Shown here piece by piece: positions 1 to 64,000 of a stretch of DNA of 64,000 nucleotides (its first letter is position 1; every line of letters starts with the position of its first letter). A program made the position numbers and the translations under genes. The DNA comes from Mimachlamys varia. Its lineage: Eukaryota; Mollusca; Bivalvia; Pectinida; Pectinidae. The notes below the pieces were generated by a model. The model did no database searches. It saw only the letters and a list, made by a program, of their open reading frames with translations, and was not told the origin of the DNA. The DNA lies in assembly GCA_947623455.1 (NCBI GenBank), contig OX392545.1, positions 23,857,501-23,921,500 on the forward strand, in the 5' to 3' direction.

Positions 1-1731
1 TAGAGTGGACTATATTCCCTGTTTAGTAGTAGAGATGCAGTCAAGGCTACCGGACAATAACATGACGCCATTTTGGCGCCATGTTGACCTACGTTACGTC
101 AACGCTTTGCACGTCGCCTCAGATAACACACATTATAGCTTTGCGTTAATCATTAAAGTGATTATGATTATCAAAAAACGCTCTGTTAACGTACAAAGAC
201 CAAAACTTTTATGAATTTGAACAAATGACATGATTTTACAAAATATCTGAAATGTAAATATAACCACTGAACGTCTTCCAGAAAGCAATATTGGTGCAAA
301 ATAAATATTCATGACGTTATATTGTTAATCCTCCAGATTGCATTCATTAGAAAATAAATACAATCTGATAGACGTTCAATGGCTTAACAAAAACGAGACA
401 ATCTAGGCCGAGGGTATTTCGATAAAAATAGCAAGTACTGCATATTTCAGAACATCCACCGGAGAAATTATTCCAATCAGCTAGTAATTTGAACTGTATC
501 AACATAAATCAAATATATCAAAGATTTTTATTTGCCCTCAGCCAGATTTTGTGTGCAACAGGATATCTTTTATGGATAAAATAATGTTGAACATATGATG
601 TAGTCTGGCCGACGCTTGTTTGACCTGGGCGAGTCTTTTCTGTTTTCCGGTTTCCAAATTAAGACATTTTGTGTGCTAACTTTACCTTTAGGCTAGACAA
701 AGCTTCAGACATTTAGTAAAGGATTTGATAATAGGTGACTGAAATAATACCATTTGCAGTTCGATCTTTAATCTCTAGTATGTGTATTCAACATAGTTTA
801 AAGTACTGCCATAGAAAGACCATTTATTCAGTAATTTACCTTCAACCAACTGAATTAGACCGACTACAACGGGTTAAAATCGTAATTAAAAATGAAATGT
901 ATTTTATGCGCTGAGGGAACTGAATCTAGTTAGTTTCATATTGCATCTACCAATTTCTCAAATGGCGTCTGGTCTTCCAGACGCTTTAAGAGTGGTCTTG
1001 CATGTTATTTCCGTCATGAAGAGACACTAACTCCCTCAAGCCCATTTAATTACAGACTATAGGTGAGACTTGATGAACCAATATCTGGTAGACGGATAAT
1101 TTTACCTCAGATATTTACAATGTCAGCTTAAAATTATTTTATAAAGAGTAAGAAAACAGATTATCGGTTTGTACAAGCTGAGCGAGACATTCGGAGATTA
1201 AAATAATAACGTAATAAACCTAGACCAGCCGGACCCGAGAAGATATCAGAGCTAAGATGTCATTAAGCTGGTACATGTAGACTAAAAACCCCAAAGGTTG
1301 TCCGTTACCGGGCTTTTATTAGAAATGGTTGTTTAAGACAAGATAATTTATGTTGAAGCTAAAAGTGCAACTTTTAACGTAAGAAAAGGGTTATTAACCT
1401 CCGTTTTTGTTCATTTTACTTTTATATTCGTATCGTTTTTTTTAATTACAGTATTTCACGTACCAGCTGGAAACGCATGGTTATTTTAATTAGGCTTAAT
1501 GGAGGATTTTTTCAACAAGATAAACTTAAGTGTCAATATATACTTAACAGATACGTCGCTTATCTGGCTACCTGTACTACTGAGCCTTCCCAGTATTACA
1601 TGTATATACTGGGCCTTCTCGCAAATATTATGCATCATTGATTAAATATGATAAAACGGGACTAACTAAACGCTTATACGCTTAGAAAAAGAATAGCATT
1701 TACTGGAACTGGGGTAAATAATTTGTACGTG
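1..1731. other. No recognisable feature
   Basis: A+T-rich sequence with stop codons in all frames apart from a short chance frame at 5-214. The only structure seen is a small imperfect palindrome near 1588-1612 (CCCAGTAT facing ATACTGGG). No gene, RNA or repeat family was recognised. Confidence 0.6.
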
Positions 1732-1735
1732 TTAA

Positions 1736-2120
1736 AGGCCCTATATACTTACCTTTCAGCAAAACATGAAGTAAAAATCAAGCCTAACAACTTATTATAT
1801 TTATAGATTTAAGTTAAGATTAACTGATATCAGCAATATTCAAGATGAATTCTGACGCGGTTACCGGTACAGCAGCAGTTGAAACTCGGTATTTGAAAAC
1901 ACGCGTCCATTTTGAATTGACTTCTAACTTCGGCTTGGTGTTGAAGTGGGGCACACCTGAATTATTTTCAATTCTTTGGATTTTTCTGCCAAGAGTTTCT
2001 TGTTAGTTACCACCCAAGTTTACTTCGTTTTGGCCTTATTTTAGCATGGTTATCAACTAGTTTTTTTTCATAATTTCTGAGATTCGCGAAAAATTTCCTG
2101 AAGTAACTTATATTAGGCCT
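1736..2120 (+). mobile_element. TTAA-flanked MITE, copy 1
   Basis: A 385-bp element starting AGGCCCTATATACTT and ending in the diverged inverse (ACTTATATTAGGCCT). It is flanked on both sides by TTAA (1732-1735 and 2121-2124). An inverted second copy lies at 39789-40152 and shares the interior, including the blocks around GCGGTTACCGGTACAGCAGC and CCAAAGAATTGAAAATAATT (read on the appropriate strand). No transposase is encoded. A TTAA target duplication is typical of the piggyBac superfamily, so a non-autonomous piggyBac-like element is the favoured reading. The termini do not match a family I can name. Confidence 0.75.
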
Positions 2121-2124
2121 TTAA

Positions 2125-2803
2125 GACATACAATGTAACCCTACATTTGTGCCTTATTTTCTTTGAAATGAAATTCTGTCATATATCCCTTCTCTTTTAA
2201 TATTGAGCTGACAACAAGATATCGCAGCTTGAGCAGGATATGGCCCAATAGGGAACTACGCAAGAAGATCTAGTCTCGTTCCTAATGACACAAAACGAGA
2301 TACGACGTGGTTTAAAATTGCACGAGGCTCCAAAGAATCTGACAATGATCTAGAAGACTGTAGAAAGTACGAATGTTCAATAAGTTTATACGTTTCTTAT
2401 TACCTACATAATAACATTTGTGTCGGTTATCATAGTTATAATAATAATATTTCTAGACAATTGTCAATCGCTGCCTTGTTTTATCTTAGGGTAATCTCCC
2501 CTTAGATTTGACAGCTTTAACATTGGTCACGATACGTAGAAAAGTCTGCATCAATAATGGCTAGATGTATATTATTCAGTATTGTAATGTAACGGCTACT
2601 GTCATTTAAGGACGTGACTCTAGTGCAGCGTGTTATACACGTGCGTCTGCTGGAGGGGAACATTATGTATCATATTGATTAATTAACAGTAGAGTGCTAC
2701 CTCACATTAATCTCATTTGTTCTAGGAGTCGCATCAGTCAGAAAAGTGGAGGACCATCACATAGACCCTCCACATACTGTAATATAATTAATTCCGACCC
2801 AAC
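2125..2803. other. No recognisable feature
   Basis: Unannotated A+T-rich spacer between two small inverted-repeat elements. No coding or RNA signal seen. Confidence 0.5.
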
Positions 2804-3045
2804 ATACTGTAGACCAACTTATTTTCCTGTGCGATTAATTTTCGCGTATTTCGTGTGGATTAAAATTAGCAAAATTAATCGCCGCAAAATAGTTTTAAGC
2901 AGAGGTATGCCAACTGTAGGAGTACTGTACAGTACTAAACACGGGATTTATGACTATTTATCGCAAAATTAAATCTTCGCGAAATAAGTCGTTTTATATT
3001 AAAATGCAAAATTAAGTCCCGCAAATATAATGTGGTGTACAGTAT
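2804..3045. mobile_element. Small inverted-repeat element (MITE-like)
   Basis: The left end reads ATACTGTAGACCAACTTATT, and the inverted right end begins ATACTGTACACCACATTATA. The termini match well over the first 13 bases and loosely beyond. The interior has repeated 'CGCAAAATTAA' and 'TTCGCG' words and a perfect 16-bp palindrome (AGTACTGTACAGTACT) at 2921-2936. The open frame at 2694-2972 crosses the element boundary and is not a gene. Confidence 0.6.
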
Positions 3046-3885
3046 CGTAAAGGAATACGTAACGTGTGGTCATATTTCTGGGTGTACTTAAAACTGTGTA
3101 CATTTTACATAGATTGGAAAAAAGAAACCACGAAAGCTGGTGTTACTTAATAGGTTTAACCGTATAAACAAATTACTGTGAGGTTTGGAGAACTTTTGTA
3201 ATGGTCCCCAAATATAGTTAGTAGCGGGCAATTTCGCGATCGGCCGAGCCTTAATAGCAAAACAAACATGTTTAAGAAAGTACGGGAAAATGAGAGTGAA
3301 TTGGTTCTATCCTATATGTAAGCTTCAAAACTTTTCGTCCTTCCGGTCGTTCAGTGCCGCGGAAAACGACTTCATACAGTTCTTCTTGCCTGCATTTTAT
3401 TTTTGCCACTCAACAAATAATTAGTTTAAAATATATCCGGTAAAATATCATGCCGAGGCACAACCATTATACGTTTTGCAAGTCGTTGTTCCTGATTAAC
3501 TAATTTAATGTCCTCCATATTGTTTTGAGTTTCCATTTTTCCGAACTGAAAAGCTTTGGAATGACATCAGTTGATAACTCGATACTACTGAGATATTCTA
3601 AAAATATATATATACCATCCAAATGTATTTTCCATATCGCATATTGTACAATGCCGCATTGACCTGCAAAACGTGACTCACGTCACTATTAAGACGGGTG
3701 CACTGATTTTTTCCACTCATGTTTTGACGGATAAACACACATCTTGTTTTCATTAAAACGTCGATCAATGATTTTTGTAAGTTTTTAAACGTATCTATAA
3801 GAAACAATTCACATTATCGAAATAGTGGTCAAGGAGGCCGCCATTCCTGTATAAAGTCGAACCGAAACCCCCAGAAAACAGAAGA
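3046..3885. other. No recognisable feature
   Basis: Spacer before the first minisatellite. No feature supported. Confidence 0.5.
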
Positions 3886-5010
3886 TCAGGAAGGGCAGAT
3901 TTACCTTGTTGTCAGGAAGGACAGTTTTACCGGATGCACTGGAATAACAGCTTTACAATACCAAGTGCTCGAAAGGGCAGCTCGACCAGTTGCCGGGAAT
4001 GCCCACGTAAAGAGATCATGGGCCTGAAAAAAATCGTGAGTTTTGGACCACCAGCTTAAGCTTTCGTTCCCAAGCACCAGGTAAAGCTGCCCTTCCTGAG
4101 CACCAGATAAGCTGCCCTTTCTGACCATCAGGTAAAGCTGCCCTTCATGAGCACCAGGTAAAACCGCCCTTCCTGATCACCAGGTAAATTTGTCCTTCCT
4201 GAGCACCAGGTACAGCTGCCCTTGTTGAGCACCAGGTAAAACCGCCCTTCCTGATCACCAGATAAATTTGTCCTTCCTGAGCACCAGGTAAAGCTGCCCT
4301 TTCTGATAACCAGGTAAATTTGTCCTTCCTGAGCACCAGGTAAATTTGCCCTTCCTGAGCACCAAGTAAAGCTACCCTTTCTGAGCAACAGGTAAATCTG
4401 TCCTTCCTGAGCACCAGGTAAAGCTGACCTTTCTGATCACCAGGTAAAGCTGCCCTTTCTGATAACCAGGTAAATCTGTCCTTCCTGAGCACCAGGTAAA
4501 TATGACCTTCCTGAGCACCAGGTAAATATGCCCTTCCTGAGCACCAAGTAAAGCTGCCCTTTCTAAGCGCCAGGTAAAACTGACCTTCCTGATCACCAGG
4601 TAAATTTGCCCTTCCTGATCACCAGGTAAATTTGACCTTCCTGAGCACCAGGTAAATCTGTCCTTCCTGAGCACCAGGTAAATATGACCTTCCTGAGCAC
4701 CAGGTAAATATGCCCTTCCTGAGCACCAAGTAAAGCTGCCCTTTCTAAGCGCCAGGTAAAGCTGCACTTCCTGATCACCAGGTATATTTGCCCTTCCTGA
4801 TCACCAGGTCAATTTGTCCTTCCTGACCACCAGGTAAAGCTGCTCTTTTTGATCACCAGGTAAAGCTGCCCTTCCTGATCACCAGGTAAATTTGCCCTTT
4901 CTGATCACCAGGTAAATTTGTCCTTCCTGACCAGCAGGTAAGCCGCCCTTCCCGGACATCTGGTAAAGCTGCACTTTTTGAGCACCAGGTCAAGCTGCCC
5001 TTTCCGAACA
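3886..5010. repeat. 26-bp minisatellite
   Basis: Tandem units of 26 bp with the core CCTTCCTGAGCACCAGGTAA followed by a variable six-base tail (ATTTGT, AGCTGC, AACCGC). About 36 units run from roughly 4074 to 5010. At the left edge (3886-3932) about two units occur in the opposite orientation, separated from the main array by 140 bp. Neighbouring units differ at the same few positions (GAGC/GATC, T/C), as expected for unequal exchange. Minus-strand frames through the array (for example 4372-4767) arise because the unit lacks stops; they are not genes. Confidence 0.95.
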
Positions 5011-6375
5011 ACCAGTAAATGTGACATCCCCGGATATGTAGTAACTGTGATTGAACAACCGGTAAAAGTGACATCCCCGGTTATCTAGTAAATGTGATGG
5101 AACACCCAGTAAAGGTGACAACCCCGGATATCTAGTAACTGTGATTGAACAACCGGTAAAAGTGACATCCCCGGTTATCTAGTACATATGATCGAACACC
5201 CAGTAAAGGTGACATCCCCAGATATCTAGTAACAAATCCGATATCTCGTAAATGTGATCAAACAACCGGTAAAGGTGACATCTTTGGATATCTAGTAAAT
5301 GTGATTGAACATTCGGTAAAGGTGACATCCCCGGATTTCTAGTAAATATGATCGAACACCCGGTAAAGGTGACATCTCCGGATATCTAGTAAATATGATC
5401 GAACACCCGGTAAAGGTGACATCTCCGGATATCTAGTAAATATGATCGAACACCCAGTAAAGGTGACATCCCCGGATATCTAGTACATATGATCGAACAC
5501 CCAGTAAAGGTGACATCCCCAGATATCTAGTAACAAATCCGATATCTCGTAAATGTGATCAAACAACCGGTAAAGGTGACATCTTTGGATATCTAGTAAA
5601 TGTGATTGAACATCCGGTAAAGGTGACATCCCCGGACTTCTAGTAAATATGATCGAACAATCGGTAAAGGTGACATCCCCGGACTTCTAGTAAATGTGAT
5701 CGAACAATCGGTAAAGGTGACATCCCCGGATATCTAGTAAATGTAATCGAACACCTGGTAAAGGTGACATCCCCGAATATTTCTAGTAAATATGATCGAA
5801 CACCCGGTAAAGGTGACATCCCCGGACTTCTAGTAAATATGATCGAACAATCGGTAAAGGTGACATCCCCGGACTTCTAGTAAATGTGATCGAACAATCG
5901 GTAAAGATGACATCCCCGGATATCTAGTAAATGTAATCGAACAACCGGTGAAGGTGACATCTCCGGATATCTAGAAAATATGATTGAACATCCGATAAAG
6001 GTTACATCCCCGGATTTCTAGTAAATATGATCCAACACCCGGCCCCGGGATCATGAAACAATCTTAAGTCTAAAATTGTCTTAAGTTTTTACTTAGCCAA
6101 TCACAAATAACGTTACAAAAAGTAACGTCATACCTGATTGGCTAAGCACAAACTTAAGTCTTAGACTGTTTCATGACCTCGGGGCCTGGTAAAGGTGACA
6201 TCCCCGGACTTCTAGTAAATGTGATCGAACACCCAGTAAAGGTGACATCCCCGGATATCTAGTAAATGTGATCGAACACCCGGTAAAGGTGACATCCCCG
6301 GATATCTAGTAAATGTGATCGAACACCCGGTAAAGGTGACATCCCCGGATATCTAGTAAATGTGATCGAACACCC
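5011..6375. repeat. 47-bp minisatellite
   Basis: Units of 47 bp containing GGTAAAGGTGACATCCCCGG, then ATATCTAGTAAATGTGATCG, then AACACCC. About 26 units, interrupted by an inserted element at 6041-6186. The left part (5010-5230) is more degenerate and includes a repeated variant block with CAAATCCGATATCTCGTAA (near 5225 and 5535). The repeat of that block about 310 bp away implies duplication of several units together. Confidence 0.95.
6041..6186. mobile_element. 146-bp palindromic MITE inside the minisatellite
   Basis: A nearly complete palindrome. The left end is GGCCCCGGGATCATGAAACA; the inverted right end is GGCCCCGAGGTCATGAAACA. The arms continue through TTAAGTCT and TTAGCCAATCA to the centre near 6110. 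It splits one 47-bp repeat unit cleanly, so the empty site can be read from neighbouring units. Its ends resemble those of the element at 49009-49180, suggesting one family. Confidence 0.85.
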
Positions 6376-7230
6376 TATGAAATACAGTCGTGTCCCGGTT
6401 TACTATCGATTTGACAACTGATTTTTCACTTTAAAATGAAACGCTGGGAGAGTGATATCGGGAGAGATGAGAAAATAAAAGAACAATAAATATTTCTCCT
6501 GTAGCAGATTACATTTAATACAGAAATAAAATCGTTGTATTATGGATGGTTGTTTTCGGAATGTGTCACAAGTTATGCCGTTATGTGTTTTTTACTGTGA
6601 TTGGAGCTAATACATCAGGATTTCCGTTTTCTAATTGTCAATTATCCTGCTTCAAATGTCACCTACAATCCAAGCATCTAAACAAAAACAGATTCATTAC
6701 AAAAACGTTTTACCGGCATGTTCTGACAAATCATACAGATTAGACAGTAATCAGGCCTTTATATTGAAAAAGAAAAACCAGGAAAACAAAAAATGGAAAA
6801 GGAAAAATGTTAAAAAAGCCCAAGGATAACAAGATTTGGATGGTGACACTAATTCGGAGAGCTAAAACACATCTCGTGGCTGTCATTACGGTTCATTGCT
6901 GAAGTTACTGTCCCCAAAATGGCTTCTGTAAATGAAAATTGGTTAATGAGAAGCAACTATCTGCCCGGATTTAAGATGAGCTTCCATATCATCACGCGCG
7001 CTGATGTATTAACATTAATCCAAATCGACTTCATAAACACGAATATTAAACGAGAAACGAAACCCATGCATGCCTGTCGATAAGGCAAAGCTTGAATTTT
7101 ATTAGATATTTGAAAATATTAAATATTTTTGTTTAGAAAAATACAGCTTTAAAACGATAATTTTCGTTTCATGTTACAAGGTTTGTTTATTTATAGTTAG
7201 CTTCAAAGTTGATTGCAACCGCACATCTTC
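6376..7230. other. No recognisable feature
   Basis: Non-repetitive A+T-rich DNA. Two overlapping short frames at 6546-6829 show no domain and no coding bias I can recognise. Confidence 0.5.
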
Positions 7231-7450
7231 TGACGTTCACAATGACGTTTAGCTATGACGTAAATAATAAATCAGTATGACGTTACTGATGACGTACTAC
7301 TGACGTAGATAATATACATGTATCAATAATGACGTAAATGGTGACGTAATAATGACATAGATAATATATCAATAATGACGTAAATCATGACGTAAATGAT
7401 GACGTAATAATGACGTAGATATTGATGTCAGTACTGACGTCAATAATAGT
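7231..7450. repeat. TGACGT-rich degenerate short repeat
   Basis: About 18 occurrences of GACGT/TGACGTA in 220 bp, mostly in the frames TGACGTAAATGA and TGACGTAATAA at 9-16-bp spacings. It reads as a degenerate short tandem repeat. TGACGT is also the half-site of CREB/ATF proteins, so binding is possible but nothing else indicates a promoter here. Confidence 0.75.
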
Positions 7451-7796
7451 TATAAAAGCTGTGTGATTAAGGACATATTGTTACATATAATAAATCAGTT
7501 CAGCGACGCAAACATACAGCACTCATTGGCAAACATAAACGTTTACATGTATCGAATGGAATTAAATATTGTAATAATAAAAATCGACAACTTTGATTTC
7601 TATAAATAAAATTAGCATAATTAGTATCAACTATGCCAGTATATTTACAATCAAGAAAATATCAAAATAAAACATAGATGAGCTTTTCCAATCAAGCACA
7701 TAACTCTTTATTAACATATATTGATGTTGTTTATAAGCATGGTAATCAACATTACTGACTAACAATTAGGTTAAAACTGACATGTACTAAAGTTAA
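7451..7796. other. No recognisable feature
   Basis: A+T-rich spacer with no supported feature. Confidence 0.5.
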
Positions 7797-7945
7797 AGAA
7801 GGAGAGGACGCTTACTCTTCCAGAACACATGGTCTTATTTGTTTGTACTCCGTCAAAATATTTTCTTTATTTCGATTTTGTCTCTTGTTAAATCGATTTT
7901 GAGTTTGGATTATGGTTTTGTTGTCGCATCGGTATTCTCTGACAT
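7797..7945 (+). mobile_element. Penelope-like element, 3' tail
   Basis: Carries the tail of the dispersed reverse transcriptase family: GACGCTTACTCTTCC, then the GGTCTTATT block, a TTAAATCGATTTTGAGTTTG block, and the terminal CGGTATTCTCT. No coding sequence remains. Confidence 0.75.
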
Positions 7946-8666
7946 TTTTTTAAAAGACAACGGACGGAATACTAATACTGACCTTTGTTAAGAATCCTAC
8001 TAAAATTCGGTTATTATTGTATTTTCCTGTACGTCAAAAAAATCGAAGTTAGGGGATCTAAATCCGTAATAAGAATGGAAATTCATTAACTTTGGAAATT
8101 GGTATGTCAAATTATCATCAACAGAAAATCAATCGTCCTTTCAGATTTAAAATATTAAAAACACCATCCCCTTTTTGTATTTTTCTATGTCAAAAATAAT
8201 CCGGGCGATATACTTGTGTGGAAATAGTGTCAGTTTTTTATTGTTTGCATCCAGCTGAGAAACTCACTTTTATAATTACTCTATAGATTTTATAACAATT
8301 ATGAATCAAGTTTCAATTACGTTACGTTAAATTTAGGTGAAACTTCTTGACCCGGATGTTAGCGTGCAGTTATTGTAATTTTGGCGGAAATCAGAGTACA
8401 TGAAAAAAAATATGTACGGACAGGCGATCCTCACGTCTGACCAGATAATTATTTTTTGTTTTAGAAAAAAAGTGTTTAATTTGTAGTTTACAAACGATAT
8501 TTTCACTTACTAAACCTATTGAGTTTTCCGTACGTGAACTTCCCTTTATTGATTGCAACATCCCTGTTTCCAACATATGTCGCTTTAATTCCTCAATCTA
8601 GGACTCGGTCTTAATATTTTTTAGAAATTTTCGTGAAAGCTGTTGGCTGCCGACGACCAAACTTAC
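7946..8666. other. No recognisable feature
   Basis: A+T-rich. Around 8350 the words CCCGGATGTTAGCG resemble the non-tRNA part of the SINE at 45966-46140, so a very old SINE scrap is possible. Nothing else is supported. Confidence 0.4.
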
Positions 8667-8865
8667 AACACGAAGATTTGAGATATACATGTTGATGAAG
8701 ACTAAAGGCAGCATTCTGTATCTTTGTATGATATAAAGGTGGACATTTATAAAATTGTCCATTAGTAAACTCACTATTTGCGATTGAGAATCATGTCTAA
8801 GGTCTCACTTGTTGATGTGGCATTTCCTTAGATGTGATCTAGATTTACTTGGCGGAAGTCGTCGA
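8667..8865 (+). mobile_element. Penelope-like element, degraded 3' part
   Basis: Diverged copy of the end of the reverse transcriptase frame (GTTGATGAAGACTA, then the GATATAAAGGTGGACAT region) followed by the start of the 3' untranslated region (TTACTTGGCGGAAGTCGTCGAT). It stops abruptly where an oppositely oriented copy begins. Confidence 0.6.
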
Positions 8866-8867
8866 TA

Positions 8868-9242
8868 AACAAAATAGAGAATACCGAAGCGTTAGAAAAA
8901 TCATAATCAGAACTTAAAATCGATTTAACTAGGGGAAACATATGAATAAGGAAAGATTTACATGCAGACCCTTGTAAAAGTACAAGAGAATAAGACCAGG
9001 TGTTCCGGAACAAGTAAGCGTCTTCAGTTTCATCAATGACACCCACCATGTAATTATTGATCACATCCAAGTAAACATTGAAATGAGAACATAGTCATTG
9101 TCAATCACAACAAATAAGCATTCTCATGAGCATACTCAGAAACGTCTATCTTCGTATCACACAAAGATACAGATTAAAGTAGAAGACGATTTGCCTTACG
9201 GTTGGCGTCCTCTTCATCATCGACGACACCCGACACTTAAAT
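8868..9242 (-). mobile_element. Penelope-like element 3' region, inverted neighbour
   Basis: Minus-strand copy of the same 3' region. The plus strand reads AGAGAATACCGAAGCG, then AATCGATTTAACT, then ACCAGGTGTTCCGGAA, then the CATCAATGACACCCACCATG block. With the plus copy at 8667-8865 it makes an inverted junction at about 8866. A second small scrap of the same tail is at 9207-9242. Confidence 0.75.
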
Positions 9243-9535
9243 GGCTATAGTCTTCTATATCCTGTCGCAAAAAAATACTATCATCTACTATAATGTATCG
9301 CAAATTTGTCAGTTAATATAGTTATGTTGCGAAAGAGATTATCATATACGTGTAATGAAAACATTACATATAATGTGGTGTATTATAAATGTGAAAAAGT
9401 ATTTAATTTGAAAAAAAAGATGAGAAACAGATTTTGTCATGGTTGTGAGAAAACTATCCAAAGGGCTGTACAAAAAGCACACGAGAAAAACACCTTTATG
9501 ATTTAAAATAAGATAAATCGAGTCAACAGATGAAC
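9243..9535. other. No recognisable feature
   Basis: A 66-codon chance frame is present (9306-9506) but has no recognisable domain. Confidence 0.4.
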
Positions 9536-9572
9536 TAAACTATTTTATCCTCCTAGGACTCGTCAGTGATGC
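9536..9572 (-). pseudogene. Decayed hammerhead ribozyme
   Basis: On the minus strand this reads GCATCA, CTGACGA, GTCCTAGGAGGAT, then TAAAATAG where an active copy has GAAACAGC. The 5' core (CUGACGA) and stem II are recognisable. The essential GAAA is lost and the stem III/cleavage side is unrecognisable, so the motif should be inactive. It belongs to the family whose intact member is at 43888-43931. Confidence 0.75.
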
Positions 9573-9733
9573 TAAGCAACGGCTTAAAATGTGAAGTCTA
9601 GTAGGCGACTGAGAAAGCATAACTGGCCAAGAGAAATGTCCGAATCCAGAAGGGAGCTGCAATAAGCCTTTGATTCAAGATTTTTTTTTTTCATTTTTCA
9701 AATATTGAATAATTTTAAATGTATATGTGTATA

Positions 9734-10192
9734 CAGTGAAACCTCCCTTAAAGACCACCTCGCATTTAAGACCATTTCATTTCAGTCACAAAAAAATCGT
9801 CTATATGTCTTTGTATTTTAAGCTTCGCTATTTAAACCAACTCACTTTTAAGACAACCTCGCTATTATGACAAGTTTTGAAAAGGCCTAAATACCACTTT
9901 TTACCTCAATACTCAAACCACCGACCAGACACAAAGTCACTTGGTGTGTATTCCTTACTGTACACTTATCAAGAAGCTGTATGTGGGTTTCAAATTGACT
10001 TATCAGTTTCAATTACTGTGCGTTTAACATTATACAACATATATATTAGTTAATGGACCATGAAAACATGTCGAAAAGTGGGTTTTCAGAGAAATCTGTC
10101 TGCAGGGTCACCCCCGGTATTCAGACCACCCTGCTATTGAGATCCTTTTGGTGCGGTCCCTAAGGTGGTCTCTTAGTAGAGAGGTTTCACCG
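9734..10192. mobile_element. Inverted-repeat DNA element (Tc1/pogo-like ends)
   Basis: Starts CAGTGAAACCTCCCTTAAAG (preceded by TA) and ends with the inverse, GAGAGGTTTCACCG. The arms continue as GACCACC facing GGTGGTC. The 459-bp body has further degenerate 'AAGACCACC/TAAACCAACTC' words and no open frame. CAGTG-type ends next to TA resemble non-autonomous pogo/Tigger-like elements; the assignment is by end similarity only. Confidence 0.75.
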
Positions 10193-10254
10193 TCTTCTGT
10201 GCTACTATTCGAATGAATTAAAACGCAGCATGCATCAAAGTAAGCAAACATGCT

Positions 10255-11596
10255 GTACACAGGCAAAATTTCTTGATGTCAATTCAGGTAAATTTCAGGT
10301 CAAAATTTTCAGCTGAAATTGACCTGAAAAGAGCAAAAAAGTCAATTCATGTCATTTTTTTTACCTGAAATTCAGGTCAATTTCACATGAAAGTAATTTC
10401 AGGTGTATTTCAGGTCATTTTCAGGTAAATTTCAGGTCAAAATTTTCAGGTGAAATTGACCTGAAAAGAGCAAAAAAGTCAATTCATGTCAATTTTTTTA
10501 CCTGAAATTCAGGTCAATTTCACATGAAAGTAATTTCAGGTGTATTTCAGGTCATTTTCAGGTGAATTTCAGGTCATTTTCAGGTAAATTTCAAGTCAAG
10601 ATTTTTTCAGGTGAAATTGACCTGAAAAGAGCAAAAAAGTCAATTCATGTCAATTTTTTTACCTGAAATTCAGGTCAATTTCACATGAAAGTAATTTCAG
10701 GTGTATTTCAGGTCATTTTCAGGTAAATTTCAGGTCAAAATTTTCAGGTGAAATTGACCTGAAAAGAGCAAAAAAGTCAATTCATGTCAATTTTTTTACC
10801 TGAAATTCAGGTCAATTTCACATGAAAGTAATTTCAGGTGTATTTCAGGTCATTTTCAGGTGAATTTCAGGTCATTTTCAGGTAAATTTCAAGTCAAGAT
10901 TTTTTCAGGTGAAATTGACCTGAAAAGAGCAAAAAAGTCAATTCATGTCAATTTTTTTACCTGAAATTCAGGTCAATTTCACATGAAAGTAATTTCAGGT
11001 GTATTACAGGTCATTTTCAGGTCATTTTCAGGTAAATTTCAGGTCAAGATTTTTCAGGTGAAATTGACCTGAAAGGAGCAAAAAAGACAATTAATGTCAT
11101 TTTTCTTACCTGAAATTCAGGTCAATTTCACATGAAAGTAATTTCAGGTGTATTTCAGGTCATTTTCAGGTGAATTTCAGGTCATTTTCAGGTAAATTTC
11201 AGGTAAATTTCAGGTCAAGATTTTTTCAGGTGAAATTGACCTGAAAAGAGCAAAAAAGTCAATTCATGTCAATTTTTTTACCTGAAATTCAGGTCAATTT
11301 CACATGAAAGTAATTTCAGGTGTATTTCAGGTCATTTTTAGGTGAATTTCAGGTCATTTTCAGGTAAATTTCAGGTCAAGATTTTTTCAGGTGAAATTGA
11401 CCTGAAAGGAGCAAAAAAGACAATTCATGTCATTTTTTTTACCTGAAATTCAGGTCAATTTCTTATGAAAGTAATTTCAGGTGTATTTCAGGTCATTTTC
11501 AGGTGAATTTCAGGTCATTTTCAGGTAAATTTCAGGTAAATTTCAGGTCAAGATTTTTTCAGGTGAAATTGACCTGAAGACATTTTGCCTGTGTAC
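10255..11596. mobile_element. Inverted-repeat-bounded element filled by a higher-order array
   Basis: The outer ends are 18-bp inverted repeats: GTACACAGGCAAAATTTC at the left and, inverted, GTACACAGGCAAAATGTC at the right (17 of 18 identical). The interior is a tandem array of CAGGT/ACCTG-rich units. The landmark GAGCAAAAAAG recurs eight times, at 10331, 10468, 10629, 10766, 10927, 11076, 11248 and 11409. Spacings are 137, 161, 137, 161, 149, 172 and 161 bp, so 137+161 alternates as a 298-bp higher-order unit. The extra 24 bp in the longer unit is an internal GGTGAATTTCAGGTCATTTTC repeat. A lone right-end-like sequence occurs at 22081-22117. Confidence 0.85.
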
Positions 11597-12640
11597 TCTC
11601 ACCAGAACGGACACTAAAAAGATTTCTGAACAAAAATCGTATGATTGGTTGATTTTTAAATGTTGAAATATTATCAAAATTTTATGTTCAAAATCTTGAA
11701 AAAATACTGTATTGTCTGCCAAACGAACATTTAATATGTTTTTATAACGTGACAGAGAAATATTCTGTTTATATAAATGCGCAAAAAAAATACTGAAATT
11801 CGTTTAAATGTTTGTTTAAATGCTGAGAACGAGACTGTATTTGCAGCAATAACAACACTTAAGATATTTCATGCTTTACTTTAGAAGTCTCGGGAGGGAA
11901 AAAGCTACATTACAATGGAATCAAGATTCCTATACATATGTATAAAATTAGATTTCAGAATAACGAACTCGCAGTACACTGGGGTCGTATCGTGGTTAAT
12001 CTCATTTGGCTAAGTTTGTCTGTTGGAAATTAAAATAATTTTTCATGATAACTGTTCCTGACATATGTCAGACAGTATAGTCTAAGGCTAGTGGGAGACG
12101 CGGAGCCCCATTCCTCCCCGTAACCATGGCCTTGATATAATAACAATGACGTCGCTGGTACATTAAACGGTCTGGGATTTTTTTCAGAAAAATCGCGTCA
12201 TTAGATTAGGATTCCTCCTATGTATCGTGTAACATTGCAATTTATCAGGTAAATAAAATCGCAGCGTCCGCCTATTTTGTTGATAAATTGAGCATATGTA
12301 CAGATTTTATCATCAGCGTATCTTAATGGCGAAAACATGGACAAAAACAATCCTACTACACCTTTTTATAAAATTAGTATCTTCTGTTTTGGCATAACGT
12401 TTTACTTCTATTATTACATGTTAATATGTTATCACCAATGCAATGGTCTCTGTATGCATGAAGCCGTATAACTTAGTCGGTAATTCAATAGTAAATTTTG
12501 TCTCAAGTTTGCAGTCTCGACTCAACTGCATTACTCAGACTACAAAGCTCTTATCAGCACACACTCTGTTGAAGCAGGTGCGTGCCGATGTATTGCTAGT
12601 CATGAATGTTTTTGTTTTCAATTTTTTTCTATGTTTAGTC
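11597..12640. other. No recognisable feature
   Basis: Unique-looking A+T-rich sequence. A short frame at 12443-12685 has no recognisable domain. Confidence 0.5.
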
Positions 12641-12660
12641 AATACATGTAGGAACAGGAC

Positions 12661-13015
12661 GACACCCAAGCAAGCATTGATATGATATTATGACAAGCAT
12701 ATGTGATTTGTCAAATCTGCATTGTACAGACACGTTCACGTTTGCTGTTAAACTGTTTAACTTTGTGTTACACATTTGTAAGGTTTGCATTGCACTAATG
12801 TACAGTTTGCGTTATTTTTGTATCAATTTGTTTCTATGTTAAGGTAATAGAAACAGGATGCCACCCAAGCAAGCAATGTTATGATATTATTACAAGCATG
12901 TGTGATTTGTCAAGTCTGCATTGTACAGACACGTTTACGTTTGCTTTTTAACAGTTTAACTTTGTGTTATATTTTTGTAAGGTTTGCATTGCACTTATGT
13001 ACAGTTTGCGTTACG
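12661..13015. repeat. 199-bp direct duplication
   Basis: The block starting ACACCCAAGCAAGCA near 12662 recurs 199 bp downstream near 12861. The copies share the GATATTAT, TGTGATTTGTCAA, CATTGTACAGACACGTT and AGGTTTGCATTGCACT segments and diverge by about 10-15% by eye. The second copy runs into the degenerate edge of the 22-bp minisatellite. Confidence 0.85.
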
Positions 13016-13064
13016 CTTCTGAAAGTTTGCGTTGTATTTCTAAACTGATTTTGTTGCATTTCTG

Positions 13065-14480
13065 TAGGATATTCATTGCACTTTCGTACCGTTCGCCTTC
13101 CGTAACGTTTTATTTGTTACTTTCGAACCGTTTGTATGTCACTTCCGTACCGTTTGTATGTCACTTCTGTACCGTTTGTATGTCACTTCTGTACCGTTTG
13201 TATGTCACTTCTGTACCGTTTGTATGTCACTTCCGTACCTTTTGTATGTCACTTCCGTACCTTTTGTATGTCACTTCTGTACCGTTTGTATGTCACTTCC
13301 GTACCGTTTGTATGTCACTTCCGTACCTTTTGAATGTCACTTCTGTACCGTTTGTATGTCACTTCTGTACCGTTTGTATGTCACTTCTGTACCGTTTGTA
13401 TGTCACTTCCGTACCTTTTGTATGTCACTTCTGTACCGTTTGTATGTCACTTCCGTACCGTTTGTATGTCACTTCTCTACCGTTTGTATGTCACTTCTGT
13501 ACCGTTTGTATGTCACTTCCGTACCGTTTGTATGTCACTTCTCTACCGTTTGTATGTCACTCCCGTGCCATTTGTATGTCACTCCCGTACCATTTGTATG
13601 TCACTCCCGTACCATTTGTATGTCACTCCCGTGCCATTTGTATGTCACTCCCGTACCATTTGTATGTCACTCCCGTACCATTTGTATGTCACTCCCGTAT
13701 CATTTGTTTGTCACTTCCGTACCATTTGCATGCATGTCACTTCCGTACCGTTTTATTTGTTACTTTCGAACCGCTTGCATGTTACTTTGGTACCGTTTGA
13801 ATGTCATTTCCTATTGCTTGTATGTCACTTCTGTACCGTTTGCATGTCACTTCCGTACCGTTTGTATGTCACTTCCGTACCGTTTGTATGTCACTTCTGT
13901 ACCGTTTGCATGTAACTTCCGTACCGTTTGTATGTCACTTCCGTACCGTTTGTATGTCACTTCTGTACCGTTTGCATGTAACTTCCGCACCGTTTGCATG
14001 TAACGTCCGTACCGTTTGTATGTCACTTCTGTACCGCTTGTATGTCACTTCCGTACCGTTTGTATGTCACTTCTGTACCGTTTAAATGTCATTTCTGTAC
14101 CGTTTGCATGTCACTTCCGTACCGTTTGTATGTCACTTCCGTACCGTTTGTATGTCACTTCTGTATCGTTTAAATGTCACTTCTGTACCGTTTAAATGTC
14201 ACTTCCGTACCGTTTGTATGTCACTTCCGTACCGTTTGTATGTCACTTCTGTACCGTTTGTATGTCACTTTTGTTCCGTTTGCATGTCACTTCTGTACCG
14301 TTTAAATGTCACTTCTGTATCGTTTAAATGTCACTTCCGTACCGTTTGTATGTCACTTCTGTACCGTTTAAATGTCACTTCCGTACCATTTGTATGTCAC
14401 TTCTGTACCGCTTGTACAATGTATGTCACATCCGTATTGCTTGCAAAGCATTTCTGTACCGTTTGCTTTAAACTTCTGTA
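13065..14480. repeat. 22-bp minisatellite
   Basis: About 62 units of 22 bp with consensus CGTTTGTATGTCACTTCTGTAC. Variants cluster: a TCCCGTACCATT block at 13555-13710 and a TTTAAATG block at 14080-14370. The unit has no stop in any plus-strand frame, and 22 is one more than a multiple of three. All three forward frames therefore stay open for up to about 280 codons (12964-13800, 13158-14003, 13334-13915) and encode rotations of the same peptide. I consider these frames non-genic. Degenerate units extend upstream to about 12955. Confidence 0.95.
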
Positions 14481-15090
14481 TCGTTAACGCTGCACTTCTG
14501 CACCATTTGCATTGAACGTCTGAATGGATTGCTTTGAATTTCCGTATCATGTGCGTTGCTCTTCCGCAACACCGAAATGGTCTAAATAGTACATAGTAAT
14601 ATAATGTGTTAACTTATTCAACGTCATCATTTCAATTTTGTGTTAGCTTAAAAATAACCTTGCTATTTTTTCTCCTGTTGACGCTTGACTTCGAATGAGC
14701 CTAGTCTTGTTCTCTTATACTCTACCAAGACTTTAGTATTTTCTTTTTTTGTATTAATGAAGATTCGACTAATGTTTTGTTGATGCCTCTTAATTACCAT
14801 GTTGCTTGATTTTATTGCCATTGAACCTACATGTACTGATCGAAATATGACCAATTAAGTCTTTTTCTTAAGTGTATTTAGCTATTCACGCCAGTAATTT
14901 AAAGCATTAGATTAAATACTTAAAACAGACATATCGGGAACCTTCAGTAAACTAACAAACACACAATCTCCTATATTGGGTTGTAGCGAGTGGGTGGCTT
15001 TATAAGATTTGCAGTTTCTTCCTTACTCTGCTTTAAATTTTATCAAAGTTACGTAGGATTTTTACCCATATCTCGTGATGCATCTTATTT
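14481..15090. other. No recognisable feature
   Basis: A+T-rich spacer. The words AGAGATGCAGGTTGATGAAG at the right edge belong to the retroelement fragment that follows. Confidence 0.5.
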
Positions 15091-15343
15091 AAGAGATGCA
15101 GGTTGATGAAGACTATGAGCAAGTGTTATGGTCGCCATTTTTGATTCATTCAGATAATATGTAGCTTTGCGGGATATGATGGTGGGCGTTTTTGCTTACT
15201 GATTCCTATGCCTACTTGTGAGTGAAAATGATACGCAAGATATCACTTCAAGGACTTGGCATTAACTTGGATGTGACTTGATTTAAATGGCGTAAATCGT
15301 CGAAGAAAAAGACACTTACTCTTCGGGAACGCTTCGGTATTCT
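15091..15343 (+). mobile_element. Penelope-like element 3' fragment
   Basis: Reads AGATGCAGGTTGATGAAGAC, then a block matching the last codons of the reverse transcriptase frame, then ACTTGGATGTGACTTG, CGTCGAAGAAAAAGACACTT and CTTCGGGAAC. It then jumps straight to CGCTTCGGTATTCT. The middle of the 3' tail is deleted. Confidence 0.75.
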
Positions 15344-16184
15344 TTGATATTTTCTAATAACAAAACCAGGGGGAAGGGGTATTTTATGATATTAAATGTT
15401 ATCCCAAAGAGGCCCTTTCGCTGACAAAAGATCCCCTTTAAAATAGTCCGTTCGTGATCTCATCCCCCCACATTAGTATACACAAGTCACGTGACTTCAA
15501 CTGCCGAGACCACCAAGCTATACAGTAGTACATAAGTACCTTTATCAGTGGTCTATTTGTAGTTGCCATTAAACATTCACTAAAGTTAGTTTTCGAGATG
15601 ACACAATCTGGCCATTGTAAATCCGCGTATGGAATGAAAACCATGGCCGCAGACTGTTATGGCGGCGCCGATCCTTACCGTGAAACGCTCACGACGGGAG
15701 TTAAGCATCAGTCCGCACTGTTTTACGGGCACCAATGGTTTCAAAGCAGATGGATTAAAATAGCATGAGAGGAATGTACAATGAACATCTGAAGGACGAA
15801 ATATACGGAGCATGATGCCACTACCTCCCTTTAATTGGTAAACAAAATAAAAAGATAATTATGATAACAAGCAGGACCCGATGGAGACCTCAGAAGTGTG
15901 TTTAAATCGATACAGTCGGTGCCATTAGCTGGCCTTTCTAAAATCTGGCTGACTTCACACATATTGTTTTTAAATTGTACATCATTACATTAATAAAATA
16001 AAATTGCTGGTCGGTTTTGAAACAACAATAGCGACACAATAGTATGGATTACAATACGGCAATGATAGAAAAACCAGGACGGCTGGTATCAGTGTCTATT
16101 TCAGGGATCCCAAAACCACATTCTATCACACTGCCACGAATAATTCTCAGCCGATTGATGACTTCGAGCCGCTAGATAAAGCTT
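15344..16184. other. No recognisable feature
   Basis: Two minus-strand frames (15438-15644, 15586-15813) have no recognisable motif. Nothing else seen. Confidence 0.5.
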
Positions 16185-16375
16185 AACAAAGGAAAGATTT
16201 ACATGGGGACTGTCATAAAAGTACAAACAGATAAGACCATGTGTTCCGAAAGAGTAAGCGTCTCCAGCTTTATCGACGACACCCACCATGTAAATCTTGG
16301 CCACACCCAAAATAGATATGAAGTCCTCAAAATGAGAACCGAGTCATCATTGTCAATCACATCAAGGGAGCACAC
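16185..16375 (-). mobile_element. Penelope-like element 3' fragment
   Basis: Minus-strand tail: the plus strand reads CAAAGGAAAGATTTACATGG, AAGACCATGTGTTCCG, TCGACGACACCCACCATG and GAGAACCGAGTCATCATTG, in the order seen in other minus copies. The terminal GAGAATACCG end is missing. Confidence 0.8.
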
Positions 16376-17544
16376 TACGGTATTAGCCCCAATCGTGAAA
16401 TATATTTGGTATTACTGAAGACACTGTTAGATATCCTATTTATATATATTTATTCTGGCAAGGCAATGTACTTGTAGTTATAACTGTCGTCAGCATAACA
16501 GGAAGCATGTACAGGAAATATATAAGGCACTTTACAGAGTCATCTTCATATACAATATCATGTTGAAGGCAATATTAGCTACAGTTTAGTTTCAACAGAC
16601 ATTCTCTACTGACGGCAATCTTAAATCTTTTCCTCAGAAGCACGCGAACCATGTATAAAGTGTCGGTACTTTAACGGAGCTGTTTATATAAGAATCTCCT
16701 AAAATACGACCGAGTGTTCAAATCAACAAGCTAGCTATTAGACAATCAATCACAACATCACAAAGATGCGTTGCCAATCTGGGTCTCAAAGACGTTTTGC
16801 ACATTGATTATTTGAGAAATTAACTTCATTATTCACTACGGAATAATTTAATGATCCATCTTAACAATGTTCTCTAAAACAACAAAGACGTACGCTCCCG
16901 TGGGGCTGCACATCTCTGGCAAACCCCACCTTCTACAGAAGGGTACAATTTAATGACTGTCTCGAAACATTTTGAATATCAGTCACGAAACCGAGAGAGC
17001 AACGCTATCAGAATTGTCAGCTTTTCACCAGCATTAAAAGGTCGACATCTGATGCTGCGGAGAAACTAGTTTTGCTATACTGCTAAAATTCTTAAAAGAG
17101 TATATTTGAATGCAGAATATCATTGTTTTTTTACTACGAATATATTTGGACAGTCTTGCTATAATCGACGTTCGAATCTGCCAGAAAGCTGACGCGAGTA
17201 CCGCAGTTTGTCGCTTGTTACAAGGTATTGTGAACACTCCGACTTAGCAAATTCATCACTTTGGCGTCCCTGAATAGAAATAACGCCACAAAAAACCTAC
17301 CATCAAACAGGACAACGGACATTATGTCAAATTAATTTAATTTGTCACCTTTACGCTTGTTGATATAGTCGCGTCATGTTAATGTTGATGGTCGCCGCAC
17401 AACTGTCGTCTGCTAAATAGATCGAACCGATCAATACCACCACGAGGTAATTGTTTGTTGGCAGGAATACAATAAGACGTAACACCATCAGTGAAAAACT
17501 TTCTTCTTTGATATTTGATCGCGGGGCTTCATTTGTGAGCAAAC
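16376..17544. other. No recognisable feature
   Basis: Unique-looking sequence with no supported gene, RNA or repeat. Confidence 0.5.
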
Positions 17545-17990
17545 CTGAAGAAAGGATAAACTTGTTTCTACCACGATAGGTGGTGGTATTCAAATAATCA
17601 TCACATCTGTTGAATAACATTTTGTTTATACCACAAGTTGTATAAACTCAAAACGCATTTTGATTGGCTGACATAAAGAACTTTGACCTGAACAACGTCG
17701 CTTGCTGATTGTTTACGACGTCATCGATTGTTGACGTTGTCACTGCTTGGCAGGAATAAGAGATGATACGTTTTGAGCATATCATAGATCACGGTTCTCT
17801 TCAATCGTTTCCGACTGAGATTGTGGTAGAAACAGGTCACACGACTCGAGGTAATTGGACATGGAATTTATTTCACTCTCGTTATTAATTTTTTTAAACC
17901 AAATTAAAGCTCGTATCATTTGTAACTTGTAAAAAGTTATCAACTTCAATATCGGACAACCACTTGTTGTGTAACCTCTATTTTTGTTAT
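17545..17990 (+). mobile_element. Dispersed element D, copy 1
   Basis: Shares ordered blocks with 45530-45935 (same strand) and 34575-34870 (opposite strand). The blocks are TTTCTACCACGA, TTGAATAACA, TTTGTTTATACCACA, ATTTTGATTGGCTGACAT, GCTGATTGTTTACGACGTCA, TTGTTGACGTTGTC, CATATCATAG.TCACGGTTCTCT, TTTATTTCACTCTCGTT and CACTTGTTGTGTAACCTCTA. No open frame. It is probably a non-autonomous DNA transposon with GACGTCATCAATTGTTGACGTC as a palindromic core. Exact termini are unclear. Confidence 0.75.
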
Positions 17991-18076
17991 AGTTAAGAAA
18001 AGATAACAAATAAAGTGACAGTGAAGTTTTAGGCATTTACAATTATTTTTGAAACAAGTTGTCTACCAAAACACCG

Positions 18077-18115
18077 GCCGCCTTGGTGAAGGACTGCACC
18101 ACCCGACCACCCAAT
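18077..18115 (-). mobile_element. tRNA-derived SINE scrap
   Basis: GGCCGCCTTGGTGAAGGACT followed by GCACCACCCGACCACCC matches the tRNA-like head of the SINE at 45966-46140 with an internal deletion. Too short to be functional. Confidence 0.55.
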
Positions 18116-18384
18116 ATTTCGGTAAGCACATGGAGCATGTGTTCAAACTATGTAGAGAGTATTATTCCGCTTTCATTGTCTATAAAAAAAATTCAAATAA
18201 TTCTGGGAAAAAAACAAAACAATCTAACATACCAGTAACACTGTCGTACGAATAGTACAGCAGTATTATGTTATTGTGTAAAATGCGACGGTAAATAAAA
18301 ATTCGGGAATCTTGACATATTATCGGAACAGGAAATTGGGTATGGGACAAAAACCTGACCCTTCCGCTTCTAGTTTAGAAATTA

Positions 18385-18545
18385 ATTTTGGATTCCCATC
18401 TTTTGGCCCCTAGTATCACTGACGAGTTTCAGAAGGAAGAAACAGCGGCATGATGCAGTTTAATTCATCTTTGCGGCATACTGTATCTATTACTAAATTA
18501 AAAAGGTGCAGCATATGTGTGTTGTTTTATTTCATTTCAAAATAT
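18385..18545 (+). mobile_element. Hammerhead element (retrozyme-like) fragment
   Basis: Contains, in order, GATTCCCATCTTTTGGCCCC, the ribozyme at 18413-18456, GCAGTTTAATTCATC, GCGGCATACTGTATCTATTA and AAAAGGTGCAGCATATGTGT. It matches the other family members on the plus strand. The far part of the unit is absent. Confidence 0.8.
18413..18456 (+). ncRNA. Degenerate type I hammerhead ribozyme
   Basis: Stem I GTATCA pairs imperfectly with TGATGC. The core CTGACGA is intact. Stem II has drifted (GTTTC AGA AGGAA), and GAAAC is present. The stem III/cleavage segment reads AGCGGCA rather than AGCTGTA, so the U16.1 partner is lost. Self-cleavage is unlikely. Confidence 0.75.
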
Positions 18546-18679
18546 TTTATTAAATCAATATGATTTAAAGGGATTGAGCAACAGGCAAGGCCTATAAAAG
18601 CTCTCTCCCTGGAGGTACATAAACATCTCAAACATATCTTAAATTTTAGATAAATATAAGCAAAGATTAACGCATTGCA
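18546..18679. other. No recognisable feature
   Basis: Short spacer with no supported feature. Confidence 0.4.
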
Positions 18680-18945
18680 TTATGCATGTACACACAAACT
18701 GCAAGCATACATACTTACATACGTGAATACAAACAAACATGCAGGTGTACGTATACACATATGCATACATACAGTCATAGATACGTATAAGTAAATATTC
18801 CTACATCCACCGCATAAATATGCGCATACACACATACATGCATACACACACGCACATATACACGTGTGGAAACACACCACCTGCATGTACAGGTCATGCA
18901 TACACACATACCCACGTATACACATACATATATGTGTGTTAAGTC
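18680..18945. repeat. Cryptic simple repeat, alternating ACATAC/CACA
   Basis: Dense alternating purine-pyrimidine runs (CATACACACACGCACATATA and similar) with no fixed period. Frames through it are low-complexity and not genes. Confidence 0.8.
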
Positions 18946-20289
18946 ATCTTTGAAACTTGTCATGAAAAGAAGCATTGAACTTTGTACCAGAAGTTTTAAA
19001 GCAATATTAGAGTTAAAATGATAAGATAGATTCAAAGGTGAAATCCATAACATGAAGATTCATTTATTTAAACCATTTCACTTCAATCCATTCATTGTCT
19101 ATTTATTCTTTATCCAAATGACGTGAAACAGCGTAAGCATGCTAATATACTTACCTTGTTGAGATGCTGACAAAAGTATTCCGGTATTTTCTGCGTGTTA
19201 CCCGCAGGGGGAGGTAAATTTAGGCATTCCTTATGATTTTGTAAAAAACCATTCCAGATATAGCCCAAACTAGCAGATGTCTACTTTGTGAGTGCAAGTG
19301 TACTTCGAATATGACTAAGTTTGTGATTTTTTTTTTATGTTGGAAATCAGAGGCATACCAATGTAGGATGGAAATATTGTGTTTGTTTTGTAAATATACG
19401 TATCAATGGTATATTTTGTTTACAAGTAGCGTAAATCTACATGGTGATACAATTTGAAATAGTTAACAACGTATAGCCCGCATTTTTTTATAATTTGGTA
19501 AAAGAAATAAATCCACAGATAATCGGAACTATGCATTTTCTGATGCCCGCGGGCAATACACGTTTATACACGTCCATTTTTTGTACGGTAAGATGAAGAG
19601 GACTGATGTATTTTTTCACGACATATTCAAAGACGTCCAGTTTTACCCAATATAATTATTGCGGCAACTATACAATTTGCTAAAGTTTTTGTCTATCTGC
19701 ATCAGGACATGAATCACACACGCTGTGATCCTTGTAAGGTCTTTTTTGTTACACGAACTCTAAAAGCTGGTTAAGAAGACAAGAGTTAGTCCTATAATAA
19801 TGTCATGGGTGATTTACAGCCAGACAGCTTATGAACAAGGTCGTCTGTTTATTTCGGGATAATGCTATTTTCTTTTGTAGAATAACCATGTCGTTCTGAC
19901 CTTAATCTTCCCTAAGCGTGTGTGGTTTTGAAACATGATGTACACGACAAATCTATATGAAAGAGATCAAAATATTTTTAGTTTTAAATCTGGTTTTTCT
20001 TTATCGTATTTTTTCGACATTTCCATTCTTTGGTGAGAAAACGTTATCATAAACATGAACTGGATTATTTGGACCCATGATTGGTTGTAAATAACGTGAT
20101 TCCATATATAGAATAATCCTCGGGGAAATCAGGCCTCCCGACCTATATTCTACAGCCCAAATGATTGCCATGGGCCTCTACGAGACCTTGAATGTCACAA
20201 TCTTGATGTAAATAGACATAAATATTTTCACTTGAAAATAATTGGATAATACTTTCCATGCAGTTAGTTTAATGCCTCTATTCTACACC
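18946..20289. other. No recognisable feature
   Basis: Unique-looking A+T-rich sequence; nothing supported on either strand. Confidence 0.5.
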
Positions 20290-20395
20290 CTTGTATATGC
20301 TCATTAGCATGCCTGCTTGTTGTGATTGAGAATTATGCCTCAGTTTACACTTTGAGGTCATTACATGTACTTTGATCTGACCTAAATATATAAAG
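20290..20395 (+). mobile_element. Penelope-like element scrap
   Basis: TATATGCTCATTAGCATGCC, TTGTTGTGATTGAGAATTAT and GATCTGACCTAAATATATAA follow the order found at 26030-26130 just after the reverse transcriptase stop. Only about 100 bp remain. Confidence 0.55.
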
Positions 20396-20878
20396 CGGGT
20401 GTTCTCTATAAAGTTGTATTTTTTTTACATCTTTTGATCTGTTAGACGACATGTATCGGAGACCTTGCGTTTGAGAAGTTAATTGCCGTCTTTCTTTTTA
20501 ATTGCATATATTCTTTGGATCTGCCTGTTGTGGTTCTGGCGAGACAAACGGAATCATGACGTCATGACATGGCAGCAGTTTTGTATCAAAAGCCAACACT
20601 TGAACAAAAAAAATGAAAAAAAAACCCCAGATTTGAATGGTGTTTTAGGTGCTTAAGGCTTAACAGTTACACCTTTTCTGACATTATAAGAGTATTTCGT
20701 TCACAAAAGAAAATAAAATCCCTCTGTTAAAATCTCTAAACAAGTAATACCAAGAAATACACCAACAGTAGATGGTACTTATATATCTAGTAAATTGATT
20801 AGGTAATGCCAAATGTTACTACTGCCGATTCTGACCAGAACATGATGTTTATAACTTTATCGTAAAGAAAATAAATAA
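20396..20878. other. No recognisable feature
   Basis: Spacer with no supported feature. Confidence 0.45.
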
Positions 20879-20930
20879 GAGGATACCGAAGCGTCAAGAA
20901 CATCGTAAATACATCGGACTAAAATAACCA
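20879..20930 (-). mobile_element. Penelope-like element 3' end scrap
   Basis: The plus strand reads GAGGATACCGAAGCGTCAAG, then AACATCGTAAAT, then TCGGACTAAAAT. This is the diverged inverse of the family's terminal sequence. Confidence 0.5.
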
Positions 20931-22080
20931 ATAGTCGCTTACCTAAAATACGAAGGTATATTTGCATAACTGACTATCCGCTCTGTTTTAGTGGCAGTAC
21001 ATCACCATCTTGAAGGATCGATTTTAATCTAGTTTTACAAACACTTGAAGAATGAAATTGCATACATAAATTTTACCATATTGTACACTGGTTACTGGCT
21101 GTAACCGGTTTTAATCAGGAAAGACATTTCGATTTGTGTTTAACTGGGCGTGAAATTGATTTGGGTGAGATGGAATCGCACGCAGATTTAACATGGACTT
21201 AACGAGAAGGTTATAGCTATTTTAGTTTATTTTCAATCCAACACCGGGCGACATCAGTAGATATACGACTGGCCTTTCCGCGTCTAGAAATTTCTACATC
21301 GAAGGCCATATTCGGGCGAGTTGATGTACAATGTAAGGATAGATAACCACAGGAATTAAGCACCCTAAAAAGACCAGAGGAAGCCCACTCGCTCCGGAAG
21401 TAAGTTACATGGGAGTATGGATGATGCTATTTACATGGATATTTTTATAGGCCAATCTTAAAACGTTTTATTCTTCCAAGTAAGAACTCAATATCACATT
21501 TTTTTTTCACGTGGTATTAAGGTTTAATTTCAGTGAAAACTAGAGAATGACTGTGAGACATAAATACTCCCGCCCCCATATGAAAGCAGTTTTCATGGAA
21601 CTTGGACAATATTTGTTTTTGACCAGACCATGAATTGTCTCCTATTTTAGTTTTCACAAAATGATTACTGGCATTGCTTTCGTATTGCCACATTACATAC
21701 ACATACCAAATTGTATTAAAATCGGACAATCGGTGGCCATCTTGAATCATCATGCCATATTTGTCCTTTATAATGAGTGGCGACACATGACCATCCTTCC
21801 CACCAGGTTTCATCATAATCCGTAAAAAAGAAAACCATTTATTACAGAATATGTTTTTAGCCAATCAGAGGCCGTGACGGCAATTTTGGATGATTGTATC
21901 GGACAAAAAGAGCAAGGTACACAACAGGACATCAGACTAATGATATATTCAAAGTTTGATGACAATCGTATCCGTAGTTATTTAATTAAGCTGGTTACAT
22001 TACCATGGTACGGGACGGGACGGACATGGGTAACACCATAAGGCCTCCATTTTATCGCCGGGGCCTAACAAGTGTTAAAT
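20931..22080. other. No recognisable feature
   Basis: A 115-codon minus frame at 21517-21864 has no recognisable domain, and its codon pattern looks random. Nothing else seen. Confidence 0.5.
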
Positions 22081-22117
22081 CAACGTGAAATTCATGTGAA
22101 GAAATGTTGCCTGTGTA
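22081..22117 (+). mobile_element. Solitary right terminus of the 10255-11596 family
   Basis: GTGAAATTCATGTGAAG followed by AAATGTTGCCTGTGTA parallels the right end of the bounded array (GTGAAATTGACCTGAAGA, then CATTTTGCCTGTGTAC). No tandem array lies next to it. Confidence 0.5.
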
Positions 22118-22244
22118 TAATTACAAAACACCAAGCAGTGTCACAGAGACTTCGAAAGGGAGACCACCGGCTGTCTGGATTCATACAGACCCCTTTGTGT
22201 ATACCCAAAAAGCATAGGCAAACATCTTTTGTGTTAAAATAATA

Positions 22245-22395
22245 CAAGATGACGTTACACACATGCTGCACCTTTTTAAATTTAGTGATATATGTAGTAT
22301 GCGGAAAAATGAATTAAACTGCATCAAACATCTGTTTCGTCCTCCTATGACTCTTCAGTGATGCTTGGGACCGAAAGGTAGGAATATGATACATG
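22245..22395 (-). mobile_element. Hammerhead element (retrozyme-like) fragment
   Basis: The plus strand carries GATGACGTTACACACATGCT, GCACCTTTTTAAATTTAG, TAGTATGCGGAAAAATG, the inverted ribozyme and GACCGAAAGGTAGGAAT. The distal half of the unit is not found. Confidence 0.85.
22321..22364 (-). ncRNA. Near-intact type I hammerhead ribozyme
   Basis: Minus strand: stem I GCATCA and TGATGC pair over 6 bp. The core CTGAAGA and GAA are intact. Stem II (GTCA TAGGA GGAC) keeps three pairs plus one A-G mismatch. Stem III is AC, loop AGAT, GT. The cleavage triplet is GUU, which is allowed (NUH) but usually weak. It may retain slow activity; this is inferred from the consensus only. Confidence 0.75.
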
Positions 22396-22638
22396 ATACA
22401 AGACGGCAAATATCTTGTGTGTTCTTAACCATATCCAGTCTTGGTTGCGTTTCATTATTTCCTTGATGAAGCAGAAGACGTATTCGTATAACGTCTATAT
22501 TGAGGTAGTAAGTAGTAAGTACACGTATGTGCCATTTACTCCAGTTTCCTAGTTACAGTATGTATGTACCACCCTTCAGGAATGCTTGGAAGAGACTTGC
22601 TTGTTGGGCTCTCAAACGTGCTGGAAGTTATATCCGTA

Positions 22639-22680
22639 ACATACATGTAACTGTGTTTTTGTACACAGTTACATGTATGT
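22639..22680. repeat. Perfect 17-bp hairpin
   Basis: ACATACATGTAACTGTG at 22639-22655 faces its exact inverse at 22664-22680 across an 8-base loop (TTTTTGTA). The stem is too short for a typical animal microRNA precursor. It may be a palindromic repeat remnant. Confidence 0.8.
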
Positions 22681-22804
22681 GTAAGAACCATATAGATATA
22701 GGTTTAAACAGATATTGCTCAAAGTCTCAAAATGGTCGAAACCCGTAACTACGCTTTCACCTTTTCGAGCAGCAACATCATCACTTCAACATCATACCAT
22801 GTTG

Positions 22805-22915
22805 TCAAGTACTAGCTCCGCCCACCTCCCACACCTGATTGGCTCTGTCAACATGACGTCGGGTAATTGGCATGTGACATCAGCCTGTTTTGATTGGTTC
22901 GTCATGTCGGTAAAA
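22805..22915. promoter_or_regulatory. Possible promoter-type motif cluster
   Basis: Within about 100 bp there are a GC box (CCGCCC), three inverted CCAAT boxes (GATTGGCTC, AATTGGCAT, GATTGGTTC) and a CRE-like TGACGTCG. Farther downstream are an E2F-like TTTCCCGCC at 23220 and GCCGCCAT near 23475. No convincing first exon follows: the frame at 23556-23759 begins with a hydrophobic stretch but is not recognisable. Weak evidence. Confidence 0.25.
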
Positions 22916-22921
22916 TCATAA

Positions 22922-24410
22922 TGCATGTTAGCTTCGTGAAATGTACCGTATTCCGAAGCATTATCTCATATCTGTAAGTTGGAAACGAATTTATTAGTTA
23001 ATTTTAACAAGGAATATAAAAGTAAAGGTGTGATCCCTTTGTTCTCCAGACAGCTTGGAGATAATTCAGTACGATTTATCTTGTCACTATAGCATCACCT
23101 TGTAATAGTTGGTGCTTTTCTTAAAAAAGAAATAGCTGCAAATTCGATTTTTTTTTCAATATCATCCGCATTATTTCGTTATATTTAGAAATGGGCTTTG
23201 ACTAAATGCCACGTCATTATTTCCCGCCATTATCGACAGTTAACCGGTAACTTTATGGCCGCCAACGTCTTTCCCCTTCCTCCGCAGTAATACCAGTGAT
23301 ACGGTAATTACTGCCGTCCTGATTGTCCTTTGCAGAATCATCAGCCTCCTCATCATCATTACCCATTAAAGGTGACAGTTGAGTTTTCTGATTTGTTATT
23401 TACACTCCAGCTTACGGTTTTGTATATCAACACCGTCAATAGGCGCCCGGTACGCCGCTATTGTACTACACTTTTATAGCCGCCATTTCCGTGCACTAGG
23501 CGAAATACAAAACGCCGAAATCACACAATGTTGAATCAGCTCAGAAAAATAAACGATGTTTATATCTCTAGTGTTAATCGGCCTCGTAGGGGAAACAATC
23601 ATCATTATTAGTTCGATCTGGTTCGGGTGTATCAGAGACACAGCCTCGGATGTGACAGCAAGAAGTCGCGGTCAAATTTCCGCAAATTTATTTCATAGTC
23701 AGATTTTCCCAGTCTCCCTAGTAACCGGCACGAGCACAGGCCGACACGACCGTCATTGAAGAAAGGAAACCTCACTCTAAAGGTTCCATCAGGTTGGTAA
23801 CTTGTGTCATTACATCTTGAAATGGTTTCTTTTGTCAAAGTTCTTTAAGCAATGTAATTCTCTATGATAGACCATGCTTTTCAGTTTTGTTTCAAATAAT
23901 TATGACAATTGCGTTGTCTCAAGTGTCACTTCAAACTTCCGATAACGAAGATTCATGCTTGTCTCTTATTGCAAACGGATTTAACAGAGTGTTTGTGTTT
24001 AGCTTGCCTGTTATTGGGAATGAACACATACAACTCAGTATCATACACAGTATGACAACAATGATTACAGTGCACAAACGTACCATTCTGCTAATATATT
24101 TTTTATTGTTGTTTCGACCTTCTCACCTAAACGGTGATGCTAGGGCCCATTTACATGAAAAAAAAACCAAATTTGGTGTTAACTAAAAATGAAACAGGGG
24201 TGAGGATGTTTAACACCCTTAGTTTAACTTTATAAGAATAACTATAAAAAAAACTACAGATATATCGGGAGGAGAGATATAGTGGACCTCCATGATATTC
24301 GGTAGTAACTAAAAGTTTAACTGGTGGAGTTTCCAGTACAGCTTGAATCGGTAGTGAATCCTACATGATGGTGTAAAGAAAAGGAAACTGTACCCAACGC
24401 ATCAGTACGA
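22922..24410. other. No firm feature
   Basis: Short frames at 23556-23759 and 23887-24186 have no recognised domain. The first starts with hydrophobic residues (MFISLVLIGLVGETIIII) that could mimic a signal peptide. No splice or conservation evidence supports it. Confidence 0.4.
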
Positions 24411-24870
24411 ACGGTTCCCAAATCAACAATACCATATACGGAGCGAACCAAAAGCAAGAAAACCAAATATGGAACGGTACACATGTACTTTAAGCAACAT
24501 AACCGAATATGGAACGGTACCCAAGCAACAGTGACAAACATGGAGTGGTACCCACGTAACAGTACCAAACATGGAACGGTACCCAAGTAACAGTACCAAA
24601 CATGAAACGGTACCCAAGTAAAAGTACCATCATGGAACGGTACCCAAGTAACAGTTACAAACATGGAACGGTACCAAAGCAACAGTACCAAATATGAAAC
24701 GGTACCCTAAGCAACAGTACCAAACATCGAACGGTACCAAAACAACAGCACCAAAATTGGAACGGTACAATAAGCAATAGTAATAAACAGGGAGTTTTAC
24801 CCTAAGCAAAAGTACCAAACATGGAATTGGTACCCTAAGCTACAGAACCAAAAATGGAACGGTTTCGCAA
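24411..24870. repeat. 31-bp minisatellite
   Basis: About 14 units of 31 bp built from ACCAAACATGGAACGGTACC and CAAGTAACAGT. Units become degenerate at both ends, and scattered GGTAC words continue to about 25050. Minus frames through it (24317-24691 and others) are repeat artefacts. Confidence 0.9.
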
Positions 24871-25108
24871 GAAGAAAGAAAATCGACAATAAATGGAAAA
24901 GTACTAATATTTCGCAGTTGTATCAAAACGGTACGTAAAATTATTCTGTACCAAAATAAAACGGTCATAAAATATAGAAAATTCTTAAATTAGTTCAATA
25001 AAGGGAAACATTGAGACGGTACCAAAAATGGTAATGACCCATATTGTCAGGCAGTAACCAATATGTCTCGATACCCGTAATATGCCCCGCGAGGACGCTT
25101 TCTTAAAA

Positions 25109-25495
25109 AAGAGAATGCCGAATCGTCAACAAGACCATAATCTGAACTACAAATCGATTACACTTGGGACAAAATAAGACAAGGTGTTCCGGAAGAGTAA
25201 AATTCTGCTACTTCATCGACGACACCTCTAGTGTAAATCTAGATCACATTCAAGTAAATGTCACGTCCTCAAATAGAGAGCTAAGTTATTAACAAACATA
25301 GCATAGCATATTTATTACATGCAGTATATTAAAAACGTCTATCTTTATATTATACAAGGATACGTAATATTTTAACGTATATAAACCAAGATTTGGCCCA
25401 TCAAATGTGTTCACGACGCCTTTCTCGATATTCTATCATCGACATTCAGAGAAAGCCCTTAAATTATCAATGACATGTACACACCATGGGGTATA
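25109..25495 (-). mobile_element. Penelope-like element 3' part
   Basis: The plus strand reads GAGAATGCCGAATCGTCAAC, AATCGATTACACTTGGG, AGGTGTTCCGGAAGAGTAA, CATCGACGACACC, AAACGTCTATCTTTATATTA and TTCTCGATATTCTATCATCG, then CATGTACACACCATGGGG. The last two match the reverse transcriptase C-terminal coding region at 38332-38400, with the intervening part rearranged. No open frame remains. Confidence 0.75.
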
Positions 25496-25912
25496 TAGAG
25501 ATGTAACTCTCAAGAAAGGGAAAGTTCGCCATAGGGCATACGAAAGAGTCACATTTGCCGTATCGCTTAGTAGCTGTTAATGTTGGTCATATTGAAAGTA
25601 AAAATCAAGGTTTTTAAGTCATATAAGTATGAAAAGAAAATATCAAACAATGAGAGAGCCGCATTTTGCATACTATCAATGGAAAATTAATCATATACAA
25701 ATTAAATGCCAAATAATGCTCCACATTAAAATATAGCACCATGTGAAATGTATAACCAAGCATGCATGTCAATGAGTAATTCAATGAATAAACAGATATA
25801 TACTTTACACGATACAAGTAAACAATACCATTTATAGAGTAAATACATTCCACAAGCGACATTTACACTGGATGAGTACATGTTTCAATGACACGGATGA
25901 TAAAAACAAACT
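25496..25912. other. No recognisable feature
   Basis: A+T-rich spacer between two oppositely oriented retroelement fragments. Confidence 0.5.
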
Positions 25913-26303
25913 GACAACAAAGGGTTTCGAGGGATGCAGGTTGATCAGAACTATGGGCAATTGTTTTGGTCGCAATCTTTGTCTCATTGAGAACTATTTT
26001 GTATCTCAGGTGATATGAAGATGGACGTTTTTGAGTATGCTCATTAGAGTGTTTACTTGTTGTGATTGACAATGATACTCGGTTCATTTTTGAGAATTTG
26101 ATTTTTATTTGGATGCGACCAAGATTTACATGGCGGGTGTCGTCGATGAAGCAGAAGAGGCTTACTCTTCCGGAACACCTGGTCTTATTATCTTTTACAT
26201 TTACAAGGGTCTCCTTGTAAATCTTTCCTTTGTTCATGTTTTGCCTCTAGTTTAATCGATTTTGAGTTTGGATTATGGTTTTGTTGACGCTTTGGTATTC
26301 TCT
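25913..26303 (+). mobile_element. Penelope-like element 3' part, well preserved
   Basis: Begins in the last codons of the reverse transcriptase (GGGATGCAGGTTGATCAGAA, GATATGAAGATGGACGTTTT) and runs through the whole 3' untranslated region: TTTACATGGCGGGTGTCGTC, GATGAAGCAGAAG, CTTCCGGAACACCTGGTC, TTACAAGGGTCTCC, TTTAATCGATTTTGAG. It ends at GACGCTTTGGTATTCTCT. This is the best guide to the family's 3' end. Confidence 0.85.
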
Positions 26304-26526
26304 TATTTATTTTCGATGATCGATATTATACAATGATATATCTTAAGCTTTTTAATAACAAACTAAAGTATATTTTTCTCTTTTATCCGTTCCGTAACGA
26401 TTTCAACGAGACACAAAGCTCGAATAAATAGAAAAAAGCAAATGTTATTTTGTGACATCATCAAATATTTGATAAACTTTGACATATAGGACAAACAGAT
26501 CAATTTGATAAACTGTTTGAACAATG

Positions 26527-26590
26527 AGGGTTTAATCGATTTTGAGTTCGGATTATGGTTTTGTTTACGCTTTGGTATTCTCTGAATTCT
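26527..26590 (+). mobile_element. Penelope-like element terminal tail
   Basis: GTTTAATCGATTTTGAGTTC, then GGATTATGGTTTTG and CGCTTTGGTATTCTCT: the last 62 bp of the tail alone, 220 bp after another tail in the same orientation. Confidence 0.75.
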
Positions 26591-26756
26591 TTTTTCTTAA
26601 ACATAGCGTAGTTAACTAGTTTTCTTAACGAATCGACAAAAAAACCTGAATTAAAATTAGAAAAAAAAAATTGGACTGATATCGAAATTGGAGTTCCACA
26701 GGGTTCAATACTCAGGTCTCTCATATTCAAAAGTATAGACTAATATATTTATTGGA

Positions 26757-27010
26757 AACACAATAGTCTAGTGGTAAGACGCTGTGCTCTTGACCAAAGT
26801 GTTGTAAGTTCGAGTCACAGTATTGCACTTTGTGTTATCTAGAAGCAATTTACTCATACACGCTTATTGAGACTACTCAGATGGAAATTAGTATGTAGTT
26901 GAACAGTGCTATCCATTGTAGAATACTAGCGGTGGATGCCGAAATTGCAGCACCGGCAGTATGTTCCCAAGAGATTTGGTTCGTTGCAACAGGGACTGTA
27001 ACCATCGATA
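26757..27010 (+). mobile_element. tRNA-derived SINE
   Basis: The A box-like TAGTCTAGTGGTAAGACG at 26764-26781 and B box-like AGTTCGAGTCA at 26807-26817 are spaced as in a tRNA. A non-tRNA body follows. The tRNA fold looks incomplete, so I call a SINE head rather than a tRNA gene. The extent of the body is approximate. Confidence 0.65.
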
Positions 27011-28165
27011 CTAATTTGTTATGCTAAAATTTACTGAATCGAACATAAATATTTTCACCAAAACTAAACACATGAATTTGGCAAAGCCTATACGTTATGC
27101 AACTGGCGTGTGTTTACATTATTATATTGCACATAAAATACGATAAACCAATTAAAATTATCTTCAGTCTTCATCCAATGCTGACTTGCATCCTGGTTGT
27201 ATACTCTTTTCAGCGCAGTAACAGAACACGAGATCTGTAAACGAATGAAAAACTGGAAAGTACTAAACTACAGGTGTACCCATCCATAAAAAATCATTTT
27301 CTCTGGGAAGGATGGCCGGGCCTGGCAAACACGCCTGGTTAGTCACATAGCAAGACGTTGAATGAAACATAAAACACATCTCCAGTCTTGTCCAACCCTG
27401 AATGACAGGTATTTCACGTGCAAAAACATGCATATACTTACACTGTTATATATATGTTGCACCAACCAGATGTAAACATGTAGCTTCACCTCAATACCAT
27501 GTGTATGGACTTAGCCCCCTAAGACGCGTGCTCGTACAACGGATACACATATTTCCACTTTCAGACGATCTAAGACCTAAGCTATAATAAAGCGGTATAT
27601 ACGAACCACGAATTAGAATTACTATTATCAAATCTAAATCTAGACTTGTGACGGCAATAAACATAACTTTTAGCGTAGAAGAAAAAGTACCACAAAGAAA
27701 AAACAGAAGCTTTGTGAAAAATCATACCGACGTTCACTTTCTCTATACTGGCAGTTGGGTTGAACGTGTGGCGTATGCCAAGCTTAATTTGACAACTCGA
27801 TTCAATATGTAGCGTGCTCTAAAGTTTCGAATCGGCAGGAAAAAAATAGAAGATATATATTTTTCTTTTTATTAGACCACTAGTAAGAGTGCTTGGATAG
27901 CGTTTCCAGAAGATATTAAACTTAAAAATGACATTTGGAAGCTGCGCGGTATATCTCAGGTGCTACAAATTTGACAAGTTGTGACAAATTATACTCAGAA
28001 ATTCTCAGAGAGTTTTGATATATTAATAGGCCCCCAAAAGTTTATAAGTTTATATCGATATGTACTCTATGCTATCTAACTCCGTCAGTTGGTCATAGAT
28101 ACGTTGCCAGGCATTAACCACATCAGTTCTTTTTTTTTTAGGAAAATACATAGAGAATATTACGC
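27011..28165. other. No recognisable feature
   Basis: Unique-looking A+T-rich sequence; no supported gene. Confidence 0.5.
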
Positions 28166-28282
28166 GGTCATTTCCATATCAGGCCCTGTGTCAACCAGAA
28201 ATTGCAACATCGGCCCGAGGGCCAAAGGCCCAAGGGTCGATATTGGTTCGAGGGTTGATACAAGGCCTGATGTGGAAATGAC
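28166..28282. mobile_element. 117-bp palindromic MITE
   Basis: GGTCATTTCCATATCAGGCC at the left faces GGCCTGATGTGGAAATGACC at the right. The arms continue inward to the centre GGGCCAAAGGCCC. The central GGCC-AAA-GGCC resembles the centre of the palindrome at 34984-35163 (GGCCGAAGGCC). Confidence 0.8.
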
Positions 28283-28854
28283 CATGTCATATTCTATTTA
28301 TTATATATAATATAATTTTGAATTTTGTGACGGTTCATGATGATCTATTTATGTCAATTTTTTTCCCTTGTTTTGTCATCGTCTTGACGTTGATTAAGAT
28401 AATAATTCAAACCATTAGCAATGAATTCGGAATTATTTACCTGTTCCTCTACATCGGCGTCTTCGTTCATGTCTCTTTTTCTTTGAATAATTCATCAAGC
28501 TCTAGTATTCTTAATACGATAGACTCCGTGCCTTTTCGCCAATTTCAACGTCAACATCTGTCCTCTTTTCCATTTTCGATTGTTGTAACGTCATGAACAT
28601 AATACGACGTCAAGACAATTTCAGAAGCGGGCTGATACAGTGTATTCGGCCCGCTTAGCGAGGAATTGCCCACATTGGCCCGGTGAGCTGATATGTACTA
28701 AAATATGCGTATTCATCAAGAATACAATCCCTGTATTTTATAGTAATATAGTAATAATCGTTCTCAACTTCTTAGGGAGCATGGAAGCGGTGCTGCCATT
28801 TAGGCGCCCAAAGCTAGCATTCTACAATTTCTAGCACTGCTCAACCACGTACCC
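28283..28854. other. No recognisable gene; short hairpin at 28626-28655
   Basis: Chance frames at 28318-28596 and 28640-28834. A small hairpin (AGCGGGC facing GCCCGCT) lies at 28626-28655. Nothing else supported. Confidence 0.45.
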
Positions 28855-28975
28855 ATATACAGTTTGACTGTAACAAACAGAGTAAAATATCTTGCTCAAG
28901 GATACAACACAAGTGCTGTGACCGGGACTCTAACTCTCAACCCTTCGATCCGGCGTCCTACCAATAGAGCACCGT
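28855..28975 (-). mobile_element. tRNA-derived SINE
   Basis: Minus strand: A box-like GCTCTATTGGTAGGACGCC (28952-28970) and B box-like GAGAGTTAGAGTCCC (28924-28938), followed by TATCCTTGAGCAAGATATTT. The spacing suits a tRNA-like head; the sequence is too diverged for a functional tRNA. Confidence 0.65.
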
Positions 28976-29269
28976 GCCTTTAAAATGTCAAAGAATATCA
29001 AGTTAACTTGTAAATATAATAGAATTCCATAAATATACAACAGTTAGCTGTTATTCGCCACGTCAATGAACTACAGTACCAATACTTTGACTTTCTAGTG
29101 CAGTTAGTTAAGCATACTGTACAAATAGACCAGCATTATTATACAGACTTTGTTTCTGTTTTTTTTTGACATGTTATACATGGTATTTATAAGATAATCT
29201 TTATTAAATCAACAACAATAATGTGATTGTTGTGTCAACCTAAAATCACATCAGCTTTGCACTCGCTGA

Positions 29270-29400
29270 TGTTAGCGCGCGGGGATTAATATGGATAAAG
29301 AACCGGCCGTTCTCTTAGGAGTATGTTAGTTGACGACATACTTTTCACGTGCGATGGGGAACTCGAACTCTGACGTCTTATTGAAAGGCCAGTGTGAGAA
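29270..29400 (-). mobile_element. Degraded SINE
   Basis: GATGTTAGCGCGCGG, TTTTCACGTGCGATGGGGAA and CTCGAACTCTGACG parallel blocks of the SINE at 45966-46140 (GATGTTAGCGCACAA, TTTTCACGTCCGATCGGGGA, TTGAACCCCGG). The B box is damaged. Confidence 0.55.
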
Positions 29401-29511
29401 TAAATTTGCTATACGACCGCCTCGTATCATATTATCAAAAATAAATTCTGACATTTTCCAACACATTTTTTTTCAGTTAGTTAAATAAAAATCTGAATAT
29501 GAAATTCAATA

Positions 29512-29790
29512 AATAATTGAAGCATATTTTATACATTGTCTCATCAATTTTTGTTTTTGTATGTCTCGATGCTCAAAGACGTCTTCGAATTCCGTTAAAA
29601 ATCGTTACATGATTGATGTAATAGATCTATCGTTACCGGTTAGACATATAGAAATATATGAAGCATATTTTATAGATTGTTTCAATTTAATTTTGTTTTC
29701 GTATGTTACGATGCTCAAAGACGTCTTCGAATAGGTTATAATATAGGGATGTAATATTATCTATTGCTATCGGTTAAGGCCTACGTAAGA
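29512..29790. repeat. 141-bp direct duplication
   Basis: AGCATATTTTATA at 29521 recurs at 29662. Both copies also contain ATGCTCAAAGACGTCTTCGA and a later GTTACCGGTTA/GCTATCGGTTA segment. The copies differ at many positions, so the event is old. Confidence 0.8.
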
Positions 29791-30737
29791 TTGATATTCT
29801 AATACAACCACAAAAATACAAGTGCACTATTCCGTTACTCCAGCCTGCCCGCCGTATTGATGTGTACACTTGATATTGCATGGTGCCCTCGTCTGTACAA
29901 ACACCTGCTTTTACCAAATGTTGACATATAGCCATTACGTCTCGGTGCTTTTGTGCAGTGGACGTTAAAAAACCCATTCGTCTTCCAAGTTCCCCAAGCC
30001 ACAGCCTTACCCTGCCTCTAGCCAGCGGTATTTAACGGAGCAATGCCAACACGGCAGAACCATACCAATAAATCACTCTGAACGGCCCTTCCATGACAAA
30101 TATGAGACTCTATACGCGTCCAGACTTACTCCACGGCCAATACTGCCCAAGTCGCGATCGTCAGGAAAGCCGTTATTTGAGAAAGCCATTTTGGGAATGA
30201 AACAATTCTGTTGCAGACATAGACCGGCACCATTTATCACTGGGCCTGTGTTGTCGGTATCTAAATCGTCAACAAAGAGGTATTTGATATTGTCATTGTA
30301 AATAACTGAAGCGTTTTAGTCGACGTTGTGAATAGTAGTTATGTTTAGTATATTGCTGTTCCTGTTAGATTTGTTACATGTACGGTCCTTGTCAGTAGGT
30401 ATGATGTTGTTAATCCCCTTTGATAGGCCAAAATGATGGATGCAAGATATACTTTAATGAAGTGTTTTAGTGATGATTTGGGGCCATGTGATAATCGGAT
30501 GACGTCATTCCCATTATGACGTCATACTTACATGGCGCAAATTGATTCGTTTCAAAAACACTTTCCAATGTAGCCATGATATTGTAAACAAGGGAGATAA
30601 CAACACTTTTGAGATAGGCCTATAACCGCTTATAGGCTTATAACATAGATTAATTACAATTACTGAAATATTGGAAGAATAATGATATCTTTTATGATTT
30701 TTTTTTAAAACTGTTACATTACCTTGATCTAGTTTAT
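29791..30737. other. No firm gene; paired CRE palindromes at 30500-30524
   Basis: A 67-codon minus frame (29774-29977) is not recognised. Two perfect TGACGTCA palindromes lie at 30500-30507 and 30517-30524. No promoter or exon is apparent nearby. Confidence 0.4.
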
Positions 30738-30955
30738 GTTTTTGAATATGTTCAAAGAATGCTTACTAGTCGAATTGAGAATAATGCCTCACCTCCCACG
30801 TTGAGGACATGGAATTTAGTTTGATGTGGCCTGGATGTAAATGGACGGTCTGGTTTCCTTTTTGATATTTTATAAATCCCTCATTTGTTCATATTTTGTC
30901 CCTTGTTGTTTAATCGATTTTGAATTCGGGTTATGTTTTCAGTACTCTTGTTTGA
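30738..30955 (+). mobile_element. Penelope-like element 3' tail, diverged
   Basis: TTGAATATGTTCAAAGAATG, GAATTGAGAATAATGCC, GATGTGGCCTGGATGTAAAT and TTAATCGATTTTGAATTC follow the tail order. The central CTTCCGGAACACC segment is missing. Confidence 0.65.
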
Positions 30956-31014
30956 TCCAATTTCTATTTAATCATACTTGTTGGTCCGGATGTAGCGTTC
31001 GTAGAGTGAAAATG

Positions 31015-32430
31015 TGAGAGTAAACCAAAATACTCGAGTAAAGCCAAGTGAGAGTAGGCTAAAATACTCGAGTAAAGCCAAGTGAGAGTAAGCTAAAATA
31101 CTCGAGTAAAGTCAAGTGAGAGTAGGCTAAAATACTCGAGTAAAGCCAAGTGAGAGTAGGCTAAAAACCTCGAGTAAAGCCAAGTCAGAGTAAACCAAAG
31201 TACTCGAGTAAAGCCAAGTGAGTGTAGGCTGAAATACTCGAGTAAAGCCAAGTGAGAGTAGGCTAAAAACCTCGAGTAAAGCCAAGTGAGAATAGCCTAA
31301 ATTACTCGAGTAAAGCAAAGTGAGAGTAGGCTGAAAACCTCGAGTAAAGCCAAGTGAGAGTAAACCAAAATATTCGAGTAAAGCCAAGTGAGAGTAAGCT
31401 AAAATACTCGAGTAAAGCCAAGTGAGAGTAGGCTAAATTATTCGAGTAAAGGCAAGTGAGAATAGGCTAAATTACTCGAGTAAAGCAAAGTGAGAGTAGG
31501 CTAAAATATTCGAGTACAGCCAAGTGAGAGTAGGCTTAAATACTCGAGTAAAGCCAAGTGAGAGTAGGCTAAAATACTCGAGTAAAGCCAAGTAAGAGTA
31601 AACCAAAATACTCGAGTAAAGGCAAGTGAGAGTAGGCTGAAATACTCGAGTAAAGCCACGTGAGAGTAGGCTAAAATATTCGAGTACAGCCAAGTGAGAG
31701 TAGGCTTAAATACTCGAGTAAAGCCAAGTGAGAGTAGGCTAAAATACTCGAGTAAAGCCAAGTAAGAGTAAACCAAAATACTCGAGTAAAGCCAAGTGAG
31801 AGTAGGCTGAAATACTCGAGTAAAGCCACGTGAGAGTAGGCTAAAATACTCGAGTAAAGCCAAGTGAGAGTAGGCTGAAATACTCGAGTAAAGCCAAGTG
31901 AGAGTAGGCTAAAATACTCGAGTAAAGCCAAGTGAGAATAGCCTAAATTACTCGAGTAAAGCAAAGTGAGAGTAGGCTGAAAACCTCGAGTAAAGCCAAG
32001 TGAGAGTAAACCAAAATATTCGAGTAAAGCCAAGTGAGAGTAAGCTAAAATACTCGAGTAAAGCCAAGTGAGAGTAGGCTAAATTATTCGAGTAAAGGCA
32101 AGTGAGAATAGGCTAAATTACTCGAGTAAAGCAAAGTGAGAGTAGGCTAAAATATTCGAGTAAAGCCAAGTGAGAGTAGGCTTAAATACTCGAGTAAAGC
32201 CAAGTGAGAGTAGGCTAAAATACTCGAGTAAAGCCAAGTAAGAGTAAACCAAAATACTCGAGTAAAGCCAAGTGAGAGTAGGCTGAAATACTCGAGTAAA
32301 GCCACGTGAGAGTAGGCTAAAATACTCGAGTAAAGCCAAGTGAGAGAAGGCTAAAATATTCGAGTTAAGGCAAGTGAGAATAGGCTAAATTACTCGAGTG
32401 AAGCCAAGTGAGAGTAGGCTAAAAGTCTCA
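31015..32430. repeat. 34-bp minisatellite with higher-order structure
   Basis: About 41 units of 34 bp (CTCGAGTAAAGCCAAGTGAG then AGTAGGCTAAAATA). A multi-unit segment starting TATTCGAGTAAAGCC at 31371 recurs at 32017, 646 bp or exactly 19 units away. A CCACGTGAG variant recurs at about 31656, 31826 and 32301, the first two 170 bp (five units) apart. Block duplication therefore followed unit amplification. Minus frames (31501-31863 and others) are repeat artefacts. Confidence 0.95.
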
Positions 32431-33261
32431 GGCCAACGTGATCGGACAGGTTATCTCCCGTCTTTTATCGTCCGTCCAGTAGATGGAACATGTGGGGCTT
32501 GGTGAAATGTAATTATGATATTTTACTGCGTTATCTCACTTCATAATATGCCTAAAAATGAGGTTTTGAAAGAGTACAATAAAAGTAATAAAATTACACA
32601 ATATAATGTGAATATTATAAAAGAATTTATGATACAAAACTGTCAACATTTCACCATGGCCTGAAGGTCATCCATTTTACTGGTGCCATCCCGGAAGGAA
32701 TTCGGATCAGAAACAGAAACTGATAGTGTTCCGATAACGGAGTGTACGTGTGAGGTTCCACCCGACCGGTTCTGTAGGGAATCCAACTTCAAAAAACCCA
32801 TTCATCGTTAATAATCCATGTAAGCACTTTGTGAAGCAAATCCCGAATGTCATGTGACTTGAATGGAATCGGGATGACCTTTGTATGGCGTATGAAGAGC
32901 TCAGTGGAAAGCATTAACGGTAGATAACGGAGCGGGCTGATGACGATAATTACAAGAGCAAACTTCTGGAAGATGCGTTTCAATTACTTGTTCCTTCGGC
33001 GCCCGGTCAGTGGAGATTGTGTTGTACCGTGGGTCAGTTAGTGGTCAAACCCTTCATAGAAGTACATAGTAATTGTCTAGCTACCACAAAACCCAATACA
33101 ATACTGAAATAATTCATTGACAGAAAAAAGATGCCAGCGACATCGGGTTCATGGAAGTTTCTGACTTTGGTTTGCTAACAGATTGTCTGTTCAGATTTCA
33201 ACGGCTCTTTGCGTGAAGACGTCTTGGCTGTCCTGGGATTTGTTCAGTCTTTCTGTATGTG
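32431..33261. other. No recognisable feature
   Basis: Spacer between two minisatellites; no supported gene or repeat. Confidence 0.5.
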
Positions 33262-33700
33262 AACCCTTTCACTCTCTGCTTTTAATAGGTTTTTCAGTGT
33301 GTATACAATTTTACTCTTTACTTTCTGTGTGTAGATCATTTTACTCTCTACTTTCTGTGTGTAGACCATTTTACTCTACTTTCTGTGTGTAGACCCCGTT
33401 GCTCTTTCCGCTTTTGTTAGGTCTTTCAGTGTGTAGACCATTTTATTCTTTGCTTGCTGTGTGTAGACCATTTTACTCTCTACTTGCTGTGTGTAGACCA
33501 TTTTATTATCTGCTTTCAGTGTGTAGACCATTTTATTCTCTGCTTTCTGTGTGTAGACCATTTTACTCTCTGCTTTCTGTGTGTAAACATCGCTGTTCTT
33601 TCCCTTTTTGTAAGGTCTTTCTGTGTGTAAACCATTGTACTCTCTACTTTCTCTGTGTAGACCCCGTCGCTCTCTCTGCGTCAGATTAGTTTTATTGTGT
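33262..33700. repeat. 30-bp minisatellite
   Basis: Units of about 30 bp: TGTGTAGACCATTTTACTCT then CTGCTTTCTG. About 14 units, several of them shortened. It merges into the related 40-bp array to the right. Confidence 0.9.
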
Positions 33701-34345
33701 GTAGACCATTTTACTATCTATGCTTTTGTTCAGTCGTTCAGAGTGTAGACCATATAGCTCTCTGCTTTTGTTCAGTCGTTCAGTGTGTAGACCATGTCAC
33801 TCTCTGCTTTTGTTCAGTCGTTCAGTCTGTAGACCATGTCACTCTCTGCTTTTGTTCAGTCCTTTAATTTGTAGACCATGTCACTCTCTGCTTTTGTTCA
33901 GTTCTTCAGCGTGTAGACTATGTCACTTTCTGCTTTTGTTCAGTCCTTCAATGTGTAGACCATGTCACTGTCTGATTTGTTCAGTCCTTCATTGTGTAGA
34001 CCATATCACTCTCTGTTTTTGTTCAGTCCTTCAGTGTGTAGACCATATCACTCTGCTTTTGTTAAGTCCTTCATTGTGTAGACCATGTCACTCTCTGTTT
34101 TTGTTCAGTCCTTCATTGTGTAGACCATGTCACTCTCTGCTTTTGTTCAGTCCTTCAGTGTGTAGACAATGTCACTCTCTACTTTTGTTTAGTCCTTCAG
34201 TGTGTAGACCATGTCATTCTCTGTTTTTGTTCAGTCCTTCAGTGTGTAGACCCTGTCACTCACTGCTTTTGTTCAGTCCTTCAATGTGTAGACCATGCCA
34301 CTCACTGCTTTTGTTCAGTCTTTCAATATTTAGACCATGACACTC
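33701..34345. repeat. 40-bp minisatellite related to the 30-bp array
   Basis: About 16 units of 40 bp: GTGTAGACCATGTCACTCTC, TGCTTTTGTTCAGTCCTTCA. It shares GTGTAGACCAT and CTCTCTGCTTT with the neighbouring array, with ten extra bases (TTGTTCAGTC region) per unit. The 206-codon forward frame at 33720-34340 is a repeat artefact. Confidence 0.93.
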
Positions 34346-34574
34346 TGTGAAACGAATTCTTTCTTTTTTTGTTCGAGTTTACGCTCTTCCCGTTTTATCT
34401 TTAATAGTTGTTATTTCAAATTGTTAGTGAGACGGTCGCCAGTGTGAAGACAATATTAATCATCTTCAAATGTTACATTTTTCACTACAATCCTGAGGTT
34501 ATTGTATTTTGTTACATCAAACGCCTACATTACCATTATTTTATAGTTTGTCGGGGCAGCTGAATGCACATGTA
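34346..34574. other. No recognisable feature
   Basis: Short spacer; nothing supported. Confidence 0.4.
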
Positions 34575-34870
34575 AGACCGGTTATATACACTAGAGGTTA
34601 CACAACGAGTGGTTGCTGAAGCTGAAGTTCGTGTCTTTTGTAACTTTTAAAAATAATTAACTCGAGTGAAATAAATTCCATATACAGTAAACACGATTCG
34701 TGTGACCTGTTTCTACCACAATATTAAATCAGCAGTGTCAGTGTTGATTTTTGGAGTGAATTGCGGACTATTTCCACGAAAACGCATCATCTCGCATATA
34801 TTCCCGCCAAGTTGTGACGACGTCAACAATTGATGACGACGTCAACAATCGTGATTTCAGGTCGGAGTTC
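34575..34870 (-). mobile_element. Dispersed element D, inverted copy
   Basis: Inverse of the family seen at 17545-17990 and 45530-45935. It starts at GGTTACACAACGAGTGGTTG, then CTCGAGTGAAATAAATTCCA, TTTCTACCACAATA, TATTCCCGCCAAGTTGTGAC and GACGACGTCAACAATTGATG. The GACGTCAACAAT core is duplicated in this copy. Confidence 0.7.
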
Positions 34871-34983
34871 AACTTCTCTACCGATAAAGAGTCCGGTAGG
34901 TCATATACCACTAGTGGTATATATAACATATATTTATCCAACAGTCAGCACGTTTATACAATGTTCTGATAGTGTAATAATAT

Positions 34984-35163
34984 ACAGTTAATTCATGCCC
35001 TTTCAGTCAAGAGTCAAAACTGTTTTCCCTCGGTGTTGGGACCAACCTGGTGAACCATATATATCCCAAGGCCGAAGGCCGCGGGAAATAGTTCACCAGG
35101 TTGGTCCCAACACCGAGGGAAACCTGTTTTGACTATTGACTTACAGGGCATAAATTAACTGTT
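34984..35163. mobile_element. 180-bp palindromic MITE
   Basis: Arms of about 72 bp: ACAGTTAATTCATGCCCTTT ... CCAACCTGGTGAAC (34984-35055) face their inverse (35091-35163) around a 35-bp centre containing GGCCGAAGGCC. The arms are almost identical, so the insertion is probably young. Confidence 0.85.
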
Positions 35164-35989
35164 TTGTTACCTTTAATTTAAAGGTCTAGAAGTAATCTGT
35201 ACCGTGTGACTATAATTCGGTTGAATTAAGCATGTTATTTGTTTTTCATGAATCAGAACAGCTCTCTTCGCTTTGTGACTGCTTGCCAGAAAATGTCTAA
35301 CAGAAAGAAAATGTCTACAGTCAGAAAATGTCGCCTTCATGTAAGCAAAACGCTTGAATCAAGATCACATATACGCTTGGGCACAATCGTTTCTTAGGAA
35401 ACATGTATTAGTTCATGACGTCAAATAGATTAACTAATTCATGGCTGTACATGTATATGAAGTACATTGGAATGATCATGAAAATAGTCAAAATTATTGA
35501 AATTCTATTTAATATATAGAGAACCAGGTAACAACACAGGACATTGTGGTAGAAAAGGGGTTTATTGAAGTATTTTCCTAGTATTTATAATTGGATTAAA
35601 GTTACAAGCCTAGCACTGTTTTAACGGTTACATTATACTGCCATCAGGTGAACCGATCGCTCTATTTCCAAGCTGCTGCGCGTCAATGGATTAGTGTCTA
35701 CCACCTTTATGAGACTATTGTATGTTTTTGCTATTGGACAGACACGAAGTCTTCCTCAGAGGGTCGAACAATCAAGTAAGGCGAACAGTGAGGCAGTGTT
35801 ATGGAAAATATAATGAAAGAAAATATTTCTTTAGAGAAAGAGAAAAGATAAGATATCGAATGTGGTCGTCCCTTACGAATCATGCAATGGGGGCAGCCGA
35901 TACATGTCTTACGTCCTACCTGCTGATGGGTAAGGGCAATACATTACAATAAGCACATGTACTTCTTGGTCCTATAAATCTTGCGCAAA
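35164..35989. other. No recognisable feature
   Basis: A 76-codon forward frame (35722-35952) shows no recognisable domain. Confidence 0.5.
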
Positions 35990-36112
35990 GGTTTTATCCC
36001 TTGCACTTTTACAAGAATCTCCATGTAAATCTTTCCTTTGTTCATATTTTGCCCCTGGTTTAATCGATTTTGGTTTTGGATTATGCTTTTGTTAACGCTT
36101 CGGTATTCCCTT
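35990..36112 (+). mobile_element. Penelope-like element terminal tail
   Basis: TTGCACTTTTACAAGAATCT, CCATGTAAATCTTTCCTTTG, TTTAATCGATTTTGGTTTTG, ending CGCTTCGGTATTCCCT. 3' tail only. Confidence 0.8.
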
Positions 36113-36507
36113 ATTTATGTTGAAACGGCGGAATTAAAACGACTCTGGTCATTGTAATAAAGGGACAAGAACTTAATCTTTTAAAAATTAAATGTATACC
36201 CAAAATTACATGTAGACGTTAGAGCACGAGTAACACGTAAGGGCTTTTCTTTGTATAGTGTCATATTCCTTCACAATTGGTTGTTGTATCGAAATTTAGA
36301 GTCAGTGTTTGGAACGGTTTGAATCACTTAGTAGAATGATTTAAAATATAGAATGATGAAAATAATATGACTAACATGATCATGTTCCAATTGCATCCAT
36401 GTTGAATCTTTCGTGTAATGACCAATTACATGCCTGCCAGTCTGTCAATAGTGGTCATTATTTGAAAATAATGATCCTTGTAAAATTCATGCATATATTG
36501 TTCTTTA
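36113..36507. other. No recognisable feature
   Basis: Spacer between a retroelement tail and the hammerhead element. Confidence 0.45.
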
Positions 36508-36957
36508 AGATGACGTAACACACACATATGCTGCACCTCTTAAATTTAGTAATAGATACAGTTTGCCGAAAAAATGAATTAAACTGTATCATACAGCTGT
36601 TTTGTCCTCCTCGGACTCTTCAGTGATGCTCGGGGCAAAAAAGGTAGGAATCCAAAATTTCTAAACTAATGTAGAAGCAAAATGGTTTGGTGCGTAAACC
36701 CCTTTAATTTATTAATTTAGAAGTAAAATTAAACTAGTTCTGTATAATTTCAAATCGTGTACTCCGAAAATGTGTATATTAAGTACCGTGCCACTACTCA
36801 AATGAGATTAACTGTGGCTATGGAGGCTCCAGCAAACCTCGGAGACTAAAAAATCCACCAGCAGAGTCTGCCACCCCCTATCATACAGATGACGTATCAC
36901 ACTCATATGCTGCACCTCTTAAATTTAGTAATAGATACAGTATGCCGAAATAAAAGG
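36508..36957 (-). mobile_element. Hammerhead element, one full unit plus start of a second
   Basis: The unit start GATGACGTAACACACACATA at 36508 recurs as GATGACGTATCACACTCATA at 36889, giving a 381-bp unit in tandem. The first unit holds the inverted ribozyme (36586-36629), AAAAAGGTAGGAATCC, then a long distal part (CTAAACTAATGTAGAAGC, AAATTAAACTAGTTCTG, GTGCCACTACTCAAATGAGA, CTCCAGCAAACCTCGG, AAAAATCCACCA). That distal part is shared with 43811-44165. The second unit is cut after TATGCCGAAA by a deletion reaching AAAGGTAG. Tandem units with one ribozyme each are the hallmark of retrozymes. Confidence 0.85.
36586..36629 (-). ncRNA. Inactivated hammerhead ribozyme
   Basis: Minus strand: GCATCA, core CTGAAGA, stem II GTCC GAGGA GGAC (perfect), then AAA AC where GAA AC is required, loop AGCT, GT, A, then TGATAC. 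The G12-to-A change in the catalytic core should abolish cleavage; stem I has one mismatch. Confidence 0.85.
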
Positions 36958-37691
36958 TAGAGAGGTCAGTTTGGAAAAAATAAATTCTAATTCAGGGGTG
37001 TACAAATATAGAAATAGTTGTTCAATAAGAAAAGACAAAGTCCATAATCACAATCCTCAACCTGGAAAATCGTCACGTGGTAAGTGTGGTTAGATTTTGA
37101 TTGGTGTCGCCCTCTGACGGTGACATGAGCGTCAGGAGGTCATTGTGATTGTCTGCACCTGGTTACCAGGTAGCTGGTTACCAACATATGGATAACCTTA
37201 GCTGATTGGATGATATCAACTCACGTGATGTCATGTCTGACGAAAAAAGATTAAATAAATAAAACGCCTTCATATCATGCCTTGTTTTCAATGAGTGATC
37301 TTTAATCATGAATGTAATTGAATCAACTTCCTTTAAAGACGCTCAACATTATAAAATGACGGCAGCGCCACCGCACCGGATGTGAAATTGTCAATGATAA
37401 ATGATATTCTGACAGTATAAGTGATTCCCTACTTCCTGTTGGTGGGCTACGTTGAAATTCAAAAGGGGGTTTACCTTGAAATGTCTCGATATAATAGACT
37501 TTGCTATAAATATTGATAATTGACTGGTAATTACACCTTCAAAGTATCAGGATTCAGATGATATCTAAATTATTGACATTTATTAAATGTAAGGTAGTGT
37601 CAACGCCTATGGAGATTTAACATTAACGACGACTCCCACTTGGAAGATAGGTACAAAAAGGTATGGGAAGCTTTACTCAGAATAAGTCTGA
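36958..37691. other. No recognisable feature
   Basis: Unique-looking spacer without supported features. Confidence 0.5.
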
Positions 37692-37800
37692 GAAAGATGC
37701 CGTAACACACACACATGCTGCATTTGATAAATCTAGTTATAGATACAGTTTTCCAAAAAAAAATAAATAAAACTGCATTGTAAAGCTGTTTCGTCCTTTT
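37692..37800 (-). mobile_element. Hammerhead element, truncated
   Basis: The plus strand has GATGCCGTAACACACACACA, TGCTGCATTTGATAAATCTA, ATAGATACAGTTTTCC, then AACTGCATTGTAAAGCTGTT and TCGTCC. It ends inside stem II, so only the 3' half of the ribozyme (37775-37797) remains. It lies 130 bp from the 3' end of a Penelope-like copy in the same orientation. Confidence 0.75.
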
Positions 37801-37929
37801 TAACTGGTAATATAAATATTTCCCCCCACATAAAAGCTACGGGAGTTTCGAGGGGTTATATACATCAATGTGTATGCAAATTTCAAGATTCGTATGAACT
37901 CGGTTGTCGAAGAGTATACCATAAAATAA

Positions 37930-39000
37930 TCAGAGAATTCCAAAGCGTCAACAAAACCATAATCCGAACTCAAAGTCGATTAAACTGTGGGCAAAATAGG
38001 AACAAAGGAAATATTTATATAGAGACATTCGTAAAAGCACTAGACAATAAGACCAGGTGTTCCGGAAGAGTAAGCGTCTTCTGCTTCATCGACGACACCC
38101 GCCATGTAAGCATCAATCCTCTAAATGAGAACCGAGTCATCATTGTCATCACAACAATTAAACACACTGACAAGCAAACTCAAAAACGTCCATCTTCATA
38201 TCACACAAAGATACAGAATATTGCTCGATGGGATCAAGATGGCGACCCTAAAACTTGCCAAAAGTCTTCATCAACCTGCATCTCTCGAATCCCTGTGCCG
38301 TAAGTTTGTTCGTCAGCAGTTGACAACTATCACGAAAATCTCGATATTCAGAGCAAGCCCTAGAATATCGAATCAATTTCGACATGTAAACACCATAGGA
38401 TGGAGAAGCAGGGATGTTACTATCAAGATATGGAAAGTTCCCGATCGGAAAATCAAAATCGGCACGTTTATCATACAGCTTAGTAGTAAGTTGCCCGTGT
38501 TGGTCATAGGTTAAGTAACGATCGAGGTAAGAAGCTGATGTAGGAGGGTCTGTTGTGTCTTTAATCTCAAGTTCAGAAGGGTATATACGATCGACTAGGT
38601 CAGCAAACTTCTTGTTGTTTATAGACAACACATCATCGATATACCTGAAAGTGAAATTGAAAGATTTGGCAAAGTTTTTGTTACCCTTCCTGATAAGCCC
38701 CTCGACAAATTCAGCTTCGTATGAAAACAAAAACATGTCAGCCAAAAGTGGTGCACAGTTAGTGCCCATTGGAATGCCAACAGTCTGTTTGGAAATCTTT
38801 CCTCCGAACTCAACAAAGATATTGTCAACCAGGAATTCAATCATTCGTACTATATCTTCCTCAGTATATTTCAACCTAGCTTTTGTTGTGATTTTCACAA
38901 AGTATGCTCCAAGATAGCTCACATTCATGTATTTGTATCGTCGTTCACTGTTCTTGGAAAAGAAAGCTCTCATAATGAGAGACCGAAGACGTTCAAATAT
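37930..39000 (-). mobile_element. Penelope-like element, longest copy (reverse transcriptase to 3' end)
   Basis: Runs on the minus strand from an inverted junction near 39000, through the palm domain and C-terminus of a reverse transcriptase, into the 3' tail. The tail ends near 37930 (plus strand AGAGAATTCCAAAGCGTCAA). The 5' part of the element is missing. No GIY-YIG endonuclease follows the reverse transcriptase: the frame would end only about 30 codons after the premature stop. Confidence 0.8.
38158..38973 (-). pseudogene. Reverse transcriptase (Penelope-like), partial, one premature stop
   Basis: Open for 241 codons from 38973 to a TAG at 38248. Numbered from its first Met, GIPMGTN is at residues 66-72 (the fingers/palm motif B region). 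The catalytic YIDD is at 111-114 within RYIDDVLSINN. SASYLD follows at 147-151 and YGVYMSKLIRYSRACSEYRDF at 193-213. The TAG replaces a Tyr codon seen in the copy at 63537-63914 (KFYGRH); beyond it the same frame continues for about 30 codons, to roughly 38158. The N-terminal half, including motif A, is missing at the inverted junction. The domain order suits a Penelope-like or other non-LTR reverse transcriptase. I am sure of reverse transcriptase and only moderately sure of Penelope-like. Confidence 0.8.
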
Positions 39001-39700
39001 GAAAATGCTGAAAAAAAGATGAGATACTTTCTAACAATGCGTCGATTTCAAAATGATCAAGACGCTGACCTACCTCGTCTTTATTGGATACCGAAACAAC
39101 ACAAGGATTCTTATAATCGACTCTTTATCGATGTCGTAGCGAATTGCCCGACCAAACCTTTATAAAAAACTTAAATTAGGGCTTTAGTCTTTTTTAACAC
39201 TATGTTACGGGACGCGGACTTTAAAAAAATCGAAAGATCTTAAATTTGATCAATCCTGAGCACCCCCTCCTAAATTGTTTTTTTTTTAATGAAAATTTGA
39301 TTTTTCCACCCTTTACACACTACCACACCACATCCAAACGTGAAAGAACTCTTAGATCTCTCGTTATGAGAGTTTTCTTTCCATAAAAGGCAGACGACGT
39401 TACAAAATATATGGTTGTGAACTATCTTGGAACATACTTTGTGACAACCCCCCAAAAAACCCCGTACATTGTAGATGTACTGAAAAAGATAAAGTACGAA
39501 TAATTGAATTCCTGGATGACAATATTTTGTTGAGTTTGGCGGAAAGATTTTCCAGCAGACTATTGGCATTCCCATGGGCACAAACTGTGCCCTAATTCTT
39601 TGCTGGCTTTTTTTTTTTTTGTTTTGATTTCATACGATGCTGAACTTGTGGAACAACTAATCAGGACAGGTAACAAGAGCATTATAGGACACCGTGCGTA
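39001..39700 (+). pseudogene. Reverse transcriptase (same family), decayed N-terminal to palm part
   Basis: Plus strand. A 42-codon frame from 39037 contains DLPRLYWIPKQHKDSYNRLF and ends at 39162 with a stop after PTKPL. About 150 bp later come FSTLYT-like motif A sequence (39304-39325), MRVFFP (39367), NYLGTYFV (39420), then IGIPMGTNC-like sequence in shifted frames near 39560-39595. Next is a T-run and SYDAELVEQLIRTGNKS (39625-39690). Several frameshifts and stops. With the minus copy it forms a head-to-head inverted pair meeting near 39000. Confidence 0.7.
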
Positions 39701-39788
39701 TAACATTACAGCATTATTGTGGGCGATATATTACAACTAATATTTGCATACCAAAATACACACTACTTTGCAAAAGATTAGTTGTTGC

Positions 39789-40152
39789 AGGCCCAATATA
39801 CGGAACTTTTTCGGGATTCTGAATAATTTTGAAAAAAATCCAGTTGATAAACATGCAACAATAAGGCTAAAACTTGAATGGTAATTAACAAGAAACTCTT
39901 GGCAAAAAATCCAAAGAACTGAAAATAATTCAGGTGAGGCCCTCTTCAATAACAAGCCGAAGTTAGAAGACAGTTCAAAATGGACGCGTGTATACAGATA
40001 CCGTGTTTCAACTGCTGCTGTACCGGTAACCGGGGAAGAATTCATCTTGAATATTGCTGATATCAGTTAATCTTAAATCAATCTATAAAATATTAAGTTA
40101 TTATGCTTGATTTTCGCATCAAGTTTTGCCGAAAGTTACGTATATCGGGCCT
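39789..40152 (-). mobile_element. TTAA-flanked MITE, copy 2
   Basis: Inverted relative to copy 1 (1736-2120). Starts AGGCCCAATATACGGAACTT and ends GTTACGTATATCGGGCCT, followed by TTAA (40153-40156). The left flank is TTGC, so one target duplication has mutated. The terminal inverted repeats here match each other better than in copy 1. The frame at 39737-40045 is inside the element and has no transposase motif. Confidence 0.75.
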
Positions 40153-40156
40153 TTAA

Positions 40157-40480
40157 TGGTACTGAACAAAACCTGCACACTTTTATATTGCAATATTTTT
40201 TATAAGACCCGTGTGTTAGGAATAAGATTCATCAGTTTTAAGTTTTCAATTCCTGTTTGTGTACAAAACAAACTCAGTATAGTAGACTCGTGTGTGTTTT
40301 TTAGTACTGCGCGGTAGAGTCGGCCTCAAGTGTGATAAAATAAAACTGCCGGAAAGAAATCGCGGTTTAGACATCATAAAAAAGAATAAAGTATTGTCTT
40401 GAGAAGACGTGCTGTAAAAACTAATGATATGTAGAAAAGTCGATAACTAGGTTTTACCTACCACTGAGGCATCATGGGAA
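40157..40480. other. No recognisable feature
   Basis: Spacer; nothing supported. Confidence 0.4.
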
Positions 40481-40757
40481 ATCGATCGTGTTGCGATACC
40501 TATAGTTAAACTGTCACTTAAAAGCTACCTTCACTTGTAACTTCACACACGATCAGAAGGGAGACAACTCGCTGCAAACTATAATCGACGGAAACAGTTT
40601 ATCATGCACCCCGTATCACTTCCAAGGCCACCGCCGACATAATGATAGGCGATTATGTATTCTGCGCACGCCCCGGCTCCTGTCCGGAGAATCATTGCCT
40701 GAAACAGACCATTAGTTATGCAGTATCACCCGGCAACGGGGCTCTCGAGGAGACGCC

Positions 40758-40790
40758 ATGGTAGAGGTTAAACAGCATTGTCAGCTTGAG
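40758..40790 (+). CDS. Possible short first coding exon
   Basis: An ATG in strong context (GACGCCATGG) opens an 11-codon frame (MVEVKQHCQLE). It runs to a near-consensus splice donor, GAG followed by GTAAGA, at 40791. The 250 bp upstream are visibly richer in G+C than the surroundings. No TATA box and no matching acceptor or second exon were identified, so this could be chance. If real, the gene continues rightwards on the plus strand. Confidence 0.2.
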
Positions 40791-43700
40791 GTAAGAACAC
40801 ATGGTTGCTTCCTTCACAAACGGATATAAACACTGTTGACAGTCGCAATTACAACATCTTTAAGGGTTTACGATCACAATGACCACGGTAAATACACCGT
40901 GTCTGTATACTTTGAGATAGGTTAGAAGCAACAATTGCTGGTTTTCGAGTTGGAATCTTGGTATGTTGACGATGACATTGACCGGGGACACATTGACCCA
41001 TTTATCTGTTGGTGCCGATTACCAGTTTTCGATTGATTATTTTTGCATTTTGCCCAAAAATGTCGTCGGGGTCATTTTGATCTTTCAGAAGAATAACATA
41101 ATCATGATTTTTTATTATTGTGGATGTTATTTTTGTTTAGCGATCAGATTCGATTGAACCCTAACATTATCCATAAGTGTGGTTATAAACTGTAGACGGC
41201 ATTGTATCGAAACTACAAATTAAGTTCACAACCCTGAGATTAAAACTTTTCCCTTTTGTTCCCAATAATCGCCCCTCACTTTTTAATTGTCTTCCCTTTT
41301 GTTTCAGTTTGTACTTGTCCTCAGAAGTTTTTTCCCGACCTGTTCGTTTCGGTGTTTGCTTTTCTTGATAACTGTTTAATCTGGCTTCAATTGTACTTTT
41401 TGTGTTTGCATTCCTTCCTTGTATTCTGTTCATTGTCGATTTTGAGATGACGAAGTCTGCATTTGTATACCACCCGATTGTATTCTGCACAGCAGGTAGG
41501 GCTATCCCACTGCATGTTCGTAAGAGGGGACTAAATTTGGGATCTTATATGTTCTCCCCTTTCTAAACAACTGTCTCATTTCTGTTGTTTCCCTTGACAC
41601 TGCCTCACTTCTTGCCTTTAATTTAGCCTTTGCCCCTGTGATTGAAGTTTTGGGTTCTCCCTCTAGCTGAACATAACCAGAATCTCAAAAATGCAAGTTA
41701 CTACCCGTTGACGCACAGAAATGTTGGAATGGGGCGACTGGTTCAACCGCTGTCAGTATAATGTGACGGGAGGGGTATGTTTCTGTGTTACCTTAGTACC
41801 TGTGTCTATACTGAGTTACAATAAGATGCGATGCTATGTACAAATATATGTATATTTTCTGTTCATATACTTATGACAGATACACAGCATGTGAAAACGA
41901 TATTTTCCCATATAAATAGATATCTCTCTCGAGGCCTGCCTCGTCGGATTATTGTACAAACCTTCTTTATCCTGGACATGACATTATGCTGATATACGTA
42001 TCAGTGTCAAGGTCAGGCTTCAAATAGAAACATCGGCGCAATACATCAGGGACTGTTGACTGATGTCAAATTGTCAATAAAGTAGAAAACTGCGTCACCA
42101 CACATCACATTCTACAGTAACCCAGAGTACAACGACCGAGGAGATACCAAATCCAACTTCTCCATGGCAACGTAGAGACCCGGATGTCAGTACCATTACT
42201 GTCACAACTTATATATCTGCATACGTTTTTACGAGATGGCGCTGTGGTATAAATAATTTTTATTTTACGTAACAGATTTCAAAACACTTTTAACAATAAC
42301 TTCTGAAAAAAGAGCACAGAACAGGCATTAGGTACATTTGCATATATCACTGTAAATAAAATGCAACACTTTGTAACGTAATGTTTCCCTCGTGTAGGAT
42401 CAAAATCACCGATTACGTCATTAACGCGGAACATCAAGTACTACAAGTTATCGTCATCTGTATCACACCACTAGAGCACGTAGAATCCCAATACAAACGT
42501 ATAACATTATCTTGGCATTAACGCCGCAAAATGGCTGACATTAACGTAATGTATATATAGCTACATTTAGATCCTGAGTCACGAAATCAATGCGCTTGAC
42601 ACCTGCCTGGCTTTACACTTCTGGCCGACAATTACTGCCAATGGATCACTAACTTTTTTGTTTGCTTTTTGTTTCTTTTTATGTACATTGTTACGTATTA
42701 AGCACATTATACCGTACAAAATATGTTTCTGGGCAAACGCGTTTCTTTTTTAATGTTCCGGTTGGTTGTAAGATCAAATCTCAGAAATCTTTGCATGGAT
42801 ACACATTAAAACACTTCCGGTCGGGGTTTGTTATGAAATTTTAATGTTCTTAGCTGGATAGTTAAAACATTTTCCCGCAAAATGGTGTGATTTTCAGTTC
42901 AAGCAAAATAGTGACATTATGTCATGGTCACATTTTCTACTAAAATTCAAAAGTCCTGTAAATGCAAAATCGGAACAAAAGTTATTTAAAATAAGTTAAA
43001 ATCCAGTAATGTAATTATCGTACCTACAATGAATAGAAAAAACAAATTCCGTTAATTACAAAACCCATTTTAATGTATAACATTTTTTTCCATAAATAGA
43101 CCTATTATAAATGTACACATAGTGTGATAAGAGTACATCTAGATGAGATCCGAACGATTCTGTCTCGTATACATTACGCTAGGCTTTAGGAGAGACGGTC
43201 ATTCAGAAACCCTCTAGGGCCACTACTGCGTAAGTGTCAATGCTAAATAAGCTGACCACAGATGCATTGGAGCTCAGTGACATGCAATTATTAAATAAAG
43301 ATGTGTACCGAACGTCACAGCTCGGCATGCTGTGGTATGCATCGATTTTGATTTAGTGACATGAACACTGCCTTCCGTAATATCGGACTGATCAGGTTCC
43401 GGTTGGGAGGTACAAATATGTAAACTGATTTCCCAGGGGAACCCCCACAGAAATGTGTGCCGCACGCGCTCCTTCTCACTGTCTGTCGTATGTAACAAAA
43501 CCAAAGTAACAGTTTTGTGTATTGTCATGTTAATTTTGAAATACAAAAATAAGTCCCTGTTACAAAAGAAGCTACAGTGTGTTTGTCCGTTTCATGCTTT
43601 TATATTACCTTATTGCATTTCCGGTTTGCCATATATGGAAGTTTTTTTTTATTTCTTTGATAAATAGTTTTTTTTTTTTGTAAATAAAACGTTCTTTTGG

Positions 43701-43810
43701 TAGAAGATAAATATTCCAGAACTTCCATTAGTTGAATCATTGTCATAGATTTTCCCCATGTCCACGTGTTTGCTCTCCCCGTGCAAACCGTTCTTGTACA
43801 GTAACTGTAA
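40791..43810. other. About 3 kb without a firm feature
   Basis: Several chance frames: 40963-41157 plus, 41167-41490 minus (107 codons, Lys/Arg/Gln-rich middle), 42662-42844 plus, 43274-43546 minus. None shows a domain I recognise or clear splice support. No repeat family was recognised, so this is the longest apparently unique stretch. It would be the place to look for introns of a gene starting at 40758. Confidence 0.4.
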
Positions 43811-44165
43811 GATGACGTAATACACAGATATGCTGCACCTCTTAAATTTAGTAATAGATACAGTATGCCGAAAAATTGAATTAAACTGCATCATACAGTT
43901 GTTTCGTCCTCCTAGGACTCTTCAGTGATGCTAGGGACCAAAAGGTAGGAATCCAAATTTTCTAAACTAATGTAGAAGCAGAAGGGTCAGGTGCGTAAAA
44001 CCCCTTTAATTTATGAATTTAGAAGAAAAATTAAACTAGTTCTGTATAATTTAAATAGTGTACTACGATAATGTGTATATTATGTACCGTGCCACTACTC
44101 AAATGAGATTAACTGTTGCCTCTGGAGGCTCCAGCAAACCTCGGGGACTAAAAAATCCACCACGG
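43811..44165 (-). mobile_element. Hammerhead element (retrozyme-like), near-complete unit
   Basis: The plus strand runs GATGACGTAATACACAGATA, GCTGCACCTCTTAAATTTAG, TAATAGATACAGTATGCCG, the inverted ribozyme (43888-43931), GGGACCAAAAGGTAGGAATC, CTAAACTAATGTAGAAGC, GTGCCACTACTCAAATGAGA, CTCCAGCAAACCTCGGGGAC and AAAAAATCCACCAC. It matches the 36508 unit almost end to end. No open frame: the element is non-coding and would need proteins from another source to move. Confidence 0.88.
43888..43931 (-). ncRNA. Intact type I hammerhead ribozyme
   Basis: Minus-strand RNA, 5' to 3'. Stem I is GCAUCA (43931-43926). The core is CUGAAGA (43925-43919). Stem II GUCC UAGGA GGAC is at 43918-43906. GAA follows, then stem III AC, loop AACU, GU, then A17 at 43894, then the other stem I strand UGAUGC (43893-43888). 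Stem I pairs 6 of 6, stem II 4 of 4, and stem III is the minimal 2 bp. The cleavage triplet is GUA, so the cut should fall between 43894 and 43893. All invariant core positions match the known consensus. Two-base-pair stem III variants often act as dimers in tandem RNA. Activity is predicted, not shown. Confidence 0.92.
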
Positions 44166-45529
44166 AGATAGTTTTTTACACGTTCAACTTCCAGCCACAC
44201 TAACACGACTTCTAGCATCTTTAGATATAGTATCTTCACTGAAAGTTTTTCAAATTATCTAAAACTTGTAAACTGTTTATGAAATACTTAATCTATGTTT
44301 TTACATACAAGTCGTTACGAATTCTCTGTTCTCTGTAGAGTACCTAGTAGTGTAGTTTAAAGGCGACGGTACATCCGTACTTGTGAGACATTATAAATCA
44401 CTCGTCATCGCCTCGTCAAACGCTTTTTGTGATTATACAAATGGAAGTAAGCACTAAGTCACCCTCCCACTGCCCTCTGGTACGGCAGGTTCAAACACCC
44501 TATCCCAGAAATATCACGGGTCATAAAACCGACAAATGGGCAGGACATCTCGCGTTATTTGCCGAGAAGTTCGATTCATTGGTCAAAGATCTTTAGCCAA
44601 CGGTCGTTGGTTTGTAATGGTAACGGTGATGTCGAAATACTGCCCTCCATCGATTATTTATTGCAAGTTTTCTATAAAGCCCAATTGGTACTGAATCCCT
44701 TTGTTGACGATGTGGCAAAGCGGTGGCAAGGTTGCTAAGTTATGGGACAGTACACATTTCTACTCAACATCGATCTACGATCTACGATGAATGGCTTTTC
44801 AATAGCAAAGAGGAATAGCGCCTTGCCCGTAGGTGTTGGTGAGCGGCCGAGATTGCCAAGCTTGCTCGGCATTACAATATATCATACAAAACACGGTTGT
44901 AGAAGCAGTAGGCACAGATTTAAAATGGTTTGCTTCTAATGCGACAGACATATATATCTTGTAAGGTTCACTTTAACATGGATTTTATGACATACATGTA
45001 TATATTTTCTATATATTTTTTAGAATATTTTGATGTAGTCGGCTGTGAAAAAACCACTGTTGGTGTTCACGGCTGATTTTTTTCTTATGCTCCATATCCA
45101 AGCGGTTACTGGCTTCGTTCTTTACGTATCGACTTTTACTTCCGGTTTTTGCACAATCGTTTTATATAGACATACATGTAGGAAAGTACATGTTTTATAG
45201 TGAGAGAAAAAAAACAAATGAAAAAAAAACCAAACGCGTTGTGATGAGGGTTCTTGTGAAAAGATGTAAGTCTCAAGGAAGAACTCTAATTTATACGCGC
45301 ATTGGTGTAATTTTTATTCCAATAGTTGACCAAAAAAAGTGAATACAAAAATATTGGTTGCTTGCCATGCAAAGTCATGCTGTTTTTCCCCACAATTCAA
45401 GTGCAGTCGTTTTGGAAAATAATGATGTTCGAATGGACAACCTTGAAAATCGAAAGCTGAAAAACCTGGCCTTGTGTTGTTGTCGTCTCAGCGCTATCAT
45501 CTCCGTATTCCTTGATATTATCTCATACC
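44166..45529. other. No firm gene; dispersed repeat E at about 44255-44345
   Basis: The block AAACTTGTAAACTGTTTATG, ACATACAAGTCGTTACGAAT and TCTCTGTTCTCTGTAGAGTA (about 44262-44343) has an inverted counterpart at 49245-49345. The rest is unremarkable. Confidence 0.5.
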
Positions 45530-45935
45530 GATAAACTTGCTTTCTACCACAATCGGTGATTGTTATTCAAGGGTATCAAATAGTCATTGCAACTGTTGAA
45601 TAACAATTTGTTTATACCACACCTGGGATACACTCTAAACGTATTTTGGTTGGCTGACATGATGATCTTTCACCGGGACAACGTTATTTGCTGATTGTTT
45701 ACGACGTCATCAATTGTTAACGTCGTCACCATTTGGCGGGAATATAAAACGAGATGACTAACACGTTTTGCGCATATCATAGCCCACGGTTCTCTCCAGC
45801 TTTTTCACACGACTCGTGATTATTGGATGATATATTTTATTTCACTCTCGTTAATTAGTGTTTAAAAAAAAAGAAAAAAAAATAACTCGACTGAAATAAG
45901 TACCATATATATTCACCACTCGTTGTGTAACCTCT
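45530..45935 (+). mobile_element. Dispersed element D, copy 3
   Basis: TTTCTACCACAATCGG, TGTTGAATAACAATTTG, TTTATACCACACC, ATTTTGGTTGGCTGACATGA, GCTGATTGTTTACGACGTCA, TTGTTAACGTCGTC, GGCGGGAATATAAAACG, CACGGTTCTCT, ATTTCACTCTCGTTAAT and CACTCGTTGTGTAACCTCTA occur in the same order as at 17545-17990. Confidence 0.8.
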
Positions 45936-45965
45936 ATTTATTTTACAAAAATTATGAAACAATTT

Positions 45966-46140
45966 ATCCAACTTATTTTAATCACTCTTGTTGGCCCGGA
46001 TGTTAGCGCACAAAGAACCCGGAGAACAAACCACGTGGTCGGGCAGGTGACCCCTTACCTTTTCACGTCCGATCGGGGAATTGAACCCCGGCCACCTTGG
46101 AGAAAGGCAAGTGCGGTATCCACTGCACCACCCGACCATT
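45966..46140 (-). mobile_element. tRNA-derived SINE
   Basis: Minus strand: A box-like TGGTGCAGTGGATACCGC (46113-46130) and a clean B box GGTTCAATTCC (46077-46087) inside CCGGGGTTCAATTCCCCG. A shared non-tRNA part follows, with GGACGTGAAAAGG, GGTCACCTGCCCGACC and GCGCTAACATCCGGGCC. Related copies or scraps lie at 18077, 29270, 30960 and 52495. The forward frame at 45954-46154 runs antisense through it and is not a gene. Confidence 0.82.
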
Positions 46141-47057
46141 CAAATATCATTTAATGTGTGCTACTTCAAAATACTCTTTTTTTGCTCACTTTGTTAACAT
46201 TCGTCATTTTAATGAACTGACAATAATTGAAAATAGCACGTTAATGCTTTATATAACAGCTTGAATTATGATAATATAACACAAATATCGCGTCTGATAA
46301 CAGCTAACGTTATTACATATCATATATATACTTTGTATAACAGGTTATACTATGTCATATAACATATATGATATGTATTATACAATGTATGAACTATTAC
46401 AACATTGTAACACAAGTATTTTATAAAACACGTTTATCACATTTTTCTTCGTCTCAGTCTTTTTCCCATTATAATTCATTTTTATGTTTTCTAAGTTTAA
46501 TCGCATGTCTAATAAGACAGAGAATTCCATGGCGCCTTACTTCAAGATAATCCAATTTTACCAGATCTAATTCAGTGCTGTGGCAGACAGGACGTTTCAT
46601 TTGCATACCGTTCTCTTTTGAAAATCAGAAAGTTGGTTTTTTCGGACTTTTTGTCTGAGTAATAATTGCGTTTTGGCGTTAGAGGAAAGTGATTGTAAGA
46701 CGCTGATATTTTCATTTGTCAAGATATCCGATGTTAGAACCGCAAATAAAAGCAATCGCATGTTTTTGAAATTTGACAAATACGAAACAGAAATTGTATT
46801 GAGGGAAAAAGTTAGGGACAATAGCTTCAAGATGATTGAAGCGAATCTGTAATCATGTAAACAGTCCATCAGGCTTTGATTTTTTACACCGAAAAAAACA
46901 ACAACAATGCACTGCAACGTTAAGGTTAGAAAAAAAAAGAAATAAAGAATTTCTAAACATTTCAAAATTGAATAATAAAAACAATAAACACTCAAATTAA
47001 AGTCCATATAAAACTTCTGTTTTATTGATTTTTCTCCGACAGAACCAAAAGATATAA
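46141..47057. other. No firm gene; 173-codon frame at 46597-47118 (minus)
   Basis: The minus frame is the longest non-repeat frame here. It is low-complexity (FFFFLTLTL, SIILKLLSLTF) and A+T-driven, with no domain and no upstream promoter pattern. I do not call it a gene. The rest is A+T-rich. Confidence 0.4.
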
Positions 47058-47320
47058 TCTTCGATATCCAGGGGTTACGCTCACCTTCGTTGTGGGTCGA
47101 CCCTTTGATGTACGTCAAAATAATCTCGCTGTTACATAACGGTTAAATTGGCAGACATTGGATTTGGTTGTAGCCTTCTTGTAATCTTCAAAAAACAGGT
47201 ATCAGCTAAGCGATTTGTTATTCATTTTAGTGTGATACCATTCATACCTTCAGTTTTGCCATGACATATTCCAGGGGTGTAGAGAGCGAAGGTGAGCATG
47301 ACCCCCGGTTATCGAGGATG
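47058..47320. repeat. Inverted repeat, 37-bp arms with 190-bp spacer
   Basis: The left arm contains CGATATCCAGGGGTTACGCT then CACCTTCG. The right arm holds the inverse, CGAAGGTGAGCATGACCCCC then GGTTATCGAG. About 85% identity by eye. It could be the ends of a small transposon. Confidence 0.6.
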
Positions 47321-47879
47321 CATGTTATTAGATATAAAACATACTGTTCAAATCATAACATCGTACGTGAATCATGTACTTACAAAACTCTATAATTCGA
47401 AGTCAGAGGGACAATGAGAAAATTTCAAATTAATCCTACATGTCGGTTTCGAGTTCAATCAGTGCAAAGCTTAAGTTTGAACTTTTGCAGGAACCGACAG
47501 GTAAAACCCAGATATATCTGTGGCGGAATCTCTTTTTCACTTATTTTAGTATTCCATTCATAGCCCCCAGTCATGAGAATTGATTTCAGAGACATTTTAT
47601 TCGTTTTTGGACTTTATTGGTTTTACAAAAGTTTTGAATGTTAGATATACATTGGGTTGTATTGCGCCTATATATCAAATAAAACACATGCACACGTGTG
47701 TATACATTGGTTAATTGCTCATTCGTAAGTTCATAGTGTTACGTGGAGACATGACCTTGCATAACAATAACAGGAAATTTCAAAACCTGTCAACTGGTTC
47801 GGACCTTTTGGTTTGGTTGTAACGCCCTGGCTTCAAAATTATTAAATTATTATTAAATTATGAAATTATTTAGAAAAAA

Positions 47880-47935
47880 AATCGTCCTGGCTCCATAACG
47901 TAGAGGTCTCGGGTTCGCGCCCGGTTCGTCTCACT
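47880..47935 (+). mobile_element. tRNA-like 3' half (SINE scrap)
   Basis: A B box-like GGTTCGCGCCC at 47912-47922, preceded by AACGTAGAGGTCTCG. No A box at the proper distance. Confidence 0.45.
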
Positions 47936-48071
47936 AGTTTCATTTCTGCTCCTTGTTGTAAATTATTGCTTATTTCCCATGTCGGGATGTTGGTATTAAT
48001 AGTAGCCCAAGTCTAGGTGTGTTCATGTACGAATGTACGATATGTACTAATTATCAAAATGATTATGTCTT

Positions 48072-48830
48072 AAAATAAGGATTGTACCTCATTTTGACTG
48101 CGTATACGGTAGTATGCCCGCAGTTGGCAACGAACATATTCGATGGTGCGCGTTAGCGCTAAATAGTGAATATGTTCGTTGCCAACTGCGGGCATACTAC
48201 CGTATACGTAGTCAAAATGAGGTACAATCCTTATATTTACACCATTATTAATTTTCAAGCGCTATACGAAGAAAAAAGCATTCGAAGCGGATTGCTAAGA
48301 TGGTAACTACGATGGCCGTTGTTGCTAAGATAATATAGTCCCATTGGATTTCATCAATATATTGGTAGATTTAGAAAATACACAGTGAACAACACTATTT
48401 TTCTTCATAACAGTATATGTAAATTTCTAATTAAATAACATTTCTAGCAAGTCGAATTTATTTCTTTATTTATAACGGTCGCTATGTACACGCATTGACA
48501 CGGTGATCTGGTTGTGACTCGGTTCGACGTCAGACATCACAACTGCAGGGCGCCGCCATGTTTGCGTTACCGTCAAATAATTTCGAATGGGCATCCTTTG
48601 GAATCAAAAGTTTGCTAGAAACTGTTTATTGTTTAAACACAAGAAATTGATTCTGTATATGTTTCATGTTTCAAAATCTTGTAGGAACAAAACAATGGCC
48701 GACAGCATATACATGTACTTGTTTTTCTGAAGCGTGAACGACGCCATATTTGTACAAATATCAATCCGCCGAGCCTTTTTTCACTGCGTATACGGTAATG
48801 TATTCGCAGTCAGTGTTTGCTAAGCACAAG
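48072..48830 (+). mobile_element. Element F, forward copy with terminal hairpin
   Basis: The left end is a strong hairpin (48072-48240): about 68-bp arms including GATTGTACCTCATTTTGACT, GCGTATACGGTAGTATGCCC and GTTGGCAACGAACATATTC, with a 26-base loop. Then comes a body with CACGCATTGACACGGTGATC, CTGCAGGGCGCCGCCATG and GATATTTGTACAAATATGGC-like words. The right end is ACTGCGTATACGGTAATGTA then TTCGCAGT. The inverted copy is at 54320-54968. No open frame; probably a non-autonomous DNA transposon. Confidence 0.8.
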
Positions 48831-49008
48831 AAGGGAGAGGTGTAAATATATATAATTACAGCCCCTGGTACCCGATTAAAGGTTACGTCGTGACGGATCT
48901 GTTCGATTTGTATGCCTAAGTAAGGTTCTATAAGACGTCACGCTACGTAACAAAAAGGTAGTGTCAAGGGCTCGGGAGATTTTTAAAGATATAGAAATAA
49001 AAACACCA

Positions 49009-49180
49009 GGCCCTAGTTTCATCAACGTCCTTAACTTACAAATCTCCATAGGAAAGCATTACAGAAGTTAAGGAGAAAATCTTTAGTTAAGGAACTTTCC
49101 TTAAATTTTGTAATTCTTTCCTAATGAAAATTAAGTTAAGAAATTTCCTTAAGTTAAGGTACGTTGATGAAACCGGGGCC
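49009..49180. mobile_element. 172-bp inverted-repeat MITE (GGCCC ends)
   Basis: Left end GGCCCTAGTTTCATCAACGT; inverted right end GGCCCCGGTTTCATCAACGT. The arms continue as CCTTAACTTA. The interior is rich in TTAAG/CTTAA words. It resembles the element at 6041-6186. Confidence 0.85.
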
Positions 49181-49244
49181 AGTTATCAAAAGAATGTTTT
49201 CATTGACGTAAAATGTCGAGTTAAATGCTAGTTAAAAAACCGTT

Positions 49245-49345
49245 TTAGGTACTCTTCAGAGAACAGAGAATTTGGAACGACTTGTATGTAAAGAGATATA
49301 TTAAGGATTTCATAGACAGTTTACAAGTTTTAGGAGATTCTCACA
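49245..49345 (-). repeat. Dispersed repeat E, inverted copy
   Basis: AGGTACTCTTCAGAGAACAG, AGAATTTGGAACGACTTGTA, CATAGACAGTTTACAAGTTT: the inverse of 44262-44343 with moderate divergence. Confidence 0.65.
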
Positions 49346-50310
49346 CATTCTAAGAACAGTATGATATTGAACTCATGTCTTGGAGACTTGGACTACGAAT
49401 CATAGATTTCTCCATTTCCTTTTTTTGCCGACAGAGCTTCATTGAATTACATATTGTTTTCTTTTGAATCTTTAGAGACGAAAACGTATTAATCAACAAC
49501 GAATGATAATCACAATTCTTATAATCTAATATCTAAATTAATCGTCTGCAGTATTTTAATAATTTTTTATCACTTTGCACATGCGTGTCAGACTATTTAC
49601 TTCTAGCATTCTCTGAGTTAAACTAGAGTTCAACATTACAAAGAATTCAATATGTAGATCATTATTTTGCTTATGTTGAATTTTCGTTGGTGAACCAAAG
49701 ATCCAAATTGTGTTATTCGTTTCCCGCCTTTTCTCCGTAGCCTTGGTGATTGGGTCCTCACTTCATGTATGTTTTTACTCGGTATCATTCTAAGTTACCT
49801 ATGTGTGTTTGAGTATGGAATTGGACACGGCAGTTATTGTGGTACATACGAACCCATTAAGTCACCAAAACTTTTCGTCCATTCGGAACCCTTCTTCAAT
49901 CACCTCGGAACACCATCACTATACATTTACGACACTGCACTTCCTCTGGCTTTTTTTAAATAATGTTCAGCAGTGCAAACATACTGTACGTATCAAGGGA
50001 TTACCCAGATAAATTTATAGGTGATACTTGGGATAATTATAATGTATGACCTACGATCAGATATCCCGTTAAATCTCGCGAGAGTTTACAGAAAAAAACA
50101 TCAATGTGTAGTCTTTATATTTGTTTTTACTGCATACTGAAAAAATACATTTTATACTCCTACAAGCAGTTTGAGGATATAGTAAGTACTCATCAAATAT
50201 CAAATTTCTATGTTTTATATATATAAAAGCAAATTTTATCTATTTAGTGTTCACACACGCATTTTCGTACTTTTTCCAGTACTTTATTTGTGTAATATCT
50301 TTCGTGATTT
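49346..50310. other. No recognisable feature
   Basis: Overlapping short frames at 49769-50012 show no domain. Nothing else supported. Confidence 0.45.
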
Positions 50311-50374
50311 GATCACTTTCTCATATAGATAGTTGTATTTTATGATCATGCATGCAAGTTTAATATATTTCGTA

Positions 50375-50418
50375 CTCCTACTGAAGAGTCCTAGGAGGAC
50401 GAAACAGCTGTATAATGC
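50375..50418 (+). ncRNA. Hammerhead ribozyme with replaced stem I strand
   Basis: Core CTGAAGA (50381-50387), stem II GTCC TAGGA GGAC (50388-50400), GAA, AC, loop AGCT, GT, A (cleavage after 50412), then TAATGC. The catalytic core is perfect. The 5' stem I strand is now CTCCTA, which pairs with TAATGC over only about two bases. The AC-AGCT-GT stretch is an 8-bp palindrome that would allow dimer pairing. Confidence 0.85.
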
Positions 50419-50670
50419 AGTTTTATTCATTTTTCGGCATACTGTTTTCATTAATAAATTTAAAAAGTGCAGCATATATGTTTGTTATGTCATCCTTCTT
50501 AAATGTAGATTTGATATATATTTCGTTCTCATATAGGTAGTTGTATTTTATGATCATGCATGCAAGTTTAATATATTTCGTACTCCTACTTTCAACATGC
50601 AGATTTGATCTCGTTCTCATATAGGTAGTTGTATTTTATACTCATGCATGAAGGTTTAATATATTTCGTA

Positions 50671-50714
50671 CTCCTACTGAAGAGTCCTAGGAGGACGAAA
50701 CAGCTGTATAATGC
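50671..50714 (+). ncRNA. Hammerhead ribozyme, second tandem copy
   Basis: Same as the copy 296 bp upstream: CTGAAGA at 50677-50683, stem II 50684-50696, GAA AC AGCT GT A, cut predicted after 50708. Stem I again lacks its partner strand. The two copies are nearly identical, so the tandem duplication is recent. Confidence 0.85.
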
Positions 50715-50884
50715 AATTTTATTCATTTTTCGGCATACTGTTTTCATTAATAAATTTAAAAAGAGCAGCATATATGTTTGTTATGTCATCCATCCTAAAT
50801 GTAGATTTGATATATATTTCGTTCTCATATAGGTAGTTGCATTTAATTCTTATACATGCAGGTATTCATTATTGACGGATTAAT

Positions 50885-51160
50885 CTAGTGGTTAACTATG
50901 AAAGAGGCCGTACTATATACGGTCCAACTACCAACAGAACACAGCGCATCACCAGCATACACACAGGGATATATTAGCCAGGTGACATAGAACGAATAGT
51001 AACCGCCTGAACAGCCAGCTCCTGTGATTTTCTCCAAATTGCATAGTATAAAATATATCTTAATTGATTGTATAAATTGTGTATCTGTATACTGTAAAGC
51101 GCTTTAGAGTGTCCCAAGACAGCTAGAGAAGGCGCTATATCTAATATCATATGTCACAAA
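50885..51160 (+). mobile_element. SINE-like sequence
   Basis: An A box-like TTAATCTAGTGGTTAAC start and a tail containing ACTGTAAAGCGCTTTAGAGT and AAGGCGCTATATCTAAT. That tail style is frequent in animal SINEs and their LINE partners. The B box is not clear. Confidence 0.45.
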
Positions 51161-51468
51161 TCTATGTTGTACTCTTTCAGACATTTAAAATATGATTCTT
51201 ACTCTCGTAAATAGTTTTTAATATATTTAGCACTCTTTTTTTGTATTAATATAACAATTAGGCGAAACTCCTATAGGCAGGGTAACAAGAAGGCGAACTC
51301 CTATAAACAGGGTACAGGCGTATTCCTAACACCAGGGTTCTTATAAGGTGTACTCGTGTAAGCATGGTAAATTTGCGCTTTAATAGGCAGCTTAACTTTT
51401 ACTGCTTCAAATATATTTATATTTAAGTTCCATCTCAAACGACTATACTAATACAAATATACATTTGT

Positions 51469-51801
51469 TTAAAAATAAAAAATCACACAGACACATATTT
51501 GTTTCAGTAAAAAAAGTAAATAAAGTTTAATTGATGATCTTGGATGATATTGTACTTTTAAAAGTTTCCTATAGACCTGTAATACATCACTAGAATTAAT
51601 GTTCGTCAGCTCATGTTTGACACGTTGCGGAAAGGGGAGACGTCCCGAACTATTACGGCGCGAGCTAGTCCCTGGAGTAGGAATGTACTGCTGTGTGGCA
51701 GGGTGACAGACAGCTAGGGCATTTACTTCCACTGTTAACGTGACATACCCGCAGCGTGACAGAGTTACGTCCCCTGGCACCACTGTCGTCAACGCAACCA
51801 T
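51469..51801 (-). CDS. Uncharacterised 110-codon frame, possible exon
   Basis: Minus strand from ATG at 51801. The N-terminal 70 residues have balanced composition (VALTTVVPGDVTLSRCGYVT, then PTPGTSSRRNSSGRLPFPQR), while the last 20 are hydrophobic low-complexity. About 100 nt upstream (51906-51899) the minus strand has a TATA-like TTATATTG, and TGACGTCA lies at 51865-51872. A possible donor (CAG then GTCTAT) falls near residue 78. No domain recognised. It may be a first exon or chance. Confidence 0.22.
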   Translation of the reverse strand: MVALTTVVPGDVTLSRCGYVTLTVEVNALAVCHPATQQYIPTPGTSSRRNSSGRLPFPQRVKHELTNINSSDVLQVYRKLLKVQYHPRSSIKLYLLFLLKQICVCVIFYF

Positions 51802-52080
51802 GATTGTCGTTCGGACGACGACATAAAACTGCAGTTAATCTAAACCGGAACTACAGATAAGTGGTGACGTCATTGATAGATGCATGGCCCCTCTCTAGCA
51901 ATATAAACTGTGTCCCAAACCAGTACTCTACTTCAGCTCTGTAGAGTACAAACACGCCCGAATGATGTTCCTATTACATTGTAGTACGGCTGATCCTTGC
52001 TCTGGAGGAACGGGGATCGAATCCTTGGGAAAATGTTAATGATACTTAATCAATACATATGTTTCTTGCAATGGATTGAA
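51802..52080. other. No further feature
   Basis: Apart from the TATA-like and CRE-like words noted for the minus frame, nothing is recognised. Confidence 0.4.
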
Positions 52081-52480
52081 GGGCCGCGGTGGCCGAGTGG
52101 TTAAGGTGTCCCGATATTCTACCACTAGCACTCCACCTCTGTGTTATGGTGGCCGAGTGGTTAAGGTGTTCCGACATTCTATCACTATCCCTCCACCTCT
52201 GGGCCGCGGTGGCCGAGTGGTTAAGGTGTCCCGATATTCTACCACTAGCCCTCCACCTCTGGGCCGCGGTGGCTGAGTGGTAAAGGTGTTCCGACATTCT
52301 ATCACTAGCCCTCCACCTCAGGATTGCGGGTTCGAAACCTACGTGGGATAGTTGCCAGGTACTGATCGTAGGTCGGTGGTTTTCCTCTGGGTACTCCGGC
52401 TTTCCTCCACACCTCCAACACCTGGCACGTCCTTAAATGACCCTGGCTGTTAATGGGACGTAAAACAATATAAACCAAAG
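52081..52480 (+). mobile_element. tRNA-derived SINE with fourfold 60-bp head repeat
   Basis: The A box GTGGCCGAGTGG is at 52089-52100 and recurs at 52149, 52209 and, as GTGGCTGAGTGG, at 52269: exactly 60-bp spacing. Only the last unit is followed by the B box GGTTCGAAACC (52329-52339). Then comes the SINE body (GTTGCCAGGTACTGATCGTA, CTCCGGCTTTCCTCCACA, CACGTCCTTAAATGACCCTG, GGGACGTAAAACAATATAAA). The head resembles tRNA-Leu/Ser. Frames on either strand here are artefacts. Confidence 0.88.
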
Positions 52481-52494
52481 CAATGGATTGCACG

Positions 52495-52575
52495 CTTAAT
52501 TTCGATCAAGGTGACCGGGGTTCGATTCCCCGATCGGACGTGAAAAGGTGTTGGGTCACCTGCCCGAATGCGTGG
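52495..52575 (+). mobile_element. SINE fragment, B-box half
   Basis: GACCGGGGTTCGATTCCCCG with B box GGTTCGATTCC (52519-52529), then GATCGGACGTGAAAAGGTG and GGGTCACCTGCCCG, as in the SINE at 45966-46140. The A box half is absent. Confidence 0.75.
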
Positions 52576-53954
52576 ATTTTCTTCTAGTACTTTCCTAGCA
52601 CAGCTAAAGACCCTATATCAATTGGCATCGGCCTGTATTTCTAGAACAACATACACGAATCCGTGACGTATTGGGGTTATGTTTTAGTGGACACCGGGAT
52701 AATGTTTCTGTGAACACCGCTTCGTGCTTAAATTCGAAACTATTTTTTGCCTAAAAAAGATCAATTATAGGATTTCAAACTAACATCTGGGCAAATAAAA
52801 GTGACTACCATAAGTTATATCACAGTTTCATTATTATTTGAAAAAAAAAATAAAGTTTATAATTAGCAACTGTGTTTTCTTGATTCAGCACGACCTGAGT
52901 TTAGGCTTGGACAAAGTCTTTCTCTCCGTCAACAAGACGCACTAACAGTAGTGTTTGGTTTCGAACTTCTTGTTTAACGACACGAATGATTGATAAGTGT
53001 TATATAAAAAGTTTTATAATTATTGTAAAATAAATGACGTTTATATAGTTTTGAAAATAATAATAATGATAATAATAAAAAATTTTTCTTCTTCTCTATC
53101 TAAAATATTGCTCCACTTACTGTCCCCGAGACGTGATTGTAAATATGGCGACAGTCTTTCCCTAATGCCCTGGAGTGCCAACTATTGCCCTATTTCGTTC
53201 TGTATTCATGACATTCTTACACATTTCTGTGTTTTGATCCTGAAAATAATTTGCGTGATCTCAAATACACGGTTGTAGAATAAAACAGATTTACAGGCAA
53301 AAATGACATCTCGAAAACCGCCGATGAATTACTAATAGATGTTTTAGGGTCTGATAACAGCACTTGGTCCATTTCAATGGGTTGTGTGTCGGTGTTACAG
53401 GGGGAAGTTGATTGCCTGCCCGGGTCGTTCAAGTGTAAGTTATTCCCTTTGAGCCTCAACAAATTCCTCTATTCTATACAATATAACAACACGGTAATTC
53501 AATTCGCAGTTTGTCCTAAAACCTTGTATGGCATAGCGGTCGGTGGTTAAACGTCCTCACAACTGTCATGGTCACGTGAAGGCTTGCATCTAGAGAGAAA
53601 TCACCGGAAGAAAACAACATGGGAGTGGGGAGGCGTGGTTGGAGATACAAATGGACAGCAAGCAGGTCAATTTGGTTGCTTCCGATATATGCAGAGTACC
53701 TGACACAGAAGACAATCCGAGTTTCTGTGGAGGCCCTAGATTGAATCTGTAGATGGCCAACAATGTCGGTAAAGAAAGAAAATCCTCGTGTCAGTAAAAC
53801 TCCTACAATGATTTGATAACCAAAAAAGGCCTTAGATTGAGGGTGTAGGGGCTAAACAAATGTCGGTAAGTAAGAAAAACCCTGTCTTAGTAAAAGTCGG
53901 TAACAGAAGAAACGTAACAAGAACGTGTGAAATAGGACGGGGTAAAGTGATAAA
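52576..53954. other. No recognisable feature
   Basis: A minus frame at 53217-53462 (81 codons) has fairly balanced composition but no recognised domain. A short TAATAATGATAATAATAA run lies near 53057. Nothing else supported. Confidence 0.45.
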
Positions 53955-53959
53955 AAATA

Positions 53960-54096
53960 GTACCGTGGCTAGGACTCGAACCCACGACCCTTGGCTCTCC
54001 AGCCCGATACTTGTTTTTCTTAAAAAAAACAATTTTAATATCCCATACATAGGGCCTCAGGGGGTTACTTAACCCCTGAGCTAAAGTGGCATTCAC
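53960..54096 (-). mobile_element. tRNA-like SINE head with enlarged A-B spacing
   Basis: Minus strand: A box-like TAGCTCAGGGGTTAAG (54068-54083) and B box GGTTCGAGTCC (53972-53982). They are about 85 bp apart, roughly twice the tRNA spacing. The extra sequence includes AGGCCCTATGTATGGGATAT and an A/T run. Removing it would restore near-tRNA spacing, so a small insertion or an intron-like segment is likely. Confidence 0.6.
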
Positions 54097-54319
54097 TACA
54101 TCTCACGCTTGTAAGGCAACCTAATCAATGCAAATTGATTGCCATCTAATCTTTTAAACGTGTTTAGTATATATTACTTTCACAATAGAGACAAAATTTA
54201 ACAAGTATATACCATCATATTTACTCTGTTTAACCCCATATGATATCAATGCGAAGAAACACGTGTTAATTAAAGTGATTTTTATCATGGTGTTATATTT
54301 ACAACTCTCCCTTCTTGGG
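54097..54319. other. No recognisable feature
   Basis: Short A+T-rich spacer. Confidence 0.4.
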
Positions 54320-54968
54320 CTTAATAAACTCTGACTGCAAATATATTAGCGTATACGCAATGAAAAAAAGGCTCGGCGGATTGATATTTGTTCAAATATG
54401 GCGTCGTTCACGCTTCAGAACAATAGGTATTCGCTTACAGCCATTGCTTGGCTCCTTTAAGATTTTGAAACATGGAACATTTATAGAATCAATTTCGTAT
54501 GATTATACAAAAAAAGGGTTCTAGAAAATTGTTTGATTCCAATGATTCGCATTCGAAATTCTTTGACGGTAACGCAAACATGGCGGCGCCCTGCAGTTGT
54601 GACGTCCGACGTCGGACCGCGTCACAACCAGATCACAGTGTCAATGCGTGTACATAACTACCGTTATCAATAAAAACAATAAGTTCGAAGTGCTAGTAAT
54701 ATAATTCAATACCAAATTGAAAAATGAAAAAAATGCAAAAAAAGCAACCCGATTAGAGTGTTTTCCCTTCGTATAGCACTTTAAAATTAATAATGATGTA
54801 AATATAAGGATTGTACCTCATTTTGACTGCGCATACGGTAGTATGACCGCTGTTGGCAACGAACATATTCATTATGGAGCACTTACGCGCACCATAGAAT
54901 ATGTGCGTTGCCAACTGCGGGCATACTACTGTAAGCAGTACAAAATGTGGTACAATCCTTATATTTAC
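54320..54968 (-). mobile_element. Element F, inverted copy with terminal hairpin
   Basis: Inverse of 48072-48830. It begins near GCGTATACGCAATGAAAAAA, has GGCTCGGCGGATTGATATTT, CATGGCGGCGCCCTGCAG and GATCACAGTGTCAATGCGTG, and ends in the hairpin 54798-54968. Here the terminal inverted repeat GTAAATATAAGGATTGTACC is exact. A perfect 14-bp palindrome (GTCCGACGTCGGAC) lies at about 54603-54616. The frames at 54315-54524 and 54753-55055 are inside the repeat and not genes. Confidence 0.8.
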
Positions 54969-56429
54969 ATTTGCGCTGCAACCCACTTTATGAACATTAC
55001 CAGCGGAAATGATTTCCATAAAGGTATAAAAGCCGTGGTTCTCGAAACGTAGCACATGATTTACTTATGACCTTTTAAATGTAGATCAAGCTTGTTCAAT
55101 GAGAGTTTTGTCGCTCCGCTTCGAATAACATGGAGACCGCCCCTGCGTCAAACGCTCAAGTGGCTAATTATTTTCATTGGCGTCAATTTCATTCAAACTG
55201 GACTGTTTCGGCAATGTCGTTTAAATGACTAAGCATACACAAAAGCAGGTAATAAACTTCTGATTTGGGGAAATAAACAAAACTAAACAATTGTTCTATA
55301 GTAAAAATGTAAATGTATAGATTGAAAGTCATTTTTTAACTTTTATAGTGCTATGAAATTTCAGCGGTTACATATATATATATCTACATGTAGCTTGAAG
55401 CCCTAGCGGTCGTCATGCAACTTGGAGGTAACGACTAGTCTTTTATCACTATGAACCTTAATAATATACTTTCAATCCTTATTCAATTGTAGTTATCCTC
55501 GCAATATGTTTGTACTAGGCTCTAAAGTCAATAGTCAGACATCACAATTCGTCAAAAACTGACAGCATGTAAACGTATATAAGACCAATGACAAATTACT
55601 GAATGGCGTGTGTATTGCCACAATTTATTTTAGAATTGAACATTATTTATACAGTAAATACTATTTTTAGTATCTGATGGCAACAAATGTCTAACCCGTA
55701 AACATTATTATTGATTGAGGGTGAACCACCAACGAAGAACAAGAAATGTACGTATGATACGAAAACGTTCTCCTGACCTTGATGACATCATGTATTATTA
55801 TGTACACATACCTCAGACGTGTTTCCAAGAACACGTGACAGTAGGTCTATAAATACATCTAGTGTGTCCCGTCCCTTATGTATCAAGTTTGTATTGAAAT
55901 CAAGACTTTATTGCTAGTTCTTTGATGTTTGCATTAGACCCTGGTCGATTGGAATTCTAAACTCATAATAATGTATTTAGCTATTGTACGTATCTGTTTT
56001 AATCTAACTGGAGACCTGCCAGGTGTAATAAGGACACAAGTTGACTGAATTAGCATATCTTCCAGCACGGAACGTTTGTGGAGCGGCAGGCAACCTAATA
56101 AGACGTCATCCCAGGAAGCTGTCCCGTGAAATCACTTCCTCACAACGACTCCACGCTCTCAGATCGATAGTCAACAATCCATACTGCGTTCATGGGTGAG
56201 TGAATTTCAAATGTAATTGAAATGGTTCTGCACGAGAGAGGTTCATGCGTATTACTCTGCTGGAGGTAAAGTCAGCGCTTAGCCTCAAAGCAGACGTTTT
56301 TATTACAAATGGATATAAAAGCTATGTTCTGTGAAAGAGACGACTGATGGCGATATACGAGAGAAGTTTTGTTGTAGATAAAGAATCCACAACTTTTCTG
56401 CTGTAGAGGATTTATGCTTAATTGATTTA
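54969..56429. other. No recognisable feature
   Basis: Unique-looking sequence with no supported gene on either strand. Confidence 0.5.
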
Positions 56430-56625
56430 TGATTTACATGGCGGGTGTCATCGATGAAACAGAGGACGGTTACTCTTCTGGAACACATGGTCGTATTCTC
56501 TTGTACTTTTACAAGGGTTTCCATGTGGATTCTTTTCTTTTTTCGTATTTTGCTCTTGCATGTAGTTAAATCGAGTTTGAGCTCGGATTATGGTTTTGTT
56601 GACGCTTCTGTATTCTCTATTTTTT
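56430..56625 (+). mobile_element. Penelope-like element 3' tail
   Basis: GATTTACATGGCGGGTGTCA, TCGATGAAACAGAGGACG, CTTCTGGAACACATGGTCGT, TTACAAGGGTTTCCATGTGG and AAATCGAGTTTGAGCTCGGA, ending GACGCTTCTGTATTCTCT. The 130-codon frame at 56445-56837 merely reads through it. Confidence 0.82.
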
Positions 56626-57974
56626 ATATAGCAGATTTGGACAGAGACATTGGTCAAACATTGGTAACAGCACGAGAGAAATGCCTTTCTTTTGTTGTTA
56701 TGTACAAATCATTAATAAGGTCTACGGGGAAAGTTGTCTGGGACAGGCTCAAAATTATTCCACTATACAAAAGAGATGTACGGACACTTTTTGTACGAAT
56801 GGTGGTTCTTAAGAATTTCTGTTTGAAAAGAAGATGACATTCCTGCCATATGCGAAAAGTTAAGTTTTTAGAATATGACGTTGTACACGTAAATGGGCAG
56901 ATGATAGTTGTTCTGTTTCAGGGCTAATTGGAGTCTGAGCGAGAGGATGAGGTATGTTCTGCCTGAGAGGGCTAATTGGAGAGATATATATTCTGTACGA
57001 GAGGGAGGATGAGAGAGGTGATGACCGAAAGGGTTAATTATAGACGTTTCCAGAGATGGCAAATATTCTTCATTAGAACTTCACGAGAACTTCATTTGTA
57101 TGAAAGTTAATAATAAACTGTCTCTGTACTTAGCGTGATAGTTTATTGAACTGGTCTGCGCGAAAAATAACGTTTAAAAAATACATTTTCAGGAATCGTC
57201 AATGGAAGCCGAGTAGGACCTTTCTCTCTATGCACATGTGGCGTAGCATAACACAGGAACAGATTTACAGTATACCAATACGTTTCTCGACCTTTTAAAA
57301 CAACTTAACAAATGAATCGCCTTACACGTTACGTTCAATGATTCAATAGTCCTTCCGTTTGTACGGTTACATTTGACTCGGCGACTAGCCGAAGGTTTTA
57401 CGCACAAATTTACGACAAGAGTTTGCATTCATTGACTCTACATTATATCCATGAGCAGAGTTACCTCCCTTTGATGCTCTCCCTGGGCGAGTAAACGTTG
57501 ATTGTGTTTGTTCACCGTACGGTCCAGAGGACACGCACCCGTTCCTGTCCGGGATACTGCTGAGACTGAAGATATTAACCACGTGACCGGCATGTCACTT
57601 GGTACACCTGTTTTGTTCTCACCTGTAAGTGGTACAAGTGTCGTGTTTGACTTTATGCTTCACCGATTTCTCGGTCTACCGGTAGTTTGACTTTACGCTT
57701 CACTGATTTCGCGATAGGGAGTCTAGGTATCGATATTGATGTATGCAGACTACGGCAGTTATTTACATACGGCTTACTATCGCCTGAACTTGGAAGTCTC
57801 TGTACGTTTGATTCTGTTGCGTAAACACAAGCTTTTAAGCAACCCAGAAAAGTGTTTGAGTGTTGGCGCGCGAACACACGCATGCACATGAACCCATAGC
57901 GGTAAATCTTGGCCCACTGAGCACACTTATGCATACACGCAAACATTTGCGTATATGGTCATAGTTAAAAAAAC
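56626..57974. other. No firm gene; two small direct repeats
   Basis: GGGCTAATTGGAG is repeated at about 56921 and 56967. A 39-40-bp duplication around TTTGACTTTATGCTTCACCG lies at 57648 and 57687. Frames at 57385-57582 and 57653-57946 (minus) are unrecognised. Confidence 0.45.
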
Positions 57975-58355
57975 CCAAAACGGAGAATACCACAGCGTCA
58001 GCAAAACCATAATCTGAGCTCAAAATCGATTAAACTATAGACAAAATAAGGAAAAAGGAAAAAAACTACATGGAGACCTTCGTAAAAGTACAAGAAAATA
58101 AGATAAGGTGTTCCGGAAGAGTAAGTGCGTTATGCTTCATTGACGACACCCGCCATGTAAATGTTGGTCACATCCAAGTAAATATCAATCCTCAAAATGA
58201 GAACCGAGTCATCATTGTCAATCACAACAAGTAAGCACATTAATAAGCAAACTCAAAAATGTTCATCTTCATATCACACAGAGATACAGAATATTTTTCG
58301 ATGATATCAAGATGGCGACCATAAAACGTGCCCAAAGTCTTCATCAACCTTACAT
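57975..58355 (-). mobile_element. Penelope-like element 3' part
   Basis: The plus strand runs GGAGAATACCACAGCGTCAG, CAAAATCGATTAAACTATAG, GGAGACCTTCGTAAAAGTAC, GTGTTCCGGAAGAG, TGACGACACCCGCCATGTAA, GAACCGAGTCATCATTG and CATCTTCATATCACACAGAG, up to AAGATGGCGACCATAAAACG inside the coding end. It is the full tail of the family but lacks the reverse transcriptase core. Confidence 0.85.
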
Positions 58356-58504
58356 CAAACATATTTATTACCGTGATGTACATTTGAAAACAACGTCCTA
58401 TTCGTATATTTATATCTTAAATTATAATCTGTTTTTGAAAGTGTAACCGAATACTTTGCGTATTACATTTCTACCGGGAAATATTGCAAATGAAGAATTC
58501 TTAT

Positions 58505-58600
58505 ATATTTTTTCAAATTTTAAATCGTGTACTACGAACATGTGTATACTGTATCATGTATCTTCGTACTACTCAAATGAGATTAACTGTGGCTATGGCT
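58505..58600 (-). mobile_element. Hammerhead element, distal fragment only
   Basis: TTAAATCGTGTACTACGAAC, ATGTGTATACTG and TACTACTCAAATGAGATTAA then CTGTGGCTATGG match the distal part of the 36508 and 43811 units on the same strand. No ribozyme remains. It lies about 150 bp from a Penelope-like fragment of the same orientation. Confidence 0.65.
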
Positions 58601-58809
58601 ATAAATAAGTTAATTTCCCATATCAACAGCATCACTCGATGCGTCATTGTGTTGTTCTCATTTTAAATGGTCCTTATCACAACTGTCTATATTATTGTAA
58701 CTAAGTTTGGTGTAATTCAATTTGTATATGTTATGATATATTGCACGAGATTTAAATATGATCTCACTTAATATTTAACTCAAAATATGAATGTAAATCA
58801 TAGGTACGT

Positions 58810-59105
58810 AACTTTGAGGACGTGACATTTATTTGGCTGTTACCTAGGTTAAAACGGCAGGTGCTGTCAATGACGTAGAAGACGTTTACCTTGCCAAATG
58901 TTTGAATTTCACTTTCAGATATATCAACGATGTGTTGTCTATAAACAACAAGACGTTTGCTGACCACGTCGATCGTATATACCGTTCTGAACTTGAAATA
59001 AAGGACACAACAGAAGAAGACGCTTACTCTTCCGGAACAACTAGTCTTATTCTTTTGTGCTTTTACGAGAGTCTCCATGTAAATCTTTCTTTGTTCATAT
59101 TTTGC
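58810..59105 (+). pseudogene. Penelope-like element, internally deleted, with reverse transcriptase scrap
   Basis: A tail-like stretch (58810-58895) precedes a short reverse transcriptase piece with NFTFRYINDVLSINNKTFAD and VDRIYRSELEIKDTT (58900-59010). This fuses directly to the 3' tail (GACGCTTACTCTTCCGGAAC to TTTGTTCATATTTTGCCC). The catalytic YIDD is YIND here, so the active site is lost. The deletion removes everything between the IKDTT coding region and the tail. Confidence 0.78.
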
Positions 59106-59109
59106 CCTA

Positions 59110-61320
59110 TGTATGTGATGTTGACGGGTGTTATTGTATCTAGTCTACAGTGATATCCCTCCATTTATTACCGAATGTGTGTTGACGGGTGTTATTGTAT
59201 CTAGCCTACAGTGATATACCTCCATGTATTACCGAGTGTGGGTAGACGGGTGTTATTGTATCTAGCCTACAGTGATATCCCTCCATGTATTACCGCTTGC
59301 GTGTAGACGGGTGTTATTGTATCAAGCCTACAGTGATATCCCTCCATGTATTACCGAGTGTGTGTTGACGGGTGTTATTGTATCTAGTCTACAGTGATAT
59401 CCCTCCATGTATTACCGAGTGTGTGTTGACGGGTGTAATTGTATCTAGCCTACAGTGATATCCCTCGATGTATTACTGAGTGTGTGTTGACGGGTGTTAT
59501 TGTATCTAGCCTACAGTGATACCCCTCTATGTATTACCGAGTGTGTGTTGACGGGTGTTATTGTATCTAGTCTACAGTGATATCCCTCCATGTATTACCG
59601 AGTGTGTGTTGACGGGTGTTATTGTATCAAGCCTACAGTGATATCCCTCCATGTATTACCGAGTGTGTGTTGACGGGTGTTATTGTATCAAGCCTACAGT
59701 GATACCCCTCCATGTATTACCGAGTGTGTGTTGACGGGTGTTATTGTATCTAGTCTACAGTGATATCCCTCCATGTATTACCGAGTGTGTGTTGACGGGT
59801 GTTATTGTATCTAGCCTACAGTGATATCCCTCCATGTATCAACGAGTGTGTGTTGACTGGTGTTATTGTATCTAACCTACAGTGATATCCCTCCATGTAT
59901 TACCGAGTGTATGTTGACGGGTGTTATTGTATCTAGCCTACAGTGATATCCCTCCATGTATTACTGAGTGTGTGTTGACGGGTGTTATTGTATCTAACCT
60001 ACAGTGATATCCCTCCATGTATTACCGAGTGTGTGTTGACGGGTGTTATTGTATCTAGCCTACAGTGATTTTCCTCCATATATTAACGAGTGTGTGTAGA
60101 CAGGTGTTATTGTATCTAGCCTACAGTGATATCCCTCCATGTATTACCGAGTGTGTGTAGACAGGTGTTATTGTATCTAGCCTACAGTGATATTCCTCCA
60201 TATATTAACGAGTGTGTGTAGACAGGTGTTATTGTATCTAGCCTACAGTGATATCCCTCCATGTATTAACGAGTGTGTGTTGACGGGTGTTATTGTATCT
60301 AGCCTACAGTGATATCCCTCCATGTATTACCGAATGTGTGTTGACGGGTGTTATTGTATCTAGCCTACAGTGATATCCCTCCATGTATTACCGAGTGTGT
60401 GTTGACGGGTGTTATTGTATCTAGCCTACAGTGATATCCCTCCATGTATTACCGAGTGTGTGTTGACGGATGTTATTGTATCTAGTCTACAGTGATATCC
60501 CTCCATGTATTACCGAGTGTGTGTTGACGTGTGTTATTGTTTCTAGCCTACAGTTATATCCCTCCATGTATTACAGAGTGTGTGTTGACGGGTGTTATTG
60601 TATCTAGTCTACAGTGATATCCCTCCATGTATTACCGAGTGTGTGTTGACGGGTGTTATTTTATCTAGGCTACAGTGATATCCCTCCATGTATTACCGAG
60701 TGTGTGTTGACGGGTGTTATTTTATCTAGCGCACAGTGATATCCCTCCATGTATTACCGAGTGTGTGTTGACTGGTGTTATTGTATCTAGCCTACAGTGA
60801 TATCCCTCCATGTATTACCGAGTGTGTGTTGACGGATGTTCTTGTATCTAGTCTACAGTGATATCCCTCCATGTATTACCGAGTGTTTGATGACGGATGT
60901 TATTGTATCTAGTCTACAGTGATATCCCTCCATGTATTACCGAGTGTTTGATGACGGATGTTATTGTATCTAGTCTACAGTGATATCCCTCCATGTATTA
61001 CCGAGTGTTTGATGACGGTTGTTTTTATCTAGCCTATAATAATATCCCTCCATGTATTACCGAGTGTGTGTTGACGGGTGTTATTGTATCTGGCCTACAG
61101 TAATATCCCTCCATGTATTACCGAGTATGTGTTGACAGGTGTTATTGTATCTAGCCTACAGTGATATCCCTCCATGTATTACCGAGTGTGTGTTGACGGG
61201 TGTTATTGTATCTAGTCTACAGTGATATCCCTCCATGTATTACCGAGTGTGTGTTGACGGGTGTTATTGTATCTAGTCTACAGTGATATTCCTACATGTA
61301 TTACTGAGAGTGTGTTGACG
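59110..61320. repeat. 61-bp minisatellite
   Basis: About 36 units of 61 bp: TGTGTTGACGGGTGTTATTG, TATCTAGCCTACAGTGATAT, CCCTCCATGTATTACCGAGTG. Variants cluster, for example TGTAGACAGG units near 60095-60220 and TTTGATGACGGATG units near 60880-61020. It starts exactly where the preceding retroelement tail ends. Confidence 0.95.
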
Positions 61321-61869
61321 TTCCTCTCAGTTCCTGTATCGACATGGTGATGAATATCGACACGTCGATCACTGCTCGCGACAGTCGCGCGGTACCGTAG
61401 GAGGACAAACGTCCAAAGGAACAACGCCAGTCGAGGACGTCACATGACCGGCGGCGGCCAAGTCAAGTGTGAAGCTAAACGTAGATAGGTATCGAGTCTA
61501 CACAGAGCTAGTTCGCTTTCGTTTATTGGTGTTTTTATTTCTCCATCACGGAGCCAGGAAATTGAGCTGGAACATGTTGTATCAACACAATACACAAACA
61601 GCACCGAACATAATGTCACCTATCTGTAGAACATATAAAGGGATCGTGTATTGTGTTTCTATGTCAATATAAGCTACATGTTATACTAACAACAACGTAT
61701 ACATATATTTGGGTAATTGAAAGTGTGCAATATAATTTGCTTCTTTGTTTAAACAAGAAGAAATGCTATTAATTTTTTTTTATTAATGATATACATGTGT
61801 GTTTTACTTTCCGAATGATAATAATGTAGTTCCTTTACAGTGAACAAATGGACAAAGATACAAAAACAA
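61321..61869. other. No firm gene; CpG-dense patch at 61330-61470
   Basis: The first 150 bp after the minisatellite are rich in CG (CATCGACACGTCGATCACTG, CGCGACAGTCGCGCGGTACC, GACCGGCGGCGGCC), unlike the surroundings. A 67-codon frame (61469-61672) follows without a recognised domain. Confidence 0.4.
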
Positions 61870-62095
61870 TTAGAGAATACCGAATTTAATGTTTACTTGG
61901 ATATGACAAAGATTTACATTGTGGGTGTCGTCGATGAAGCAGAAAAACGCTTACTCTTCCGGAACACCTTATTCTCTTGTGCTTTTACGATGGTCTCCGT
62001 GTAAATATTTCTTTTGATCCTAGTTTGACTCTAGTTTAATCGATTTTGAGTTCGGATTATGATTTTGTTAACGCTGCGGTATTCTCTAATTTTTA
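61870..62095 (+). mobile_element. Penelope-like element tail with inverted terminus at its left
   Basis: A short inverted terminal piece (AGAGAATACCGAA, 61872-61884) abuts a forward tail: TTTACTTGGATATGACAAAG, GTGTCGTCGATGAAGCAG, CTTCCGGAACACC, TTTAATCGATTTTGAG and CGCTGCGGTATTCTCT. The same head-to-head arrangement occurs near 8866. Confidence 0.78.
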
Positions 62096-63164
62096 TTTCA
62101 ATACTTAAAATGAGTCATTTTCATAGACAGTGATTAAAAACAGAATTTATGTAAACGTTTAAAAGCTAAAAAAAACTACAATATAGACATTTTCTTATTT
62201 ATGACAAGAAAGGAATGCAACAGACAAGGGGACTGAAGCTAATGATGATTTTTACATGTATAAGGGGGTTTGCTGAACCTTATTTCTTCGCCAAAAAACA
62301 TTAACATTAAAAAGATAAAAAACTAATAATTTGTTGAAATTAGACGGTATAATATCCTCCTTATATGACTTGGGGGAGTGGTCAAATTTGTCTGATGATT
62401 GCAAGAAATTATATGGAATGGATGAATGCACGAATGGAATGACTTTTTGAATGAAAAAGAAAGCGAATGAATAAAGTATGGCGAATGATAGCCCTCATGT
62501 GAGGACATTATTTGTATATATTTGTGTCTTTCAAAATAAAAAAAATATTGATGATGATGAAGTCTGTTGATAAGACATTTACGTAAAACACGGAAACTGT
62601 TACAGGCTCGAGGTGGACGTCGTTTGGATTCGTCACCAATAACAACGAGATGTATGTCAACAGCTTACATGATTAGTACTTGAGGCGTTCTGATATTACC
62701 GAATTCTTAATAATGAGGGCAAAATAAGGCAGGGCGGGTTTCCATCTCCTTTACAAGTGTTCATTACACTGAGGAGAAAACTGTTCAACCTTCACGAAGA
62801 CGGGAGGACGAGATTGGTATTTATTGGAGTGTAGAGGGCTTATGTATGTTATATTGAGTACAACAAATACCAAAACTAGGAGCGACCATTCATGCCCCGT
62901 TAGTTTGATGTTTGTTAGCTTACAGTCAATGGTTGGAAAAGTCTACCGGAAGTAAAACAGTTAACCAAAATTAAGTTAACGGTAATACCATTTTACATTT
63001 TCCTAGATAGCCACAGTCTCGTTTCAGTATTGTCAAGGTTCATAATGAACACAATTTCAACGTACGCGGTTCGAATTATAATACTTATTCATTGATTTTG
63101 TAAGTTCAAAAATTATAGAGGTTTTATACACCTGTCCCTTTTGTTAGAACAAGTCGATTCCCAC
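62096..63164. other. No recognisable feature
   Basis: A+T-rich; no supported gene or repeat. Confidence 0.5.
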
Positions 63165-63295
63165 CTTTTCGCCCCTGGCATCACTGACGAGTCCTAGAAT
63201 GACAAAACAACTGTACGATGTTTTTCGGCATACTGTGTCTATAAACAAATTTAAAAGGTGCAGCATGTGTGTGTGTTACGTCATCATTTAGGTCT
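63165..63295 (+). mobile_element. Hammerhead element fragment
   Basis: GATTCCCACCTTTTCGCCCC, the ribozyme at 63178-63221, then TTTTTCGGCATACTGTGTCT, AAATTTAAAAGGTGCAGCAT and GTGTGTGTGTTACGTCATCA. It lies about 180 bp upstream of a Penelope-like copy in the same orientation. Confidence 0.8.
63178..63221 (+). ncRNA. Inactivated hammerhead ribozyme
   Basis: GCATCA, core CTGACGA, stem II reduced to GTC facing GAC around CTAGAAT, then AAA AC instead of GAA AC, loop AACT, GT, A, CGATG. The G12-to-A change and the weakened stem II argue against activity. Confidence 0.82.
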
Positions 63296-63469
63296 ATTAC
63301 CAGATTAGGATAACTATATATCTTCTTCACCAGATTGAATGATACAATAGTAACACAATATAAAAATACATCAATTGTGGCATCAGTTCCTAGTTTCTAT
63401 AAAATTTCGGAGTAATAAAAATTCCTGATCTACCTAATGGCTATTTAATCTGTTTTTGAGACAATAAGG

Positions 63470-64000
63470 ACAGGTAAGAAAACCATGCAAAATGTTTTCA
63501 TTTAATTTTTACTTTTAGATATGTCGACAATGTGTTATGTCATCAGCTGCTTACCTCGATCTTTACTTAAACTACGGCCAACATGGACAGCTTTCTACTA
63601 AGCTATATGATGAACGTGATGATTTCAATTTTCCGATCGTGAACTTTCCATTTCTTGATAGTTGCATCCCTGCTTCTACTACCTATTGTGTTTACATGTC
63701 GCAATTGATTCGAAATTCTTGGGTTTTCTCTAGGTATCGTGACTTTCTTGATCGAAGTCGACTGCTGACAAACAATCAAACAACACAAGGATTCGAGAGA
63801 TGCAGGTTGATCAGAACTATAGGCAAGTTTTATGGTCGCCATCGTTGTCACATTGAGAAATATTCTGTATCTTTAAGTGATATGAAGATCGACATTTTTG
63901 AGCATGCTTATTAGTGTGCCGTCGATGAAGCAGAATACGCTTACTTTCCGGAACACCTAGTCTTATTCTCTTGTGCTTAAATTTTTCTTTTTTAACCTTG
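63470..64000 (+). mobile_element. Penelope-like element, C-terminal coding and tail
   Basis: Contains the end of the palm domain, a long C-terminal coding segment and part of the 3' tail (GTCGTCGATGAAGCAG-like, then CTTACTTTCCGGAACACC). It runs off the window. There is a deletion after the stop: the tail starts at CCGTCGATGAAG rather than about 100 bp earlier. A second deletion lies inside the palm (see the coding entry). Confidence 0.82.
63495..63914 (+). pseudogene. Reverse transcriptase C-terminal part (Penelope-like)
   Basis: A 125-codon open frame from 63537 to the stop at 63912-63914. It holds SAAYLDLYLNYGQHGQLSTK, LYDERDDFNFPIVNFPFLDS, YCVYMSQLIRNSW, TQGFERCRLIRTIGKFYGRH and a terminal SVSLSDMKIDIFEHAY. 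It aligns with residues 145-241 of the minus copy at 38158-38973 and supplies the normal C-terminus. Upstream, RYVDNVL is the YIDD motif with the last Asp changed to Asn. It joins directly to SSAAYLD, so about 30 residues are deleted. No nuclease domain follows. Non-functional. Confidence 0.82.

What the first reader, a model, noticed from the sequence alone, without database searches (positions are those of the whole stretch)
43888..43931. Intact type I hammerhead ribozyme in a mollusc-like dispersed repeat
Seen directly: a 44-nt minus-strand segment satisfies every invariant position of the hammerhead fold (CUGAAGA, GAA, GUA cleavage triplet), with 6-bp stem I, 4-bp stem II and minimal 2-bp stem III. 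Established: such minimal-stem-III type I hammerheads occur in Penelope-like elements and in metazoan retrozymes. Inference: this copy can self-cleave at 43894/43893, and its element makes small circular RNA.
Basis: partly seen in the sequence, partly recalled or inferred. Interest (0 to 1): 0.88.

Follow-up and report, generated by a model that had tools for sequence, protein, structure and literature searches.

The report
Scallop retrozyme with hammerhead ribozyme
A short self-cutting RNA motif really sits here, inside a small mobile element of a scallop, and where its copies end suggests that it is copied by the machinery of a separate, telomerase-like retrotransposon.

Summary
Confirmed: window 43888-43931 (-) is a complete type I hammerhead (RF00163, 30.4 bits, E 1.1e-5, full model, below the 34-bit gathering score). 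It lies in a 354-bp, 5'-truncated copy (43809-44162 -) of a 379-nt retrozyme in a scallop genome, which holds 5875 exact core-plus-stem-II matches (reversed control 0). Of 40 good copies, 37 end at one point 85-86 nt past the cleavage site; 5' ends scatter and 38 run through the cut. Units within a locus agree at diagnostic sites in 41 of 44 comparisons, against 51% between loci: one circular or multimeric RNA template. In the same genome, 10 of 10 closely related Penelope-like copies that stop do so 78-85 nt past their own hammerhead cut, like published internal initiation by a Penelope enzyme (85-92 nt, PMC11167929). So: a new member of the metazoan retrozymes, probably mobilised by a Penelope-type enzyme. 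The window copy has one ribozyme and cannot release a unit-length circle alone. Cleavage and circles were not tested. Related loci carry 45-nt head-to-tail hammerhead arrays.

The parts
43888..43931 (-). intact type I hammerhead ribozyme
   Evidence: RF00163, 30.4 bits, model 1-45; 6 + 4 + 2 pairs, core intact
43893..43894 (-). predicted self-cleavage site (GUA|U)
   Evidence: sequence; position 17 of the hammerhead numbering (recalled)
43809..44162 (-). retrozyme copy, 354 bp = 0.93 unit, 5'-truncated by 25 nt, 3' end at the family's fixed point
43809..43893 (-). 85-nt tail from cleavage site to fixed 3' end (inferred reverse-transcription start)
36507..36953 (-). retrozyme copy, 1.18 units with head-to-tail junction: one full unit whose hammerhead is broken (GAA to AAA), preceded by a 68-nt piece of the previous unit's tail
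18353..18522 (+). 5'-truncated relative with broken hammerhead
22246..22385 (-). 5'-truncated copy, stem II mismatch
37693..37797 (-). 5'-truncated diverged copy
50380..50497 (+). 5'-truncated copy starting at the ribozyme core, inserted into a minisatellite; stem I 5' strand missing
50676..50790 (+). second copy of the same insertion after local 296-bp duplication
50582..50608 (+). empty minisatellite site without the insertion (no clear duplication or loss of target)
   Evidence: sequence printed, read by eye
58516..58598 (-). short internal fragment of the unit
63009..63288 (+). old diverged copy (70%) with decayed hammerhead

Best explanation
The hammerhead belongs to a scallop family of non-LTR retrozymes: 379-nt units with one type I hammerhead. 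Multi-unit copies are transcribed, the ribozyme frees units, and ligation makes circles (inferred from published mussel and axolotl work, not tested here). A Penelope-type reverse transcriptase then starts at a fixed internal point about 85 nt 3' of the cleavage site, copies round the circle (or along an uncut multimer) and drops off at variable points. This leaves insertions with a fixed 3' end, scattered 5' ends and often more than one unit (the footprints are shown; the enzyme is inferred). The window copy is one such insertion.
For: Hammerhead. Element: (5208 first-look candidates, 40 scored; apart from the window copy the long matches are 93-95% identical). Fixed 3' end: 64 of 80 copies at ruler positions 361-379 or 1-20; 37 of 40 copies of at least 88% identity at 374..8, and 7 of the 8 of these that lie outside the best-match loci. 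0 of 40 5' ends within 3 nt of the cleavage site, 38 of 40 run through it. Tandems: L038 has three cleavage sites 379 apart. One template: 41 of 44 within-locus agreements at 5 diagnostic sites against 50.7% of 1459 between loci; 3.7% divergence within (15 pairs) against 5.6% between loci (625 pairs). Similar geometry in Penelope-like elements of this genome: of 24 copies of one family examined, 14 stop; the 10 that are 98.8-100% identical to a running-on reference stop 78, 78, 79, 80, 80, 80, 81, 82, 85 and 85 nt past their hammerhead cut. Published enzyme: cut 26 nt and start 111-118 nt into the ORF, so 85-92 nt apart, with genomic ends at the start sites (PMC11167929). Diverged family 2 loses homology 86-88 nt past the last hammerhead in L023 and L024.
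Against: The match is not exact: retrozyme 85-86, Penelope 78-85. Three diverged Penelope copies stop at 72, 72 and 81 nt and one old one at 55; family 2 gives 74-84 in L011 and 93-99 in L010, which have a gap and an insertion in the tail alignment. 3 of the 40 retrozyme copies end elsewhere. Tails of retrozyme and Penelope element show no significant sequence similarity and no fold better than shuffles. In vitro the Anolis hammerhead is not needed for insertion, and no reads ended at its cut (PMC11167929). A homogeneous linear multimer would leave the same footprints as a circle. 32 of the 40 copies lie in loci picked by best match, so long copies are over-represented; 5' ends depart mildly from uniform (KS p 0.04). 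No RNA data.
Confidence: 0.66

Rival explanations
1. Retrozyme copied from uncut linear multimers rather than circles: multi-unit transcripts serve as template and ribozyme cleavage is a side effect or an end-processing step.
For: Same fixed 3' end and partial tandems expected; PMC11167929 suggests unprocessed RNA as the main template for the Anolis enzyme in vitro.
Against: Requires source arrays that are homogeneous for each subfamily marker to give 41 of 44 agreement. The ribozyme's paired and core positions are less diverged than body and tail (24 of 1482 against 474 of 13792 cells, Fisher p 8e-5; cells not independent; hammerhead loops, 19 of 432, left out), which fits cleavage mattering for spread.
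Confidence: 0.3
2. SINE-like element mobilised by a LINE that recognises the 3' terminus ...GTTACGTSATCTT.
For: Fixed 3' end with 5' truncation is also the LINE/SINE signature (general knowledge). No LINE search was made here.
Against: No regular target-site duplication: exact shared words of 9 nt or more between flanks in 4 of 37 copies, against 2.7% of mismatched flank pairs; a clean empty site at window 50582 (by eye); no poly(A) or simple-repeat tail in the flanks printed; templates run through the tandem junction. The similar distance in Penelope elements is unexplained by it.
Confidence: 0.13
3. Ordinary satellite DNA: the ribozyme is a passenger, copies spread by DNA-level duplication.
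For: DNA-level duplication does happen locally (window 50306-50863; repeated unit blocks in L009, seen by eye).
Against: Dispersed copies on many contigs with a common 3' end and independent 5' ends and flanks.
Confidence: 0.04
4. Decayed relic without ribozyme function in this copy.
For: Score below the gathering cut-off; non-palindromic loop III; single copy; no RNA data.
Against: Core and stems intact, identical 44 nt in another locus (L055:1355), five core copies against 0.00 in shuffles.
Confidence: 0.12

Closest known systems
Metazoan non-LTR retrozymes, mussel Mytilus galloprovincialis (Cervera and de la Pena 2020, PMC7229834; parts 1-4 of 6 read)
   Same: Type I hammerhead with short stem III, about 350-390-bp repeat, low GC, thousands of copies (about 5000 there, 5875 core matches here), tandem copies, co-occurring Penelope elements.
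   Different: Different species; sequences not compared. Here the insertion ends are mapped: fixed 3' end 85-86 nt past the cut, scattered 5' ends, mostly no target duplication. No RNA evidence here.
Penelope-like elements with minimal hammerheads; Anolis Poseidon in vitro (PMC11167929; parts 1-3 of 4 read)
   Same: Tandem or partial-tandem insertions, hammerhead, fixed internal start: 85-92 nt past the cut in Anolis, 78-85 nt in 10 scallop copies.
   Different: Penelope elements encode reverse transcriptase and GIY-YIG endonuclease, and those read here lack a true stem III; the retrozyme unit is 379 nt, carries no such ORF and is unrelated in sequence.
Newt satellite 2 and schistosome Sm-alpha hammerhead repeats (recalled; mentioned in PMC6155905, passages read)
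   Same: Type I hammerheads in few-hundred-bp repeats; dimeric pairing through an elongated stem III.
   Different: The 45-nt arrays at L009, L010, L011, L023 and L024 have no sequence besides the ribozyme and one spacer base.

Membership tests
Rfam RF00163 Hammerhead_1 | score at or above gathering cut-off (34 bits) | tested here: not met
   30.4 bits for the window copy; 35 of 40 listed genomic rows pass
Type I hammerhead ribozyme | CUGANGA, GAA, NUH site, three stems, open stem I | tested here: met
Type I hammerhead ribozyme | self-cleavage | not testable with these tools
   needs in vitro transcription
Metazoan non-LTR retrozyme | short unit (about 150-450 bp) with one type I hammerhead | tested here: met
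   379-nt spacing of cleavage sites in L038
Metazoan non-LTR retrozyme | tandem dimers to multimers | tested here: met
   up to 2.78 units; the window copy itself is 0.93 unit
Metazoan non-LTR retrozyme | GC below 45-50% | tested here: met
   37.5% and 39.1% in two units of L038
Metazoan non-LTR retrozyme | non-coding, no LTR, primer-binding site or polypurine tract | tested here: inconclusive
   no frame of 150 codons or more over the copy among the five longest shown for the window; terminal repeats, PBS and PPT not searched for
Metazoan non-LTR retrozyme | expressed as 170-400-nt linear and circular RNA | not testable with these tools
   no RNA data
Penelope-like element | reverse transcriptase with GIY-YIG endonuclease in the element | tested here: not met
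   379-nt unit; the Penelope ORF at L059 has both domains but no significant similarity to the unit
Penelope-like element | 3' insertion end in a fixed zone about 80-90 nt past the hammerhead cut | tested here: met
   retrozyme 85-86 nt; Penelope 78-85 nt in 10 of 10 close copies that stop, 72, 72, 81 and 55 nt in four diverged ones
LINE-mobilised SINE | regular target-site duplications | tested here: not met
   37 flank pairs; empty site by eye

The most novel reading that the evidence does not exclude
The hammerhead marks the place where a Penelope-type reverse transcriptase starts: a roughly fixed distance of 80-86 nt from cut to start, kept in retrozymes and Penelope elements whose tails are otherwise unrelated, so that any small RNA with a hammerhead and a suitable tail becomes a passenger. 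The 45-nt arrays, in which every unit is a whole ribozyme plus one base, would then be a source of 45-nt self-cleaving RNAs or circles.
Probability: 0.33. Interest if true: 0.82.

Novelty: new member of a known kind. Interest (0 to 1): 0.57.

Why it matters
Which enzyme spreads animal retrozymes is an open question; Penelope elements were proposed because both carry hammerheads, occur in tandem and co-exist (PMC7229834, PMC7761336). A similar cut-to-end distance in retrozyme and Penelope copies of one genome, and with the one Penelope enzyme studied in vitro, turns that guess into a testable prediction. No title or abstract start listed in eight searches states it (some searches listed only 20 of 60, 12 of 23, 10 of 524 and 12 of 19); I opened seven papers, mostly in passages. 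The library lacks most subscription papers and three papers on Penelope hammerheads that I asked for, so novelty in print is not established. The same holds for the 45-nt ribozyme arrays; hammerheads 'in tandem' in Penelope elements are mentioned in PMC7229834 and PMC7761336.

Tried and rejected
Separate family at 50381/50677: rejected; it is a 5'-truncated insertion in an 88-bp minisatellite later duplicated. Sequence homology between the retrozyme unit and the three Penelope loci: none significant. Shared fold of the tails: nothing beyond shuffles in the five folded; the retrozyme tail can form a hairpin (GAUGCAGU/ACUGUAUC) that would compete with stem I, noted but not tested. Target-site motif: none clear. 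Exact 85-nt identity of Penelope and retrozyme ends: my first reading, from three Penelope ends, and dropped. The clustering at query 269 only shows L060's own end, and 11 further copies put the ends at 78-85 nt. Rows dropped before counts: L015, L029 and loci contained in others before (53 sequences kept of 59); copies under 88% or touching a locus end before (40 of 80 kept); copies under 90% before (36 kept). Frequency of the arrays and the end geometry of the telomeric Penelope (L059): not answered by the server.

Full report
Observation. Infernal places RF00163 on exactly these bases over all 45 model positions, 30.4 bits, E 1.1e-5 for a 401-base search, just below the gathering score of 34; the whole-window search at gathering score returns nothing. 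The 25-nt core has five copies in the window at up to 3 mismatches, while 100 shuffles give 0.00. Of seven hammerhead-like 44-mers found in the window, only this one passes all core and stem checks.

Host. The genome is 975 Mb in 71 contigs and the window lies at C19:23857501-23921500. A potassium-channel frame in L028 is 85% identical to Mizuhopecten yessoensis, 79% to Ylistrum balloti and Pecten maximus and 76% to Argopecten irradians, the four best of 59 proteins. So it is a scallop or close relative; the species was not determined.

Element. Window 43800-44170 has 5208 first-look candidates in the genome; of the 40 scored one is the window copy, and the long matches of the others are 93-95% identical over window 44162-43809 or nearly so. 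A full unit is 379 nt: L038 has three cleavage sites 379 nt apart. The core with stem II intact occurs 5875 times (2805 + 3070), and the reversed pattern 0 times. In 80 copies found in 53 sequences (320,365 bases, the window included) 64 end at ruler positions 361-379 or 1-20. Among the 40 copies of at least 88% identity, 37 end at 374..8, no 5' end lies within 3 nt of the cleavage site, 38 run through that site and 27 exceed one unit. 32 of the 40 lie in the 29 loci picked by best match, so long copies are over-represented; of the 8 others, 0.19 to 1.18 units long, 7 have the fixed 3' end. 5' ends depart mildly from uniform (KS p 0.04). The window's copy is 0.93 unit with one hammerhead. It can be cut once but cannot release a unit.

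Template. At five sites where the family is split into subfamilies, neighbouring units of the same insertion agree in 41 of 44 comparisons, units of different loci in 50.7% of 1459. Divergence within loci is 3.7% (15 pairs) against 5.6% between loci (625 pairs); 1 of the 15 pairs, L043, is far more diverged at 10.9%. The units of an insertion therefore come from one repeated template: a circle, or a multimer whose units were nearly identical. A template that had been cut and left linear is excluded for the 38 of 40 that run through the cut site.

Ribozyme maintenance. Among 36 copies of at least 90% identity, paired and core hammerhead positions differ from the majority in 24 of 1482 cells, body and tail in 474 of 13792 (Fisher p 8e-5; cells are not independent), hammerhead loops in 19 of 432. 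Across 113 distinct hammerheads the outer pair of stem I is G-C in 52, A-U in 39, G-U in 8 and unpaired in 14.

Who copies it. Penelope-like elements exist in this genome. A GIY-YIG search gave 56 rows, many with long open frames, a number of them near contig ends and head to tail. One (L059) has reverse transcriptase and GIY-YIG. All three that I read carry a hammerhead with no stem III but a 6-nt palindrome: ACUAGU, ACCGGU, ACAUGU (assigned by eye; Rfam did not report them). Query L060:3700-4300 gave 36 rows. I examined 24 copies of this family: L060, 12 and 11. Ten run on past the region (L062-L064, L066-L068, L073 and the diverged L069-L071) and 14 stop. The ten that are 98.8-100% identical to a running-on reference stop at 78, 78, 79, 80, 80, 80, 81, 82, 85 and 85 nt past the hammerhead cut; three of a diverged subfamily at 72, 72 and 81, and one old copy (83%) at 55. 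One of the 14, L075, also begins exactly at the cut, as a copy of cleaved RNA would. The retrozyme ends 85-86 nt past its own cut (a T matching the next unit's first base follows in 72% of 29 ends). In diverged family 2 homology is lost 86-88 nt past the last hammerhead in L023 and L024, 74-84 in L011 (gap in its tail) and 93-99 in L010 (extra bases before its tail). The purified Anolis enzyme starts reverse transcription 111-118 nt into an ORF whose hammerhead cut is at 26, so 85-92 nt apart, and genomic ends fall on those starts (PMC11167929, parts 1-3 of 4 read). The tails themselves are unrelated by BLAST and share no significant fold. I read this as mobilisation of the retrozyme by a Penelope-type enzyme, proposed earlier on shared hammerheads, tandem copies and co-existence (PMC7229834, parts 1-4 of 6 read; PMC7761336, passages). 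The agreement of distances is close rather than exact, and was noticed after the fact.

Integration. Flank comparison shows no regular target duplication: exact shared words of 9 nt or more in 4 of 37 copies, against 2.7% of mismatched pairs; the best is 15 nt at L052. The window holds a natural empty site: the minisatellite around 50306-50863 contains one repeat without the insertion (ACTCCTA|CTTTCAACATGC at 50582) beside two with it, and by eye no target base is duplicated or lost beyond 1-3 nt of shared letters (sequence).

Ribozyme arrays. Five fetched loci carry head-to-tail 45-nt units, each a whole hammerhead plus one base: L009 19 units (15 intact), L011 13 in the longest chain found (8 intact; 17 by the repeat finder), L024 20 (6), L023 11 (3), L010 8 (4). 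Four sit where the related family 2 element has one hammerhead and are followed by its tail; the tail after L009 is closer to family 1. Repeated unit blocks in L009 suggest growth by DNA duplication (by eye). One L010 unit doubled in a script folds by minimum energy into a double hammerhead with an 8-bp ACAGCUGU stem III (-27.5 kcal/mol). The three natural stretches folded (a pair in L023, a pair and a triple in L009) have other minimum folds, in which stem II strands of different units pair. So whether arrays cleave is open. How many such arrays exist did not complete by the server.

Verdict. A real, intact hammerhead in a new scallop member of the known metazoan retrozymes. The new content is the insertion geometry that links it to Penelope elements, and the 45-nt arrays. 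Cleavage, circles and the enzyme remain to be shown at the bench.

Noticed in passing
L009:4683-5536, L010:4354-4700, L011:4310-5072 (-), L023:3605-4098, L024:3507-4404 (-): Head-to-tail arrays of 45-nt units, each a complete hammerhead plus one spacer base, embedded in retrozyme-like elements.
   Followed up: partly
L075 (G000:C5:2799010-2799270): An 80-nt Penelope insertion that begins exactly at the hammerhead cut and ends 80 nt past it: a possible footprint of cleavage in the living animal.
   Followed up: partly
G000:C17:23-68 kb and within 100 kb of ends of C1, C2, C4-C6, C9-C12, C16; L059: GIY-YIG Penelope-like elements near contig ends, in places head to tail with a period of about 4.97 kb and 741-codon open frames.
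   Followed up: partly
G000:C18:13297385/13298803/13300213, C13:4027229/4028639/4030049, C3:2113496/2114910/2116324: Tandem units of about 1.41 kb sharing the Penelope hammerhead region: probably internally deleted, non-autonomous Penelope derivatives.
   Followed up: partly
L061:1498-3694 and 3805-6001: Two Penelope copies head to head, 2197 bp at 100% identity: recent fold-back or an assembly artefact.
   Followed up: no
window:43857-43892 (-): Just after the cut, GAUGCAGU can pair with ACUGUAUC 20 nt on, competing with the 3' strand of stem I; the family 2 tail of L024 has a like hairpin with another loop. Possible product-release switch.
   Followed up: partly
window:50306-50863: 88-bp minisatellite interrupted by a truncated retrozyme and then duplicated; the empty repeat is preserved.
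   Followed up: yes
window:26126-26313, 61914-62094, 57983-58160, 8865-9053, 56424-56627: Another dispersed repeat of about 190 bp, 79-88% alike, near the copy at 36.5 kb.
   Followed up: no
window:12952-14000: Repetitive stretch with strong AT skew and a repetitive 311-codon open frame.
   Followed up: no
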